Of a stretch of 57,333 bases of DNA, positions 1 to 57,333 are shown one piece after another (positions within the stretch are counted from its first letter, which is position 1; the number at the start of each line of letters is the position of its first letter). Made by a program: the position numbers and the translations under genes. The notes beneath the pieces are model-generated. The model did no database searches. It was not told where the DNA came from and was given only the letters and a program-made list of their open reading frames with translations. Source of the DNA: an uncultured Prevotellaceae bacterium. Lineage in GTDB: Bacteria > Bacteroidota > Bacteroidia > Bacteroidales > Bacteroidaceae. The stretch is taken from the NCBI GenBank assembly GCA_902762325.1, contig CACWNV010000030.1, forward strand, positions 1-57,333, in the 5' to 3' direction.

Positions 1-59
1 ATATGTTTATGATATTGAATTTTAACACACGAATGGAGGAGTTTTTAAAACATTATTCA

Positions 60-67
60 TAATTTTG
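60..67 (+). promoter_or_regulatory. Promoter -7 element upstream of PI-PLC gene
   Basis: TAATTTTG matches the Bacteroidetes -7 consensus TAnnTTTG. It lies about 75 bases before the ATG at 143, which gives an untranslated leader of roughly 70 nt. The -33 element is not clear, though a T-rich stretch lies upstream. Confidence 0.5.
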
Positions 68-142
68 CAGCCTGAAATCAGCCTGTCATTTGGATAACAA
101 GGCACTATTGACTATAAATAACGCATAACTCACATTTCTGAA

Positions 143-1663
143 ATGAGACATTTCTATCTTTGGATGATTGCCGCCATCCTTTTCATCTGCGGCACAAACG
201 TACTGACATCATGTAAGGATGACGACTCTTTGGATTCGAAACCCAAGGCAGGTCCACTGGCAGAAAAGCTGGGCGGGACATGGTATAGCATCTATGAAGT
301 CACGGGGACCGCCAAGAGTGAAAACGTCGGCGGTGAAGATGTCGCCTATACTTCCGTGATAGATATTTATCAGTTCGATGAGAACGGGGAGGGCACTTTC
401 CAACGCTGTTTCTTCGAAGATGACAACATGAATCCTGTGATGGTGCAGGGAATCTTAGGCTTTGGCAACTTCAACTATAGTACAACGGCGGACGGGAAGG
501 TGAGCATCGCCCTGAGAAACAAGTGGAGCCAGACCTATCCACAGGCTTGGGACATAAGCTATGCCAAAGATACCCTCACTGCCCAAGGCGTCGATGGAAG
601 TGAACTGAAGCTTCAACAGGCTTCGGATGTGATGCTGGAGACATTGAACAGCATGGTTGACCAGAATGGTAGTAGTAGCAAGTACAGTGTAGACGAGTAC
701 AAGCCGAAGAGCGTGGACAACAGCCAATGGATGAAATCGCTGGCAGACGGTCGTCTTGTTGCCGACCTCTCACTGCCTGGCAGTCACGATGCTTGCACGG
801 CTGACGGATGGAAGAACAAGAAGCTGGTGGCTGAGTTGACAGCGAAGACACAGGACCTGACCATCAAGGAACAGTTGAAGGTGGGCATGCGCGTGTTTGA
901 CCTGCGTCCAGAGCGTGTGTTTACCTTTTCAGGCTACGAGCTGCGCTGTTCACACGGTATAATGAACACCAAACTGCTCGTCAGTGATTTCTTCCAGATA
1001 CTCAAGGATTTCCTGACAGCCAACCCCAGCGAGTTCTGCATACTGACTGTCGAGCTCAGTGCCACCAACAACAAGGAAGCTTGGGGAAAGGAGTACTCTA
1101 AGCTCATCAACAGCGATAAGTTTAAAGACATGTTCGTCAACTTCAAGCCCCGTCTCACCGTGGGTGAGCTGCGTGGCCATGTGCTGATGCTCTCTCGCAA
1201 TGAATATGCCGAGAAACCTCTTGGCGGTTATTGCTATGGATGGGTCAGCGACCAGGAATTTGAGAAACAGACGAAGGGACACATCACAGGTCCCGATGGC
1301 AGCGAGGCCCCACTCTGGGCACAAGACTACTGGGGAAAGCTGACCCGCAAAGGTAAGGACGAGGCTGTTGTCCGCATGTTGGAAGCTGCCGCAGGACGTG
1401 ACATGACGGTCGCCAATCCGGCATGGGTCATCAACTACACCTCAGCCTACTTCGGACTGCCCTTGTCAGACAACTACCGGAGCAATGCCGTCAATGCCAA
1501 TACCGTGGCTGCCAACTGGCTGAATGACCACACTGGTTCGGTGGGCATTATCTATATGGACTTCGCCGGTATGGACAAGAGTCCTAACTCGATAAAGACG
1601 AAGTGCTACGAGACCAACGGAATGAAACTCATCAATAGTATTATCAAACAAAACCAGAAATAA
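143..1663 (+). CDS. PI-PLC X-domain lipoprotein (phosphatidylinositol-specific phospholipase C)
   Basis: Predicted surface or periplasmic lipoprotein that cleaves phosphoinositide-type phosphodiesters. The N-terminus is a signal peptide with lipobox LTSC (Cys at about residue 24). Residues 35-165 resemble a small lipocalin-like beta domain (GTWYSIYEV). Residues 195-500 carry the PI-PLC X domain: SLPGSHDA with His215 and RCSHG with His271, the pair of catalytic histidines, and MRVFDLRPE between them, the metal-free bacterial PI-PLC arrangement. It stands alone on the plus strand and converges with the PAP2 phosphatase gene across a strong hairpin. The bacterial family acts on PI or GPI, so the true substrate (host GPI anchors or the bacterium's own inositol lipids) cannot be told from sequence. 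The family call is secure; the substrate is not. Confidence 0.9.
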   Translation: MRHFYLWMIAAILFICGTNVLTSCKDDDSLDSKPKAGPLAEKLGGTWYSIYEVTGTAKSENVGGEDVAYTSVIDIYQFDENGEGTFQRCFFEDDNMNPVMVQGILGFGNFNYSTTADGKVSIALRNKWSQTYPQAWDISYAKDTLTAQGVDGSELKLQQASDVMLETLNSMVDQNGSSSKYSVDEYKPKSVDNSQWMKSLADGRLVADLSLPGSHDACTADGWKNKKLVAELTAKTQDLTIKEQLKVGMRVFDLRPERVFTFSGYELRCSHGIMNTKLLVSDFFQILKDFLTANPSEFCILTVELSATNNKEAWGKEYSKLINSDKFKDMFVNFKPRLTVGELRGHVLMLSRNEYAEKPLGGYCYGWVSDQEFEKQTKGHITGPDGSEAPLWAQDYWGKLTRKGKDEAVVRMLEAAAGRDMTVANPAWVINYTSAYFGLPLSDNYRSNAVNANTVAANWLNDHTGSVGIIYMDFAGMDKSPNSIKTKCYETNGMKLINSIIKQNQK

Positions 1664-1690
1664 GACATCATGACAGACAGATGAAGCCTA

Positions 1691-1733
1691 AACAGCACGC
1701 CCTCTGTACGATATGTACAGAGGGCGTGCTGTT
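1691..1733. terminator. Perfect 19-bp hairpin between convergent genes
   Basis: Arms at 1691-1709 and 1715-1733 are perfectly complementary (AACAGCACGCCCTCTGTAC and its complement) around a 5-nt loop. It lies between the stops of the convergent PI-PLC and PAP2 genes. There is no long U-tract on either side, so it acts either as a bidirectional terminator or as a 3'-end stabilising structure. Confidence 0.75.
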
Positions 1734-1758
1734 GAAAGGAAATGCTATTATGTGTATT

Positions 1759-3585
1759 TTAGAATTGTATAGAGAGCGATGCACCGATTACGAACTGGTG
1801 CATGTGCTTCTTGATGGTATAAACATTATCATACGCGCCTTCTAATATGAAGTTGAGAAGCGAATACAATTCACTACATGCATCCTTCATAAAATGAGTG
1901 GAGTCGTATGTCATGGTAAAACTCTTTCTTGTGTAGTCATAGTCACAGAAGATTTTCCAACTGAAGTTTCCGTGGTAGGAATAAGAAAGTGAGATACCTG
2001 TGCCATATTTGGTACTGTTGCTTCCAGAAACGGTTAAGTAGTCCCATTCATTTTCGTAAGACTCATCTTTGTCAAAGTAACGTAAAAGAACGAGATTGTC
2101 TATCTCACCATTGCGCATATTAAAATCATAGTCTAATCCTTTCATTTTTCCTTTGAACTTCGCATTGATATCAAGTGACTGCATGATACTGCGACCGATA
2201 AGTGCCTTGGTGCCAAGAGCCAGGTTTTTGTTAAGGGGAATATTGAAATACACACCCACGTCACCGGCAAATTCTGTCAGGTGATCACTCGCAATGGTAA
2301 TCTCCTTGTCTTCAATCATATCGGCCATTTTGCCTTCTATTATGAGATCTTCTATATCTTCCATACCTTCACCCCTATCCATTTCTTTCAGGCCTTCCAT
2401 GGTATCCTCTACATCAGACGTTGCTATTTTCATGAAATCACCCCATCCCTTCATTGGCGTTGTTCGCACACGCAGACGACCGCCCAATCCCACAAAGTTA
2501 TTGAGGAAGTAGGCACCTTCCACTTGCACAGCTGTTGCCATCTTGAACTTAAGCCGAGGGTTAACACCATAATCATTCAATAAATAGGAATCGGGATTAT
2601 TGAAATCGAGAGTGCTGCTTCCAAAGCCTATACCCATACCGACATCAAAGAAAGACGGATGTTCACGATAGTTGTCAGGACGCAAGGAAAGTGTCTTTCG
2701 AAGCATGTGGCGATCCTTATAAATAAGGTCACTCAGTAGATAGGCCAGCTCACCCGAAACGATACCGATACCAGCACCAGAGAGCACATCACTCACCCAG
2801 TGACGATTGTTAAGAACACGCATGATACCTGTGGCGGTAGCCGCACTATAACCCACAACTGAGTACCAGGGAGAACGGGTAAGACCATACTCTTTGTGCA
2901 AGATGGTAGCACCCACAAAAGCCGTTGCCGTATGTCCTGACGGCCATGAGTTAGCTGTTGTGCCGTCAGGGCGCATCTCACTGGCTGTGTATTTGATACC
3001 ATTGACAAAGCCTGCCATAAGACCATAAGACATGGCTGCCGATACCAACATTCGCTGCCAGTCGGAACGGCCCTCCACTCCTCCTGCTTTCAGACCGAGG
3101 GTCATGGCAGGTGAGAAGAATTGGAGATAATCATCGATATGGGTCTTAAAACTGGTGACCAGACGAGTGTTGGCAGGTGAGTTTTTATAGTCTTGTCTGA
3201 ATGCTTCCTTCTCGCCCTTAGCAATGATGCCAGCTGCGAAAAGAGGAACACCAACCCATGACACATCACGGAGCGGCTTATATTCCAACTTAGGGCTGGA
3301 TAACATATTGCCGTCTGAGGTAGTATAGGCAGTGCTTGATGATGCCAGTGAGGAAGAAAAAAGAGTGGTGGGATAAGTAAGACGGGTTCTCAGATGCTCA
3401 TCCTCCTGGTATCGCGTCTCCTTAGATAAAGCAAAGAGACTCTGTGTGGTATCTGTCTGGAAGGACATACGACTTTCTTCTCCCACAAGGTTTTCGCTCT
3501 TTTCTTTCTGGTCTGCAAAGTCTTGTGCTCCAGCTACAAGAGTCATAGATGCAAGAAATAACGATAATAATAGTTTGTTCATCAT
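1759..3585 (-). CDS. PAP2-family phosphatase with C-terminal outer-membrane barrel-like domain
   Basis: Probable lipid phosphate phosphatase. The signal peptide ends at about residue 20 (VAGAQ). The PAP2 core is at about residues 105-285 with all three signatures: K198-x6-R205-P206, PSGH at 215-218 and R256-x5-H262-x3-D266. Residues 300-608 are rich in alternating aromatic/polar strands and end in SLSIQF, a terminal Phe typical of the outer-membrane beta-signal, so I infer a barrel or porin-like C-terminal half. At 608 residues it is about three times a simple PAP2 protein. The first of two adjacent ATGs is used. A monocistronic promoter lies just upstream. The substrate is unknown; related phosphatases act on undecaprenyl-pyrophosphate, lipid A or phosphatidylglycerol-phosphate. 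Confidence 0.85.
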   Translation of the reverse strand: MMNKLLLSLFLASMTLVAGAQDFADQKEKSENLVGEESRMSFQTDTTQSLFALSKETRYQEDEHLRTRLTYPTTLFSSSLASSSTAYTTSDGNMLSSPKLEYKPLRDVSWVGVPLFAAGIIAKGEKEAFRQDYKNSPANTRLVTSFKTHIDDYLQFFSPAMTLGLKAGGVEGRSDWQRMLVSAAMSYGLMAGFVNGIKYTASEMRPDGTTANSWPSGHTATAFVGATILHKEYGLTRSPWYSVVGYSAATATGIMRVLNNRHWVSDVLSGAGIGIVSGELAYLLSDLIYKDRHMLRKTLSLRPDNYREHPSFFDVGMGIGFGSSTLDFNNPDSYLLNDYGVNPRLKFKMATAVQVEGAYFLNNFVGLGGRLRVRTTPMKGWGDFMKIATSDVEDTMEGLKEMDRGEGMEDIEDLIIEGKMADMIEDKEITIASDHLTEFAGDVGVYFNIPLNKNLALGTKALIGRSIMQSLDINAKFKGKMKGLDYDFNMRNGEIDNLVLLRYFDKDESYENEWDYLTVSGSNSTKYGTGISLSYSYHGNFSWKIFCDYDYTRKSFTMTYDSTHFMKDACSELYSLLNFILEGAYDNVYTIKKHMHQFVIGASLSIQF

Positions 3586-3611
3586 TTGTCAATTACTTTG
3601 TTTTCTGCGGA

Positions 3612-3619
3612 CGAAATTA
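3612..3619 (-). promoter_or_regulatory. Possible -7 element for PAP2 gene
   Basis: On the minus strand this reads TAATTTCG, one mismatch from TAnnTTTG, 27 bases before the ATG. The match is weak and the -33 element is unclear. The rest of 3586-3721 shows no other recognisable element. Confidence 0.3.
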
Positions 3620-3721
3620 CAAATTTTTATGTAAAAAACCATCATCACGTCCTCTTTTTTATTCAAATTGAAGTTGAGTACTCAAGAGATATATTTACAG
3701 AAGTAGTGCAGAAGGCAATCG

Positions 3722-5107
3722 CTATTCAACAAGATAGCCTATCAGCATACTACCATTATAAATCCACAAATAAAGGATAAGCGCAAAAACACTAAGCCGT
3801 ATAAGAAGGAAGGGCATGGAAGAGAGCACCGAATAGGAAGGGAGGTTCCTTCGCATCAGGTAAGCTAAAGCCAAGGGGATGATAAAGAGCCAGTGAACAG
3901 AGAAGATATAAACCTCATTCAGGCCGAATCCCAAGACAACATGCATCAGCATATCGAAGGCAAACCACGACAATGCCATCCACAACAGTCGTTTGCGACG
4001 ACCACACCAAATACCCATCAACACAAGAAACACGATAAAGCCTGACACGGCATAATTCGTCCAATGGTCATAAGCTACTATCATCGGACGAGGAGTCTTC
4101 CTGTTGGAAACATCCCCAAGGAAATGTTTCTGATGAAACTGTACCGGCTCTCCTAACAGGTTCTCCACAATAGATTCATAATGAGGCGTGTCCAGATGGA
4201 TGTACGACTCTATCACTCCTTTCTGCGGTCTGTTTGCCCTTTCCCGGTCCTCATTCTTCATCTTAGCCAACGCTTTCCATTTTCCTTGTTTCTCCAACTT
4301 CTTCTCTATAGCATGCCGTTTGTTAGCCTCAGCATTTTTCAGTGTTTCCATGCGGGGCTTCTCAAAGGCCTCACGCTCATAGATACAGAATCCCAGCACA
4401 AGGATTGTCGGAACAATAATCATTAACAAGAAAGTACGCAATTGAAAGAGTTTCCTGCCATTGGTAAACAACAGAGCCAGCAAAACCTTCACGCCATTAG
4501 TAAGAGTGGTTCCCATGACAACGAGATAGAGCACGACACCCTGCCAGATAGGGAATGAACTACGCTCACGGATTCTCTTTCCTGCCAACCACAACACCAT
4601 CACCAGCAACATCATTGAATAGGGGAAATGGTCGGGAACCAACAGGCACAACTGCACGTATCCGAAGGAGAAGAATAACAACAAAAGCAGGATTACATCA
4701 AAACGGGGTAACTCAAGGACTTCATACAACAATCTCCTCAGAAAGACATACGTATAACAGGCTGTCACCACAAGCAGAACTGCCACGATGAACTGCATAC
4801 AGTTGACACCGGTGAGATCGATCAGCCATTGGTCGAGGAGATAGAAAGGATAGAGCATGAAGTTGAGGAACGGGTGACGAAACACATCATATTCCGTACT
4901 CCAACGGGTAATGGTGGAATAAAACTTTGCATCATAGCCAGAGATATGGACATACTTAACAAAGTAATACCACAACCCACCCTTCAACTGCGGACTAAGT
5001 ACCGAGTAATATTTCGCCACATGCAATCCGTTGAGCAAAGTGAAATAAAGGGTGACAATCAAAGCTCCCAACCGCTCTCCACGCTTGATTTTAAATATGT
5101 TTTCCAT
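3722..5107 (-). CDS. Polytopic membrane protein, GT-C glycosyltransferase-like (paralogue of next gene)
   Basis: A 461-residue integral membrane protein with about ten hydrophobic segments. After the first segment comes a loop with HISGYDAKFY, then RHPFLNF about 20 residues later. This D-x3-Y...HP-L layout resembles the first extracytoplasmic loop of GT-C transferases (ArnT/PMT/arabinosyltransferase type), where the Asp is catalytic. A charged, probably cytoplasmic segment of about 60 residues (near 235-295, Lys/Glu rich) interrupts the transmembrane array. It is clearly paralogous to the 463-residue protein immediately upstream, one base away (shared YDHWTNYAV/YDHWWNYAV and GFGLNEVYI/GFGINEVYI). 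It is the last gene of the cluster with GtrA and UbiA. I infer transfer of a polyprenyl-phosphate-linked pentose. Bacteroidetes homologues are annotated only as a domain of unknown function. Confidence 0.65.
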   Translation of the reverse strand: MENIFKIKRGERLGALIVTLYFTLLNGLHVAKYYSVLSPQLKGGLWYYFVKYVHISGYDAKFYSTITRWSTEYDVFRHPFLNFMLYPFYLLDQWLIDLTGVNCMQFIVAVLLVVTACYTYVFLRRLLYEVLELPRFDVILLLLLFFSFGYVQLCLLVPDHFPYSMMLLVMVLWLAGKRIRERSSFPIWQGVVLYLVVMGTTLTNGVKVLLALLFTNGRKLFQLRTFLLMIIVPTILVLGFCIYEREAFEKPRMETLKNAEANKRHAIEKKLEKQGKWKALAKMKNEDRERANRPQKGVIESYIHLDTPHYESIVENLLGEPVQFHQKHFLGDVSNRKTPRPMIVAYDHWTNYAVSGFIVFLVLMGIWCGRRKRLLWMALSWFAFDMLMHVVLGFGLNEVYIFSVHWLFIIPLALAYLMRRNLPSYSVLSSMPFLLIRLSVFALILYLWIYNGSMLIGYLVE

Positions 5108-5108
5108 G

Positions 5109-6500
5109 TTACATTATCAAGTATTTAGTGATTAGCCATATATTATATATATATAAATAGGATGTCAGAAACAGTACCAGCCCGCGTAAGGCATAGCGAA
5201 GTCCTGATCTCTTGTCCTGACAACTCTTAAACAAGTAGCCCATCGCCAAAGGAATGACATAGATCCAGTGGGTTGCCATGATATAAACCTCATTGATGCC
5301 AAAACCGAAACCCAGATGCAACACCATGTCGGCAAGGAAAATGCTCATTAACAGCCAGAGAAACCGCTGTCGGCGGCCAAACCATATACCAGCTACGAAC
5401 AAAAGGACGACAAGTCCTTCTACGGCATAGTTCCACCAATGATCATAGGCGACAAAAACAGGACGGCCCATGTGAACATCTTTCAGAAGATGCTTCTGAT
5501 GCAACTGGATGGATTCTCCAAAAAGATTCTCTACAACGGTCTTTGAGCGAGACGTACTGATGTCCGACCATTGAAGGAATCCCTTATCACTGATTGGCTT
5601 GCCGTCTTTCTTCGACTTGCCCGGAGCTTTCTTAGGAGGAACACCGTCTTTGGCTTTCTTAGCTTCTATCTTTGCTTTCGCTTTTGCCCTTGCTATCTCT
5701 CCGGGGACAGTGAAAGTGCGATATTCCCACTGACTAAACTGCATCATGAATACTGCCGGCAGGACTACTCCCAGTAGCAGATGCCTAATAGTAAAGAAAC
5801 GGCGGCCATTCGTGAAGAGCACTGCCAACCACGTCTTCACCCCATTTGTGAGGGTAAGTCCTGCTGTAAAGAAGAATAGCAAATACTCTACCAGTAGTGA
5901 GATGTGTCCCTTTCCGTCACTTCTGCCCATCTGCCGTCCGGCAATGTACAATGTCAGCGTGATAAAGAACAGCGAGAAGGCAAAATGATCGGGAACGATA
6001 GCACTAAGCAATATGAAAGCAAACGAAAAACCGAATGCTGACAACAGCCATGCATCACCAGCTTGTAACCCCATAACATGGCGGAAAATGCGATAGATGA
6101 ATACAAAGGAATAGACTGAACAAAATAGCAGGGGCACCGCCACAACAAACTGCACACAATTCACACCCGTCAGGGCAAACAGACCGTCGTTGACCACTGA
6201 CAACGGATAGAGCAGAAAAGCCAATAAAGGATGCCGCATCACAATGGTATAGAAAGTGTTCCATCGTGACACCATCGTATAGATCAGTGCATCGAATCCC
6301 GACACATGGTAATTTCTTGGAAAAACACCCCATGTGCCACGCATAGGCGTTGAGAACAACGGATAGTAATGATAGATAACCAGCCCTGTCAGAAACAGCA
6401 ATATCAATGTTGTGACTATCACTGGCCATCGTTCCTCACGCCGAATTCTCAAGAACGAGAAACAGGAACCGATAGAATTCATCAACCGTTGTCTCTTCAT
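5109..6500 (-). CDS. Polytopic membrane protein, GT-C glycosyltransferase-like
   Basis: A 463-residue membrane protein, paralogue of the downstream neighbour. The first loop has YHVSGFDALIY and then MRHPLLAFLLYP, matching the D-x3-Y...HPLL pattern of GT-C enzymes. A hydrophilic Lys/Ala-rich insert lies near residues 268-310 (AKAKAKIEAKKAK), which has diverged completely from the equivalent insert in the paralogue while the membrane parts are conserved. Its start overlaps the stop of the GtrA gene by 4 bases (ATGA), so translation is probably coupled. I infer that it uses the lipid-linked sugar delivered by the UbiA/HAD/GtrA products. The sugar acceptor is unknown. Confidence 0.65.
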   Translation of the reverse strand: MKRQRLMNSIGSCFSFLRIRREERWPVIVTTLILLFLTGLVIYHYYPLFSTPMRGTWGVFPRNYHVSGFDALIYTMVSRWNTFYTIVMRHPLLAFLLYPLSVVNDGLFALTGVNCVQFVVAVPLLFCSVYSFVFIYRIFRHVMGLQAGDAWLLSAFGFSFAFILLSAIVPDHFAFSLFFITLTLYIAGRQMGRSDGKGHISLLVEYLLFFFTAGLTLTNGVKTWLAVLFTNGRRFFTIRHLLLGVVLPAVFMMQFSQWEYRTFTVPGEIARAKAKAKIEAKKAKDGVPPKKAPGKSKKDGKPISDKGFLQWSDISTSRSKTVVENLFGESIQLHQKHLLKDVHMGRPVFVAYDHWWNYAVEGLVVLLFVAGIWFGRRQRFLWLLMSIFLADMVLHLGFGFGINEVYIMATHWIYVIPLAMGYLFKSCQDKRSGLRYALRGLVLFLTSYLYIYNIWLITKYLIM

Positions 6501-6901
6501 TTATCAGTATTCTTCTTTTCCCCTCTTTTCAAAAAATACCTGACCAGCAGGAAATTGACAGGTACACATATACACAGCACGGGCAGCATTGCCAGCTGCT
6601 TGTCCATGCCCATCCAAAGAACAAGACTCAATGTAACGGTCTGTAACAGGAAGTTCACCAGATGGGAGAAGGCGAAACCTGCTCCACGACTGACCGTTGA
6701 CTTCACCTTGAAGGTAAAGTGCGTAGAAGCTATATAATTAAACAGGAAACTGAGAAGATAGGCGATGAGATTGGCAATACGCGGATCCATCCACTGCAGG
6801 AACAGCAAATAGAATCCGTATTGTAAGGCTGTGGCGACTACTCCCACGATACCAAAACGGACAATCTCCCCCCATTGTTCACGACTGATATTCATCATCA
6901 T
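6497..6901 (-). CDS. GtrA-family small membrane protein (lipid-linked sugar flippase candidate)
   Basis: A 134-residue protein with four transmembrane segments typical of GtrA: RFGIVGVVATALQYGFY at the N-terminus, then AYLLSFLFNYIASTHFTF (the conserved N-Y/F-x-x-x-x-x-F-T/K-F region) and two more helices. GtrA proteins move or help present polyprenyl-phosphate-linked sugars across the inner membrane. In actinobacteria a GtrA-like protein is encoded with the arabinan precursor pathway. Here the gene overlaps both neighbours by 4 bases (HAD upstream, GT-C-like downstream), a tight coupling that supports one pathway. The start is the first of three consecutive ATGs; a later one is possible. Confidence 0.85.
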   Translation of the reverse strand: MMMNISREQWGEIVRFGIVGVVATALQYGFYLLFLQWMDPRIANLIAYLLSFLFNYIASTHFTFKVKSTVSRGAGFAFSHLVNFLLQTVTLSLVLWMGMDKQLAMLPVLCICVPVNFLLVRYFLKRGEKKNTDK

Positions 6902-7527
6902 TTCCTAAATGGCTTGTAATGACTTTCATCGGCATAGGCAAGTAATTCTCTGTCACCCTTGCTGTCACCAAAGGCGATGAGCTTATATTGTTTTCTGTCT
7001 GGGAACAGTTCTTGAATCCTCCTTACTTTCTCCGGCCCATAGCAATTGTTTCCGATGAATTGTCCCGTGACAACGGCATTCTTCACCTCTATCTTTGTAC
7101 CGGAGATGATGACCATATCCAAACCGAACTGGCGGAAGAATGCACGCACCCAGTTTTCAATGCTGGCACTGACAATGACAACTTTCGCATTCTCATCGAC
7201 CGCTTTATCGACAGTTTTCAGTCCCTTCAATCGGATAAGTTCCGCCCTACACTCTGCAAAATTCTTGCATTTTTCTTCAAACTCACGAATCGACATACCC
7301 TTGAAGAAATAAGAAAAGACTTTCTGCTTGGCTTTCCAGTTAGGATAACATCCCAGTTTCATCAGGACGAGAATGGGAGAAAACAACAGGAATCCTACGA
7401 CAAACGACACGTTGCCCTTTGCAAAGCGGATGAATTCTATCAGCGTATCTCTTGTCGTAAGAGTGCCATCGAAATCGAAGGCATACACCTTTTTGACATT
7501 TGCTTTTGTATTTGCAGATGAAACCAT
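6898..7527 (-). CDS. HAD-superfamily phosphatase (HAD-IB, phosphoserine-phosphatase-like)
   Basis: A 209-residue cytoplasmic hydrolase. HAD motif I is DFDGTLTTRDT (nucleophile Asp18, acid/base Asp20). Motif II is VIVSASIENW, followed by a conserved Lys region, and motif IV is AFGDSKGDRELL. The cap is helical, as in subclass IB. It sits 10 bases downstream of the UbiA-type phosphoribosyltransferase and overlaps gtrA. The simplest reading is that it removes the 5-phosphate from polyprenyl-phosphoryl-5-phosphoribose, the dephosphorylation step needed before a lipid-linked pentose can be flipped and used. Phosphatase chemistry is well supported; the substrate is inferred from neighbours only. Confidence 0.8.
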   Translation of the reverse strand: MVSSANTKANVKKVYAFDFDGTLTTRDTLIEFIRFAKGNVSFVVGFLLFSPILVLMKLGCYPNWKAKQKVFSYFFKGMSIREFEEKCKNFAECRAELIRLKGLKTVDKAVDENAKVVIVSASIENWVRAFFRQFGLDMVIISGTKIEVKNAVVTGQFIGNNCYGPEKVRRIQELFPDRKQYKLIAFGDSKGDRELLAYADESHYKPFRK

Positions 7528-7537
7528 ACTTTCCTGA

Positions 7538-8416
7538 TCAGAGATATATTATTACTAAGAAAGACAAAATCCACGCAAGGACGATAAGCTGTGTCGACCG
7601 GTCGCGCAGGATGATTTTCGTCGGGTCGCCACTCTTCTCGTCGACAACGGCAATCTGAATATACCGAAGCAGTCCCACCAATACGAATGCACTGGTGAGA
7701 TAGAGATGGTCGGTCTTGAAGTTACTTGTCACTTCTGGTGACACCGTATACATAATATAGCACACCAGCGTTACTGAGGCTGTTATAGTTATGGCCTGAT
7801 TGATAAAGGTAAGGTTGTAACGGCTCGTGTTCCTTCGGGGAGCCTCTCCAGTCTGCTGCATACGTAACACGTCATCACGCCGTTTGGCAAACGACAGGAA
7901 CAACGTGAGGAGGAAGGTCATCAGTACCAGCCATTTACTGGGGACAATCTCTGTGGCCGTTCCACCGGCAAGGATGCGCAACACAAAGCCGAAGGCTATT
8001 ACGCACACATCGATAATGGCATGAGACTTCAGTTCTGCACAATAGGCAATATTCATCAGCCAGTAAAGAAAGACGATGATTCCCACCTCTAACCGACGGT
8101 CGGCAAGAAGCAAGACAAATACTGCCGACAGGACAGCCATCAGCGCCATCAGTCCATAAGCCTGTGCGACAGAAATGTCTCCCGCTGCCACCGGTCGTTT
8201 GCATTTGACAGGATGTCGTCTGTCAGCCTCAACGTCAACAAGGTCATTGAAGCAATAGATTGAGGAGGCAGCAAAGCAAAAGGCGAAAAACGTCAGGATA
8301 CCTGCTAACACATCTCCTCCATCCAACAGGCTGCCACCAAAAAAGATAGGCAGAAACACGAACGTGTTCTTTATCCACTGTTTAGGGCGTATCAGTTTAA
8401 ACAATGCTGTATTCAT
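7538..8416 (-). CDS. UbiA-family polyprenyl-phosphate phosphoribosyltransferase (DPPR synthase type)
   Basis: Membrane prenyltransferase, 292 residues from the chosen start. It begins MNTALFKLIRPKQWIKN, the conserved opening of decaprenyl-phosphate phosphoribosyltransferases. Asp-rich motif NDLVDVEADRRHP (Asn57, Asp58, Asp61, Asp65) binds Mg and diphosphate, and a second charged motif AKRRDD sits in the later cytoplasmic loop. Eight or nine membrane segments follow. The family transfers 5-phosphoribose from PRPP to polyprenyl phosphate, the first step to lipid-linked ribose or arabinose. The start at 8416 was preferred over 8479 because homologues begin here, a GAGAAGAG purine tract precedes it, and the longer form would overlap the upstream gene. 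It is followed by HAD phosphatase, GtrA and two GT-C-like genes. Confidence 0.85.
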   Translation of the reverse strand: MNTALFKLIRPKQWIKNTFVFLPIFFGGSLLDGGDVLAGILTFFAFCFAASSIYCFNDLVDVEADRRHPVKCKRPVAAGDISVAQAYGLMALMAVLSAVFVLLLADRRLEVGIIVFLYWLMNIAYCAELKSHAIIDVCVIAFGFVLRILAGGTATEIVPSKWLVLMTFLLTLFLSFAKRRDDVLRMQQTGEAPRRNTSRYNLTFINQAITITASVTLVCYIMYTVSPEVTSNFKTDHLYLTSAFVLVGLLRYIQIAVVDEKSGDPTKIILRDRSTQLIVLAWILSFLVIIYL

Positions 8417-8436
8417 GCTCTTCTCGTTTACAATGA

Positions 8437-9480
8437 TTATTTCTTTTTTCTCTCCACTCCCGCCCATATTCTCAGCCATTCAGTCGCTTTGCTCAGCAGC
8501 CATGCCAACGGAATTGTGGCAATCACTGTCAGGAGGAAGGTGGGCCAATAGCCAAGATGCTGTTTCTGGATATGATTCAGCACAAAATGGGCATGTATCA
8601 GATAGATTTCCAGGCTTATGCCGCCAATGAAGCTAAGACTACTGTTCAGCCATGAGGGAACCTTTTTCAACAAGAGGCACAGTAATAGTGTGCCGCTGAC
8701 CGTCATAGGGATGTACAACATACGTTCTGCAAACAATGGGAACTTCCCATGAACCATCTGTTCAAGGTAAAGACTGCCGGCAAACGGCAAGGCAAACATC
8801 AGCAGAAGCAGCCACAAACTACTGGAATCGAGTGACTGCCTGTTTTTTACCAGTTCTCCTACATTCAGGCCAATCAGGAAGATGGGAACCCTGCTCCAGA
8901 ATATCTCAATATGACCAACCGCCTGATGAACGGGCGTCACCCATTGGACGATGACACACCAGCACACCATTGCCACAGCCAACCATCTGTACACAGGATG
9001 CCGGCGAATCAGCTCCATATAAAAAGGCGCAATCATATAAAGCATCATGGTGGCCGGGATGTACCAGAACGTCAATTCATCACGAATCCAGAAATCCCAG
9101 TTGATGGATATATCACCAATGAGGTCTATCAGCGTCTGCGTCTTACTCTTACAATAAATGGGGATGTAATAAAGGCTCGCCATCACAAGCCATGCAGGGT
9201 AGATTCGCCAATAGCGTTTCTTATAGAAGGAGATGAGCGGGGAGGCAAGTGTCTTCCGCAATGGCATTCCTTTTTCAAGGGGTTTTGTCCATGAATACCA
9301 CAAGCCGATACCACTGAGGAAGAAAAACATATCCACACCCACATTACCAAGACGGTGTAATCCGAAGAAAGCATGCTGACGAGGCAGATAGACATGAAAC
9401 AAGATGATGAAAAGCATTGCTATTCCCATCAGTTCACCGCGGTAACGGCTCAAATCATTCCATTCAATCGCCTTTTTCAT
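8437..9480 (-). CDS. Acyltransferase family 3 membrane protein (OafA/YrhL-like)
   Basis: A 347-residue polytopic protein with about ten membrane segments. The N-terminus has RGELMGIAMLFIILFHVY, including the conserved R-G-x-x-x-x-x-V-x-x-x-H-type helix 1, then GNVGVDMFFFLSGIGLWYS, the V-D-x-F-F-x-L-S-G motif. These define acyltransferase family 3, which O-acetylates or otherwise acylates cell-surface sugars and lipids using acyl-CoA. It lies 20 bases upstream of the UbiA-type gene and 21 bases downstream of a second, divergent acyltransferase-3 gene. I infer modification of the same surface glycan. The acceptor is not visible from sequence. Confidence 0.85.
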   Translation of the reverse strand: MKKAIEWNDLSRYRGELMGIAMLFIILFHVYLPRQHAFFGLHRLGNVGVDMFFFLSGIGLWYSWTKPLEKGMPLRKTLASPLISFYKKRYWRIYPAWLVMASLYYIPIYCKSKTQTLIDLIGDISINWDFWIRDELTFWYIPATMMLYMIAPFYMELIRRHPVYRWLAVAMVCWCVIVQWVTPVHQAVGHIEIFWSRVPIFLIGLNVGELVKNRQSLDSSSLWLLLLMFALPFAGSLYLEQMVHGKFPLFAERMLYIPMTVSGTLLLCLLLKKVPSWLNSSLSFIGGISLEIYLIHAHFVLNHIQKQHLGYWPTFLLTVIATIPLAWLLSKATEWLRIWAGVERKKK

Positions 9481-9501
9481 GCTCTTCTCCTCTATTCCTA
9501 C

Positions 9502-10542
9502 CTATTTCTTTTTCATGCTCATAAATGTTTCTATCATCATGGCCAAGACGATGCTTGCCACAATATACAATAATAATCCCGTGTACATATCCCCCTGCTT
9601 GGAGATTGGGATAAATATCTTCCGGGTAATGGGATGACAGACAAACAGTGCTGCTGAGATACCACCCATCCATTCCAACGGACGAAGCAACCACAACGGC
9701 AGCAACTTCACCAATGAAAAGCCCAAAGAACAGATGAAGACCGGCACAAAGAACCAACTGTAATAGCTCATGCTCTCGTTAAAGACAAAGATAGCAGAGA
9801 TGATGGTAAACAAAGCGCTATAGAGCTTATTGTCCAACGGCATGGGAAAACGGGCACAAAGCAGTCCGAATCCGAACGGAAGCATTCCACCGATGCAGTT
9901 ATACCGCCACCTGTTGAGTGCTTCGCTTTCAGGTCCGCAAGACATTTGGACAATCATGCAGACAACAACCAAAGCGACTGTCCATCCCCAATGACGGCGA
10001 TAGAACAGCAGACGATAAACAATGTACAACTGCATCATCAGACCAAAGAACCAATAAGGTCCGGGCCAGATGATGCGGTTGGGATGCGGAAGTACGTTAT
10101 TGAACATGAGTAACTGCGACACAACATCCAACAGTTTATAATGATGTGCTCCTGGTGTGATGGCATCGACCATCGTAAACAAGGCGAATCCTACTATCAT
10201 CATCATAAACAGCTTCACAAAGTGCTTCCGTAGGAAAGACCATATACCATCCGATCTGTCGGAATTACCGTATTTCATCTCCAACCCATAGGCACTTAGG
10301 AAAAGAAAAACAGGAACACCATAGTGACCGAAGAACGAAACGATGTGCATCGGTAACAGCCAGTCGGGATTGGAGATGGCACGGCCCAATCCGTCAACAT
10401 TCTTCTGGAAGAACTGGTACTCATTTTCCCGCACTATCCCAGGTAACCAGTGGCAGTAGTTGTGAAGGAATATACCGATGATAGCAAGTCCGCGGAGGGC
10501 AGCACACTCGGCTCTATTGAGCATTGGCATCTTTACGATCAT
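9502..10542 (-). CDS. Acyltransferase family 3 membrane protein
   Basis: A 346-residue polytopic protein. ECAALRGLAIIGIFLHNYCHW gives the conserved helix-1 Arg and His, and GHYGVPVFLFLSAYGLEMK is the V-P-x-F-L-F-L-S-x-Y-G variant of the second motif. About ten hydrophobic segments follow. Its start (three candidate ATGs at 10542, 10530 and 10524) overlaps the end of the upstream sulfatase-fold gene by 11-29 bases, indicating coupled translation. It is likely to acylate a surface carbohydrate. It is only distantly similar to the acyltransferase immediately downstream, so the two probably do not act at the same position. Confidence 0.8.
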   Translation of the reverse strand: MIVKMPMLNRAECAALRGLAIIGIFLHNYCHWLPGIVRENEYQFFQKNVDGLGRAISNPDWLLPMHIVSFFGHYGVPVFLFLSAYGLEMKYGNSDRSDGIWSFLRKHFVKLFMMMIVGFALFTMVDAITPGAHHYKLLDVVSQLLMFNNVLPHPNRIIWPGPYWFFGLMMQLYIVYRLLFYRRHWGWTVALVVVCMIVQMSCGPESEALNRWRYNCIGGMLPFGFGLLCARFPMPLDNKLYSALFTIISAIFVFNESMSYYSWFFVPVFICSLGFSLVKLLPLWLLRPLEWMGGISAALFVCHPITRKIFIPISKQGDMYTGLLLYIVASIVLAMMIETFMSMKKK

Positions 10543-12412
10543 TATTAGACAATTTCAGTTTATCATAGTCCACAGTTGCCTTCAGCAGACGCGGACGGTT
10601 TTCATCATACTCAGGAGAAAGGAGATTGCATGCAGCCTGATAATAGGGACAAGATATTCCTGCCAGATAAAGCAGCATGTGGGGCAGTGCGTCAGTCATG
10701 AAACGACGATGCTTCGCTGCCACAATCTCATGGTAAATCTCAGGATTCTTATGCGCATACTCGGGAGAGCACCATATCCAGAAGGGAATGGCAAACTCAT
10801 AGCGGGCAAGGTCATAAGTAACACGAGCCGAATGGTTACGACAAATGATGTTGCGTCCAGGCTCATAGCATTCCTCGCCATGGTCGGGCATATACATCAC
10901 GATGGCGTTCTGGTGTTCAAACCGCCGGCATATCTCATCAACAATACTGTCATTATAAAGCACGGCATTATCGTAGAAGGCAAGTTTCTTCTTTCTTGGG
11001 AGCTTGAGGTCAGGCCGCAGCTTGTCGTAGTTTTCCGGTTTAAACTTGTATCTGTCTTTCGGACAGCGCTGATAATAGTCCATGTGCTGCCCGATGAGAT
11101 GGAAAATATACAAATTGGCTGATGAGTCGGATGGAAGGGAAGCAAGACTGTCATAAACTGCCAGCAGTCCGTCATCATACGGATAAGTTGTCGTGTTGCG
11201 TATATCGAACATCGAATGACTCAGCTCAGGGTCGTTTATGAAAAAGCCGCCACTGAAATCATATACTTCTTGTTTTGCCTTGGGAAGGAACTGATTGGTC
11301 AGGAACGTCACCTTATATCCTGCTTTCCGAAACAGTTGTGGGAAGAGCGGGTAGTCGCACCACTCGCCTTCCTGTCCTATCACATGCGTTGACAACATGT
11401 ATTTAAAGACAAAACTTGTGAGGTTCCAGGGAGCCACCACATCGGTGAACTTCGTCAGCAGACCGCTGTTTTCCCTTTTAATCTGCCGTGGAGTTGTCGG
11501 CATAGCATAGCCATACTGCTGGGAATGGTGCGGACCAAAACTCTCACCAATAATCAACACTATGTTGGGAGAACGATAGGAACAACTGTCAACCTGCAGA
11601 TGGGCTGTAGCCTCTTTGAGCCTTTGAATCTGCTGTCCTGCCAATGCATTGGCACGCAGACTGAAAGCCAGCCGATAGATCGGCAGATAAAGCCTTGCAC
11701 GTTTCATACGCGTCAGCTCATGCTCCACCTTTCCTATGGTACCCAAGGTCATCAGCCTGTGCGTTGCTTCCTTGTTTGGCCACGACTGAACACCGGCATA
11801 AATCAGAAGAACAAGGACTATAAGCGATAAAATGGGATGAAAAGGAGATTGGAGCATCTTGTCTGCTCTTGACAACAATGGCTTACCTTTCTTTCTTAAC
11901 AGCCAGACAACAAAGAAAAAGACAACAGGAAGGACAAACAGTATTCCGACTACACTCCACAACATCTCCCATGTAAGGAATGTGCTCAAGAAATCTCCTG
12001 CCTCACGGGGATTAGTCTCACCGACAAGCATCAGCATTGTGGGATTCAATGTCGAGCCGAACTTTGTGTAACAATAGACATCTGCCACAGCCACGACAAA
12101 GAGCAAAACTGCAAGGAAGACCTTCACCCAACGCCTGACGACATGGGGGATGAGTGTCAGGATGGCACACAGGATGTATAAATCGAAGAAGAGTTCCAGA
12201 TACAAGTTTTCATAGACATGGGCTTTCGGGGTCTTGGGAAGAGTAAGCCACGCACAGACAACTCCTAAAACATACATAAAAGAAAAGAAGCCTGAATTCT
12301 TCCTTATCGGAAGTGTGAAGACTGTCAACCAGGAACAGACAACAGAGAGTACCGTTTTCCTTGTTCCCGATTCATTCATGTCATTCTTCTCTTTCAACTC
12401 ATCATTATTCAT
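10514..12412 (-). CDS. Phosphoethanolamine transferase-type membrane enzyme (sulfatase/alkaline phosphatase fold)
   Basis: A 632-residue inner-membrane enzyme. The N-terminal third has five hydrophobic segments; the periplasmic domain starts near residue 280. IVLIIGESFGPHHSQQYGY holds the predicted nucleophile Ser291 at the place of the Thr/Ser of EptA/CptA-type enzymes. LIGQHMDYYQRCP and MYMPDHGEE supply further metal ligands. The family transfers phosphoethanolamine (or, in relatives, glycerol-phosphate) from phospholipid to lipid A, core sugars or other glycans, a change that lowers surface negative charge and can raise resistance to cationic peptides. It is flanked by nadD (33 bases upstream) and overlaps the acyltransferase gene downstream. 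The exact donor and acceptor are unknown. Confidence 0.8.
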   Translation of the reverse strand: MNNDELKEKNDMNESGTRKTVLSVVCSWLTVFTLPIRKNSGFFSFMYVLGVVCAWLTLPKTPKAHVYENLYLELFFDLYILCAILTLIPHVVRRWVKVFLAVLLFVVAVADVYCYTKFGSTLNPTMLMLVGETNPREAGDFLSTFLTWEMLWSVVGILFVLPVVFFFVVWLLRKKGKPLLSRADKMLQSPFHPILSLIVLVLLIYAGVQSWPNKEATHRLMTLGTIGKVEHELTRMKRARLYLPIYRLAFSLRANALAGQQIQRLKEATAHLQVDSCSYRSPNIVLIIGESFGPHHSQQYGYAMPTTPRQIKRENSGLLTKFTDVVAPWNLTSFVFKYMLSTHVIGQEGEWCDYPLFPQLFRKAGYKVTFLTNQFLPKAKQEVYDFSGGFFINDPELSHSMFDIRNTTTYPYDDGLLAVYDSLASLPSDSSANLYIFHLIGQHMDYYQRCPKDRYKFKPENYDKLRPDLKLPRKKKLAFYDNAVLYNDSIVDEICRRFEHQNAIVMYMPDHGEECYEPGRNIICRNHSARVTYDLARYEFAIPFWIWCSPEYAHKNPEIYHEIVAAKHRRFMTDALPHMLLYLAGISCPYYQAACNLLSPEYDENRPRLLKATVDYDKLKLSNNDRKDANAQ

Positions 12413-12445
12413 ACAAACCTTCTCTCATTTGAAAGCATGATGCTG

Positions 12446-13066
12446 TCATTTTCCTTGATTTGGCAATGAATAATAGTCCATTGTCTTCTGATAGCTGGAT
12501 GATGGTAGCAGGTCGGCAACAGGAAGCCCTTCGCGGATTCGCTTTCTGACCTCAGTACTACTCATCTTGTACAACTCAGTGCGGACAACTCTAACATTAG
12601 GAGGCAGGCCTTTCGACTTGATCTCAGAACCTTCACGCGGATAAACAACGATGGAATAGTTGCGGATAATGTCATCTGCTCTATACCACTTACGAAAGTT
12701 CACCCAGTTATCACCACCGATTATCAACGTGAACTGGCAATCAGGATAATCGTGCTGCAAAGACTGCAAGGTGTGCCAGGTGTACGATGGTTTCGGAAGA
12801 TTAAACTCATAGTCGCAGGCTACAAGATGCGGCTCATCGCACAAAGCAAGCTGTACAAGTTCGAGTCGCTGTTCATCTGCCAGCAAGTCAGATGCCCCAG
12901 CCTTGAGCGGATTCAGCGGTGAAACGACAAACCACACCTCATCGAGACCAACCTTGTCAAGAATCTGTTTTGCCAAGGCCACATGTCCTCGATGAATAGG
13001 ATTGAATGAACCGCCAAACAGTCCTATCTTTCGTATAAGCTTTTCTTCCTCCTTCATATTTAACAC
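12446..13066 (-). CDS. nadD: Nicotinate-nucleotide adenylyltransferase
   Basis: Converts nicotinate mononucleotide and ATP to deamido-NAD in NAD biosynthesis. A 206-residue Rossmann-type nucleotidyltransferase with KIGLFGGSFNPIHRGHVALA (G-G-S/T-F-N-P-x-H-x-G-H nucleotide motif) near residue 13 and SSTEVRKRIREG (I-S-S-T-x-x-R motif) near the C-terminus. Length and motifs fit the family. The start might be three residues later at the second Met. It follows gmk by 42 bases in the order yicC-gmk-nadD, a linkage common in the Bacteroidales. Confidence 0.95.
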   Translation of the reverse strand: MLNMKEEEKLIRKIGLFGGSFNPIHRGHVALAKQILDKVGLDEVWFVVSPLNPLKAGASDLLADEQRLELVQLALCDEPHLVACDYEFNLPKPSYTWHTLQSLQHDYPDCQFTLIIGGDNWVNFRKWYRADDIIRNYSIVVYPREGSEIKSKGLPPNVRVVRTELYKMSSTEVRKRIREGLPVADLLPSSSYQKTMDYYSLPNQGK

Positions 13067-13108
13067 TGACGATTCAAGACACTATGGTTAATCACATCCG
13101 CTTCAGCA

Positions 13109-13696
13109 TCAGTTTTTCAGCCAGCCGCTGATCAACTGATAGGCTTCGCGCTGTGCAGTATCCAGATCGTCGTTAACGACTATCTTATCAAACTTCGGAG
13201 CAAAAGTCATTTCATATCCGGCTTTTGCCAAACGGTCTTCAATGGCATCAGCAGTATCAGTAGCACGGGCGACAAGACGGCGGCGCAGCTCTTCCAACGA
13301 TGGAGGTTGGATGAAGATACTCAGAGCGGAATCGCCATAGTGACGCTTGATATTGCAGCCGCCTTTTACATCTACATCGAACACGACATTCTCGCCTTTA
13401 TCGCGCTGTTTCTCCACCTGCTCCTTCAGCGTACCGTAGAATCGGTTCTCATAGACCTCCTCATACTCAAGGAACTCACCATTGTCTATGCGCTGACGGA
13501 ACTCCTCAGGTGTAAGAAAGAAATACTCAACACCATGCTGCTCTGTTCCGCGTGGAGCACGACTCGTACATGATATCGAAAAGGCAAGATTCAACTCAGG
13601 ATGCTCCTGCATCAGCCATCTGATGATCGTACTCTTTCCGCTGCCACTGGGTGCAGAGATTATTATCAGTTTTCCTTTTTTCGACTTCTTATCCAT
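13109..13696 (-). CDS. gmk: Guanylate kinase
   Basis: Phosphorylates GMP to GDP with ATP. 195 residues from the chosen start, the usual family length. P-loop SAPSGSGKST is near the N-terminus; SCTSRAPRGTEQHGVEYFF is the GMP-binding stretch, and FDVDVKGGCNIK follows. The start at 13696 (MDKKSKKG) was chosen over 13720 because the longer form adds a non-conserved leader and overlaps yicC, while this start leaves a 13-base gap. Confidence 0.95.
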   Translation of the reverse strand: MDKKSKKGKLIIISAPSGSGKSTIIRWLMQEHPELNLAFSISCTSRAPRGTEQHGVEYFFLTPEEFRQRIDNGEFLEYEEVYENRFYGTLKEQVEKQRDKGENVVFDVDVKGGCNIKRHYGDSALSIFIQPPSLEELRRRLVARATDTADAIEDRLAKAGYEMTFAPKFDKIVVNDDLDTAQREAYQLISGWLKN

Positions 13697-13709
13697 AGAT
13701 TTCTGATTA

Positions 13710-14585
13710 TCAAAGTGCATTGAGCACTTGTTCCTTTATCTGCTCCAATTCGTCTTTCATCATGACTACAATGTTCTGCATCTCGGCAAGATTACTCTTC
13801 GATCCTGTCGTATTGATTTCACGACCCATCTCCTGAGCAATAAAGCCAAGTTTCTTTCCCTGGTTGCCGGGCTCGTCCATCGTTTCACGGAAATAGTTCA
13901 AATGGTTGGAAAGGCGCTGTTTCTCTTCACTGATGTCCAGCTTCTCAATGTAATAGATCAACTCCTGCTCCAGTCTGTTCTTATCGTATTCCACTTCGGG
14001 AATCTCTTTCAGTCCCTCTACAATGCGGGTCCTTATTTTCCGTACACGCTCCTGTTCGTAGGGCTCTATGCTCTTGAGAAGATTTTCGATATTATCTATT
14101 TTCTCCTGAAACTTCTGCTGCAGGGCTGCGCCTTCCTGCTTGCGGAAGTCAACAAGATGATTCAATGCTTCCTCTATCGCCTGACGGACAATGCTCCATT
14201 CCTCATCGCTCAGCACCTCCACTTCTGTATGGGCAGTTACATCCGGCATCCGCAACAGGGTATAGAACCAGTCTTGCGGCTCGGGGATTCCTGTCTGGGC
14301 TGAAATAACCTTAATCTGCTGATAATAATTGTTGACTATGGCTGTATTGATGGGAGCGGCATCAGCTCCTGCATCTTTTTCTACCCAAAGAGAGAAGTCC
14401 ACCTTTCCGCGTATCAAGTCTTTGGAAATCATCTGGCGGATTTCCATTTCTTTTTCACGGTAAAGCGGCGCAATACGCGCAGAAAGGTCAAGAGCCTTAC
14501 TATTTAAAGATTTTATCTCAACATTAATTTTCTTTTCCTTATAGGGCACAACAGCCTTGCCGTAGCCCGTCATTGATAGTATCAT
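13710..14585 (-). CDS. yicC: YicC-family endoribonuclease
   Basis: 291 residues from the start MILSMTGYGKA, the universal opening of YicC proteins. YicC_N covers the first half (NVEIKSLNSKALDL) and the DUF1732 C-terminal domain ends in EMGREINTTGSKSNLAEMQ, with conserved Glu and Thr. E. coli YicC is an RNase linked to small-RNA turnover. First gene of the long minus-strand run and divergent from tsaB. The start at 14585 was chosen because upstream residues are not conserved and the predicted promoter lies at 14610-14617. Confidence 0.93.
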   Translation of the reverse strand: MILSMTGYGKAVVPYKEKKINVEIKSLNSKALDLSARIAPLYREKEMEIRQMISKDLIRGKVDFSLWVEKDAGADAAPINTAIVNNYYQQIKVISAQTGIPEPQDWFYTLLRMPDVTAHTEVEVLSDEEWSIVRQAIEEALNHLVDFRKQEGAALQQKFQEKIDNIENLLKSIEPYEQERVRKIRTRIVEGLKEIPEVEYDKNRLEQELIYYIEKLDISEEKQRLSNHLNYFRETMDEPGNQGKKLGFIAQEMGREINTTGSKSNLAEMQNIVVMMKDELEQIKEQVLNAL

Positions 14586-14609
14586 ACTTAGTTTGAAGTT
14601 AAATTTCTG

Positions 14610-14617
14610 CAAAAGTA
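14610..14617 (-). promoter_or_regulatory. Promoter -7 element for yicC operon
   Basis: The minus strand reads TACTTTTG, an exact TAnnTTTG match, 25 bases before the yicC ATG. It would drive the yicC-gmk-nadD run and possibly the surface-glycan genes behind it. It is back to back with the tsaB promoter 22 bases away. Confidence 0.6.
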
Positions 14618-14639
14618 CGAATTTTGCGGGAAAAATCAC

Positions 14640-14647
14640 TACTTTTG
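14640..14647 (+). promoter_or_regulatory. Promoter -7 element for tsaB operon
   Basis: TACTTTTG, an exact TAnnTTTG match, about 50 bases before the tsaB ATG. It forms a divergent pair with the yicC promoter. Confidence 0.6.
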
Positions 14648-14697
14648 CACATTATTTAAATTGATGAAAGGTTAAAAGGTTAAAATAGTACGCTATT

Positions 14698-15390
14698 ATG
14701 TCGTGTATTCTACATATTGAAACGAGTACTGATGTGTGTTCAGTTGCTGTCAGCCAAGATGGTGCCTGCATCTTCAACAGAGAGTCTGAAGCTACTGTCG
14801 GCTCATCGCAGATGACACCCGGTTTCATTGAAGAAGCACTGTCGTTTATAGACTGTAATCTTCTCACGCTCGATGCTGTAGCGGTGAGCTGTGGACCAGG
14901 CTCTTATACGGGACTCCGCATCGGCGTTTCCACAGCCAAGGGAATCTGCTATGGCAGGGATACAAAACTCATTGCCGTCCCCACGCTGCAGCTCATGTGT
15001 GTCCCGGTACTGCTGAGGGAAGCCGTGCAAGAGGAGGATGCCCTGCTCTGTCCGATGATTGATGCCCGACGCATGGAAGTCTATGCGCAGTTGTTTGACC
15101 GGTCTCTGCATGAGATACGCCCCATTCATGCCGACATTGTGGATAGCGACACTTACAAGGAATATCTTGACGAGCACCCTGTCTACTTCTTCGGTAATGG
15201 TGCCGAGAAATGTATGAACATCATCAACCATCCCAATGCCCATCTCATCGAAGGTATCGCACCACAAGCCAAATGGATGCATCCTTTGGCAGAAAGACGC
15301 TTCTTTGACGGCGTTTTCGAGGATGTGGCATATTTCGTTCCATTCTACTTGAAAGATTTTGTTGCAAAGAAACCAAAACCATTATTGTGA
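14698..15390 (+). CDS. tsaB: tRNA threonylcarbamoyladenosine biosynthesis protein TsaB
   Basis: Non-catalytic partner of TsaD in making t6A37 on ANN-decoding tRNAs. 230 residues with an ASKHA fold: ILHIETSTDVCSVAV at the N-terminus and VSCGPGSYTGLRIGVSTAKG near residue 65, the TsaB hallmark. Length is normal. First gene of the plus-strand run tsaB-DUF4290-murA-rimM-dxr-rseP. Its TGA overlaps a possible GTG start of the next gene. Confidence 0.95.
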   Translation: MSCILHIETSTDVCSVAVSQDGACIFNRESEATVGSSQMTPGFIEEALSFIDCNLLTLDAVAVSCGPGSYTGLRIGVSTAKGICYGRDTKLIAVPTLQLMCVPVLLREAVQEEDALLCPMIDARRMEVYAQLFDRSLHEIRPIHADIVDSDTYKEYLDEHPVYFFGNGAEKCMNIINHPNAHLIEGIAPQAKWMHPLAERRFFDGVFEDVAYFVPFYLKDFVAKKPKPLL

Positions 15391-15395
15391 AGACG

Positions 15396-15989
15396 ATGAA
15401 TATAGAAGGATTAGATTATAATACACAACGCAAGAAGCTCATACTTCCTGAGTACGGACGTGAAATTCAGAGCATGGTGGACTATGCCGTGTCGCTTCCC
15501 GACAAGAACGAACGTCAGTACTGCGCTGAAACTATTATAAGCATCATGGACAGCATGTATCCGCAGAATCGCGATAATGCTGACCATCTGCAGAAGCTAT
15601 GGGATCATCTGGCACTCATGAGCAACTTCAAGCTCGATATTGACTGGCCTTTCGATGTAAGTCAGGCACAAAAGATACAGACCAAGCCTGAACCTCTGTC
15701 CTATCCGATGAACAAGATTCCCGTTCGCCATTATGGAAATATGGTCTTCGAACTGTTCGAGAAACTAAAGACCATGAGCCCGGGAGAAGAGCGCGACGAA
15801 CTGTTGCGTATCACGGCACGACAGATGAAAAGCAACCTGATGCAATGGGGACATGGCTCCACTGACAACGAAAAGGTCATCTCCGACCTTGCTCGTTTCA
15901 CCGACGGTGCCATCCAGCTGGATCCTGAAACATTCAAGTTTGACAAGTATCCTTCCAGAGAGACCGACAGAAAACGCAAGAAAAAGTAA
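15396..15989 (+). CDS. DUF4290-family conserved protein
   Basis: A 197-residue soluble protein of unknown function with GLDYNTQRKKLILPEYGR at the N-terminus, the family signature. No signal peptide and no membrane segment. The C-terminus is highly basic (DRKRKKK). DUF4290 proteins are confined to Bacteroidetes and often sit beside murA, as here (5 bases upstream). The ATG at 15396 is preferred; a GTG at 15387, overlapping the tsaB stop as GTGA, would add three residues. The link with murA hints at an envelope role, but nothing in the sequence shows it. Confidence 0.85.
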   Translation: MNIEGLDYNTQRKKLILPEYGREIQSMVDYAVSLPDKNERQYCAETIISIMDSMYPQNRDNADHLQKLWDHLALMSNFKLDIDWPFDVSQAQKIQTKPEPLSYPMNKIPVRHYGNMVFELFEKLKTMSPGEERDELLRITARQMKSNLMQWGHGSTDNEKVISDLARFTDGAIQLDPETFKFDKYPSRETDRKRKKK

Positions 15990-15994
15990 TCTCT

Positions 15995-17305
15995 ATGGAA
16001 TCATTCATCATTGAAGGAGGTCATCCGCTAAAAGGTACTATAACCCCACAAGGTGCCAAGAACGAAGCATTACAGGTCATCTGTGCCTCGTTGCTGACCG
16101 AAGATGAGGTCAGGATTCAGAACATCCCCGATATTCTGGATGTAAACAACCTTATCCAGCTGTTAAAGGATATAGGTGTGACAGTAACCCGCAAAAGCCG
16201 TAATGACTATATTTTCAAGGCCGGACATCTGAATCTGGATTATCTGGCAAGTGACGAGTTCGTCAAGAAATGTGCGTCACTTCGGGGTAGCGTACTGATG
16301 ATAGGCCCGCTGCTGGGTCGTTTTGGCAAGGCTACCATCGCCGAACCTGGCGGTGACAAGATTGGCCGCCGCCGATTAGACACCCACTTCCTTGGTTTCA
16401 AGCACCTCGGTGCGGAGTTTATCAAGGAAGAGAAGCGAAATGTCTACAATATCAAGGCCGACGAACTGAAAGGCACATACATGCTACTCGATGAGGCTTC
16501 GGTAACAGGTACGGCTAATGTCATCATGGCTGCAATCTTCGCCAAGGGCACAACAACCATCTACAATGCTGCCTGCGAGCCATATATCCAGCAGCTTTGT
16601 CATTTGTTGAATGCCATGGGAGCAAGAATCAGCGGCATCGGCAGCAATCTGATTACCATCGTGGGAGTGAGCAAGCTGCACGGTGCTACTCATCGCATTC
16701 TGCCCGACATGATTGAAGTAGGGTCGTTTATCGGAATGGCTGCAATGGTCGGAGAGGGCATCCGCATCAAGGATGTTTCTTTGAAAAATCTCGGTATCAT
16801 TCCTGATGCTTTCCGAAGACTTGGTGTTAAAATCCATGCTGAGGGAGACGACCTCGTCATTCCCAGACAGAAGCATTATGTAATAGACTCGTTCATTGAC
16901 GGAACAATCATGACATTGGCTGACGCTCCCTGGCCAGGGCTCACCCCCGACCTGCTCTCCGTTTTGCTTGTGGTTGCCACTCAGGCAGAGGGAAGTGTTC
17001 TTTTCCATCAGAAAATGTTTGAGAGTCGTCTGTTCTTTGTCGATAAGCTGATTGACATGGGTGCCCAGATCATCCTTTGTGATCCTCACCGTGCTGTTGT
17101 CATAGGGCACAACCGTAAGATTCAGCTCCGTGCCGGACGCATGACGAGCCCTGATATCCGCGCAGGTATCGCCCTCCTCATTGCAGCAATGAGCGCCAAG
17201 GGTACAAGCCGCATTGCCAACATCGCTCAGATCGACCGTGGCTATGAGGACATTGAAAAACGTCTGAATGAACTGGGAGCACACATTGTGAGGGCTGATG
17301 ACTGA
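15995..17305 (+). CDS. murA: UDP-N-acetylglucosamine 1-carboxyvinyltransferase (Cys-to-Asp, fosfomycin-insensitive form)
   Basis: First committed step of peptidoglycan synthesis: transfers enolpyruvate from PEP to UDP-GlcNAc. 436 residues, EPSP-synthase fold; QGAKNEALQ at residues 19-27 holds the conserved Lys-Asn. In the active-site loop the sequence is EPGGDKIGRRRLD, where Asp121 replaces the Cys (Cys115 in E. coli) that fosfomycin alkylates. Asp at this place keeps activity but gives intrinsic fosfomycin resistance in other bacteria. Five bases after the DUF4290 gene and 25 before rimM. Confidence 0.97.
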   Translation: MESFIIEGGHPLKGTITPQGAKNEALQVICASLLTEDEVRIQNIPDILDVNNLIQLLKDIGVTVTRKSRNDYIFKAGHLNLDYLASDEFVKKCASLRGSVLMIGPLLGRFGKATIAEPGGDKIGRRRLDTHFLGFKHLGAEFIKEEKRNVYNIKADELKGTYMLLDEASVTGTANVIMAAIFAKGTTTIYNAACEPYIQQLCHLLNAMGARISGIGSNLITIVGVSKLHGATHRILPDMIEVGSFIGMAAMVGEGIRIKDVSLKNLGIIPDAFRRLGVKIHAEGDDLVIPRQKHYVIDSFIDGTIMTLADAPWPGLTPDLLSVLLVVATQAEGSVLFHQKMFESRLFFVDKLIDMGAQIILCDPHRAVVIGHNRKIQLRAGRMTSPDIRAGIALLIAAMSAKGTSRIANIAQIDRGYEDIEKRLNELGAHIVRADD

Positions 17306-17330
17306 TTCAGCGAACTAATGACAACTTCAC

Positions 17331-17849
17331 ATGATAAGACAACAAGATGTTTATAAGATTGGCCGCATCGGGAAACCACACGGCATCAAGGGCGAGCTGA
17401 ACTTTCTTTTTGATGATGATGTCTTCGACCGCGTGGATGCTGATTATCTCATATTAGAGGTAGATGGAATCCTCGTCCCTTTCTTCATCGAGGAATACAG
17501 GTGGCGTTCTGATGGTCATGTGTTGCTGAAGCTATGTGACATCGACACACAGGAGCGTGCTCGTGAGTTGACAGGCTGTGACGTATTCTTTCCACATAAG
17601 CTTGCCCCGGACAATGAGGACTATGTCTCATGGGCACAGATTATCGGCTTCTCACTTCAAGACTCTGAATCAGGAAAGACTGTAGGCATCATCAGAAATG
17701 TGGACGATACAACCATTAACTTGCTTTTCGAAGTGGAAACACCCGAAGGTGAGGAAGTTCTTATTCCTGCAAACAACGATTTGATTGACGACATTGACCC
17801 CGCAAAGCGGACGCTGAGAATGCGGGTGCCGAACGGTCTGCTCGACTGA
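17331..17849 (+). CDS. rimM: Ribosome maturation factor RimM
   Basis: Helps assemble the 30S head, binding ribosomal protein uS19 and acting in 16S rRNA processing. 172 residues: N-terminal RimM domain with KIGRIGKPHGIKGELNF, C-terminal PRC-barrel from about residue 98 (AQIIGFSLQDSESGKTVG) with the VLIPANNDLIDDID strand. Length is normal. Flanked by murA and dxr in the same direction; the small gaps suggest cotranscription. Confidence 0.95.
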   Translation: MIRQQDVYKIGRIGKPHGIKGELNFLFDDDVFDRVDADYLILEVDGILVPFFIEEYRWRSDGHVLLKLCDIDTQERARELTGCDVFFPHKLAPDNEDYVSWAQIIGFSLQDSESGKTVGIIRNVDDTTINLLFEVETPEGEEVLIPANNDLIDDIDPAKRTLRMRVPNGLLD

Positions 17850-17873
17850 ACGCCGTCAACATAACAGATAAAA

Positions 17874-19034
17874 ATGAAACAAATGAAACAGCAAATATGT
17901 ATCCTTGGCAGTACTGGGTCGATTGGTACTCAGGCGCTTGATGTCATCGGACAACATCAGGACCGGTATGAGGTCTATTGTCTGACGGCAAACAACAAGA
18001 CAACATTGCTGGCAGAACAAGCACACAAGTACCATCCTGCAGCCGTTGTCATTGCCAATGAAAACAAGTACGATGAGCTGAAAGAACTGATGGCCGACCT
18101 GCCCGACGTCAAGGTATATGCCGGCAGCAAGGCATTAGACGAGATTGTGGAGGCTGGTCCCATCGATATGGTGCTTACTGCCATGGTGGGGTTTGCCGGT
18201 CTCTCTCCCACCGTTCATGCCATCAAGGCTCACAAGAAGATATGCCTCGCCAACAAAGAGACATTGGTGGTGGCAGGAGAACTCATCTGCCAGTTGGCAC
18301 AGGAGTATCACGTGCCCATCCTGCCTGTTGACAGCGAGCATTCTGCCATCTTCCAAAGCATTGTGGGAGAAGGTGACAATGAAATTGAAAAGATTCTGCT
18401 CACCTGTTCGGGAGGACCTTTCCGACAGTTCAGTGCAGAACAACTTGCCAAAGTGACCGCCGCCGACGCACTGCGTCATCCCACTTGGGATATGGGTGCA
18501 AAAATCACGATTGACTCGGCAACCCTGATGAACAAGGGTTTTGAGGTGATGGAGGCCAAATGGCTCTTCGGTGTCCCTGCCGACAAGATACAAGTGCTCA
18601 TCCATCCGCAAAGCATCGTGCATTCTGCCGTACAGTTCATTGACGGATCAGTAAAGGCGCAGCTGGGCGTTCCCGACATGCGACTGCCTATTCAGTATGC
18701 TTTCTCCTTCCCGGAGCGACTGCATCTGAACGGCGACCGCCTGGACTTGTTCAAGCACCCGCTGGAGTTCTTTGAACCCGACATGAAGAAATTCCGCTGC
18801 CTCGCACTGGCTTTTGAAGCCATCAGCAAAGGCGGAAACATGCCTTGCATTGTCAATGCAGCAAACGAGGTGGTGAATGAAGCATTCCGGCACGACCGTT
18901 GTTCATTCGTGCAGATGGCCGATGTCATTGCTGAAACCATGCAACGTACCACATTTAACAATAATCCTACGCTTGACACCTATTTTAATACAGATGCCGA
19001 AGCAAGACGTATTGCTAATGAATTAATTAATTAA
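17874..19034 (+). CDS. dxr: 1-deoxy-D-xylulose 5-phosphate reductoisomerase
   Basis: Makes 2-C-methyl-D-erythritol 4-phosphate, the committed step of MEP isoprenoid synthesis, using NADPH. 386 residues: NADPH motif ILGSTGSIGTQALDV, NKETLV, VDSEHSAIFQ (metal and substrate binding) and MNKGFEVMEAKWLF, all in the normal order. The start could also be the second Met at 17883. It supplies isoprenoids for undecaprenyl carriers, which fits the nearby peptidoglycan and lipid-linked sugar genes, but it is a general housekeeping gene. 8 bases before rseP, a common pairing. Confidence 0.97.
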   Translation: MKQMKQQICILGSTGSIGTQALDVIGQHQDRYEVYCLTANNKTTLLAEQAHKYHPAAVVIANENKYDELKELMADLPDVKVYAGSKALDEIVEAGPIDMVLTAMVGFAGLSPTVHAIKAHKKICLANKETLVVAGELICQLAQEYHVPILPVDSEHSAIFQSIVGEGDNEIEKILLTCSGGPFRQFSAEQLAKVTAADALRHPTWDMGAKITIDSATLMNKGFEVMEAKWLFGVPADKIQVLIHPQSIVHSAVQFIDGSVKAQLGVPDMRLPIQYAFSFPERLHLNGDRLDLFKHPLEFFEPDMKKFRCLALAFEAISKGGNMPCIVNAANEVVNEAFRHDRCSFVQMADVIAETMQRTTFNNNPTLDTYFNTDAEARRIANELIN

Positions 19035-19042
19035 AAAGACAA

Positions 19043-20455
19043 ATGGAAATATTTCTTATCAGACTGCTCCAGTTCTTACTGGCTATCTCGCTGCTCGTAC
19101 TGTTACACGAGGGCGGACACTTCTTCTTTGCCAAACTCTTCGGTGTCTGGGTAGAGAAGTTCTATCTCTTCTTCGACCCGTCAATTTATAAATGGAAAGG
19201 AAGTTTATTCCGCTATCCAAGCAAAAAAGAAAAAATAACTGAAGGCAAGACAACCGTATACGGCATCGGATGGCTTCCCCTTGGCGGATACTGCAAAATT
19301 GCCGGAATGATCGATGAAAGCATGGATACGGAACAGATGAAAAAGGAACCTAAACCCTATGAATTCCGTACGAAGCCTGCATGGCAGCGACTGCTCATCA
19401 TGATAGGCGGCGTACTCGTCAACTTCCTTCTGGCACTTTTCATCTATGCCATGGTGCTCTTCACATGGGGCAACCAGTATATCGCTGTAAAGGATATGAC
19501 GATGGGTATGAAATTCAATCAGGAAGCCAAGGACTACGGATTCAAAGACCACGACATCCTGATTGGCACGGAGAAAGGACCTTTCAAGGAATTCTCTGCC
19601 GACCTCTATCGTGACCTTTCTACTGCTCACAGTGTTGACATCATCCGCGACGGCAAACCCATGAAAATATCGCTGCCTGGTGATATCAACCTGTTGAACA
19701 TGCTTAAATCTACTCCTAACTTCGTACGTCCTTTCATTCCGGCAGAAATCGACTCTATCTTGCCCGGCTCACCTGCCAGCAGTCTCAACCTCGCCAAGGG
19801 TGACAAAATTCTCGCTATCAACGGTACTGCCATCGACTCGTGGAATGAATTCTCCGACGTACTGGGCAGGGTGGCAGACGAGATGACAGAGGCGACGACA
19901 CCTGCCGACAGTCTGAAACTGCGTCAGACGACCATTGTCGTTGCCAGGGGCAAAGATGGTGTGGACAAAGACACCATGAATGTCACGCTGACACCTGACC
20001 TGAAACTCGGCATTGGCATGACCTCTATCATCAACTACTACAAGGCGACCACAGAAGAATATGGATTCTTGGAAAGTTTCCCGGCTGGTGCTGCCTACGG
20101 ATGTAACGTACTTGCCGGATATGTCGGCGACCTTAAATATGTGTTTACGGCCGACGGAGCAAAGAGTCTCGGCGGATTCGGTGCCATCGGCAGTCTCTTC
20201 CCGCCTGTATGGGACTGGCACATGTTCTGGCTCATGACCGCCTTCCTATCCATCATCCTCGCCTTCATGAACATCCTGCCGATTCCTGCACTTGACGGAG
20301 GACATGTGTTGTTCCTTATCTATGAGATGATTACTGGCAAGGCTCCCAGTGAGAAATTCATGATTTATGCCGAATACATCGGTATAGGTATCCTCATGTT
20401 ACTGATGATTGTTGCCAATCTGAATGACATTCTCAGATGGCTCGGATACATGTAA
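19043..20455 (+). CDS. rseP: Site-2 intramembrane zinc metalloprotease RseP
   Basis: Inner-membrane protease that cleaves anti-sigma factors and remnant signal peptides. 470 residues. Zinc motif LLHEGGHFF with His22, Glu23, His26 lies in the first membrane helix; the third ligand is in ILPIPALDGGH (Asp418) near the C-terminus. Between them are a charged insert (residues 45-110) and a PDZ domain around 225-320 with GSPASSLNLAKGDKILAING. End of the tsaB run, followed by a strong terminator. Confidence 0.95.
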   Translation: MEIFLIRLLQFLLAISLLVLLHEGGHFFFAKLFGVWVEKFYLFFDPSIYKWKGSLFRYPSKKEKITEGKTTVYGIGWLPLGGYCKIAGMIDESMDTEQMKKEPKPYEFRTKPAWQRLLIMIGGVLVNFLLALFIYAMVLFTWGNQYIAVKDMTMGMKFNQEAKDYGFKDHDILIGTEKGPFKEFSADLYRDLSTAHSVDIIRDGKPMKISLPGDINLLNMLKSTPNFVRPFIPAEIDSILPGSPASSLNLAKGDKILAINGTAIDSWNEFSDVLGRVADEMTEATTPADSLKLRQTTIVVARGKDGVDKDTMNVTLTPDLKLGIGMTSIINYYKATTEEYGFLESFPAGAAYGCNVLAGYVGDLKYVFTADGAKSLGGFGAIGSLFPPVWDWHMFWLMTAFLSIILAFMNILPIPALDGGHVLFLIYEMITGKAPSEKFMIYAEYIGIGILMLLMIVANLNDILRWLGYM

Positions 20456-20486
20456 ACCGACAAATATTCCTTAGAAGACAAATAAA

Positions 20487-20524
20487 GAAAGGGGCCGACC
20501 TCCATTTGGAAGTCGGTCCCTTTC
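20487..20524. terminator. Bidirectional terminator hairpin between rseP and Na/Pi cotransporter gene
   Basis: Arms 20487-20503 and 20508-20524 form a 17-bp stem with two G.U/A.C-type positions (GAAAGGGGCCGACCTCC against GGAAGTCGGTCCCTTTC) and a 4-nt ATTT loop. It lies between convergent genes, 32 bases after the rseP stop. Confidence 0.8.
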
Positions 20525-20563
20525 AGCTTATTCAATGACATATCCCAGGACAGGCAGAACGTC

Positions 20564-22276
20564 TTATCCCAGTCTTGCTTCTACTACATTGACGACATAG
20601 TCACCGAGTTTCTCGCACTCGTTAATGATATCCATATACATGGTGCCTACAGAATAAGCATAACGATGCTCGTTCACATCATTGATGTTATGATCCTTCA
20701 GTTCTGTACGCATGATGTTGATATCATTCTCTATCTCGTTAGTACGTTTCATATTCGACTGGCTGCGGAAATTCTTCATGGTCGCATTCATCTGAGTCAG
20801 AGAATCATCCGTCAGCTGCATCATCGATGCTACACGCTGCTCAAGCTCGGGCGTAAAGGAATCTTTCGACTCAAACTTTCTCTTGAAGATTCTGGCAAGG
20901 TTATAGCAGGCGTCGCCGATACTCTCAATCTCACTTATCTCACGCATCATGGCACGAATCTTAGCCTTCGTCTCATCAGAGAGATGGTCGTCACTGACTT
21001 TCTCAAGATAAGCAGCAATCTCTATTTCCATGTTATCGCTGATGCTCTCATACTTTTCTATTCTGTTGAACAGCTGTACGAACTCATCTGCATTCGTTTT
21101 CTCGTCCGGTTTCGATTGTTTGGCAAGATCGATAACCATGTGATACATACGCTGGATGCGCTCTGCAAACAGCGTGATTTCCTTCTGTGCCTGCAGCACG
21201 GAGATTTCAGGAGTAGGCATCAGACCACCTTCGATGTACTTCAGGCGTATCGGCTCATCAAGATTCTCAACTCCTTCTGTTGTTGCCTTAGGCTTAATGA
21301 CGTAACAGACAATCTTTTCTATCTGAGGAATGAACCAGATAAGAATAAAGGTGTTACAAAGGTTGAAACATGTGTGGAATGCGGCCAGGACGAAGCTCAG
21401 CTTCGAAGTGTCAAATCCTTCGGCTTGAGGATTGATACCCACGAGAGAGCAGACACCATTGATAAACGGATGGAAGAAGACCAGAATCCACGCTACACCG
21501 AACAGGTTGAAAAACATGTGGGCAAAAGCCGCACGCCGTGCCTGCGTGTTGGCAGTAAGGGCTGCCAGGTTTGAGGTGACGGTTGTACCGATATTCTCAC
21601 CCAGCACCAAGGCAATACCCTGATAGATAGGCAATGCACCGCTTGAGCAGAGAATCATGGTAATAGCCATCACAGCAGCCGACGACTGTACACACATGGT
21701 CAGCACACCACCAATCAGCAGGAAGGTGATAGTTGTCAAGAAGCTATTCGGATCGAACATACGGAAGAAGCCAAGGATAGCCTCGTTCTCGCCAAGATTC
21801 ATGTCAATACCCGTCTGTCGCAATGTTCCAAGTCCTAAGAACATGAAAGCGATACCATAGAGGAAATCACCGAAGTTCTTGCGTCTTTTCGAATAAATCA
21901 GAATAATGGCAATAAAGAAAGCCGGATAGACAAAATCCGTAATATTAAAAGAGAAACCTGCCGACATAATCCATGCCGTAAGCGTAGTACCGATATTGGC
22001 ACCCATGATTACGGAAATGGCCTGCGCCAAAGTAAGCAATCCGGCATTGACAAACGATACCGTCATCACGGTTGTTGCCGTAGACGACTGCACAGCAGCC
22101 GTCACCAGAATTCCGGTAAGCATACCCGTAAAGCGATTGGTTGTCATTGCCCCTAACACATGGCGTAACTGGGGACCCGCCATCTTCTGCAATGTCTCAC
22201 TCATTAGCTTCATACCGAACATGAGCAGAGCTAATGAGCCTAACAGCTTGAACGTAACAAAAATATAATCGTTCAT
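20564..22276 (-). CDS. Na/Pi cotransporter family protein with C-terminal PhoU-like domain
   Basis: Sodium-coupled phosphate transporter of the NptA/NaPi-II type, 570 residues. Two inverted-repeat halves carry the QSS motifs VQSSTATTVM (Gln63) and VQSSAAVMAI (Gln197), followed by GANIGTTLTAW and GENIGTTVTSN, which line the phosphate site. About nine membrane helices end near residue 340. Residues 380-570 form a helical PhoU-like domain, expected to couple uptake to phosphate status. The start at 22276 (MNDYIFVTFK) was chosen because it immediately precedes helix 1 and lies 32 bases after a clear -7 element; longer frames run through the promoter. Divergent from the BASS-type transporter gene. 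Confidence 0.9.
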   Translation of the reverse strand: MNDYIFVTFKLLGSLALLMFGMKLMSETLQKMAGPQLRHVLGAMTTNRFTGMLTGILVTAAVQSSTATTVMTVSFVNAGLLTLAQAISVIMGANIGTTLTAWIMSAGFSFNITDFVYPAFFIAIILIYSKRRKNFGDFLYGIAFMFLGLGTLRQTGIDMNLGENEAILGFFRMFDPNSFLTTITFLLIGGVLTMCVQSSAAVMAITMILCSSGALPIYQGIALVLGENIGTTVTSNLAALTANTQARRAAFAHMFFNLFGVAWILVFFHPFINGVCSLVGINPQAEGFDTSKLSFVLAAFHTCFNLCNTFILIWFIPQIEKIVCYVIKPKATTEGVENLDEPIRLKYIEGGLMPTPEISVLQAQKEITLFAERIQRMYHMVIDLAKQSKPDEKTNADEFVQLFNRIEKYESISDNMEIEIAAYLEKVSDDHLSDETKAKIRAMMREISEIESIGDACYNLARIFKRKFESKDSFTPELEQRVASMMQLTDDSLTQMNATMKNFRSQSNMKRTNEIENDINIMRTELKDHNINDVNEHRYAYSVGTMYMDIINECEKLGDYVVNVVEARLG

Positions 22277-22307
22277 AAATAAAAAAAAGATAGTGTATAA
22301 ACTTGTG

Positions 22308-22315
22308 CAAAGATA
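22308..22315 (-). promoter_or_regulatory. Promoter -7 element for Na/Pi cotransporter gene
   Basis: The minus strand reads TATCTTTG, an exact TAnnTTTG match, with a TTTTG about 19 bases upstream as a -33 element. It predicts a leader of about 25 nt. Confidence 0.65.
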
Positions 22316-22347
22316 AGAAAAAGAACTGGCAATACAAAATATTTTCG

Positions 22348-22355
22348 TATCTTTG
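22348..22355 (+). promoter_or_regulatory. Promoter -7 element abutting the BASS-type transporter start
   Basis: TATCTTTG, an exact TAnnTTTG match, ends only 6 bases before the ATG at 22362. Since transcription normally begins about 5-8 bases after this element, the mRNA would be leaderless or nearly so. No good -33 element is visible. Confidence 0.5.
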
Positions 22356-22361
22356 TCCCCG

Positions 22362-23327
22362 ATGAAGTTGGATATTATTCGATTTATTAAAGATTGGACA
22401 CTTCCTGTTGCCATTGCAACTGGTTCTATTGCCTACCTCGTTTTTGCCTACACCCCGGCTCTCGACGAGACTGGAACCCTTTTGGGGCCTTTCTTTGATG
22501 CCATTCTCCCGTTGTTCATGTTCCTTATCCTCTTCGTCACTTTCTGCAAAGTTGACTTTCACAAGATACGACCCACGGCTTGGCACTTGTGGGTGGGACT
22601 ATTCCAAATCATCCTGCTGATCATTGCAATGGGAATCATTCTCATTTATGAGATGGAAGGCCGTGAACTGGTATTGATGGAGGCTCTGCTTACCTGCATC
22701 GTTGCGCCCTGTGCTGCTGCCGCGCCCGTCGTGACTCAGAAACTGGGCGGCAACCTTGAGCAGATGACCACCTACACCTTTCTTTCTAACTTTATCACGG
22801 CACTGTTCATCCCAATCTGCTTCCCGATGATTGAGAAAGCAGCACACATCACTTTCCTTGAAGCATTCATCACTATCCTGAAAGGGGTGGCAATGGTGCT
22901 CGTGGTGCCGATGATCCTCGCCTATATCGTCAAGCATTGGATGAAGTCGCTGCACCGGCGTATCATTTCCGTGAAAGACCTCTCCTATTATATGTGGGGA
23001 TGCTCGCTGATGATTGTATCAGGGACAACGGTGAAAAACATCTGCCATGCCGACACTACCACCGGATTCCTGTTCATCATCGGCATGCTGGGACTGGTGC
23101 TCTGCATCATCCAGTTCTCTGTAGGCCGATGGATTGGGCACTATTTCGGAGCGACAGTGGAAGCCGGACAGGGACTCGGACAAAAGAACACGGCTTTTGC
23201 CATCTGGATTGCCTACACATATCTTAACCCTCTGTCATCTGTCGGACCGGGCTGCTATATCCTTTGGCAGAATATCATCAACTCGGTGGAAATATGGCAG
23301 CACAGGAAGCAAACAACTAACACCTAA
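22362..23327 (+). CDS. Bile acid:sodium symporter (BASS)-like transporter
   Basis: A 321-residue membrane protein with nine or ten helices. The layout, including MEALLTCIVAPCAAAAPVVTQKLGG in mid-protein and EAGQGLGQKNTAFAIWIAYTYLNP near the C-terminus (helix-breaking G-x-K-N motif), matches the BASS/arsenite-carrier superfamily, whose members use sodium to import organic anions. The ATG at 22362 was chosen; the first membrane helix starts only 12 residues later, so no downstream start is possible. The upstream TTG at 22353 is inside the promoter. 10 bases before the GH43-like gene. The substrate is unknown. Confidence 0.75.
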   Translation: MKLDIIRFIKDWTLPVAIATGSIAYLVFAYTPALDETGTLLGPFFDAILPLFMFLILFVTFCKVDFHKIRPTAWHLWVGLFQIILLIIAMGIILIYEMEGRELVLMEALLTCIVAPCAAAAPVVTQKLGGNLEQMTTYTFLSNFITALFIPICFPMIEKAAHITFLEAFITILKGVAMVLVVPMILAYIVKHWMKSLHRRIISVKDLSYYMWGCSLMIVSGTTVKNICHADTTTGFLFIIGMLGLVLCIIQFSVGRWIGHYFGATVEAGQGLGQKNTAFAIWIAYTYLNPLSSVGPGCYILWQNIINSVEIWQHRKQTTNT

Positions 23328-23337
23328 TAATATTATT

Positions 23338-24399
23338 ATGAAACAGATTATCTTGTCAGCAATGATGCTCATAGCGGCATCCTCTGTCTCAGCACAGAAT
23401 TATGTCAAAGGCGACTACGGCTATCTCTACTGTCACATGAGCGACCGCGGTGAATATACAGCCTATGCCGTCAGCCGCGACGGAATGAATTACCAGGATA
23501 TCCTCGAAGGAAATGCCATCATGAACCCGGAGGAGCACGCCCGCATCGAAGGCGGACAGCGCGATGCCTTCATCACCCGCGCATGGAATGGGAAAGGTTA
23601 CGTGATGGTCACGACCGACATGTGTGTACGCAAGTCGCACAAGTGGGACAACTACGGCATCGACCTGCTGAAGAGCGATGACCTCGTCCACTGGACTTCG
23701 GTGACCTTCGACTACCGCAAGGGAACTGCCATCTTCTCCAATCCCAATGCTCCCAGCGTCTATAAGGACTGGAGCACCATCAACCGTGTGTGGGCTCCGC
23801 AGATCTTCTGGGACCCCGACTATGTATGGGAGAATGGAGACAAGGGCGGCTACATGATCTACTACTCCATGCTCAACCGTCCTGAAGAGGGCTACGACCG
23901 CATGTATTACAGCTATGCAGACAAGTCGTTCACCCGTCTCACCCAGCCCAAGCTGCTCTTCGACTGGGGATATGCCACCATCGATGCCGACATCAACTTA
24001 CTCGACGACGGCCTGTATCACATGCTCATCAAGAAGGAAGGCGGACAGAAAGGTATCTTCACAGCTACCAGCAAGTACCTTACTCACGGATGGGGTGAGC
24101 CTGTTGCCGACGACTATGTGAGCTTCGAAGGAAAAAAGAACTGTGAAGGAAGCAGCGCTTTCCAGCTGATCGGCGACCCGACATGGCGCGTGGCATACAT
24201 CCAGTACAGTGATACGCCTAAGCACTACCGTATCTGCAAGGCTGACAAAAACCTGCGTAACTTCCACGACCCCGTGGACATCAAAGGTGTCACGGCTCCT
24301 CAGCATGGTTCATTCATGAGGCTGACCAAGAAGGAATACAACCGTCTGCTCAAATGGGACCGTAAGATGAAGAAGGCACAGAATGCTGAAAAGAAATAA
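23338..24399 (+). CDS. Glycoside hydrolase family 43-like secreted enzyme
   Basis: A 353-residue predicted secreted glycosidase. Signal peptide ends at AASSVSAQ (about residue 19). The rest is a five-bladed beta-propeller pattern: VSRDGMNYQ and SDDLVHWTSV blade strands, RVWAPQIFWDP in the middle, YATIDADINLL with Asp216/Asp218 as candidate pKa-modulating acids, and NCEGSSAF with Glu270 as candidate general acid. GH43 enzymes act on arabinan, xylan or galactan side chains. The start at 23338 was chosen because the signal peptide begins there; a longer frame overlaps the transporter. It probably shares a transcript with the transporter upstream. Substrate not assignable. Confidence 0.8.
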   Translation: MKQIILSAMMLIAASSVSAQNYVKGDYGYLYCHMSDRGEYTAYAVSRDGMNYQDILEGNAIMNPEEHARIEGGQRDAFITRAWNGKGYVMVTTDMCVRKSHKWDNYGIDLLKSDDLVHWTSVTFDYRKGTAIFSNPNAPSVYKDWSTINRVWAPQIFWDPDYVWENGDKGGYMIYYSMLNRPEEGYDRMYYSYADKSFTRLTQPKLLFDWGYATIDADINLLDDGLYHMLIKKEGGQKGIFTATSKYLTHGWGEPVADDYVSFEGKKNCEGSSAFQLIGDPTWRVAYIQYSDTPKHYRICKADKNLRNFHDPVDIKGVTAPQHGSFMRLTKKEYNRLLKWDRKMKKAQNAEKK

Positions 24400-24457
24400 C
24401 ATGAAAGGTCTGAAAGGCCGTTTAGACAATATTGCACACTAAATAAATAAGAAGTTT

Positions 24458-25327
24458 ATGAAAGATTATGCGATGATTACGATAGCGATGCTGTCGTACT
24501 GCATCGGTTGGTCGATATTCCTATTGCCCAACAACATCACAACGGGCGGCGTGCCCGGTATCGCGTCTATCCTGGAATGGAGCCCTCTCCACATCCCGGC
24601 TCAGACCTCCTATTTTGTCATCAACGCCGGACTGCTGCTGATGGCATTTAAGATTCTGGGATGGAAGTTCTGCGTGAAGACCGTCTATGCCGTTGTCGTA
24701 CTTACCGTTTCACTGGCTGTGACACGCGATTACACGTCTCAGATGCACCTCCTCCACGACCAGCCCTTCATGGCAAGTGTACTCGGAGCCGTCTTCTGCG
24801 GATGCGGTGTAGGACTCGGCCTCAGCAGCAACGGCAGCACGGGAGGTACGGACATCATTGCTGCCATCATCAACAAATACCGGGACATCTCTCTGGGACG
24901 TGTCATCATGATCTGCGATGTGATCATCATCACGTCCAGTTACGTTGTCCTGAAAGACTGGGAGCGTGTGATCTACGGTTACGTTGTGCTATACATCACT
25001 GCCTTCTGTATTGACCAGGTGGTCAACTCAATGCGACGAAGCGTACAGTTTTTCATTATCTCCGACAAGCACGAGGAAATCGGGCGCCGCATCAACATGG
25101 ATCCGCACCGCGGATGCACGGTCATAGATGCTCACGGATTCTATTCCGGTAAGGATGTGAAGATGCTCTTTGTGCTTGCCAAACGGCGTGAGAGTGCAAA
25201 GATCTTCCAGCTGATTGACGAAATAGACCCCACCGCTTTCGTTTCCCAAAGTGCTGTCATCGGTGTGTACGGAGAGGGATTCGACCGCTTTAAAGTAAAG
25301 CATCGGGCACCGAAGCCCATCAAATAA
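24458..25327 (+). CDS. YitT family membrane protein (DUF2179 C-terminal domain)
   Basis: A 289-residue protein. Five or six membrane helices in residues 1-190 include LPNNITTGGVPGIASIL and the Gly-rich GLGLSSNGSTGGTDIIAAI, the YitT signature. Residues 200-289 are a soluble DUF2179 domain (ISDKHEEIGRRIN, RGCTVIDAHGFYSGKD, LAKRRESAKIFQLIDEIDP). Function is unknown; the family is proposed to be transport-related and the soluble domain may sense a ligand. Same direction as the GH43-like gene, 58 bases apart, and followed by an intrinsic terminator. Confidence 0.9.
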   Translation: MKDYAMITIAMLSYCIGWSIFLLPNNITTGGVPGIASILEWSPLHIPAQTSYFVINAGLLLMAFKILGWKFCVKTVYAVVVLTVSLAVTRDYTSQMHLLHDQPFMASVLGAVFCGCGVGLGLSSNGSTGGTDIIAAIINKYRDISLGRVIMICDVIIITSSYVVLKDWERVIYGYVVLYITAFCIDQVVNSMRRSVQFFIISDKHEEIGRRINMDPHRGCTVIDAHGFYSGKDVKMLFVLAKRRESAKIFQLIDEIDPTAFVSQSAVIGVYGEGFDRFKVKHRAPKPIK

Positions 25328-25362
25328 CCTGACGAAGAGGAGAGGGGAAACCTGTGAATCAT

Positions 25363-25405
25363 AAAAAAAGAGATTCTGGCATATAAAGGCAGAATCTCTT
25401 TTTTT
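25363..25405. terminator. Bidirectional intrinsic terminator
   Basis: Perfect 16-bp arms 25363-25378 and 25390-25405 (AAAAAAAGAGATTCTG and its complement) around an 11-nt loop. It ends in a run of T on the plus strand and, by symmetry, on the minus strand, between the convergent YitT and Omp28-like genes. Confidence 0.9.
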
Positions 25406-25438
25406 ATCGTACTTTCTCCGGAAAAGAAAGCCTTGTCT

Positions 25439-27370
25439 TTACTTCTCGATGACCTTGACAGCCTTACCGTTGTCAAGACGAATGATGTTCAGGCCCTTAT
25501 GTCCCTTTCCGACGAGCTGTCCGGCAGCATTATAGCGGGCAGTCTCCTGTGCTTTCACATCGTTTGCGACATCCTTGATGGCGGTAGCATCCTTGATGGT
25601 GTTAACATTGGCATTCAATACGGTCAGACCGAATTCATCGCCGGTATAAGGAAGATGAATGAATGCTACGACCTTCATGTTCTCAACATTCCATTCTTCT
25701 GCCAACTCACAAGTGAAGGTATCGCTGTAGTTATCACCATTCCACTTAATAGGATTGCCCGTACATTTTCCAAGGGCTGTACGCAGCACGCCATTGTGAA
25801 CAAAGTCAACAGTCCACTTACCCTGATTGAGCTGGTCGGCCTTGATGCCATCCTCTATAAGATAAACCGTCAGCATGCCATCGGAAAAAGCCTTGGCTGC
25901 GTTTTCAGCACCTTCACCACTGACAGTCACGTTCATCTTCTTTGTGTCCGCATCATACTGAGCATCGATTTCTACCGAAGCAAGGGCAGGATAGGACTCT
26001 GTGATCATATCAAACAATGGGTTCAGCATCTGAGAGATGACAAGTGAATGGTATGAAGGATCGTATCCGAGTGAAGTTGCCGTTGTATTATCTTCTAAAT
26101 AAACACGGTCGAAGGCTCCCGACGGATATGAACTTACTCCCTCCATGGACATAATCGTGTCGCAAACAGCATTGTTCATCACATCAGGTATGTTGGGATT
26201 CATGATGCCATGAATGCCTACCCAGATCATATCTTCTCTCGATTCTGTAAACATCTTCAGGAGGTCAACACCCAGCGGGCAATACGTACAAGAAGTAGAA
26301 GTGAACTGCTCAATGAGGTGCTTCTGGCGTTTGACGGCCTTGTCATAGACATAGAACACGCCTTCTGCTACATCATCGGTCAGCACGCCGACAGGAGCTT
26401 CACCAGCAACTTTGTCTATCCAGACTTTCACGCGGTGCTTTCCTACGCCATACTTGCCCAGACTGAAGTCTATTTCTGTATCCTTGTCTGCCACAGGTGC
26501 CGTCTGAGTAAGAACGACTGCCTCATTTCCGTCAACCGAATAAGCAAGAGAATAGTCTGAAATAGTACCTTTGCCTTCATTCCTCAAAAAGAGTGAAGCC
26601 TTAACCTCCTGGTCTGACTGTGTAAATGGCTGTATTCCAAGGTCTGTAATGCTAAGGTCGGGCAGAAGGAACAGGTCACTTTCCACCAACACCTGAATAC
26701 TCAGGTTCAAGTTAGCCACGCCATAGAATCCTTCACCTTGTCCCAAATCACCGTAAGCATAAAGCGGCTGGGCATCATCCGAACTAATTGCAGAGAAAGG
26801 ATAGCACTCATCATTATAGTACTGACCGTTGTTGGTGTTCAGCTGCGTGTACTCCACGACTAAGAGATAATTCTCATATTTCTTTGTAAGGGTATATGGC
26901 TGATCGAGCAATGCCTCATTCCAGCCAGAAATAACATTCTCTATGGAGACAGAAAACAGTTCATCGCTTATCTGACCACGGGCATCAACACCTGCGGCAT
27001 AAAGACGGACAGGACCTGCTGGATAAATAATACCGATACGCATTCCCACAATCTTGTTATCCACAAAACGCGCAAAGACAGAGCCAGGAACATAACTTGC
27101 AAAAGCCTTTACCCTACCTGCATAATTAGGAAGACCGATAGACTCTTCTCCTGAACAAAGATCATCAGTACTGTAATTGCCAATCCATTTCTGGTTATCA
27201 GCTATTTCTAATACTTTTCTCGGGGCTTTCTTTGTGCTGGCTGCCAGTCCTTTCAATACCGGCTTGCGCAACTGCTGTCCCGTTTCAGGCAGAGTGAAAC
27301 TCTTTAACTGTGCATTTACTGCACCGCTGAACAGAAGGACTGCAGATAAAATAAGTAAAATTCTCTTCAT
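25439..27370 (-). CDS. Large Omp28-related secreted protein with CTYC thioredoxin-like motif and T9SS-type tail
   Basis: A 643-residue exported protein. Signal peptide to about residue 20 (SGAVNAQ). An N-terminal beta-rich region (residues 40-220) is followed by an Ig-like domain (about 235-340, DLSITDLGIQPF). Next is an Omp28-type thioredoxin-fold domain with LIEQFTSTSCTYCPLG, Cys361 and Cys364 forming a C-x-x-C-P active-site-like pair. The tail is YNAAGQLVGKGHKGLNIIR followed by VKVIEK, a short type A sorting domain, so export by the type IX system and surface anchoring is likely. Last gene of a five-gene redox cassette. Omp28 relatives are adhesins or lipoproteins of unclear biochemistry. 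Confidence 0.8.
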   Translation of the reverse strand: MKRILLILSAVLLFSGAVNAQLKSFTLPETGQQLRKPVLKGLAASTKKAPRKVLEIADNQKWIGNYSTDDLCSGEESIGLPNYAGRVKAFASYVPGSVFARFVDNKIVGMRIGIIYPAGPVRLYAAGVDARGQISDELFSVSIENVISGWNEALLDQPYTLTKKYENYLLVVEYTQLNTNNGQYYNDECYPFSAISSDDAQPLYAYGDLGQGEGFYGVANLNLSIQVLVESDLFLLPDLSITDLGIQPFTQSDQEVKASLFLRNEGKGTISDYSLAYSVDGNEAVVLTQTAPVADKDTEIDFSLGKYGVGKHRVKVWIDKVAGEAPVGVLTDDVAEGVFYVYDKAVKRQKHLIEQFTSTSCTYCPLGVDLLKMFTESREDMIWVGIHGIMNPNIPDVMNNAVCDTIMSMEGVSSYPSGAFDRVYLEDNTTATSLGYDPSYHSLVISQMLNPLFDMITESYPALASVEIDAQYDADTKKMNVTVSGEGAENAAKAFSDGMLTVYLIEDGIKADQLNQGKWTVDFVHNGVLRTALGKCTGNPIKWNGDNYSDTFTCELAEEWNVENMKVVAFIHLPYTGDEFGLTVLNANVNTIKDATAIKDVANDVKAQETARYNAAGQLVGKGHKGLNIIRLDNGKAVKVIEK

Positions 27371-27389
27371 AGATATAAATTAAAAAACA

Positions 27390-28076
27390 TTATTTAATTA
27401 CTACTTTTTTGACCGTTCCATCGCTCTTTCGGACAATATTGAGACCTTTCTGGGGAGCACTGAGCCGGTTTCCGCCAACCGTATAGCGGTCGGTCACTAC
27501 AGCACGGTCGTCCTCATTGACGCCTTTCACATTTGCCGGATCAGTATAGATAAACTTCAGCGTCACCTTCGGACCGTCTCCGATTACCGTAGAAGTTGCC
27601 TGGTCGATACCGAACCTATTGGGCACAATGTCCATATACTGAATCTGCAGAGTGGCAGTCCAGGTAGCATAGGCTGCCGGATACCATTCCGTGGTGATGG
27701 GTTCCTGTTCCGATGAGACGATGGTCTTTGCAGAGGTATAGACACCTGCTGCGGTCCATTCGGGCAGACAAGAACCGAAGGAACAGGTCTGGAAAGAACC
27801 GTTCGGCATGGCTGAGATGTCTATCAGCATCTGCCCTGCCACCTTCTCATCTGTTACTTTTCTTACCGACAGACCTGTCGGAATCTGTAGAGCACCGGCC
27901 TCACCCGTCATGGGATCGATTTCTCCGCCTTCCACATCACGAAGCTCAATGACGGCACCATCCGACACCACGTTACCCTTGGCATCAACAAACACCAGTG
28001 CCTGCTCTTCTTCCTGTGCGAACAGGGAAGGAGCACCGAGTACCAATGCCATACATAATGTAAAAATTTTCCTCAT
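27390..28076 (-). CDS. Small secreted protein with T9SS-type tail, function unknown
   Basis: A 228-residue exported protein. Signal peptide to about residue 20 (GAPSLFAQ). The body is a beta-rich domain (DAKGNVVSDGAVIELRDVEG) with two Cys in SFGSCLPEW and QTCSFGS spaced to form a disulfide. The tail is YTVGGNRLSAPQKGLNIVRK followed by VKKVVIK, a short type A sorting domain closely similar to that of the next gene's product. No enzymatic motif seen. It lies between two Omp28-type genes (19 bases downstream, 22 bases upstream), so it probably works with them. Confidence 0.75.
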   Translation of the reverse strand: MRKIFTLCMALVLGAPSLFAQEEEQALVFVDAKGNVVSDGAVIELRDVEGGEIDPMTGEAGALQIPTGLSVRKVTDEKVAGQMLIDISAMPNGSFQTCSFGSCLPEWTAAGVYTSAKTIVSSEQEPITTEWYPAAYATWTATLQIQYMDIVPNRFGIDQATSTVIGDGPKVTLKFIYTDPANVKGVNEDDRAVVTDRYTVGGNRLSAPQKGLNIVRKSDGTVKKVVIK

Positions 28077-28098
28077 AATATTCTATAGTTTGTTTTTA

Positions 28099-28929
28099 TC
28101 ATTCAACAATTACGATTTTCTTCACCGCCTGCTCAACGTCGTCACCGCTTTCACCGGCTTTGTGGTTGCAGAACGCCACGACAGAGATGTTCTGCGGGTC
28201 CCATTCATCTTTCAGGGGGATAGTGAAGGTGTTCTGTGTCATCTCCCCATTCTTTACCGTGATGGGTATACCCCACATGCCTGTGGCTGAAGTACGGAAG
28301 ACATGATTGTGCCGATAATTGACATTGGCCTTCCCGTCGGGCATCATCTGCGGTGAGACGATGTCGTCTTCGGTCAGCCACACATTCAGTCTGAGATTCA
28401 AGTCCTCAAGTCCCATTGACTTCACGGTGACGGCGATGCTGTTCGTAACAGCCTGATAGGAGTTTTCAATCTCCATTGCCACACGAGCCGTCTTATTTAT
28501 CTGCTCACGCACCATACCGATCCACAGGTCGTGAGTGGCAAACTCTGTCCTGTTGATATAGCCGATAGGCTGTGCCTCAATCTGCCAATGGTCGTACAGG
28601 GAGTCACCCATCGTGGTGCAGAGCGGCATCATTTCGTTGCCTCTCTTACCTCCTTTGTGAGCCAGCGGACCGCCATGAACGCCGACAGCCACTACTTTGT
28701 CTCCCCCGAACATCTGTATCAGCTTTTCAATCTCGTCGGCAGCATTGGGACAGTTCACGCAATACTGCGCCGTATAGTCTTCTATCAGTGCCGCACGGTA
28801 GACAACAGGCAATGTATCGTCTGTTCCATAGCTGTTGCTCACATAAATCAACCTTTCATCTCCGTCTATCTGGCTGCATGCAGTGAATAAAGCAGCGATG
28901 CTTACAAATATTGTCAGAAGTTTCTTCAT
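28099..28929 (-). CDS. Omp28-related lipoprotein with CVNC motif
   Basis: A 276-residue lipoprotein. Signal peptide with lipobox FTAC (Cys18). EDYTAQYCVNCPNAADEI carries Cys57 and Cys60 in a C-x-x-C-P thioredoxin-like site near the N-terminus of the mature protein, followed by VVAVGVHGGPLAHK, typical of Omp28-related proteins. The C-terminal half is an Ig-like beta domain (NLRLNVWLTEDDIV). No sorting tail, so it is held by lipid, unlike the longer Omp28-type protein two genes downstream. 12 bases after the DUF6029-like barrel gene. Confidence 0.85.
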   Translation of the reverse strand: MKKLLTIFVSIAALFTACSQIDGDERLIYVSNSYGTDDTLPVVYRAALIEDYTAQYCVNCPNAADEIEKLIQMFGGDKVVAVGVHGGPLAHKGGKRGNEMMPLCTTMGDSLYDHWQIEAQPIGYINRTEFATHDLWIGMVREQINKTARVAMEIENSYQAVTNSIAVTVKSMGLEDLNLRLNVWLTEDDIVSPQMMPDGKANVNYRHNHVFRTSATGMWGIPITVKNGEMTQNTFTIPLKDEWDPQNISVVAFCNHKAGESGDDVEQAVKKIVIVE

Positions 28930-28941
28930 CAGTCAGTCTTT

Positions 28942-30603
28942 TTAGAAATTATAGTTATAGGAAATGGAAAGTCCCTTTGATGCCGGTACATAACGGCAGA
29001 CACCACCCGAGCAGTTATAACCGTCACTGGTACGTCCATATCCCACTTGCAGACGATGGGAGCCGACATTATAGGTCACCGAACCCATATAATAATGTAT
29101 TTTGGTCCCACCGCAGTTCCACTCGTCGCTGATGGTAAACATGAAATGCGGAAGAACAGAGAGTTCCAGCAGGCCAAACACACTGTCGCCATCGTCATCC
29201 TTGGTGGACAGATACTGCGCCTCTCCGCGCAAAGTCATCTTCTTGTTGATTCTATATTTTGCGTCAGCCACGAAGATATCGGCATGGATAAGACCTCCTT
29301 CGCCCTCAACGATGGTCTTGTTGTAGAGCTGGTTCATGTACATCAGGTTGATTTTGAAGTCTTTAGAGAAGCGTTTGTCAATCTGGATGTTCATGTCCTG
29401 GTAATAAGTCTGGCCGCCCCATTTCCAGAAAGCAGAGCTATAGCCGTCGGAGCCTCGTTCGCTGATCCACTCGTCTTCGCCGACCTTCGTACTCTTGGGA
29501 GTCTTTTCGATGCCGTGTACGTAAGAATAGTTCAGCTTCACGCTTGTGCCATACTTACCGCCCAGCAGCGTGTTACGCTTGAACGTATATCCCAGTTCTG
29601 CCTGATAAGCCCACTCGCCACCGGGATTCGTTGCGTAGGGATATTGGGCAGCCAACGTATAGGTATGCTCATAGGTGAAAGCGGGAAGATGGTTAATTGC
29701 CGATGCCGTGAAGTCAACCTTTCTGCGGCTTCTGAACGACATATTATCCGACCGTTTTGCCTGAAGCAATGCGCTCAGTCCTTTTTTGGAGTAGGAGGCA
29801 GAAAGCATGGCAACATAGCCCTTGCGGTAGATATAGTTATTGTCAAACGAGGGGTCCTGCGACTTCTGAGCATACTCCGCCAGCAGGCTGAACCCGCCTT
29901 TTGAGAAGTTTGCCCTGACATCCCACGCATTCACATTCTCGGGAAGATTGAGCTTTCGGTGGGCATCAACGAAGATTTCATCGTTGTCTGCCCGCTCATG
30001 TTTGTTGACAAAAGAAAAACCGAGGGTCAGATATGTCTCGCTTTCAGCCATTCTGCGGAACCACTGGTCAAGGTTCAGTTCCACGTCACCGCCTGAAATC
30101 CACGAGTCATTGTATTTCCAGTAACGGCGCTGCTTACCCGTGAGGGCCTTCAGTTGCACGCCCTTAAAGGGCTTATAGACAAGATGTCCACCCAACAAGG
30201 CGTTATCTACGCCGATGCTCCGTTCCTCGTAGGTACGGAAGATGAAGCCCGAACCGAACTGGTCATAGAAATGACCGACGGTGAGTTCCGCATTGTCCAG
30301 TTTTCCCTTCACAAAGAAATGGGGAACGCCCCACCCCTTGAAATCTTTCTCAAACCCGGGCATCGGATGTTCCAAATACTCGAAACGCACACCAGCATCC
30401 ACATGCTCGCTCATGAGATTCACCTCTGCGTAGGTGTTTGTCTGAACGTCATCGCTGGTCTTCTCGGTACCGATTTTCTCATCATCCTGCGGGATGAGAA
30501 TGTCGCTCTGTATGCTTCCGCTGACCGTGATGCCCTTATTGTTTTGCGCTTGGGCAGTAAAGACAAACAGGCAGGCTAAAGACAAAAAGTGCCATTTCAT
30601 CAT
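28942..30603 (-). CDS. DUF6029-like outer-membrane beta-barrel protein
   Basis: A 553-residue exported protein. Signal peptide to about residue 20 (VFTAQAQ). The whole mature part is alternating amphipathic strands rich in Tyr/Phe/Gly (AELTVGHFYDQFGSGF, LYNKTIVEGEGG) ending in SISYNYNF, with terminal Phe, so a barrel of the outer membrane is likely. Matches what I know of the Bacteroidetes DUF6029 family. A C-x10-C pattern near the C-terminus (Cys before the SGGVC segment) might be disulfide-bonded. It sits between a TlpA-like thioredoxin gene (10 bases) and an Omp28 lipoprotein gene (12 bases); I infer a joint redox or export function. Confidence 0.75.
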   Translation of the reverse strand: MMKWHFLSLACLFVFTAQAQNNKGITVSGSIQSDILIPQDDEKIGTEKTSDDVQTNTYAEVNLMSEHVDAGVRFEYLEHPMPGFEKDFKGWGVPHFFVKGKLDNAELTVGHFYDQFGSGFIFRTYEERSIGVDNALLGGHLVYKPFKGVQLKALTGKQRRYWKYNDSWISGGDVELNLDQWFRRMAESETYLTLGFSFVNKHERADNDEIFVDAHRKLNLPENVNAWDVRANFSKGGFSLLAEYAQKSQDPSFDNNYIYRKGYVAMLSASYSKKGLSALLQAKRSDNMSFRSRRKVDFTASAINHLPAFTYEHTYTLAAQYPYATNPGGEWAYQAELGYTFKRNTLLGGKYGTSVKLNYSYVHGIEKTPKSTKVGEDEWISERGSDGYSSAFWKWGGQTYYQDMNIQIDKRFSKDFKINLMYMNQLYNKTIVEGEGGLIHADIFVADAKYRINKKMTLRGEAQYLSTKDDDGDSVFGLLELSVLPHFMFTISDEWNCGGTKIHYYMGSVTYNVGSHRLQVGYGRTSDGYNCSGGVCRYVPASKGLSISYNYNF

Positions 30604-30613
30604 CGGTAACAGT

Positions 30614-31105
30614 CTATTTAATCAGTTCTTCAACCTTTTCTATCAGCTCTTCTTCCGCTCCGTCGGTGTAGCCGTTATGCTTATAGACGATTTTCCCGTT
30701 TCCATCGACGATGAGTACGTAAGGAATCATCTGAATACCAAGGGCACGCTTGAACTCGCTGTTCGGGTCGAGCAGGACGGTCTCGAACGGCCATTGATGC
30801 TGATCCACCAGCGGCTTAACCTTATTGATGTTCTGTGCCTGGTCGATGGAGACGGCAATCAGTTTCACACCCGTCTTCTCCTGCCATTCTTCATACTCCT
30901 CACTGATGGCGTCAAGCTCACGGTTACAGGGCTTACACCAGGTGGCAAAGAAGTCGATAATCATCGGCTTGCCATTGTTCGACAACGTATCAGTCCGAAC
31001 GGTCTTTCCGTTAATGTCTTTCAGCGTAACCGACGGTATCTGCGCTTTTACCTCACACACTGCACACAGCAATGCTGCGGTACAAATAACCAAAATCTTT
31101 TTCAT
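30614..31105 (-). CDS. TlpA/ResA-like thiol-disulfide oxidoreductase
   Basis: A 163-residue exported thioredoxin. Signal peptide to residue 21 or 22 (CEVKAQ). IIDFFATWCKPCNREL is the TlpA/AhpC-TSA active site (Cys57, Cys60); VKLIAVSIDQ and QMIPYVLIVDGNGKIVYK (cis-Pro) complete the fold. The start at 31105 (MKKILVICTA) was chosen because the signal peptide begins there and the promoter at 31136 excludes the longer frame. First gene of the redox cassette. It is expected to reduce disulfides, plausibly those of the two Omp28-type proteins. Confidence 0.9.
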   Translation of the reverse strand: MKKILVICTAALLCAVCEVKAQIPSVTLKDINGKTVRTDTLSNNGKPMIIDFFATWCKPCNRELDAISEEYEEWQEKTGVKLIAVSIDQAQNINKVKPLVDQHQWPFETVLLDPNSEFKRALGIQMIPYVLIVDGNGKIVYKHNGYTDGAEEELIEKVEELIK

Positions 31106-31135
31106 AAATTTAATTAGGTATATGCTATTATTCTG

Positions 31136-31143
31136 CAAAAGTA
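31136..31143 (-). promoter_or_regulatory. Promoter -7 element for redox cassette
   Basis: The minus strand reads TACTTTTG, exact TAnnTTTG, 31 bases before the TlpA-like gene ATG. It predicts transcription of all five genes down to 25439. Confidence 0.6.
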
Positions 31144-31400
31144 CGAAAAAACTACAAACTTCCATCATTGAGACTCGAAAATTTGGTTTTATACCGAATA
31201 AAAGATGCGGTCAGATATTTAAGAAAATGTTCTTTTGTCAAAAATTATTCGAATTTTGACCCCAAATTAAGGCCATCAGCGCGAACTAAAATATTTTTGG
31301 CCGGAAATAGCGCATTTTTTGAGGTTTTTCGTAAATTGTTGTCTTACAAATAGTTATAAAGATTTTCATCTGTAATCTCCCGGTTTACAGAATTTGAATT

Positions 31401-31530
31401 TGCAAAAGGTAAGGTTTCGTCGTGCAAAAGGTAAGGTTTCATCGTGTGAAAGGTTATGTTTCATCGCACGAAACATGGTCTTTGGCGCGGTCAAAGCTAA
31501 GCTTTCGCGGTGCAAAAGCTTACCTTTCGT
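31401..31530 (+). repeat. Six degenerate ~22-bp units inside repeat copy 1
   Basis: Units start near 31401, 31423, 31445, 31467, 31490 and 31511. Consensus is TGCAAAAGGTAAGGTTTCGTCG; units four and six are partly inverted or palindromic (AAAGCTAAGCTTT in unit five). The second copy at about 56942-57080 has the same six-unit layout with changes inside units. Confidence 0.75.
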
Positions 31531-31533
31531 AAA

Positions 31534-31561
31534 ATGAAGAATGAAGAATGAAGAGTGAAGA
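31534..31561 (+). repeat. Four 7-bp tandem repeats (ATGAAGA x3, GTGAAGA)
   Basis: Seen directly. The same four units, including the odd last one, occur on the minus strand at 56914-56941 in repeat copy 2. Confidence 0.9.
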
Positions 31562-31670
31562 ATTGTATTTTACACTATTTAACATCTCTTTCACCACTTT
31601 TCCCCGACAAGATTTTGTTAATAAAAATGACAATAAAACACAATTTATCGTACATATTTAATAATATTTA

Positions 31671-31702
31671 TTTGTGCCTTTCAAATACTTTTTGTATCTT
31701 TG
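31671..31702 (+). promoter_or_regulatory. Promoter (-33 TTTG, -7 TATCTTTG) for the secreted repeat protein gene
   Basis: TTTG at 31671-31674 and TATCTTTG at 31695-31702 with a 20-base spacer, a full match to the Bacteroidetes promoter. It lies about 30 bases inside the inner edge of the intergenic repeat and leaves a leader of about 125 nt before the ATG at 31833. Confidence 0.7.
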
Positions 31703-31832
31703 CCCCGTTGCAACACGATAATTGTCAAGATGCAGAATGGAAATCAGCGCATTTCGTTGTGGATAGTACTATCAAAGGGAACAAGAATCGTCTGAAGCGA
31801 ATATTTTTAATATTAACAAAATAAAAATTATC

Positions 31833-34800
31833 ATGATTAAACAATTACGTTATTTCTTTACGCTCCTGCTACTGACAGTGGCAAGCGTAGGATTCGCTGG
31901 AACTATTGTTTTCGGCGATTTGGAATTGGAGAACGGTGTGCAATACACTGACCCATTCGATGGCGGAGACTTTACCGTAACATTCGCTGGAGGCGGCAAC
32001 GACGGTAAGTATTACGACACTGGTACTGGTATCCGCGTTTACGGTGATGGCACTATGACCATCGCAGCAAAAAGCGGCACACTCACAAGTATCACTGTTA
32101 CATTTTCTGGTACCTACAAACCTGAATCTGGCGATGTTGTTGATACTGGTTCTTATGATGCAGAAACTGGCGTTTGGGAAGGAAGTGCTTCTCAAGTAAC
32201 ATTTACTCGTCCTTCTGGCTCTGGTCACTGGAGAGTACAACAGGTTGAAGCTACAGTCTCTGGTGGTGTAACCAAGCAGACCGCTAATGTTACCATCGAC
32301 GCTACAACAATTGAGATTGGTGAAGATGCCGATGTGAACACAGACGGACCAGCTTTGACACTTACTTCTTCCGATGATGATATCGTTTCCATTGATGGTA
32401 CTACCATTACAGGTGAAGCCGCTGGAAAAGCAACTATCACAGCTACATGGGCAGAGACAGATGCTTTCTATGGAGGTTCTAAGAGTTTCGAAGTGACCGT
32501 TATTGACCCCAATGCTGAGGAAGCTGGTACAGAGGACAATCCTTACACCGTTGAGCAAGCCATTGCTGCCATCGATGCAGGTACAGGAACACAAGGCGTT
32601 TATGCTACAGGTATCGTTTCAAAGATTGTGACTCCATTTAACTCACAATTTGGTAACATCTCTTACAACATCTCTGCTGACGGAACAACATCTGGCGCTC
32701 AGCTCCAAGCTTATCGTGGCTTCAGTTACAACGGAGAATCGTTCACCTCTACTGATGACATCAAGGTGGGTGACGAAGTTGTAATCTATGGAAACTTAAC
32801 CAAATATAATACGACATACGAGTTTGCAGCAGGCAACCAACTCGTTTCTTTGGTTCGCACAGACAACAGAGAGCCTGCAGGACTCAGCTATGATGTAGCT
32901 AACTTCACCGCTACTATCGACGAAGCCAACGAGTTCCCAGTATTGAATAACCCCAACGACTTGACTGTTACTTACAGTTCTACAAATGAAGCTGTTGCTA
33001 CTGTTGATGCAACCTCAGGAGAGATTACACTTGTAGCTGCTGGTCAAGCCACCATCAAGGCTGTGTTTGAAGGAAACGACGCTTATGAGCCAGGTGAAGC
33101 AAGCTACTTACTCGTTGTAAAAGAGAAAGAAGTTGCTGGTACAGACAAATTTGAACTCGTTACAGATGCCAGCAAATTGGCAAATGGCGACGTTATCATC
33201 CTCGCATACGTAAATGAGGAAGGTGATGCTTGGGCTATGAGTACCACTCAAAACGCAAACAACCGTGCAGCTAATCCTGTTGAAATCGAAGATGATGGTA
33301 CTATCATCCCAGGTAGTTCTATCCAACAAATCACAGTGGAAGAGGAATATTACTTCAATGTTGGAGACGGTTATCTTTATGCTGCAGGTACTACAGGTAA
33401 CTGGTTGAGAACAGAAGCAGAGCCAGATGACAACGCTTTGGCTGACATCACTATCGACGAGAACGGCGACGCAACCATCGTCTTCCAAGGTGCAAATACT
33501 CGCAACCACATGCGTTTCAATACTAACAATGGAAATCCAATGTTCTCTTGCTATGCAGAAAATTCTTCAGTTAAGACCCTGCCTCGCATCTACCGCAAGA
33601 TTACAGGTGACACACCTGTTTTGGAAGATGCAGAGTTGGCATACGAAGTTGAGACATTCACAGCTACTATTGGTGAGGACAATGAATTCCCAGTATTGTC
33701 TAACCCCAATGAACTCCCTGTAACTTACACATCATCTGATGAAGGCGTAGCAACAATTGACGAAGATGGTAACATCACTCTCGTTGCAGCTGGTGAGACA
33801 ACTATTACCGCTACATCTGATGAGACAAGTAAGTTCAAGGCTGGTGAGGCATCTTATCTGCTGGTAGTTGAAGGCGAAGTTACACCAATTGAATATGGCA
33901 AATATCAACTCGTTACCGATGCAAGCACATTGGCAGCTGGTGATGAAATCTTAATTGCCTATGTTAATGTTGGTGAAGAAGCTACTGTAGCACAAGCTAT
34001 TGGCTCAGAACAAGCAGCTAATAATCGCCCTGCAGTTGACGTAACATACAATGATGATGAAACTCTCACACCAGACGCTACTGCTCAAATTATTACTCTT
34101 GAAGGCGATGCAGAGGGTTGGAATTTCAATGTAGGTAACGGCTATCTCTATGCTGCAAGTACAACTAAAAACTGGTTGAGAACAGAAGCTGAGGCTGATG
34201 AAAATGCTAAAGCAACTATCACTATTGATGAAATTGGTGATGCAACTATCGTATTCCAAGGAGAAAACACACGTAATACTTTGCGTTTCAATCCTAACAA
34301 TGGATCACCTATCTTCAGCTGCTACGGATCTACATCTACTACAGGTTCACTTCCACGCATCTACCGCAAGGTTGCAGAAGTAGAAGGAGAGACCATTCCT
34401 GTTACTATCAGCTCTGCTGAATGGGCAACATTGTATTACAGCGACAAGGCATTTGAGATTCCTGAAGGCGTTACCGCTAAGATTGTAGTTGCAATTGACG
34501 ACAATGATGTAATCGATTTTGAAGACCTTAATGGTATTATCCCCGCAGGTACTGCCGTTGCTCTCAATGGTCCTCAAGGCACATACGACTTCAAGGTAGT
34601 GAATGATGAGACTGTCGCTCCTGCAAACAACTTGCTGAGAGGCTTTGATACACCCCATTTGACAGAGGGTGGTGACATTTACTACAAGCTCACCGTTAAA
34701 AACGACATAGTTGGCTTCTACTGGGGTGAAGATAATGGTGATGCATTCCAGACTGGCGCACACAAGGCTTACCTCGCACTTACTGCAGAAGAAGCAAATG

Positions 34801-34973
34801 GTGTTAAGTTCTTCGCTCTCGGCACAACTGAAGGCGGTGAATCCGTTGACGGCATCAATGAAGTTACTGCTTCTGACAGCAAGAACGAATACTTCAACCT
34901 CAACGGTACTCGCGTGAACACGCTCCACAAGGGTATTTACATCGTAGGTGGCAAGAAAGTAGTAATTAAGTAA
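31833..34973 (+). CDS. Large secreted Ig-like repeat protein with T9SS-type tail
   Basis: A 1046-residue exported protein of unknown function. Signal peptide to about residue 22 (VASVGFAG). Then a beta domain (25-150), a BIG2-like domain (about 150-225, GEAAGKATITATW), an OB-like domain (about 230-340, NPYTVEQAIAAIDAGTG then VGDEVVIYGNL), and a twofold duplication. Each half of the duplication has a BIG-like domain (SYDVANFTATI/AYEVETFTATI) plus a beta-trefoil-like unit of about 155 residues containing NWLRTEAE and LPRIYRK. The shared C-terminal module is at about 860-1010 (WATLYYSDKAFEIP), then FNLNGTRVNTLHKGIYIVGG and KKVVIK. No catalytic motif. It is followed 26 bases later by a tiny SVWDE gene; its own promoter suggests strong expression. 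Confidence 0.8.
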   Translation: MIKQLRYFFTLLLLTVASVGFAGTIVFGDLELENGVQYTDPFDGGDFTVTFAGGGNDGKYYDTGTGIRVYGDGTMTIAAKSGTLTSITVTFSGTYKPESGDVVDTGSYDAETGVWEGSASQVTFTRPSGSGHWRVQQVEATVSGGVTKQTANVTIDATTIEIGEDADVNTDGPALTLTSSDDDIVSIDGTTITGEAAGKATITATWAETDAFYGGSKSFEVTVIDPNAEEAGTEDNPYTVEQAIAAIDAGTGTQGVYATGIVSKIVTPFNSQFGNISYNISADGTTSGAQLQAYRGFSYNGESFTSTDDIKVGDEVVIYGNLTKYNTTYEFAAGNQLVSLVRTDNREPAGLSYDVANFTATIDEANEFPVLNNPNDLTVTYSSTNEAVATVDATSGEITLVAAGQATIKAVFEGNDAYEPGEASYLLVVKEKEVAGTDKFELVTDASKLANGDVIILAYVNEEGDAWAMSTTQNANNRAANPVEIEDDGTIIPGSSIQQITVEEEYYFNVGDGYLYAAGTTGNWLRTEAEPDDNALADITIDENGDATIVFQGANTRNHMRFNTNNGNPMFSCYAENSSVKTLPRIYRKITGDTPVLEDAELAYEVETFTATIGEDNEFPVLSNPNELPVTYTSSDEGVATIDEDGNITLVAAGETTITATSDETSKFKAGEASYLLVVEGEVTPIEYGKYQLVTDASTLAAGDEILIAYVNVGEEATVAQAIGSEQAANNRPAVDVTYNDDETLTPDATAQIITLEGDAEGWNFNVGNGYLYAASTTKNWLRTEAEADENAKATITIDEIGDATIVFQGENTRNTLRFNPNNGSPIFSCYGSTSTTGSLPRIYRKVAEVEGETIPVTISSAEWATLYYSDKAFEIPEGVTAKIVVAIDDNDVIDFEDLNGIIPAGTAVALNGPQGTYDFKVVNDETVAPANNLLRGFDTPHLTEGGDIYYKLTVKNDIVGFYWGEDNGDAFQTGAHKAYLALTAEEANGVKFFALGTTEGGESVDGINEVTASDSKNEYFNLNGTRVNTLHKGIYIVGGKKVVIK

Positions 34974-34999
34974 TTAAGAACATTCAAATATATAACAGT

Positions 35000-35164
35000 A
35001 TGAAAAAATACGTTAAACCATCTATTGCAATGGTCAACTATGAAGAGTCCGTCATGGCCGCCTTGAGTCTACATGATGAAATTGGCGATGGACAACTTGG
35101 CAAGGGTACTTTCTTCGAGGATGAAGAGGCTCCAGCCACAAACCACAGCGTGTGGGATGAATAA
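35000..35164 (+). CDS. Small acidic KPSI...SVWDE protein (copy 1)
   Basis: 54 residues: begins MKKYVKPSIAMVNYEES, has GDGQLGKGTFFEDEEA in the middle and ends NHSVWDE before the stop. No signal peptide, membrane segment or Cys; strongly acidic C-terminal half. Nearly the same layout as the small gene at 41941 (GDGTQLGKENFFEDEEA, KSVWDE), and weaker similarity to that at 36142. Conservation between copies that extends to both ends and stops at the stop codon shows it is a real coding gene. It lies 26 bases after the secreted repeat protein gene and just before a terminator. Function unknown; see findings. Confidence 0.75.
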   Translation: MKKYVKPSIAMVNYEESVMAALSLHDEIGDGQLGKGTFFEDEEAPATNHSVWDE

Positions 35165-35181
35165 TCCCTTTCATTAAAATG

Positions 35182-35233
35182 AAATCCACTAAGGCTATAC
35201 ACTAAATAAATGTTTAGCTTTAGTGGATTTTTT
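35182..35233 (+). terminator. Intrinsic terminator with TCCACTAAGGC stem
   Basis: Arms 35182-35197 and 35215-35230 pair over 16 bp (AAATCCACTAAGGCTA, one G.U) around a 17-nt loop and run into TTTTTT. The stem matches that of the hairpin at 42131-42180. It lies between the small SVWDE gene and the next secreted-protein gene. Confidence 0.85.
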
Positions 35234-35267
35234 CATAATCGACAATAACATATTTTTTAACAATACA

Positions 35268-36128
35268 ATGAAACAAATCAGCATTCTCTTCATGTGTTTG
35301 TTCTGCAGTATGCTCACCATGGCACAAACCACGGAAAGCATCACCATCAACGGGGCAAGCAGCGAAGGATTTATCACTAACATCTCTTTCAGCGGAAATG
35401 ATGCCATGGTCACTTACGAAAATGGCACTCAGCAGACGATAGACATGGCTGGTCTGAGCATCGACTTCGACTATGTGGCATTGCTGGACGATGCCGACGA
35501 CGACCTGACCAGCACAATGATGAACACCTTCGGTGGAAAGGAAGTGAACGTGGAACTGTCGCGTCCCATCGCAAGCGGACAATGGAACACGCTCTGTGTG
35601 CCGTTTAACATGTCGGCAGACCAGATTGAGTCGGTCTTCGGAGCAGGAACAAGCGTGGCAGTCTTCAGCAACGCCGAAAACGATGTCGTCAACTTCAGCA
35701 CAGCAAACGAGATTACAGCCGGCATTCCCTGCATTCTCTATCCTGCCAACACGGTCAACAAGATTTCACTAAGCAACATTCCTCTGAAAAACTTCTTAGC
35801 TCCAGGTAGCGTGAAAAGTACTGACTATACTTTCGTGGGTACACTCGCCACCACCAGTCCTGCAGGAACAATCTTCTATTTTGCCAATGGCAATCAGATT
35901 AAAAAACTGACAGCAGATGGAAGCATCAAGGCTTTCCGTGCCTATTTCGCCTCCAACGGACAAGAAGCCAGACTCTTCAGCGTCGATGGCATCATTACTG
36001 CCATCAATACGATCAAAGACGAGATACAACCCGACAACTCACCCGCCTATAACATCAGCGGACAACGTGTGAGCAAGAACTACAAGGGCATCGTCATCAA
36101 GAACGGGAAAAAGGCTATCATTCAATAG
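35268..36128 (+). CDS. Secreted protein with T9SS-type tail, function unknown
   Basis: A 286-residue exported protein. Signal peptide to about residue 20 (SMLTMAQ). Residues 25-85 form an acidic beta segment; 85-240 hold a domain with GQWNTLCVPFNMSADQIES, also found in other Prevotella surface proteins, which resembles an early part of the shared C-terminal module of the larger neighbours. The tail is YNISGQRVSKNYKGIVIKNG then KKAIIQ, a short type A sorting domain ending in Gln instead of Lys. The start at 35268 was chosen at the signal peptide. 38 bases after the terminator hairpin; no clear promoter, so expression may come by read-through. The next small SVWDE gene starts 13 bases after its stop. 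Confidence 0.75.
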   Translation: MKQISILFMCLFCSMLTMAQTTESITINGASSEGFITNISFSGNDAMVTYENGTQQTIDMAGLSIDFDYVALLDDADDDLTSTMMNTFGGKEVNVELSRPIASGQWNTLCVPFNMSADQIESVFGAGTSVAVFSNAENDVVNFSTANEITAGIPCILYPANTVNKISLSNIPLKNFLAPGSVKSTDYTFVGTLATTSPAGTIFYFANGNQIKKLTADGSIKAFRAYFASNGQEARLFSVDGIITAINTIKDEIQPDNSPAYNISGQRVSKNYKGIVIKNGKKAIIQ

Positions 36129-36141
36129 AAAGGGCCAGACT

Positions 36142-36324
36142 ATGCACAACAAACAATACCAGCAACCGTCTCTCTACATCATGGAGATCGGAACAACAGA
36201 TATGATTGCATTCAGCGTGAACACCCCTTCAGACAAGCCGACATACACTGGTGAGTCGGGCGACGGTAAAGATGCGACAGCAAAAGAATATAACTTTAGT
36301 GTATGGGACGAAGATAATCATTAA
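36142..36324 (+). CDS. Small acidic SVWDE-motif protein (copy 2, divergent)
   Basis: 60 residues: QYQQPSLYIMEIGTTDMI near the N-terminus, corresponding to the KPSI segment of the other two copies, then an Asp/Lys/Glu-rich centre with SGDGKDATAKEYN and FSVWDEDNH at the end. The SVWDE is conserved, though three residues follow it here. No signal peptide, no Cys. It lies 13 bases after a secreted-protein gene and only 4 bases before the pectate lyase start, so it is translationally linked to both. No terminator follows it, in contrast to the other copies. Confidence 0.65.
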   Translation: MHNKQYQQPSLYIMEIGTTDMIAFSVNTPSDKPTYTGESGDGKDATAKEYNFSVWDEDNH

Positions 36325-36328
36325 GAAT

Positions 36329-39211
36329 ATGAAGAAGCTACACCTATTTATATATAGTATCCTGCTGCTCTTGGGCGGGATAACGGCAACAGAAGCCCAG
36401 GCAAAGATAGTCTACGACTTCACTGACTGGGAAAACAAGGCCTACTCAAGCACAACGACAGTCAACGGCCTGACACTGGCTGCAGCCTCAGGGAAAGAGG
36501 TGACAATTGAAAACTACAACAACGACGTCACCATCGACGGCATCACCTTCCCCAAGCGTCTGAAATTCGGAGGCAGCGGTACGTCATCGACTCGTAACGT
36601 CAGTTTCAAGATTCCCGGCAACGGTACACTGACCGTCTATGGCATGTCAGCCAACAGTTCGGCTACCCGCATACTGAATATCGCCATCGGCTCATTCAAC
36701 AACGTGGTGACTACGCTTGAGAAAGACGGCACCAGTGTCGGGAAAGCAGAATACAGTTACAAAGGCGGTGAAACCACTGTCTATCTCTATAGCGCCAACT
36801 CAGGATTCAACATCCACGGTATTGTCTTCCTTCCAGAAGGAGAAACCGGTGAGGAAACACAAGGCGACGTGACCATCATCCAGCCTACGGCGGGCACAAA
36901 CGCTGTCGATATCAGCGATCATGCAGTATCGAAAGACTTGTCGGCCAATCAGATGGAAGTGCTGCTCACAACCGGCGACATCAAGTATTACAACACAAAG
37001 AACCTGTCGGGTGTGAACATCGATAAAAAGGCGGCTACCGTCACCATGCTCAACGGCGACGGACAACAAGACATCTACTATGGCACCGTGAAGCACATCG
37101 GGTTTGCCAAGAAGGTGGACAGCGGTCAGGAAGCTGAGACCATCAACAATGGCATCGCAATTACCGAGGCCAAGGGTTGGTATGAAAGCTGCTACGCAGA
37201 ATGGACTCCCATTGACGGCGCCAAGTCGTATAACGTCTATATAAAAGGAGGCAACTACAGCGACTACACCAAAATCGACGGTCAGCTGGTTCGCAACTAT
37301 GGCAGCTACGGACGTGCCGACATGGTGGGACTCGTGGCTGGCACCTACTCGATGAAAGTGGTCGGAGTCGATGCTGACAAAAAGGAGATGGCAGCCAGCG
37401 GCGAGGCCATCAACATGGAAGTGGTGAACTACAAACGCGAAGGCTTTGCATTCCTCAACCGGAGTGCAGGTGTCGGAGCCTACAACAACGACGGTTCACT
37501 GAAAAGCGGTGCCCGCGTACTCTACGTCACTGCTGCAACAGCCAAGACAATTACCTGCAAGGTGATTACCAATGAAAAGGGAGCGACAACCGAATGCACG
37601 GGAATCCAGACGATTCTCGATGCCTATCAGAAAGGCTACGACTCTACGCCCGCTGTCTTCCGCCTCATCGGTACCATCAAATTGTCTGACCTCGACCACA
37701 TCAGCAGCAAGGAAGAAGGACTGCAGATAAAAAGCAACAAGGATAATGAGCTGAATATCACCATCGAAGGTATCGGTGAAGATGCAACCATCAAGGATTT
37801 CGGCATTCTTGCCCATGCTGCACGGAGCCTTGAACTGCGCAACTTTGCCATCATGAACTTCATGGATGATGCTGTATCAGTCGACAACGATAATAAAAAC
37901 GTATGGATTCATCATCTCGACATCTTCTACGGACAGCCGGGAAGTGACAGCGACCAGGCGAAAGGAGACGGAACTGTGGATGTGAAGACAAACTCACAAT
38001 ACATCACGGTATCCTACAATCACTTCTGGGATTCTGGAAAATCTTCACTCTGCGGCATGAAGAGCGAAAGCGGTCCCAACTACATCAGCTACGACCACAA
38101 CTGGTTTGACCATAGTGACTCCCGTCATCCACGTGTCCGCACTATGACGGTACACGTATGGAATAACTACTACGACGGTATATCAAAATACGGCGTAGGA
38201 GCTACCTTTGGCAGCAGCGTCTTCGTTGAGAACAACTACTTCCGCAACTGCAAATTCCCGATGCTTTCCTCCTTGCAAGGCAACGACGTGTATGCAGGAA
38301 CCAGCCAATACAAAGCAGATAATAACACTTTCTCAGGTGAAAGTGGCGGAAGTATCAAGTCGTTTGGCAACGTGATAACAGGAGCACAATCGTCCTACTG
38401 GCCTTATCAGGCAACAGAGATGCTTACAAAAGGCTCGATGAAATCGGCTTCTTCTTTAGGTATCGACACCAATGTGCACTTCGATGCATTCGAGGCAAAA
38501 AGTCGTAATGAAGCCGTTCCGGCAACCGTGAAATCGGTAGCAGGCGGAAATACCTATAACAATTTCGATACTAACAGCAGCCTGATGTACGATTATACGC
38601 CTGATGCTGCTGCCGATATCCCAGCCAAAGTTGCAGGCTTTTATGGCGCCGGCCGCCTGAATCACGGTGACTTCAACTGGACTTTCGACAGCAACGAGGA
38701 CACAAACGACAAAATAATCGACGATCTGAAGACAGCTATTCTGAACTATAAGGGTACGCTGGTGGGCATCTTCGGAGATGTCAATGGGCAGGGAACTGAA
38801 GGTGGTGACAACCCAGGCGGTGACAATCCGGGCGGTGACGACCCGACACAAGGCACCACCATCTCAAGCGACATAGAATGTACATTCACGGTCAAGGGAG
38901 GTCCTTCGAACAGCGCGTTTACCGTTGTCGGCAGCTATTCGAACAGCAAGGGAACAGCCACTGTCAATGGTACGACCTATACGGAATGTCTGAAACTGGA
39001 GACATCTACTTCTGTGACATTCACCATTGATAAGCCAATGACCCTCACGCTCGTCTTTGGCAGTCAGGACACCAAGTATACCATCAAGATCAATGGAACC
39101 AAGGCAACCGGAAGCAACGGCATACTGACCACCGACCTTGATGCAGGAACCTATAAACTGACCAAAGCCGATACAGGAAACCTGTTCTATATCGGTCTGA
39201 AAGTAAAGTAA
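36329..39211 (+). CDS. Secreted pectate lyase (polysaccharide lyase family 1), multidomain
   Basis: A 960-residue exported enzyme. Signal peptide to about residue 23 (TEAQAK). An N-terminal beta-sandwich (30-170) may bind carbohydrate; an FN3-like domain follows (about 270-355). The PL1 parallel beta-helix spans about 380-760: VNDNK..., MDDAVSVDND near 508, DGTVDVKTNSQYITVSYNHF (Ca-binding acids), and DHSDSRHPRVR near 592-599, with the catalytic Arg region. A Pro/Gly/Asp linker (GGDNPGGDNPGGDDPTQG) leads to a C-terminal beta-sandwich, probably carbohydrate-binding. It cleaves polygalacturonate by beta-elimination. It ends in LFYIGLKVK and has no sorting tail, unlike its neighbours. The start at 36329 was set by the signal peptide. 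Confidence 0.88.
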   Translation: MKKLHLFIYSILLLLGGITATEAQAKIVYDFTDWENKAYSSTTTVNGLTLAAASGKEVTIENYNNDVTIDGITFPKRLKFGGSGTSSTRNVSFKIPGNGTLTVYGMSANSSATRILNIAIGSFNNVVTTLEKDGTSVGKAEYSYKGGETTVYLYSANSGFNIHGIVFLPEGETGEETQGDVTIIQPTAGTNAVDISDHAVSKDLSANQMEVLLTTGDIKYYNTKNLSGVNIDKKAATVTMLNGDGQQDIYYGTVKHIGFAKKVDSGQEAETINNGIAITEAKGWYESCYAEWTPIDGAKSYNVYIKGGNYSDYTKIDGQLVRNYGSYGRADMVGLVAGTYSMKVVGVDADKKEMAASGEAINMEVVNYKREGFAFLNRSAGVGAYNNDGSLKSGARVLYVTAATAKTITCKVITNEKGATTECTGIQTILDAYQKGYDSTPAVFRLIGTIKLSDLDHISSKEEGLQIKSNKDNELNITIEGIGEDATIKDFGILAHAARSLELRNFAIMNFMDDAVSVDNDNKNVWIHHLDIFYGQPGSDSDQAKGDGTVDVKTNSQYITVSYNHFWDSGKSSLCGMKSESGPNYISYDHNWFDHSDSRHPRVRTMTVHVWNNYYDGISKYGVGATFGSSVFVENNYFRNCKFPMLSSLQGNDVYAGTSQYKADNNTFSGESGGSIKSFGNVITGAQSSYWPYQATEMLTKGSMKSASSLGIDTNVHFDAFEAKSRNEAVPATVKSVAGGNTYNNFDTNSSLMYDYTPDAAADIPAKVAGFYGAGRLNHGDFNWTFDSNEDTNDKIIDDLKTAILNYKGTLVGIFGDVNGQGTEGGDNPGGDNPGGDDPTQGTTISSDIECTFTVKGGPSNSAFTVVGSYSNSKGTATVNGTTYTECLKLETSTSVTFTIDKPMTLTLVFGSQDTKYTIKINGTKATGSNGILTTDLDAGTYKLTKADTGNLFYIGLKVK

Positions 39212-39237
39212 GGGCACTTCTGCCAGATACTTACGAT

Positions 39238-39277
39238 ATGGGAAGGATTTGTGATATTTTACACAAATTCTTCCCAT
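39238..39277 (+). terminator. Terminator hairpin after pectate lyase gene
   Basis: Arms 39238-39253 and 39262-39277 (ATGGGAAGGATTTGTG and its complement with one G.U) pair over 16 bp with an 8-nt loop. AT-rich sequence follows. It ends the 31.8-39.2 kb transcription unit; a new promoter lies 27 bases on. Confidence 0.8.
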
Positions 39278-39303
39278 AAATCGTTTATATTAAAAAAAAA
39301 TGC

Positions 39304-39311
39304 TATCTTTG
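39304..39311 (+). promoter_or_regulatory. Promoter -7 element for second secreted-protein unit
   Basis: TATCTTTG, exact TAnnTTTG, 40 bases before the ATG at 39352. It would drive 39352-47731 and perhaps metG. Confidence 0.6.
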
Positions 39312-39351
39312 CACCAAATTACCTCTTATATTATTTAACTTATAAAGCATT

Positions 39352-41913
39352 ATGAAACAAAAACTACTATTACTTTTGACGTTACTATGCACGATGACAG
39401 GAAGTGCATGGGCTGAAGATGAAATCTTACTCTCATACCAAATGGATAATGAGAACTATGCTGCACAAACGGAACTGGCTGCAGGAAACGGTACGATTTA
39501 TTTTGGTGCCGATAAACGTGAAGCATCCGACTATGCCGCTTGTGGATATGGTTACAAGCTTGATGGCGACATGAGTGAAACATCTATAAAGTATGTTTTA
39601 CTGAACCTATCAAGAGCCCTTGCTGCCGGTGATGTCATTAAAATAAAGATGTACGCATCATCAACCCCAAGCGGCAGTGACTATGGTATCAGCATCTTTG
39701 CCGAAAGGGCGACTGTTGATCCTCTGGCAACACTCTACATCTCAGGAAAAAAGAACGAAGAGAAGGAAATGACTTATACTGTCAAAGAGAATGATGGTAT
39801 TGCTGGTCTGTCGAGCATCTATCTTGCAAGGGCTGCTGGAAAATCCACTTATTTAACAGCTGTCGAGGTTGGTGCCTTTACCACGGAAGACCCCACAGGA
39901 GAAGAATTGACTGACGGTAAGACATGGGATTTCACCGTAACATCAACAACAGACTGGGACAACCTTCTTGCTGATGAAAAAAACTGGACGAAAGCCAGTG
40001 AGACACGTATGAGCAATAAAAACTCATACGCGGATGCACCTCTTATTGCCAATGGTCAAGAACTGGAAGCTACGAAAGGACTTCTGTTCAACATTAGTGC
40101 TGCAGACAAACTTCGTATCGACAAGAATAATCGTCTCTGCTTAAATGGAAATGGACTGAGCTTCACCATCCCCGGACTGGAGAAAGGTCAGAAAGTGACT
40201 ATCACGGCAAGAACTGCCAGTAAGTCTGGTCTGGATCGCTACCTCTCTGCAGAGAATCTGACTGTAACTGAAGGGGAAGGGTTTGCTCCCCATGATGCAG
40301 ACGAATGGTTTGCTAACGTCGGAACTGTCACCAAAGACGGAGATGTGACCATCAAGACTAATGTGGGTGGTATGAACATCCAGAAGATTGTTGTGACTGC
40401 AGCTGAAGGCGGTAGTGAGCCCACTGTTGTTATCGCCAAGCCAACCTTTGAGGTAGACGGCGTAACCTACGAAAGCGGTGCTACCGTTGAAGGTCTGAAG
40501 ACCGGACAGTGCGTAACCATCAATGTCGAGGAAGGTATGTATATCTACACGAACTGGAGCGGTAAGACTGGCGGTAGCAAAGAAACCTATTACGTTGCCG
40601 AAAGAATGAAAGGCCAGACAAGCTATGGAGCAATGACCTCTTCAGGTGGTCAGCGCGTATTGTATGCCGTAGCCGGTGACACCGATGATGCTTCAGGAAA
40701 CTCCAGTGATCTGGCTTACATCGTGTTCACAGGTGTGACACCTGCCGATCCCGTATTCACTCCTGCAGGCGGTGATGTGGATGCCGGAACTGTCGTAACC
40801 ATCGAAACAAGTAATAAGGAAGACAAGATTTATTACACAACAGACGGAACAGAACCGACTTCTGAGAGCACTCTTTACACTGAGGCTGGTATCACCGTTG
40901 ATGAGACCACTACCATCAACGCCATTGCATACGACAAGAACGACGCTAACCCAAGTTCCGTTGTAACTGAGACTTACACGGTAGCAGCTGTAGTAGCCCC
41001 ATCCGCTCCTGTCTTCAGCACACCAGACTACCAGGGCGACATCAACAACATCACCAGAGAAAACATCAATGTATATATTGAGGTAGAAGAAGGATGTTCT
41101 GTCAAGTACACAACAGACGGTTCTGATCCTGTAACATCCGAGACCGCCAGGACACTTTCTGCTACCGCCATCAGCATTGGCAGAAACTATGTGACCCTCA
41201 TCGAGACCTGCACACTCAAGGCAGTAGCAGTGAAGGATGGCGTGGCAAGTGAGGTGACAGAAGAGACTTACACCTTCGTGGCTCCTCAGGAAGAGACCAT
41301 CTCCGTTGAAATTACCGATGCCGGATATGCAACAGTATACTATGCTCAGAAAGCATTAGTTGTTCCTACTGGCGTTGAGGCATTCATCGTTACCGAAGAT
41401 GACATTATCAATGAATTCGAAAACTGGGGATTCGTTGCAAACTATGCAGCCACTGAGACAATTCCCGCAGGAGAAGCTGTTATCCTGAAAGGAGAGCCGG
41501 GCACATACGAGTTTACCGTTGATCCTACAAATTCAGACTGGGCTAATTGGGATAACATGTTACGCGGCTATGACCCCGATTATGATCTTAGCGCAATGAC
41601 AACAGGTCCTGGCAATGATACTTATAAGTTCTATCTCCTTTCAACTCGTGAGGATGAAGTGGGTCTCTACTACGGTGCAGCAGATGGCGCAGCCTTCGAG
41701 TGTGCTCCCAACAAGGCTTATCTGGCTGTTCCTGTAAGTCTTGCCAACAACACCAAGAGCTTCATATTCGACCATACCACAGGCATCGATGCTGTTCAGA
41801 ATGCTTTCACAGGTGATGCTGCCATCTACAATCTGCAAGGTGTCCGCATGAACACACAGAAGCTGAACAGAGGCATCTACATCATGAACGGTAAGAAAGT
41901 GGTCATTAAGTAA
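39352..41913 (+). CDS. Large secreted protein with chitobiase-like beta domains and T9SS-type tail
   Basis: An 853-residue exported protein, function unknown. Signal peptide to about residue 21 (TGSAWAE). Two N-terminal beta-sandwich-like domains (25-180 and 190-345, the second with GLSFTIPGLEKGQKVTITA). Two domains of the CHB_HEX_C type follow (about 470-545 with KIYYTTDGTEPTSEST, and about 555-640 with SVKYTTDGSDPV). The shared C-terminal module is at about 645-805 (YATVYYAQKALVVP, EAVILKGEPGTYEF, VGLYYGAADGAAF). The tail is YNLQGVRMNTQKLNRGIYI then NGKKVVIK. No catalytic motif. First gene of the second unit; the small SVWDE gene copy 3 follows after 27 bases. Confidence 0.8.
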   Translation: MKQKLLLLLTLLCTMTGSAWAEDEILLSYQMDNENYAAQTELAAGNGTIYFGADKREASDYAACGYGYKLDGDMSETSIKYVLLNLSRALAAGDVIKIKMYASSTPSGSDYGISIFAERATVDPLATLYISGKKNEEKEMTYTVKENDGIAGLSSIYLARAAGKSTYLTAVEVGAFTTEDPTGEELTDGKTWDFTVTSTTDWDNLLADEKNWTKASETRMSNKNSYADAPLIANGQELEATKGLLFNISAADKLRIDKNNRLCLNGNGLSFTIPGLEKGQKVTITARTASKSGLDRYLSAENLTVTEGEGFAPHDADEWFANVGTVTKDGDVTIKTNVGGMNIQKIVVTAAEGGSEPTVVIAKPTFEVDGVTYESGATVEGLKTGQCVTINVEEGMYIYTNWSGKTGGSKETYYVAERMKGQTSYGAMTSSGGQRVLYAVAGDTDDASGNSSDLAYIVFTGVTPADPVFTPAGGDVDAGTVVTIETSNKEDKIYYTTDGTEPTSESTLYTEAGITVDETTTINAIAYDKNDANPSSVVTETYTVAAVVAPSAPVFSTPDYQGDINNITRENINVYIEVEEGCSVKYTTDGSDPVTSETARTLSATAISIGRNYVTLIETCTLKAVAVKDGVASEVTEETYTFVAPQEETISVEITDAGYATVYYAQKALVVPTGVEAFIVTEDDIINEFENWGFVANYAATETIPAGEAVILKGEPGTYEFTVDPTNSDWANWDNMLRGYDPDYDLSAMTTGPGNDTYKFYLLSTREDEVGLYYGAADGAAFECAPNKAYLAVPVSLANNTKSFIFDHTTGIDAVQNAFTGDAAIYNLQGVRMNTQKLNRGIYIMNGKKVVIK

Positions 41914-41940
41914 TTACAGAAACTAAAGAACAAAAAGGAT

Positions 41941-42108
41941 ATGAAAAAGTACATTAAGCCATCTATTGAGAACATCACTCTGACAGATCCGCTGCTTTTC
42001 GGTATTAACAACACTGTGGGTGATGGAACTCAGTTAGGAAAAGAGAACTTCTTCGAAGACGAAGAAGCTAAAGACTACAGCTCTCATAAAAGTGTATGGG
42101 ATGAATAA
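41941..42108 (+). CDS. Small acidic KPSI...SVWDE protein (copy 3)
   Basis: 55 residues: begins MKKYIKPSIENITLTDPLL, middle GDGTQLGKENFFEDEEA, end SHKSVWDE. Near-identical plan to copy 1 (MKKYVKPSI, GDGQLGKGTFFEDEEA, SVWDE) but a different hydrophobic stretch after KPSI. No signal peptide, no Cys. Preceded by a secreted T9SS-tailed protein gene (27 bases) and followed by a terminator sharing the stem of the one after copy 1. Too short for most gene finders, but the paired conservation supports coding. Confidence 0.75.
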   Translation: MKKYIKPSIENITLTDPLLFGINNTVGDGTQLGKENFFEDEEAKDYSSHKSVWDE

Positions 42109-42130
42109 TTAAATGAATAAATAGAAAATG

Positions 42131-42186
42131 TCCACTAAAGCCACATTAGAGTCTATACGGCAAGAATGTGCTTTAGTGGACTTTTT
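42131..42186 (+). terminator. Terminator with TCCACTAAAGC stem
   Basis: Arms 42131-42146 and 42166-42180 pair (TCCACTAAAGC with GCTTTAGTGGA, plus ACAT/ATGT after one bulge), loop of 19 nt, followed by CTTTTT. Same stem as 35182-35230. The downstream ATG at 42208 lies only 22 bases after the hairpin ends, with no visible promoter. Confidence 0.85.
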
Positions 42187-42207
42187 AATCTTAATAGCAT
42201 TGATGAC

Positions 42208-45096
42208 ATGAAACCCAAGAAACTGATACTTGCAATGATGCTTGCCCTGACCTCATTTAACAGCTGGGCACAAGCATCCAACTACCCAAGCGATTATTAT
42301 ATGCCTGCCAACGGTCTGAGTGGGGAGGCATTAAAAACTGCTCTCTATAAGATTATTACCAAGAAGAGCGTTGTCAGTTATGCCGGGTTAATCAATGCCT
42401 ACATAAAAACAGATACTCGAGCAGACGGTTATCTGCGCGACTGGTATTCTAACACCACTTACTTTGTACCCGGATCGGCAAGCAGTTCATACAGCAAAGA
42501 AGGCGACACCTACAACCGCGAGCATCTTGTTCCACAGAGCTGGTTTGGCAAAGGTTCTCCCATGAAGAGTGATATCACCCACGTTGTGCCCACTGACGGA
42601 TACGTGAACAACCGTCGCAGTGCCTATCCCCTGGCGGAGGTAGGCACCACGACGTATACGTCGAACAACAATTACAGTAAGCTGGGAAAATGCAAGACCA
42701 GCGGCTATTCCGGCACAGTGTTCGAGCCAAATGATGAAGTTAAAGGAGACATCGCCCGTATCTACTTCTACATGGTGACATGCTACGAGGACAAGATTTC
42801 CAGCTGGGTCGAGAACGCCACGGCCAGCTATGTCTTCGATGGTAACACGTATCCCGGCCTGACAGACTGGTATCTGAATATGCTGATGCGATGGGCAAAG
42901 TTAGATCCTATCGATGATGTGGAGATTGCCAGAAACAATGCCGTCTATGAAGTGCAGCATAACCGCAACCCTTTCGTCGACTATCCAGGACTGGAAGAAT
43001 ATATCTGGGGCGACAAACAGAACGAGAGATTCATCTATAACAACTACGACGGGGCATCAACTGTCGTCCCCTCCCCTGCCTTCTCGCCAAAGCAGGGAAC
43101 TTACGCAACAACGCAGTATGTTACTCTTTCAGCTTCCACGTCCGACTGCATCATCTACTATGCGATAGGCGACGGCGACTATCAGGAGTATGACGGTAGA
43201 GCCATTACTGTCAGTGAGACAACGACCATCTCTGCCTATGTCGTCAAAGGTAGCGAGAGAAGCAATGTGACGACTGCTACCTACATCATCAATGCCAATA
43301 CACCTTACAACTCCACCGCTTTCGTTAAGGTTACAACAGCTGAGCAACTGGTAGCCGGAGGAGAATTCATCCTTGTCAACGAGACGAACAAAAAGGCTGC
43401 AGGACCTGTCAACAACTCATACCTGACTGCTTCAGAGGTGGAAATCTACAATGGAATTGTCACCGAAAAAGAGAATAACAGCATCCTCATCTTTACTCTG
43501 GGAGGCACTTCAGGCGGTTATTCACTGAAGACCAACAATAAATATCTCACTGCCAGCACGGCAAAGTCATTGTCGCTGAGCAACACGGAATCCAAGATGT
43601 GGACCATCAGTTCCACAAGCGACGGATACACTGTAAGCGGAAGTTCCACTGTGGGAACCATCCAATATAATACAGGGAGTCCGAGATTCTTGAATTATAC
43701 GTCCAACCAAAGCCCCGCTGTGCTGTATCTCAAGACAGCCATTGACTTGCGGAATGATGCCGGTATAGACTTTGCAGAGAAGGCTTTCGAGGTGGAAGAA
43801 GAATCCGACTTCACCGCGCCCACACTGATAAATCCTAACAATCTGATAGGCATCACCTACTCTTCCAATGACGAAGAAGTGGCATACGTCGACGAAGAAG
43901 AAGGATATGTCATCATCGGAAAGCCGGGAACGGCAACCATCACAGCCACCTTTGCTGGGAATAATGACTACAAGGAAGCTACAGTATCATACACCATCAC
44001 CGTCACTGAAAAGCCCATAGCTGGTGAAATCAAAGAATATACCGTAACATTCAACTTCCCCGAGAAAGACTATGGGATGACACTCCTCAGCGGCACCTCC
44101 CAAGAATACAATCCGAATCCTACTTCCATCAGTGAGGATGATGTCACTGTGACCATGTCCGGCAACAACGGTTCCCGCTACTGGAAAGCCCAGAACGGCA
44201 ACGAACTGCGTGTTTACAAGTCATGCACCATGACAATCTCTGTCCCTGAGAATGCCCTGATCAGGAAAATCGTCTTCGCAGGCGATGCCGTCACCAGCAT
44301 CCAGCATGACGGAACGAATCTTACAGGAAAGACATGGGAAGGAGAAGAGCAAAGCGTCAGCTTCACCTTCACGGCCACACAGAAGATCAACACCATTGAT
44401 GTGACTTATGAGATAGAAGAAGAGAGCCCTGCCAACTCCATCGACGTGAGAATCGGGACGAGCGGTTTCTCCTCTTTATATTATAGTAAGAAGAACCTCA
44501 TCGTACCCAACTATATCTCCGCCACCGCTTATATTGTCAGAGACGGTCAGCTGATTCCAACCAAGGAATATCTGCCCTGCGACATTATACCTGCCGGTAC
44601 GGGAGTGATTTTGTATACCGACAGAAACACAGAAGATGTGTATTCATTCCTCTTTACAGACGAAGAGGGAGTGGCTCCGGCAGCCAACATGCTCTTGGGC
44701 TTCGATAAAGACGCAAGAACCACAGCAGCTGACGGCGGTACAGAAGGATATAAATTCTACAGATTAGCAGTCTCCGACAACGAAGATGAAACCGGTTTCT
44801 ATTATGGAGCCGGGAATGGCGTGCCATTCACCAGCGAGGCATACAAGGCATACCTCTGTGTCCCGGCAGATGACACCAATGACATTGATGCCTTCATCAT
44901 TAACATGGTGCCCGAAGAGGAGCCGCTCGTAGATAATTATGGCGATTGCGACAGCATCAACAGATATGAACTGAACCTTGAAGAAAGAAATCATTCTTCA
45001 ATTCTCTATGACCTCCAAGGCCGTAAGATAGATGCTAACGACGGTCTCAAGAAAGGTATCTACATCTATAACAACAAAATAATAATCATCAAATAG
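42208..45096 (+). CDS. Secreted endonuclease I-type nuclease, multidomain, T9SS-type tail
   Basis: A 962-residue exported nuclease. Signal peptide to about residue 21 (FNSWAQ). The endonuclease I domain is at about residues 25-275: YNREHLVPQSWF with His106 as candidate base, then THVVPTDGYVNNRRSAYPL with Asn residues for metal, the beta-beta-alpha metal arrangement. A CHB_HEX_C-like domain (about 290-370, IIYYAIGDGD) and further beta domains follow, including a BIG-like one (GKPGTATITATFAG). The shared C-terminal module (about 745-915, SLYYSKKNLIVP, TGFYYGAGNGVPF) leads to YDLQGRKIDANDGLKKGIYI and KIIIIK. It may cut extracellular DNA or RNA. The start at 42208 was set by the signal peptide. 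Confidence 0.88.
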   Translation: MKPKKLILAMMLALTSFNSWAQASNYPSDYYMPANGLSGEALKTALYKIITKKSVVSYAGLINAYIKTDTRADGYLRDWYSNTTYFVPGSASSSYSKEGDTYNREHLVPQSWFGKGSPMKSDITHVVPTDGYVNNRRSAYPLAEVGTTTYTSNNNYSKLGKCKTSGYSGTVFEPNDEVKGDIARIYFYMVTCYEDKISSWVENATASYVFDGNTYPGLTDWYLNMLMRWAKLDPIDDVEIARNNAVYEVQHNRNPFVDYPGLEEYIWGDKQNERFIYNNYDGASTVVPSPAFSPKQGTYATTQYVTLSASTSDCIIYYAIGDGDYQEYDGRAITVSETTTISAYVVKGSERSNVTTATYIINANTPYNSTAFVKVTTAEQLVAGGEFILVNETNKKAAGPVNNSYLTASEVEIYNGIVTEKENNSILIFTLGGTSGGYSLKTNNKYLTASTAKSLSLSNTESKMWTISSTSDGYTVSGSSTVGTIQYNTGSPRFLNYTSNQSPAVLYLKTAIDLRNDAGIDFAEKAFEVEEESDFTAPTLINPNNLIGITYSSNDEEVAYVDEEEGYVIIGKPGTATITATFAGNNDYKEATVSYTITVTEKPIAGEIKEYTVTFNFPEKDYGMTLLSGTSQEYNPNPTSISEDDVTVTMSGNNGSRYWKAQNGNELRVYKSCTMTISVPENALIRKIVFAGDAVTSIQHDGTNLTGKTWEGEEQSVSFTFTATQKINTIDVTYEIEEESPANSIDVRIGTSGFSSLYYSKKNLIVPNYISATAYIVRDGQLIPTKEYLPCDIIPAGTGVILYTDRNTEDVYSFLFTDEEGVAPAANMLLGFDKDARTTAADGGTEGYKFYRLAVSDNEDETGFYYGAGNGVPFTSEAYKAYLCVPADDTNDIDAFIINMVPEEEPLVDNYGDCDSINRYELNLEERNHSSILYDLQGRKIDANDGLKKGIYIYNNKIIIIK

Positions 45097-45106
45097 AAAG
45101 AAAGCT

Positions 45107-47731
45107 ATGTACAAAAGACAATCTATCAAGAACATGAAACACATTGTGGTATTGTTTTTCCTTATGTTTACCACTTTGACCGCCTATGCAACACCAGCGC
45201 GCCCTAACTTTAAGAAGACGCTGACACTCGTTGACGGCAAAACAATTGAAGCAAGACTCGTCGGTAACGAATACAAACACTACTGGCTCGGAGCCGATGG
45301 CAATGCTTATACCCAGCAGGATGGAACTGAACTCTACAAGCAGATCAGTCATGAAGAGCTTAACACAATGGCACAAATCCGCCGTGGTGCTCCCAGAAAG
45401 GCTATCTATGCTTCCACCTCCGACGGATTAGGGAAATATGGACAAAGCGGATTAGGTGCTGTCAACAGTATCGGAGAGTATACGATTCCGGTTATCATGG
45501 TCGAGTTTTCCAACAAGAAATTCAAGAATACAACAACCAAAGAAAAAATGAACCGGTTCTACAATGAGGAGGGTTATCATGATGAGACAGGCTGCGTAGG
45601 CTCTGTTCGCGATTATTTCAAAAGTCAGAGCCGTGGCATGTTCGTCCCAACCTTTGAAATAGTAGGTAAAGTCTCTTTAAGTAAGACCTATCAGACTTAC
45701 GGGTCAGGCAATGAAGGTGTCGAGGAAATAATCAATCTGACAAAAGATGCTGTGGCAGCTGCCGTTAAACAGTTAGGCACTAATTTCTCCAAATATGTCC
45801 GCACAACAACCAATGTTAACGGTACCAAGACGGGTGTTCCCCTTGTCTGCATTTTATATGCAGGATACGGTCAGGCAACAGGAAGTCCGACAAATTCTGC
45901 AACAGACACTGTATGGCCGTGCGAAATAGATTGCAATCAGACTATGAGCGATACCTTTTTCAATTCACTTTTCGTAGGAAATGAGCTCTATAGTGATGAC
46001 ACGCTTATGGGTATGGGCGTGTTTTGCCATGAGACGGGACATGCTCTCGGCTTGCCCGATTTCTATTGCACCGACTACAGTTATACATACGATGATGCCT
46101 TCAGTAACTGGTCAATTATGGATACCGGCTGTTACGTAAATGAAGGACGCACACCTATTGGCTATACAGCATACGAACGCAGCTATCTGGGATGGCTGGA
46201 TATTCCTACTTATACACCTGGAAGCGAGCAGACGCTTGTCCCTTATACTGATGAGACTGGGACAACGGCCGTGAAGATTGCCACCAGCAATGATACGGAA
46301 TACTTTATCGTTGAAAACAGGCAGCCAGGCACATGGTATCCTGAGGATATGGGAAGCGGTCTCTTAGTATCTCGGTTTGCCTATAATCAGTATAGCTGGT
46401 CAAATGATATTTTGAATAATACTCAGTTGAAAAAGAGGGCAATGATGATAACTGCCAATAACGAAAGTATGTATTATTCAGGAAATCAGGCAAACCTCTT
46501 CGGTAACGGAGTAAACAGCATTACAAGCCTTACCAGATATAGCAGTGGCACCATCAATCCGGGAATCAATACGATTACCAAGAATGAAGACGGCACCATT
46601 ATCCTGAACAAGAGTGAACAAGAAGACCCGACAGAAGCACTGCCGTCTCTTCTCTATGAGAGTTTAAGCAAGTATACTGGAGCAAATGACGGAACGGCAA
46701 CGATTAATAATAATAATTCCGATCTTGACTTCAACGGCTGGACGTCTTTCTCAAAGGTATTTAAAGGCGGAACAAGTTCAGCCAAGAAAAATGGAGGATG
46801 CCTGAAATTAGGTTCTAGTAACTCAACAGGAAGCATGGAAGCCAGTGGCATTCCATTGAATGGAAATGGTAAGCTCTCTTTCTATCTGAAAAAATACAGT
46901 AATGATACAGGAAAACTGAATGTTACTGTGACAGGTGCTGAAGCAGATGTGACAACATTTACTCCTTCCGGCAGCTGGACACTTTGTGAAGTAAACATCA
47001 CAGAAGCAGAAGGAAACGTTACCATCAAGCTGGCGACATCATCCAAGCGCGCTTATCTTGACGAGATTAAGTTGGAGCAGACCGCTATCCCCGTCACCAT
47101 CACTGCACCGGGCTATGCTACATTGTATTACAGCAATATGAATCTTGTTGTACCTGATGATGTCACAGCCTACACTTACACCGTGGTCAACGACATCCTG
47201 TCAGAAAGCAAGACATACACCAGCGGAGAAATCATTCCAAAGGGAACTGCCGTCGTGCTCATGGGTAATTCTGACACATACCTCTTCGATGTCACAACCT
47301 TTGAAGGCGAATCCGATCCGGATAATATGCTGAGAGGTTTTGACACCGACAACCTCACCGTAGGCGATGTAGAGGGAGCTGAGTATAAATTCTACATGGT
47401 TTCCTGCGACAAGAACGGTAACAACCCAGGTTTCTACTATGGTGCAGAAGATGGTGCGGCATTCACCAGCATAGGTCACCTTGCCTACCTGCCTGTTCCC
47501 ACTACCGTTTCTCAGTATGTCCATGCCTATTACTTCAGCATGAACAGCATCGAGGAGCCACTGGCAGAGAACTATGGTGAGCTGGAAGACATCACCGCTA
47601 TCCGTAGCCATGAATTAGAGTCCACTGGAAACTCGGCTGTATTCTATGACCTGCAGGGCCGTAAGGTGGAGGCTAACAGTCTCAAGAAAGGCCTCTACAT
47701 CAAGAACGGCAAGAAGTACGTTATCAAATAA
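45107..47731 (+). CDS. Secreted M6-family metalloprotease with T9SS-type tail
   Basis: An 874-residue exported protease. Signal peptide in residues 10-28 (TLTAYATP). Zinc motif HETGHALGLPD (His308, Glu309, His312, Asp318) fits the M6 (immune inhibitor A-type) H-E-x-x-H-x-x-G-x-x-D pattern. IPVIMVEFSNKKF and SQSRGMFVPTFEIVGKV are typical M6 segments, near residues 125-190. A beta-sandwich follows (about 520-660), then the shared C-terminal module (about 665-825, YATLYYSNMNLVVP, PGFYYGAEDGAAF), YDLQGRKVEANSLKKGLYI and NGKKYVIK. Start may be 45134 (MKHIVV), nine residues later. 10 bases after the nuclease gene; metG starts 18 bases after its stop. Confidence 0.88.
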   Translation: MYKRQSIKNMKHIVVLFFLMFTTLTAYATPARPNFKKTLTLVDGKTIEARLVGNEYKHYWLGADGNAYTQQDGTELYKQISHEELNTMAQIRRGAPRKAIYASTSDGLGKYGQSGLGAVNSIGEYTIPVIMVEFSNKKFKNTTTKEKMNRFYNEEGYHDETGCVGSVRDYFKSQSRGMFVPTFEIVGKVSLSKTYQTYGSGNEGVEEIINLTKDAVAAAVKQLGTNFSKYVRTTTNVNGTKTGVPLVCILYAGYGQATGSPTNSATDTVWPCEIDCNQTMSDTFFNSLFVGNELYSDDTLMGMGVFCHETGHALGLPDFYCTDYSYTYDDAFSNWSIMDTGCYVNEGRTPIGYTAYERSYLGWLDIPTYTPGSEQTLVPYTDETGTTAVKIATSNDTEYFIVENRQPGTWYPEDMGSGLLVSRFAYNQYSWSNDILNNTQLKKRAMMITANNESMYYSGNQANLFGNGVNSITSLTRYSSGTINPGINTITKNEDGTIILNKSEQEDPTEALPSLLYESLSKYTGANDGTATINNNNSDLDFNGWTSFSKVFKGGTSSAKKNGGCLKLGSSNSTGSMEASGIPLNGNGKLSFYLKKYSNDTGKLNVTVTGAEADVTTFTPSGSWTLCEVNITEAEGNVTIKLATSSKRAYLDEIKLEQTAIPVTITAPGYATLYYSNMNLVVPDDVTAYTYTVVNDILSESKTYTSGEIIPKGTAVVLMGNSDTYLFDVTTFEGESDPDNMLRGFDTDNLTVGDVEGAEYKFYMVSCDKNGNNPGFYYGAEDGAAFTSIGHLAYLPVPTTVSQYVHAYYFSMNSIEEPLAENYGELEDITAIRSHELESTGNSAVFYDLQGRKVEANSLKKGLYIKNGKKYVIK

Positions 47732-47749
47732 ACTATTCAAAAATATACA

Positions 47750-49813
47750 ATGACAAAAGAGAACTTTAAGCGCACCACCGTTACAGCAGCACTTCCGTAT
47801 GCTAACGGTGGTGTGCATATCGGACATCTGGCAGGTGTCTACGTTCCTGCCGACATCTATGTACGTTATCTTCGTCTGAAGAAAAAAGAGGTGATCTTCA
47901 TCGGAGGGTCTGATGAACACGGCGTGCCCATCACCATCCGTGCCCGCAAGGAAGGCATCACCCCACAAGACGTCGTTGACCGCTACCACGAGATGATAAA
48001 GAAGAGCTTCGAGGAATTCGGAATCTCATTCGACATCTATAGCCGTACCACCAGCGACATCCACCACAAGTTTGCTGCCGACTTCTTCCGCAAACTCTAC
48101 GACGAGGGAAAACTGACAGAGGAAACCACCACACAGCTTTACGATGAAGAGGCGCGGCAATTCCTTGCCGACCGCTATGTGACCGGTGAATGTCCCTATT
48201 GCCACAACGAGGGTGCCTATGGAGACCAGTGCGAAAAGTGCGGTCGAGACTTGTCACCAACCGAACTGATCAACCCGAAGTCTACCATCAGCGGCTCAAC
48301 GCCCGTCCTCAAGGAGACAAAGAACTGGTATCTCCCGCTGAACAACTACCAGGAATGGCTGAAAGAATGGATTCTTGAGGGTCATAAGGAATGGCGTTCC
48401 AATGTATATGGTCAGTGTAAGAGCTGGCTTGACATGGACTTGCAGCCACGTGCCATGACCCGTGACCTCGACTGGGGTATTCCTGTTCCTGTGGAAGGAG
48501 CCGACGGAAAGGTGCTTTATGTGTGGTTTGATGCTCCCATCGGATATATCTCCAACACCAAGGAGCTGTGCGACCGTGAACCGGAGAGATGGGGAACATG
48601 GCAGAAGTGGTGGCAGGACGAAGATACACGACTGGTTCACTTCATCGGAAAGGACAACATCGTGTTCCACTGCATCATTTTCCCTGTCATGATGAAGGCT
48701 CATGGAAAGTACATCATGCCTGACAACGTGCCCGCCAATGAGTTCCTGAATCTGGAGAACGACAAGATCTCTACATCACGCAACTGGGCTGTATGGCTCC
48801 ACGAATACCTTGTCGACATGCCCGGCAAACAGGATGTGCTGCGCTATGTGCTCACCGCCAATGCGCCGGAAACGAAAGACAACAACTTCACTTGGAAGGA
48901 TTTCCAGGACCGGAACAACAATGAACTGGTTGCCGTCTATGGAAACTTCGTCAACCGCGCTCTCCAGCTGACAAAGAAATACTGGAATGGCATCGTCCCG
49001 GAATGTGGGGAACTGACTGAGACCGACCAGCGTGCCATCGATGAGTTCAAGAATGTAAAGGCTGAAGTAGAAGAGCTGCTGGAACAGTTCAAGTTCCGTG
49101 AGGCACAGTTTGCTGCCATGAACTTAGCCCGCATCGGTAACCGCTACATCACCGAATGTGAGCCTTGGAAAGTCTGGAAGACTGATCCTAAGCGTGTGGA
49201 GACCATTCTTTACATCTCACTCCAGCTTGTTGCCAATCTGTCAATAGCATTTGAGCCGTTCCTCCCCTTCTCTTCAAAGAAGCTCCGCAGCTTAATTAAT
49301 CTGCAGGAATTCGACTGGAATCAGCTGGGCAATACCGACTTGCTGAAGCCAGGTCATCAGCTGGCAGAGCCCGAACTGCTCTTCGAGAAGATCGAGGACA
49401 GCATCATCGAGGCACAGTTGCAGAAGCTCGCAGATACGAAGAAAGCGAACGAGGCTGCCGCATACAAGGCTGCACCCATCAAGGACACCATCGACTTCTC
49501 CGACTTCGAGAAGCTCGACATCCGTGTCGGCCACATCATCAACTGTGAGAAGGTAAAGAAGGCAAAGAAGCTCTTGAAGTTCACATTGGATGACGGTAGT
49601 GGCAGCGAGCGGACCATTGTCAGTGGAATCGCCGCCTTCTATGAGCCCGAAGAACTGATTGGCAAAGACGTGCTCTTCATCGCCAACCTTGCTCCCCGCA
49701 AGCTGATGGGTATAGAAAGTCAGGGAATGATTCTCTCTGCCGAGAATTTCGACGGAAACCTTAGTGTCACGACAATCTTGAAAGAGGTTAAGCCTGGCAG
49801 TCAGGTCTGCTGA
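47750..49813 (+). CDS. metG: Methionyl-tRNA synthetase
   Basis: Charges tRNA-Met. 687 residues. [16 protein letters not shown] holds the HIGH signature (residues 23-26). A Cys4 zinc site follows at [24 protein letters not shown] at 339-344 is the KMSKS-equivalent. The anticodon-binding helical domain is about 390-560. The C-terminal tRNA-binding OB domain begins near 580 ([14 protein letters not shown]). Full-length bacterial type with the OB appendix. It sits 18 bases behind the secreted M6 protease gene and 43 bases before dsbD; no promoter is evident in the gap. Confidence 0.97.
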
Positions 49814-49856
49814 TTCGTTTATTTATACAACAAGAAAATAGTCCCAAGACAAAACT

Positions 49857-51944
49857 ATGACGATGAAAAGAATACTTTCTGCCGTTTCAATGCTCATCAT
49901 GGCATTCATGGTGCATGCCCAGATGATGGAACCCGTAAAATTCACTTCCACATTAAAGACGAATAATACTGCGGAAGGTGAAATCATTTTCAGCGGAACC
50001 ATTGATAACGGCTGGCATGTCTATTCCACGAATCTGGGCAACGACGGTCCCATAGAAGCTACCTTCCATGTGAACAAGCTGGAGGGAGCTGAACTGGTCG
50101 GTCCGCTCACGCCCCGTGGAAAGGAAATCTCAGAATACGACAACATGTTCGGTATGAAGCTTCGCTATTTCGAGAAGAACGTCCAGTTCGTCCAGAAAGT
50201 GAAATTCACCAAGCCACAATACAACATAGATGCCTATCTGGAATACGGTGCCTGTAATGATGAGATGTGCATGCCGCCTACTGAAGTGAGCATTGTCAAA
50301 AGCGGAAAGAGTCCTGCGGTAGCAGCTGATAACTCGAAAGAGAAGGATGCTGAGAAGAAAGCTGAAGAGGAAGCTGCCAAGGAAGAGACTGAGAAAGTCA
50401 CAGAAGCAGAGGAAGCAGGCAACACAGCTGCTGAAGCCGACTCTGTGCTCACCTCACAGGCAGACAGTACCGTTTCTGCGGCCTCTTCCGACAGCGACCT
50501 TTGGGCATCGTCCGTAGCAGAGTTGCGTGCGTTGGGTAATGAGGACAACATGGCAAACCGCAGCTGGCTCTATCTTCTGATGATGGGGTTTGTCGGCGGT
50601 TTGCTGGCTGTTGCCATGCCCTGCATCTGGCCGATTATCCCGATGACTGTCAGCTTCTTTCTCAAACGGGCAAAGGATGACAAGCAAAAGGGTATTCGCG
50701 ATGCCATCACTTACGGTCTGAGCATCATCGTCATCTATCTTACATTGGGCCTGCTCGTGACAGGATTGTTCGGCAGTGACACGCTGAATGCCATGTCGAC
50801 AAATGCTGTCTTCAACATTTTCCTGTTCCTCCTGCTTGTTGTCTTCGCCCTCTCATTCTTTGGATGGTTTGAAATCAAACTCCCGGATAAATGGGCAAAT
50901 GCTGTCGATTCCAAGGCAACGAACACCAGCGGACTGCTCTCCATCTTCCTGATGGCATTTACACTGGTTCTCGTCTCATTCTCCTGCACGGCACCCATTA
51001 TCGGTCTGCTGCTCGTAGAGACCACTACCAGCGGCAACTGGATTGCTCCCGCCGTGGGTATGCTCGGCTTTGCCCTTGCCTTGGCTCTGCCGTTCACCCT
51101 CTTCGCCCTCTTCCCGTCGTGGCTGAAGCAAGCCCCCAAGTCGGGTTCGTGGATGAACACGCTGAAGGTGGTGCTCGGTTTCATCGAACTGGCATTTGCC
51201 CTGAAGTTCTTCTCCGTTGCCGACCTTGCATACGGCTGGCATCTCTTAGACCGCGAGGTGTTCCTCTCGTTGTGGATTGTCATCTTCGGTCTGCTCGGCC
51301 TCTACCTCATTGGCAAGCTGAAATTCCAAAGCGATGAGATTGGAGGAGATATCAACAAGCCGATGCCTGTGCTCTGTATCATGGGCGGACTGGTGTCACT
51401 GGCTTTTGCCGTCTATATGATTCCAGGACTCTGGGGAGCTCCCTGTAAGGCCGTGAGTGCCTTTGCCCCGCCGATGAACACCCAGGACTTCAATCTGAAC
51501 ACCAAGGTGGTGGAAGCGCAATATACTAACTATGAGGAAGGACTGGCTGCCGCCGCAGCCCAAGGGAAGCCCGTGCTGATTGACTTCACCGGCTTCGGAT
51601 GTGTGAACTGCCGTAAGATGGAGGCCGCCGTATGGACTGACCCGCGCGTTTCCAGCAAACTCACCAAAGACTATGTGCTCATTTCTCTATTTGTAGACGA
51701 CAAGACACCGCTCAAGGAACCCATGGAAGTGACCGATGACAATGGCAACAAAAAGACGTTGCGGACCGTCGGCGCAAAGTGGAGCTGGCTGCAAAGCCAC
51801 AAGTATGGAGCCAATGCCCAGCCGTTCTATGTAGCTGTTGATGCCCAGGGGCATCCCCTGACTGCAGCCCGGAGCTACGATGAGGATATTGCGAAATACA
51901 TTGATTTCCTCGACGAAGGAATAAACAAGTTCAAGAGTAAATGA
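49857..51944 (+). CDS. dsbD: Thiol:disulfide interchange protein DsbD
   Basis: Moves electrons from cytoplasmic thioredoxin to periplasmic thiol proteins. 695 residues. Signal peptide to about residue 21 (MVHAQ). The N-terminal DsbD-alpha domain has YGACNDEMCMPP, its Cys pair, followed by a Glu/Ala-rich charged linker (about 160-200). Eight membrane segments contain MPCIWPIIP and SCTAPIIG, the pair of buried Cys. The C-terminal thioredoxin domain has FTGFGCVNCRKME (Cys582, Cys585). All expected cysteines are present. It supplies reducing power that the TlpA-like and Omp28-type proteins of the 25-31 kb cassette could use. Overlaps the next gene by ATGA. Confidence 0.93.
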   Translation: MTMKRILSAVSMLIMAFMVHAQMMEPVKFTSTLKTNNTAEGEIIFSGTIDNGWHVYSTNLGNDGPIEATFHVNKLEGAELVGPLTPRGKEISEYDNMFGMKLRYFEKNVQFVQKVKFTKPQYNIDAYLEYGACNDEMCMPPTEVSIVKSGKSPAVAADNSKEKDAEKKAEEEAAKEETEKVTEAEEAGNTAAEADSVLTSQADSTVSAASSDSDLWASSVAELRALGNEDNMANRSWLYLLMMGFVGGLLAVAMPCIWPIIPMTVSFFLKRAKDDKQKGIRDAITYGLSIIVIYLTLGLLVTGLFGSDTLNAMSTNAVFNIFLFLLLVVFALSFFGWFEIKLPDKWANAVDSKATNTSGLLSIFLMAFTLVLVSFSCTAPIIGLLLVETTTSGNWIAPAVGMLGFALALALPFTLFALFPSWLKQAPKSGSWMNTLKVVLGFIELAFALKFFSVADLAYGWHLLDREVFLSLWIVIFGLLGLYLIGKLKFQSDEIGGDINKPMPVLCIMGGLVSLAFAVYMIPGLWGAPCKAVSAFAPPMNTQDFNLNTKVVEAQYTNYEEGLAAAAAQGKPVLIDFTGFGCVNCRKMEAAVWTDPRVSSKLTKDYVLISLFVDDKTPLKEPMEVTDDNGNKKTLRTVGAKWSWLQSHKYGANAQPFYVAVDAQGHPLTAARSYDEDIAKYIDFLDEGINKFKSK

Positions 51945-53233
51945 TGACCAAGGAAACACGCTGTCAGATATTAGACCTTATTCATAAAGAAGTGGTGCCT
52001 GCCATCGGCTGTACAGAGCCGATGGCTGTGGCATTATGCACTGCCCGTGCCACAGAGCTGCTGGGCTGCCGACCAGAACACATATCGCTCTACCTGAGTG
52101 CAAACATCCTGAAGAATGCCATGGGCGTAGGTATTCCCGGGACAGGCATGGTGGGACTGCCCATCGCCGTTGCCCTGGGTGCTCTCATCGGGAAAAGCGA
52201 ATACAAACTTGAAGTCCTCAAGGATCTGACCCCTGAGGCATTGGAAGAAGGAAAGAAATACATTGCTGAAAACCGTATCGTCATCCAGAAGAAGACGGGG
52301 ATTGAAGAGAAACTTTATATCGAGGTGTGCTGCGAGGCAGGAGGGAGAAGCCAGACTGCCGTCATTGCCGGCAGCCACACACATTTCATTACTGACGAGG
52401 AAAAGGAAATGCTGTCTCAGGATTCCTCATCCTCAACGGTAGCTGCCCAGCCTTCTCCCATCCAACTGACGATGCAGATGGTCTATGAGTTTGCCATGAA
52501 CGCCCCGTTGTCTGAGATCTGCTTCATCCTTGAAGCCCGCGACTTGAACATGCGGGCAGCTGAACTCTCCGTGAAAGGCAACTACGGACACTGCCTGGGC
52601 AAGACCATCGACCGGCCGCTGAGTCATGGCATCTTCGGCAACTCCATCTTCTCTCACATCATCTCTAAGACGGCATCTGCCTGCGATGCCCGTATGGGCG
52701 GAGCGATGATTCCCGTGATGAGCAACTCGGGCAGTGGCAACCAGGGTATCTGTGCCACCAATCCCGTAGCCGTCTTTGCCACAGAGAACGAGAACACGGA
52801 GGAAGAGCTGATTCGTGCCCTCATACTCAGTCACCTCACAGCTATCTACATCAAGCAAAGCCTTGGCACGCTGTCGGCATTATGCGGTTGCGTGGTTGCC
52901 TCTATCGGTAGCAGCTGCGGTATCACCTACCTCATGGGAGGCGATTACGAACGCGTCTGCCGGTCGGTGAAAAACATGATAGCCAATCTTACGGGAATGA
53001 TTTGCGACGGGGCAAAACCGTCGTGCTCACTGAAAATCTGCTCAGGCGTAAGCACCGCCCTTCTGTCGTCCCTGCTTTCAATGGAAGGACGCTGCGTCAC
53101 GGCTGCTGAAGGAATCATCGACAATGATGTCGACCGCTCCATTCACAACCTCACAAGCATCGGAGCCGATGCCATGCGTGAGACCGACAACATGGTGCTC
53201 GACATCATGACAGGAAAGGCGGCTAAAGACTAA
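51941..53233 (+). CDS. UPF0597 / L-cysteine desulfidase-like (serine dehydratase alpha-type) protein
   Basis: A 430-residue cytoplasmic protein. AIGCTEPMAVALC near the N-terminus and CDGAKPSCSLKI near residue 355, plus LCGCVVASIGSSCGI, give the conserved cysteines that bind an iron-sulfur cluster in this fold. E. coli CyuA (YhaM) and archaeal CdsB relatives break L-cysteine to pyruvate, ammonia and sulfide. The overlap with dsbD (4 bases) suggests coupled translation and a tie between thiol supply and cysteine breakdown. Its stop overlaps the 3' end of the opposing EEP-family gene by 11 bases. Confidence 0.88.
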   Translation: MMTKETRCQILDLIHKEVVPAIGCTEPMAVALCTARATELLGCRPEHISLYLSANILKNAMGVGIPGTGMVGLPIAVALGALIGKSEYKLEVLKDLTPEALEEGKKYIAENRIVIQKKTGIEEKLYIEVCCEAGGRSQTAVIAGSHTHFITDEEKEMLSQDSSSSTVAAQPSPIQLTMQMVYEFAMNAPLSEICFILEARDLNMRAAELSVKGNYGHCLGKTIDRPLSHGIFGNSIFSHIISKTASACDARMGGAMIPVMSNSGSGNQGICATNPVAVFATENENTEEELIRALILSHLTAIYIKQSLGTLSALCGCVVASIGSSCGITYLMGGDYERVCRSVKNMIANLTGMICDGAKPSCSLKICSGVSTALLSSLLSMEGRCVTAAEGIIDNDVDRSIHNLTSIGADAMRETDNMVLDIMTGKAAKD

Positions 53234-54170
53234 GTTTGACAAACACTGGATAATGATCAGAAGGATTCCGGTAAATCCACGGACTGGGCTGAGTCTCCCG
53301 TGGTGTGCCGGAATCCTTCTGTTCTTTTACAGCCTCTTTATTAAGAGTCCAGTAGCCGTTTGTCAACACTCCATAGGCATCAACCGTTATCTTTGGTGAG
53401 ACGAAGACATGGTCGATACGGCTTTGGGTCTTCATTTGTGTCTTAAAGTTATTGAATGTGCCGTTCTCGGCAAAGCGGATGCGTGTTGTCTGATAGCTGT
53501 CCTTCAAGATGCCCGACCCGGTAAAGATGCTATAGATCTCATCCCTCTGGTCGACATTAAAGTCGCCTGTCAATATCACAGGACTACTCTTTGCTATCTG
53601 TCTGATTCTTTCCACGACAAGAAGTGCCCCCTGACGACGGGCAACAACACCCACATGGTCCATGTGAAGATTGAAGAAATAGAAAGTACGATTTGATCTC
53701 TTGTCCTTGAATTTACCCCACGTACAGATACGGACACAGGCAGCATCCCAGCCTAACTTTGGAACGTCGGGAGTCTCGTTGAGCCAGAAATGACCGCTGT
53801 CAAGCAGGCGGACACGGTCTTTCTTGTAGAAGATGGCAGCATATTCCCCTTTCTGCTTGCCGTCATCGCGTCCCACACCGATATAGTCGTAGTCGTCAAG
53901 ACCTTTCAGCAGGTCGCATAACTGAGAATAAAGCACCTCTTGCGCACCCCATACATCAGGGCTCTCAAAGTTCACCTGATCACAAATCACCTGACATCGC
54001 TTGTTCCATTCGTGTCCTTTCAGCGAGTCGGATTCGTTTTTATACCTTATATTATAGGAACCCACATAGAGATGCTGGGCTTCTGCCGGCAATGCCAGCA
54101 TCAGGCTGCAGCATACACAAAACAACTGCAGGAGTCCTGAGTGTAGAATTGATTGGGATTTGTCGTTCAT
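53223..54170 (-). CDS. Secreted endonuclease/exonuclease/phosphatase (EEP) family protein
   Basis: A 315-residue exported hydrolase. Signal peptide ends near residue 31 (LALPAEAQ). EEP motifs: VGSYNIRYKNESD, DVWGAQEV (Glu, Mg ligand), NLHMDHVGVVARRQGA (catalytic His), LTGDFNVD and NPSDHYPVFV at the C-terminus. Members cleave phosphodiesters or phosphomonoesters (DNA, sphingomyelin or inositol phosphates); the exact substrate is unknown. It follows the TonB-plug receptor gene by 29 bases. Its 3' end overlaps the converging plus-strand gene and contains a hairpin (53258-53321) in its coding sequence. Confidence 0.85.
   Translation of the reverse strand: MNDKSQSILHSGLLQLFCVCCSLMLALPAEAQHLYVGSYNIRYKNESDSLKGHEWNKRCQVICDQVNFESPDVWGAQEVLYSQLCDLLKGLDDYDYIGVGRDDGKQKGEYAAIFYKKDRVRLLDSGHFWLNETPDVPKLGWDAACVRICTWGKFKDKRSNRTFYFFNLHMDHVGVVARRQGALLVVERIRQIAKSSPVILTGDFNVDQRDEIYSIFTGSGILKDSYQTTRIRFAENGTFNNFKTQMKTQSRIDHVFVSPKITVDAYGVLTNGYWTLNKEAVKEQKDSGTPRETQPSPWIYRNPSDHYPVFVKLSL
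53258..53321. terminator. Nested hairpin inside the 3' end of the EEP gene
   Basis: Outer arms 53258-53271 and 53308-53321 (CAGAAGGATTCCGG and its complement, 14 bp perfect) enclose inner arms 53277-53282 and 53298-53303 (CCACGG/CCGTGG). T-rich TTCTTTTA follows on the plus strand. It lies 25 bases after the stop of the plus-strand desulfidase-like gene, inside the opposing coding sequence, so it probably terminates the dsbD transcript. Confidence 0.75.
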
Positions 54171-54199
54171 ACTGTTATGTCTATCTGTCGATACTCACG

Positions 54200-56710
54200 T
54201 TAATCTTCCATTCCATTGCTGAAGTTTCCACCTCTCTCCTCATCGTCACGCTGATCGCCTTCACGGTCTTGCTTTGCCTTCGGCATCATGTTACCGAAAT
54301 TCCAGGTCAGAGTGAAGTTCACACTCCTTGACCGGCGCTTATTCAACTGGTGACGGGTAAAGGTGTCGCTTTCCGTGAAGTTCTCCCAACGGCGGGAGTT
54401 CAGCACGTCCCTGCAACTCACACTGAGCATGAGCTTCTTGTTAAGAAAGCCTTTGCGAAGACCGAAGTCAAGACCATAGTTCGGCTTGCGATAACCCTGA
54501 GTTATCACCATCTTCGACCGATAGTTACCAGTCAGCTGCACAGAGATGTCGTAAGGCAGGATGATACTGGCTATCATGCGGGCATTCCATGAGAAATTGG
54601 AGTTCCCTTCGCCTCTCACGGTCTGTCCGTCGATGTCATAGCTGAATCCGTTCAGCTTGTAATAATAGGCGTTAGCCGATGTCGTGAGGTCGAGGAAAGA
54701 AAAGAGCTTGTTCTTTACCGTCAGTTCCATACCCGCACTCGTGCTCTTTGCCACATTCTCACTTGTCGAGTAGAACAGTCCGTCGAGAGGATTCTGCCAG
54801 TTGATGCGCTGCATCACATCAGTGGTAGGCCGGTAATAGGCGGAAACCATCATCGAGTGCTCGGTCCATGTCTTCAGATAGTTCAGTGAGAAGGAGTTCG
54901 AGAACTCAGGGGTCAGTTCAGGATTACCAAACGATACCGTCGTGGCATCACGTGTATCCTTGAACGAATTGAGCTGCCCACCCCAGGGACGGCGCAAGCG
55001 ACGGGTATAGTTCAACTGCAACTGGTCGTTATCTGTAATCTGATACGACAAGAATACGGAAGGGAACAGCTGGAAATAGTCTTTCTTGAAGGGCGTCGGC
55101 TTATTCCGGTCTGAAGGTTGATACTCCTGCTCCCATGTATAGCTCTCCGTGTCTACCTTCCAGTACTCCCCGCGAAGACCGCCCATCACTCCGAACTTCC
55201 CCAGCTTCAGCGTTGCCGTGGCATAGAGGGCGTGCAAATCCATGTCGTAGATGAACCGGTTGAAATAGCGCTGGTCTTCCACCAACACACCATTCTCCAT
55301 GATAAAACTCTCCTGAGGAGTATTCTCATGGGAGAAACGTCCCTGATAGCCGGCCTGCAACTGGAAGTTCTCACTGATAGGATTCTCGTAGTCGAGCTTC
55401 ACTTCCCACGAACGGTTGTTCATGTGACCGGGGCGGCTCTGGTAATTATAGGTGTTCGGCTGGTTAGCTGCCGCTGCACCCATAAAGACGCTGTTGTCTT
55501 CATAGAAGTTGTCGTTATCCGATTTCCAGCGATGATAGTCCAGCACAAAGTCCAGATAATGGGTATCGGTGAAAGAGTGACGGTAATTGAATTCACCGTA
55601 GAGCATATTCATATCACCGCGTGACCGGGTGGAACGGGTCATCAGCTGGTCGTCGTTGTCCATCGTATTCCCTGCGCCAAGCACGCCATAATGATACGGA
55701 GTCTCGCCCCAGCTCTTCCGTAAGCCTTTCATCATCATTCCGCTCAGCGAGAAGTCGTCTTTCTTCGTGGCATGCAACGTCACTCCAGCCCGTCCGAACA
55801 GATTGTTGCCCATGTCATGGCTCTCGCCCTTATACCACTGATAGCGGTTCGTCTTGGTAAAGATCTGCTCGCTTTCGCTCTTTCCTTTATTCTCACGATG
55901 ACGGAATCCGATGTTTGCATAGGTATCGATGAGGGGCGAATTGTAGTTGATGTTAAAGCTGGTATTGGCACCTCCGCGCGTGTTTCCTCCTGCCTGAAGT
56001 GAACCGTAATAGCCGGGCTTGAGGTCTTTCTTCAAGACAATGTTGATGATTCCAGCTGACCCTTCAGCTGAGAACTTGGCTGAAGGATTGTCGATGACTT
56101 CTATGCGCTCGATGCTCTCAGCAGGAAGCTGCTGCAAGATCTGAGCCCTGTTATCCGAGGTCAGACCACTTGCCTTGCCGTTAATCCATACTTCGACGCT
56201 TGAGTTGCCGCGTAACGACACATTACCGTCGTTGTCAACTTCCACGCTGGGGATGTTCTCCAATGCTTCGGAAGCCGTCTGACCGACATTCGTCACCAAC
56301 TGACTGACATCAAACGACTTACGGTCAACTTCCAGCTTCATGCTCGACTTCTGACCAGTAACGGTCACCTCCTTGAGTGCATGAGCATCCTCAGACATGA
56401 AGACGGCAGGATAACTGACGGTCTTGTTCTTATCACTGATGGTCACTTGCCGCTCTATCGTCTTATAACCGACAAAAGTGAATGTCACAGTGTACTGGCC
56501 GTTTTTCAGTCCTTCGATTAAAAACTTACCGTCGGAATCGGTGACGGCTCCCTTCACAAAGACATCACTGCCTTTCTGTAATACTTTGACATTGACAAAA
56601 CTAAGGGCTTCTTCTGTCTGTTTATCCAAAACTCTACCTCTAACAAGTCCTTGTGCTGAAAGTGCCACCGTCGCTAACGAAAACAACAAAAATAACACAA
56701 ATCGATTCAT
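54200..56710 (-). CDS. TonB-plug outer-membrane beta-barrel protein
   Basis: An 836-residue outer-membrane protein. Signal peptide to about residue 19 (TVALSAQ). An N-terminal carboxypeptidase-regulatory-like domain (22-105: GRVLDKQTEEALSFVNVKV) is followed by a plug at about 110-230 (KEVTVTGQKSS, NIPSVEVDNDGNVSLRG, ASGLTSDNRAQILQ). The barrel runs to about 800, of the type called outer-membrane beta-barrel family 3. The tail is basic and Asp/Asn rich (DREGDQRDDEERGG), not the usual terminal Phe. No SusD partner is seen, so it may import a small ligand or act as a receptor. Start at 56710 (MNRFVLFL) preferred over an upstream TTG at 56728. Confidence 0.88.
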   Translation of the reverse strand: MNRFVLFLLFSLATVALSAQGLVRGRVLDKQTEEALSFVNVKVLQKGSDVFVKGAVTDSDGKFLIEGLKNGQYTVTFTFVGYKTIERQVTISDKNKTVSYPAVFMSEDAHALKEVTVTGQKSSMKLEVDRKSFDVSQLVTNVGQTASEALENIPSVEVDNDGNVSLRGNSSVEVWINGKASGLTSDNRAQILQQLPAESIERIEVIDNPSAKFSAEGSAGIINIVLKKDLKPGYYGSLQAGGNTRGGANTSFNINYNSPLIDTYANIGFRHRENKGKSESEQIFTKTNRYQWYKGESHDMGNNLFGRAGVTLHATKKDDFSLSGMMMKGLRKSWGETPYHYGVLGAGNTMDNDDQLMTRSTRSRGDMNMLYGEFNYRHSFTDTHYLDFVLDYHRWKSDNDNFYEDNSVFMGAAAANQPNTYNYQSRPGHMNNRSWEVKLDYENPISENFQLQAGYQGRFSHENTPQESFIMENGVLVEDQRYFNRFIYDMDLHALYATATLKLGKFGVMGGLRGEYWKVDTESYTWEQEYQPSDRNKPTPFKKDYFQLFPSVFLSYQITDNDQLQLNYTRRLRRPWGGQLNSFKDTRDATTVSFGNPELTPEFSNSFSLNYLKTWTEHSMMVSAYYRPTTDVMQRINWQNPLDGLFYSTSENVAKSTSAGMELTVKNKLFSFLDLTTSANAYYYKLNGFSYDIDGQTVRGEGNSNFSWNARMIASIILPYDISVQLTGNYRSKMVITQGYRKPNYGLDFGLRKGFLNKKLMLSVSCRDVLNSRRWENFTESDTFTRHQLNKRRSRSVNFTLTWNFGNMMPKAKQDREGDQRDDEERGGNFSNGMED

Positions 56711-56837
56711 ACGCCTTTTTGACGACAAAAAAAGGAAAAGGTTTAATCATAGTCGGCATATTAATTAATGTACGCGAGTATATTCCAAATCGAAGGCACT
56801 CAATTCTGAGGATGTTTCCCACTTGTTTCGTAACCTA

Positions 56838-57229
56838 TTTGTTGTCAAATATATTGACAAAAAGTTGTCGGGGAAAAGTGATGAAATAGAGGTTAAAAAG
56901 TGTGAAATACAATTCTTCACTCTTCATTCTTCATTCTTCATTTTGCGAAAGCATTGCTTTCGCACTACGAAAGGTAAGCTTTGACTGCGCCAAAGGTTAT
57001 GTTTAGTCGCATGAAACATGACCTTTCACACGACGAAACACGGTCTTTGGCGCAGCGAAACCTTACCTTTGGCAAATTCATCTTTTGTAAACTGCCCGTT
57101 TACAGATAAAAATCTGCGTAACCATCTGTAAGACAACGATTTACGAAAAACGTCAAAAAATGGCATTTTTTCGACCGAGTGACCCTTTCGTTGTCACTAC
57201 CCCCCATTTTTTTGGCTCAAAATTCGAAT
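56838..57229 (-). repeat. Intergenic repeat copy 2 (about 390 bp), inverted relative to 31247-31638
   Basis: The region 56711-57333 has no convincing gene. Its minus strand matches copy 1 through the same order of landmarks: ATTCGAATTTTGA, GTTTTTCGTAAAT, GTTGTCTTACA, six degenerate ~22-bp units, four 7-bp repeats (56914-56941), CACTTTTCCCCGACAA. It lies upstream of the TonB-plug gene in the same orientation as copy 1 to its own gene. The remaining 57230-57333 shows nothing recognisable. Confidence 0.85.
56846..56853 (-). promoter_or_regulatory. Possible -7 element for TonB-plug gene
   Basis: The minus strand reads TATATTTG, a TAnnTTTG match, at the inner edge of repeat copy 2, about 135 bases before the ATG. 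The -33 element is only a weak TTTT, and the equivalent position in copy 1 (ATAAAAAT) is not a promoter. Confidence 0.35.
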
Positions 57230-57333
57230 ATTCTTCTCTGTGTGGTGATAAAAGGACTAAGAAATGTTAACGACGTTTGGCGCGCCAGCATAGTCCCTCC
57301 ATTTGATATCTGAAGTGTACGATGCAGCAATCT

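Follow-up and report, generated by a model that had tools for sequence, protein, structure and literature searches.

Linear polyphosphorylated peptides (LPPs) were reported in 2026 from the lpp cluster of Paenibacillus alginolyticus (PMC13381572). The part of that report used here describes LPPs as confined to Bacillota, with no known role, gives their leader consensus as YxxPxVLxHQxIxFETxxS, and states that lasso and LPP RREs bind YxxPx[hydrophobic]. Further marks of LPPs are polyphosphorylated Ser, leader cleavage that depends on the RRE, a protease with catalytic Ser, His and Asp, and an MsbA-like ABC transporter. Phosphorylation of Ser is described for the paeninodin and pseudomycoidin systems in the corresponding part of PMC8498205, and Prevotella intermedia is reported in an excerpt of PMC5445135 to use type IX secretion. 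Among the top-ranked results of the literature searched, we found no account of small proteins adjacent to type IX cargo or with a YxxP motif, nor of a PqqD/HprK/S24 set in Bacteroides, Bacteroidota or Prevotella; a term search of PMC12710340 gave no match.

The window analysed here is a stretch of 57,333 nucleotides from an uncultured Prevotellaceae bacterium. We consider it probable that three small ORFs in this window are LPP-like RiPP precursor peptides served by a machine encoded in trans, in a family whose genes lie mostly behind secreted cargo genes.

Three small genes behind secreted-protein genes

An earlier note on this DNA had described three ORFs of 54, 60 and 55 residues located 13–27 bases behind secreted-protein genes, and all three were present as described. 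Copy 1 (35000..35164, + strand, 54 aa) has a YVKPSI leader, A-L-S as residues 21-23, an acidic core and an SVWDE end. Copy 2 (36142..36324, + strand, 60 aa) contains YQQPSL and A-F-S, and copy 3 (41941..42108, + strand, 55 aa) contains YIKPSI. SVWDE, which the note had taken to be C-terminal throughout, forms the end of copies 1 and 3 but not of copy 2, where DNH follows (SVWDEDNH). Alignment of the copies showed 13 invariant columns, including Y4, P7, S8 and SVWDE. The predicted leader would run to the conserved Ser, with an approximate cleavage site, in copy 1 (35000..35068, + strand; Ser codon 35066-35068) and likewise to this residue in copy 2 (36142..36216, + strand; Ser codon 36214-36216). 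In copy 3, the predicted phosphorylation position (codon 42007-42009) holds Asn in place of Ser, and no Ser occurs at positions 18-22 counted from Tyr, which is a point against the LPP-like reading. Searches of the three ORFs against Pfam and NCBIfam gave no matches at E<=1.

The upstream stop codon precedes copies 1, 2 and 3 by 26, 13 and 27 bases, respectively. The upstream genes are found at 31833..34973 (+ strand, 1046 aa, Big_2 domains), 35268..36128 (+ strand) and 39352..41913 (+ strand, 853 aa, Fn3_assoc / CHB_HEX_C_1), and each ends in a short type IX-like tail. For the second of these, the ATG at 35268 was judged by eye to be a likelier start than the GTG at 35223 given in the ORF list. 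Copy 2 indeed lies 4 bases ahead of a pectate lyase gene (36329..39211, + strand; Pectate_lyase_4 and CBM77), whose ATG is at 36329. Terminator-like hairpins with a T-run, in stretches picked by eye, are located 3' of copy 1 (35181..35231, + strand, z -7.6) and of copy 3 (42130..42181, + strand, z -6.9), while copy 2, unlike these, has no strong hairpin and T-run behind it. A short-loop terminator scan returned 15 where 13.5 were expected, which is no excess, and its list did not include the hairpins of copies 1 and 3, whose loops are longer.

The upstream ends had been called type IX tails. The Pfam profile PF18962 (Por_Secre_tail) did not match the tails in the window at E<=1, but a profile (A4) made from 24 upstream tails, chosen by eye as tail-like, overlapped 10 of the 22 PF18962 matches that this genome yields; 'short type IX-like tail' thus appears a fair, though unproven, name. 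With this profile, a tail gene was found to end within 300 bp upstream in 53 of 65 distinct relatives of the small genes, and in 29 of the 41 whose tails had not been used in building it, which bears out the neighbourhood that the note had expected. In the genome of the window, all 13 small-gene profile matches (21 of 30 first-look candidates scored) lie directly behind such a tail, including 6/6 with tails not used for the profile.

A multi-copy family with a conserved leader motif

A profile search for homologues, as the note had proposed, extended the family well beyond this genome. The three-row profile gave 8 matches at E<=10 in the genome of the window, 6 of them below 0.01 and including the three window copies; at E<=1 it had matches in 45 of the 100 relatives. 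With a 28-row profile, matches at E<=0.01 appeared in 83 of the 100 genomes from the genus, with up to 16 matches per genome. The K/Q-P-S-I/L motif of the note stood as a conserved N-terminal element and is better written as Y-x-x-P-x-[ILMVT]; Y and P are invariant in 65/65 distinct relatives, all of which were found with profiles that already contained this motif (the set excludes L034, and profile A3 excludes 13 of the 65). Ser was present at Y+19 in 40 of these relatives (shuffle mean 5.5, maximum 14 in 2000 shuffles), and 8/65 had no Ser at positions 18-22. All 11 relatives examined from outside the genus carried Ser at Y+19 to Y+21.

The comparison of synonymous and non-synonymous changes, also suggested earlier, gave a dN/dS of 0.05-0.09 for copy 1 and its close relatives from two other genomes, which indicates selection on this copy. 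Values of 0.33-0.58 were obtained for four more close pairs in the family, and two further pairs were saturated.

A putative maturation operon encoded in trans

The note had weighed a natural-product precursor against the objection that no maturase is near. This objection is answered because a maturation operon is encoded in trans, on another contig (C1, 94.7-96.4 kb), and the precursor option became the best fit of the three that the note had offered. The operon comprises an HprK-like kinase, a signal-peptidase-like protease and a stand-alone PqqD/RRE protein of 90 aa (PF05402, E 6e-14), whose gene lies behind those of the kinase and the S24/S26-like protease. Within the genus, PqqD (PF05402), mostly single and stand-alone, was detected in 92/100 genomes, and the kinase in 91/100 with a profile built from kinases of the operon itself. 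Kinship of the kinase to HprK is weak and below curated cut-offs (ScmC 3e-5, HprK_rel_A 6e-4; Hpr_kinase_C 9e-4 for the G055 kinase), and the protease likewise gave weak S24 and signal peptidase I matches below curated cut-offs, with kinase and protease E-values ranging from 1e-5 to 1e-3.

The protease Ser and His are conserved in 15/15 sequences, at a spacing of 38 (39 in LppS). Also conserved in 15/15 are the Asp of a GDGN stretch and, six residues further on, a Glu; compared by spacing in unaligned sequences, the Asp lies 15 residues past the His, as against 25 in LppS. Five residues of the PqqD protein (N35, L41, Y64, A71 and D74) are invariant across 13 Bacteroidales rows and align with N33, C39, Y60, V67 and D70 of LppB, which contact the leader Tyr or Pro, in an alignment that reached only E 0.15 and with a numbering offset derived by hand. 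In favour of the LPP-like reading, the PqqD profile gave only four PDB matches at E<=1, all of them lasso or LPP RREs. The earlier idea of a leader with a recognition element would fit such an RRE-binding motif.

Of the best 80 named kinase loci, 79 have the protease no more than 2.5 kb away and 74 have PqqD no more than 3 kb away. At none of these loci was a precursor detected close to the machine; such an absence is unusual for RiPPs. An NTP transferase (PF14907) was identified in 3/3 tested proteins from operons of other Bacteroidales, and ABC transporters in 2/2 neighbouring proteins tested (G055, G421); the operon of this genome itself contains neither. The machine in Prevotella and its relatives seems to be common to many precursors and encoded elsewhere in the genome.

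Co-occurrence and alternative explanations

Across the order, the kinase was present in 9/9 precursor-positive genomes and in 33/286 others (p=1e-8), and in 7/7 precursor-positive genomes when the genus itself was left out (p=5e-7); in some genomes, 8 of up to 17 first-look candidates were scored. Within the genus, precursor matches were missing from 7/8 PqqD-negative genomes and from 10/92 PqqD-positive ones (p=9e-6), and, on splitting by kinase, from 7/9 kinase-negative and 10/91 kinase-positive genomes. These p-values are from Fisher tests that ignore the relatedness of the genomes. Three counter-cases were seen: 11 precursor matches where neither PqqD nor kinase was found (G148), 16 with PqqD present and no kinase found (G172), and one leader-bearing ORF (L207) in a genome without PqqD (G032). 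For four PqqD-positive genomes (G126, G149, G159 and G164), none of the pattern matches listed was a convincing precursor; this listing holds one locus each for G000, G004, G053, G103, G106, G148 and G173.

The note had also considered an export escort, that is, a small cytoplasmic chaperone that would bind the tail of the type IX cargo protein whose gene lies upstream. The placement behind tail genes, in most relatives and throughout this genome, is what such a role would produce. However, PqqD-negative genomes keep their tail genes, with 4 to at least 65 tail matches (65 of up to 177 first-look candidates scored in some), and yet mostly lack the small genes. In addition, the small genes in the genome of the window number about 13, against 109 tail matches, some relatives sit away from tail genes, and an escort would leave the RRE-type leader unexplained. 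We therefore regard an escort as the primary role as unlikely, whereas action of the small peptide with its cargo after maturation would be compatible with these data.

Slightly less probable still are unmodified signalling peptides, regulators or class II bacteriocins, in which the leader would serve for export only. The small size and the acidic, variable core would suit such peptides, and modification enters the LPP-like reading as a prediction; the co-occurrence with kinase, protease and RRE argues against them, as does the lack of any double-glycine site seen in the small proteins. A double-glycine bacteriocin was dropped as a candidate for this last reason.

Precursors of lasso peptides, which are knotted and bear a macrolactam, would share the leader motif. 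The closest PDB match of the PqqD profile is the lasso RRE TfuB1 (E 2e-6), ahead of LppB. Against this, no lasso cyclase or cysteine (B2) leader peptidase was recognised by eye in the 20-kb stretch around the operon of this genome, and the place of the leader peptidase is taken by the signal-peptidase-like protease, making lasso peptides very improbable. That the genes are chance ORFs or remnants behind tail genes, as their short length and variable centre might suggest, is scarcely credible given the profile matches in most genomes of the genus and the low dN/dS of copy 1 and its close relatives.

Proposed pathway

Returning to LPP-like precursors, we propose that the first ~20-25 residues would act as a leader, whose Y-x-x-P-x-I strand would be bound by the stand-alone PqqD/RRE protein acting in trans. 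The RRE may present the peptide to both the HprK-like kinase, which would phosphorylate the conserved Ser of A-x-S in those precursors that carry this motif, and the signal-peptidase-like serine protease, which would cut off the leader and leave an acidic core of ~30 residues, ending near W-[DE]-[DE], for export. Alternatively, A-x-S could be a plain signal-peptidase cleavage site, with small residues at -3 and -1, in place of a phospho-Ser. A single machine would serve about a dozen precursors, and, with most of their genes directly behind that of a secreted protein with a type IX-like tail, peptide and cargo would be made together.

More tentatively, the peptides, once phosphorylated and freed by the shared machine, might act with the upstream cargo by travelling with it, tagging it, anchoring it or controlling its release; we see this as possible, though doubtful. 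If true, RiPP maturation would be functionally linked to type IX secretion, as a companion-peptide pathway for about a dozen secreted proteins.

Should the LPP-like reading be right, about nine in ten of the genomes sampled from a genus dominant in gut and rumen would carry an LPP-related machine, which would widen the LPP family, and the placement behind secreted-protein genes would be a first functional hint for LPP-like peptides. A design of one machine and many dispersed precursors would tend to be missed by cluster-based RiPP mining, and a large set of small hypothetical proteins would gain a testable identity.

Comparison with described systems

As far as the consulted part of PMC13381572 describes LPPs, the system presented here shares with them a discrete RRE, an HprK-like kinase and a putative signal-peptidase-like serine protease, joined in some Bacteroidales operons by an NTP transferase and an ABC transporter. 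A YxxPx[hydrophobic] leader and a conserved Ser 18-19 residues past the Tyr, both seen in most relatives, and a variable core are further similarities, the RRE pocket residues resemble those of LPPs, and no macrolactam cyclase was seen at the loci read. In contrast to LPPs, the peptides occur in Bacteroidota rather than Bacillota, and are known from sequences alone. Their precursors are dispersed and served in trans, with as many as 16 profile matches in one genome, and most follow a cargo gene of the type IX-like kind. The HQ and FET parts of the consensus are absent from the leader, which counts against the LPP-like reading, and TfuB1 is a better match to the RRE profile than LppB.

The upstream genes resemble type IX cargo bearing PF18962 in ending in a short tail, whose profile overlaps part of the PF18962 matches, but PF18962 itself does not match the window tails at the threshold used, and the small peptides carry no such tail. 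Paeninodin and pseudomycoidin systems, in the portion of PMC8498205 drawn on, likewise combine an HPr-kinase homologue, a PqqD-type B1 protein, a nucleotidyltransferase and a transporter; what sets these known systems apart is a cyclase alongside a cysteine leader peptidase, a leader of the WxxP type and a phospho-Ser at the C-terminus. The GG-leader/C39 RiPP clusters of Bacteroidales, as outlined in an excerpt of PMC10352776, also encode small precursors with a leader and a variable core, and belong to the same bacterial order. Those clusters rely on a GG leader, a transporter-protease and radical-SAM enzymes, whereas the system described here has an RRE, a kinase and a signal-peptidase-like protease.

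Three small ORFs and their family

The three small ORFs (copies 1, 2 and 3, at 35000-35164, 36142-36324 and 41941-42108) begin 13-27 bases past the stop codon of the preceding gene, and the earlier note's description of the ORFs and of their spacing agrees with the sequence. The products of the preceding genes terminate in a tail of the type ...YNLQGVRV...KGIYIVNGKKVVIK, and a CBM77 pectate-lyase gene begins 4 bases downstream of copy 2. None of the three copies had a match in Pfam or NCBIfam. Strong hairpins with T-runs are found 3' of copies 1 and 3, in stretches picked by eye, suggesting that each small gene is transcribed together with its cargo gene. The two hairpins (35181-35231 and 42130-42181) have a common stem sequence (CCACTAA.. 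/ ..TTAGTGG), a hint that small gene and terminator were duplicated as one piece. Elsewhere in the window, two adjacent genes on the reverse strand (25439-28076) share another tail-like ending, KGLNII.../KGLNIV..., the first being a weak match to the tail profile (E 0.002).

A profile of the three copies retrieved additional copies from their own genome. With a widened profile of 28 rows (A2), 83/100 genomes of the genus had family members (E<=0.01), at most 16 per genome; a 52-row profile with rows from the same genus (A3) detected the family in 9/295 genomes across the order. Tyr and Pro of the YxxP leader motif were invariant in all 65 distinct relatives, every one of which had been retrieved by the family profiles. 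Counting from Tyr, positions 6, 8, 11, 16 and 17 were hydrophobic in 77-95% of these, and position 20 was Ser in 40 (mean 5.5 and maximum 14 in shuffles). Downstream of position 20 the mean charge was -6.9, and Trp followed by Asp or Glu within four residues was seen close to the C-terminal end in 58/65. Within the group formed by copy 1 and close relatives from two genomes, dN/dS was 0.05-0.09; the ratio was 0.33-0.58 in four other close pairs, with two pairs saturated. Copies 1-3 thus belong to a real and large family. It exceeds 13 members in their own genome, since the profiles missed a 65-residue leader-bearing ORF (MKKQEYQKPSV...; locus L095, contig C8) located 18 bases past the tail at 32191-32325. 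A 33-residue leader ORF behind the tail at 5985-6134 (L087, contig C38), with an acidic, NVW-containing stretch after it in another frame, looks like a decayed precursor gene.

Placement behind genes with type IX-like tails

All 13 A3 matches in the genome that carries the window lie directly downstream of one of its 109 tail matches (E<=1), and six of the 13 tails concerned are absent from the rows of the tail profile. By simple arithmetic, 109 one-strand stretches of 300 bases make up ~0.5% of a 3.6-Mb genome when its two strands are counted together. A tail gene ended within 300 bp upstream in 53/65 distinct relatives, with a median gap of 24 bases in these 53; the count was 42/54 outside this genome and 29/41 for relatives that had not contributed to the tail profile. 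There are exceptions to this link: the remaining 12/65 relatives had no tail gene within that distance, and 4/5 leader-bearing ORFs in each of genomes G125 and G178 had none directly upstream. Outside the genus, placement was mixed: in G078, from another family, a small gene lies 20 bases behind a gene with a classical type IX-like end (by eye), and three small genes in G243 follow tail-like ends, whereas no such upstream tail was seen in G191, G219, G356 and G421, bar a possible one in G356 (L117).

A candidate maturation machine

A search with PF05402 (PqqD) matched a protein in 92/100 genomes of the genus, for the most part one per genome and stand-alone. In the genome of the window, it is encoded by the final gene of an operon, after an HprK-like kinase and an S24/S26-like protease. 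Of nine other loci of the genus compared by BLAST with these proteins, eight matched the kinase, seven the protease and seven PqqD, and all nine carried a PF05402 match. An ABC-transporter-like gene is next in the G055 and G045 operons (Pfam-checked for G055), and NTP_transf_5 and ABC proteins were found in operons of other Bacteroidales. Among the best 80 named kinase loci (Prevotella, Hoylesella, Segatella, Hallella, Palleniella and uncultured relatives), 79 had the protease no more than 2.5 kb from the kinase and 74 had PqqD no more than 3 kb away; the flanks of the 80 (up to 8 kb) held no precursor match at E<=0.01 (0/80). As precursors were rarely seen near the machine, those of the genus would as a rule be served in trans.

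Several loci showed further features. A YxxPxI small ORF with an acidic C-terminus (L140:13832-14047, G118; by eye) lies ~4 kb from the PqqD operon, and a precursor-like YxxP ORF in G364 is 3.6 kb from the kinase. In G364, PqqD, NTP transferase and kinase sit amid polysaccharide-export-like genes (L175:3764-9893; by eye); LPP (linear polyphosphorylated peptide) clusters have likewise been reported from capsule loci. The kinase is preceded by a gene (L135:11459-11980, reverse strand) with a hydrophobic start and no assigned family, which has BLAST matches in five other loci of the genus; we take the gene before that one to be rpoD-like. Loci L112, L113, L115, L116, L120 and L122 (G191, G421) encode paralogous peptides, YVKPDFEVIEL...PLLxGSG, with variable ends, and for several the host genome has a full kinase-protease-PqqD-NTase-ABC operon. 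A second PqqD gene in G147 (L142:8942-13671) adjoins ORFs that are, by eye, presumably an asparagine-synthetase-type cyclase and a small B2-like protein, possibly a true lasso cluster.

Co-occurrence of precursors and machine

Precursor matches were lacking in 7/8 PqqD-negative versus 10/92 PqqD-positive genomes of the genus (p=9e-6, relatedness ignored), and in 7/9 kinase-negative versus 10/91 kinase-positive genomes (p=4e-5, relatedness ignored). PqqD-negative genomes retain from 4 to at least 65 tail matches, so it is the machine, not the tails, that the small genes track. Across the order, the kinase (E<=1e-10) was found in 9/9 precursor-positive versus 33/286 other genomes (p=1e-8, relatedness ignored), and in 7/7 precursor-positive genomes when the genus was left out (p=5e-7, relatedness ignored).

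A profile-free pattern, MKK(x)YxxP, was also searched in 24 chosen genomes. Small leader-bearing ORFs emerged in four of the ten PqqD-positive, profile-negative genomes (G125, G161, G170 and G178), and a fifth, G147, has one ORF found via A3. Among the matches listed, there was no convincing leader ORF in the PqqD-positive G126, G149, G159 and G164, and none in the PqqD-negative G042 and G140; G004 and the PqqD-negative G053, G103, G106 and G173 lie outside, or partly outside, the matches listed. Three genomes are exceptions to the co-occurrence: G032 is PqqD-negative with one leader-bearing ORF (L207), G148 has 11 precursor matches and no machine that we could find, and G172 has 16, with PqqD close to a contig end and the kinase not found. 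In a one-gene tree of 12 genomes, the three PqqD-negatives included required two changes, and one change sufficed in 0/200 bootstrap trees; the strongly supported branches alone did not force two.

Comparison with known systems

The case for an LPP-like pathway draws on co-occurrence, operon and leader. By analogy with LPPs, PqqD, as a RiPP recognition element (RRE), would bind the precursor leader, the kinase would phosphorylate Ser at Y+19 (a residue that copies 1 and 2 have and that is Asn in the third copy), and the protease would release the acidic core. A paper on LPPs (PMC13381572) describes a similar set: a signal-peptidase-like protease, a discrete RRE, an HprK-like kinase, an NTP transferase and an MsbA-like transporter. 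The LPP leader is YxxPxVLxHQxIxFETxxS, with the final Ser phosphorylated and RRE-dependent cleavage two residues N-terminal of it, and YxxPx[LI] is the motif bound by discrete RREs in lasso leaders (PMC13381572).

Tyr and Pro of the LPP motif are held by LppB N33, C39, Y60, V67 and D70 (PMC13381572). These align (profile alignment, E 0.15; LppB chain numbering offset of 18 derived by hand) with N35, L41, Y64, A71 and D74, all five invariant residues of the PqqD studied here (13 rows). Ser and His of the proteases are conserved in 15/15, and are 38 residues apart in our protein versus 39 in LppS. Asp of GDGN and Glu six residues further are also conserved; the Asp spacing is unlike that of LppS, and either could be the counterpart of D93. 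The LPP core begins A-Q-S, paralleled here by A-x-S, with the Tyr-Ser distance one residue longer.

The leader, however, is in part unlike that of LPPs, and our RRE profile scores better against a lasso RRE than against LppB. Because of these differences, and of a catalytic triad only tentatively placed in the protease, the predicted small-gene system is better called LPP-like than LPP. LPPs are stated to be restricted to Bacillota (PMC13381572), and none of the papers listed by our literature searches describes a comparable system from Bacteroidota or a link between RiPP precursors and type IX cargo. Systems of this kind are already known; what appear to be new are its occurrence in this phylum, the maturation of many precursors in trans, and their position behind secreted cargo.
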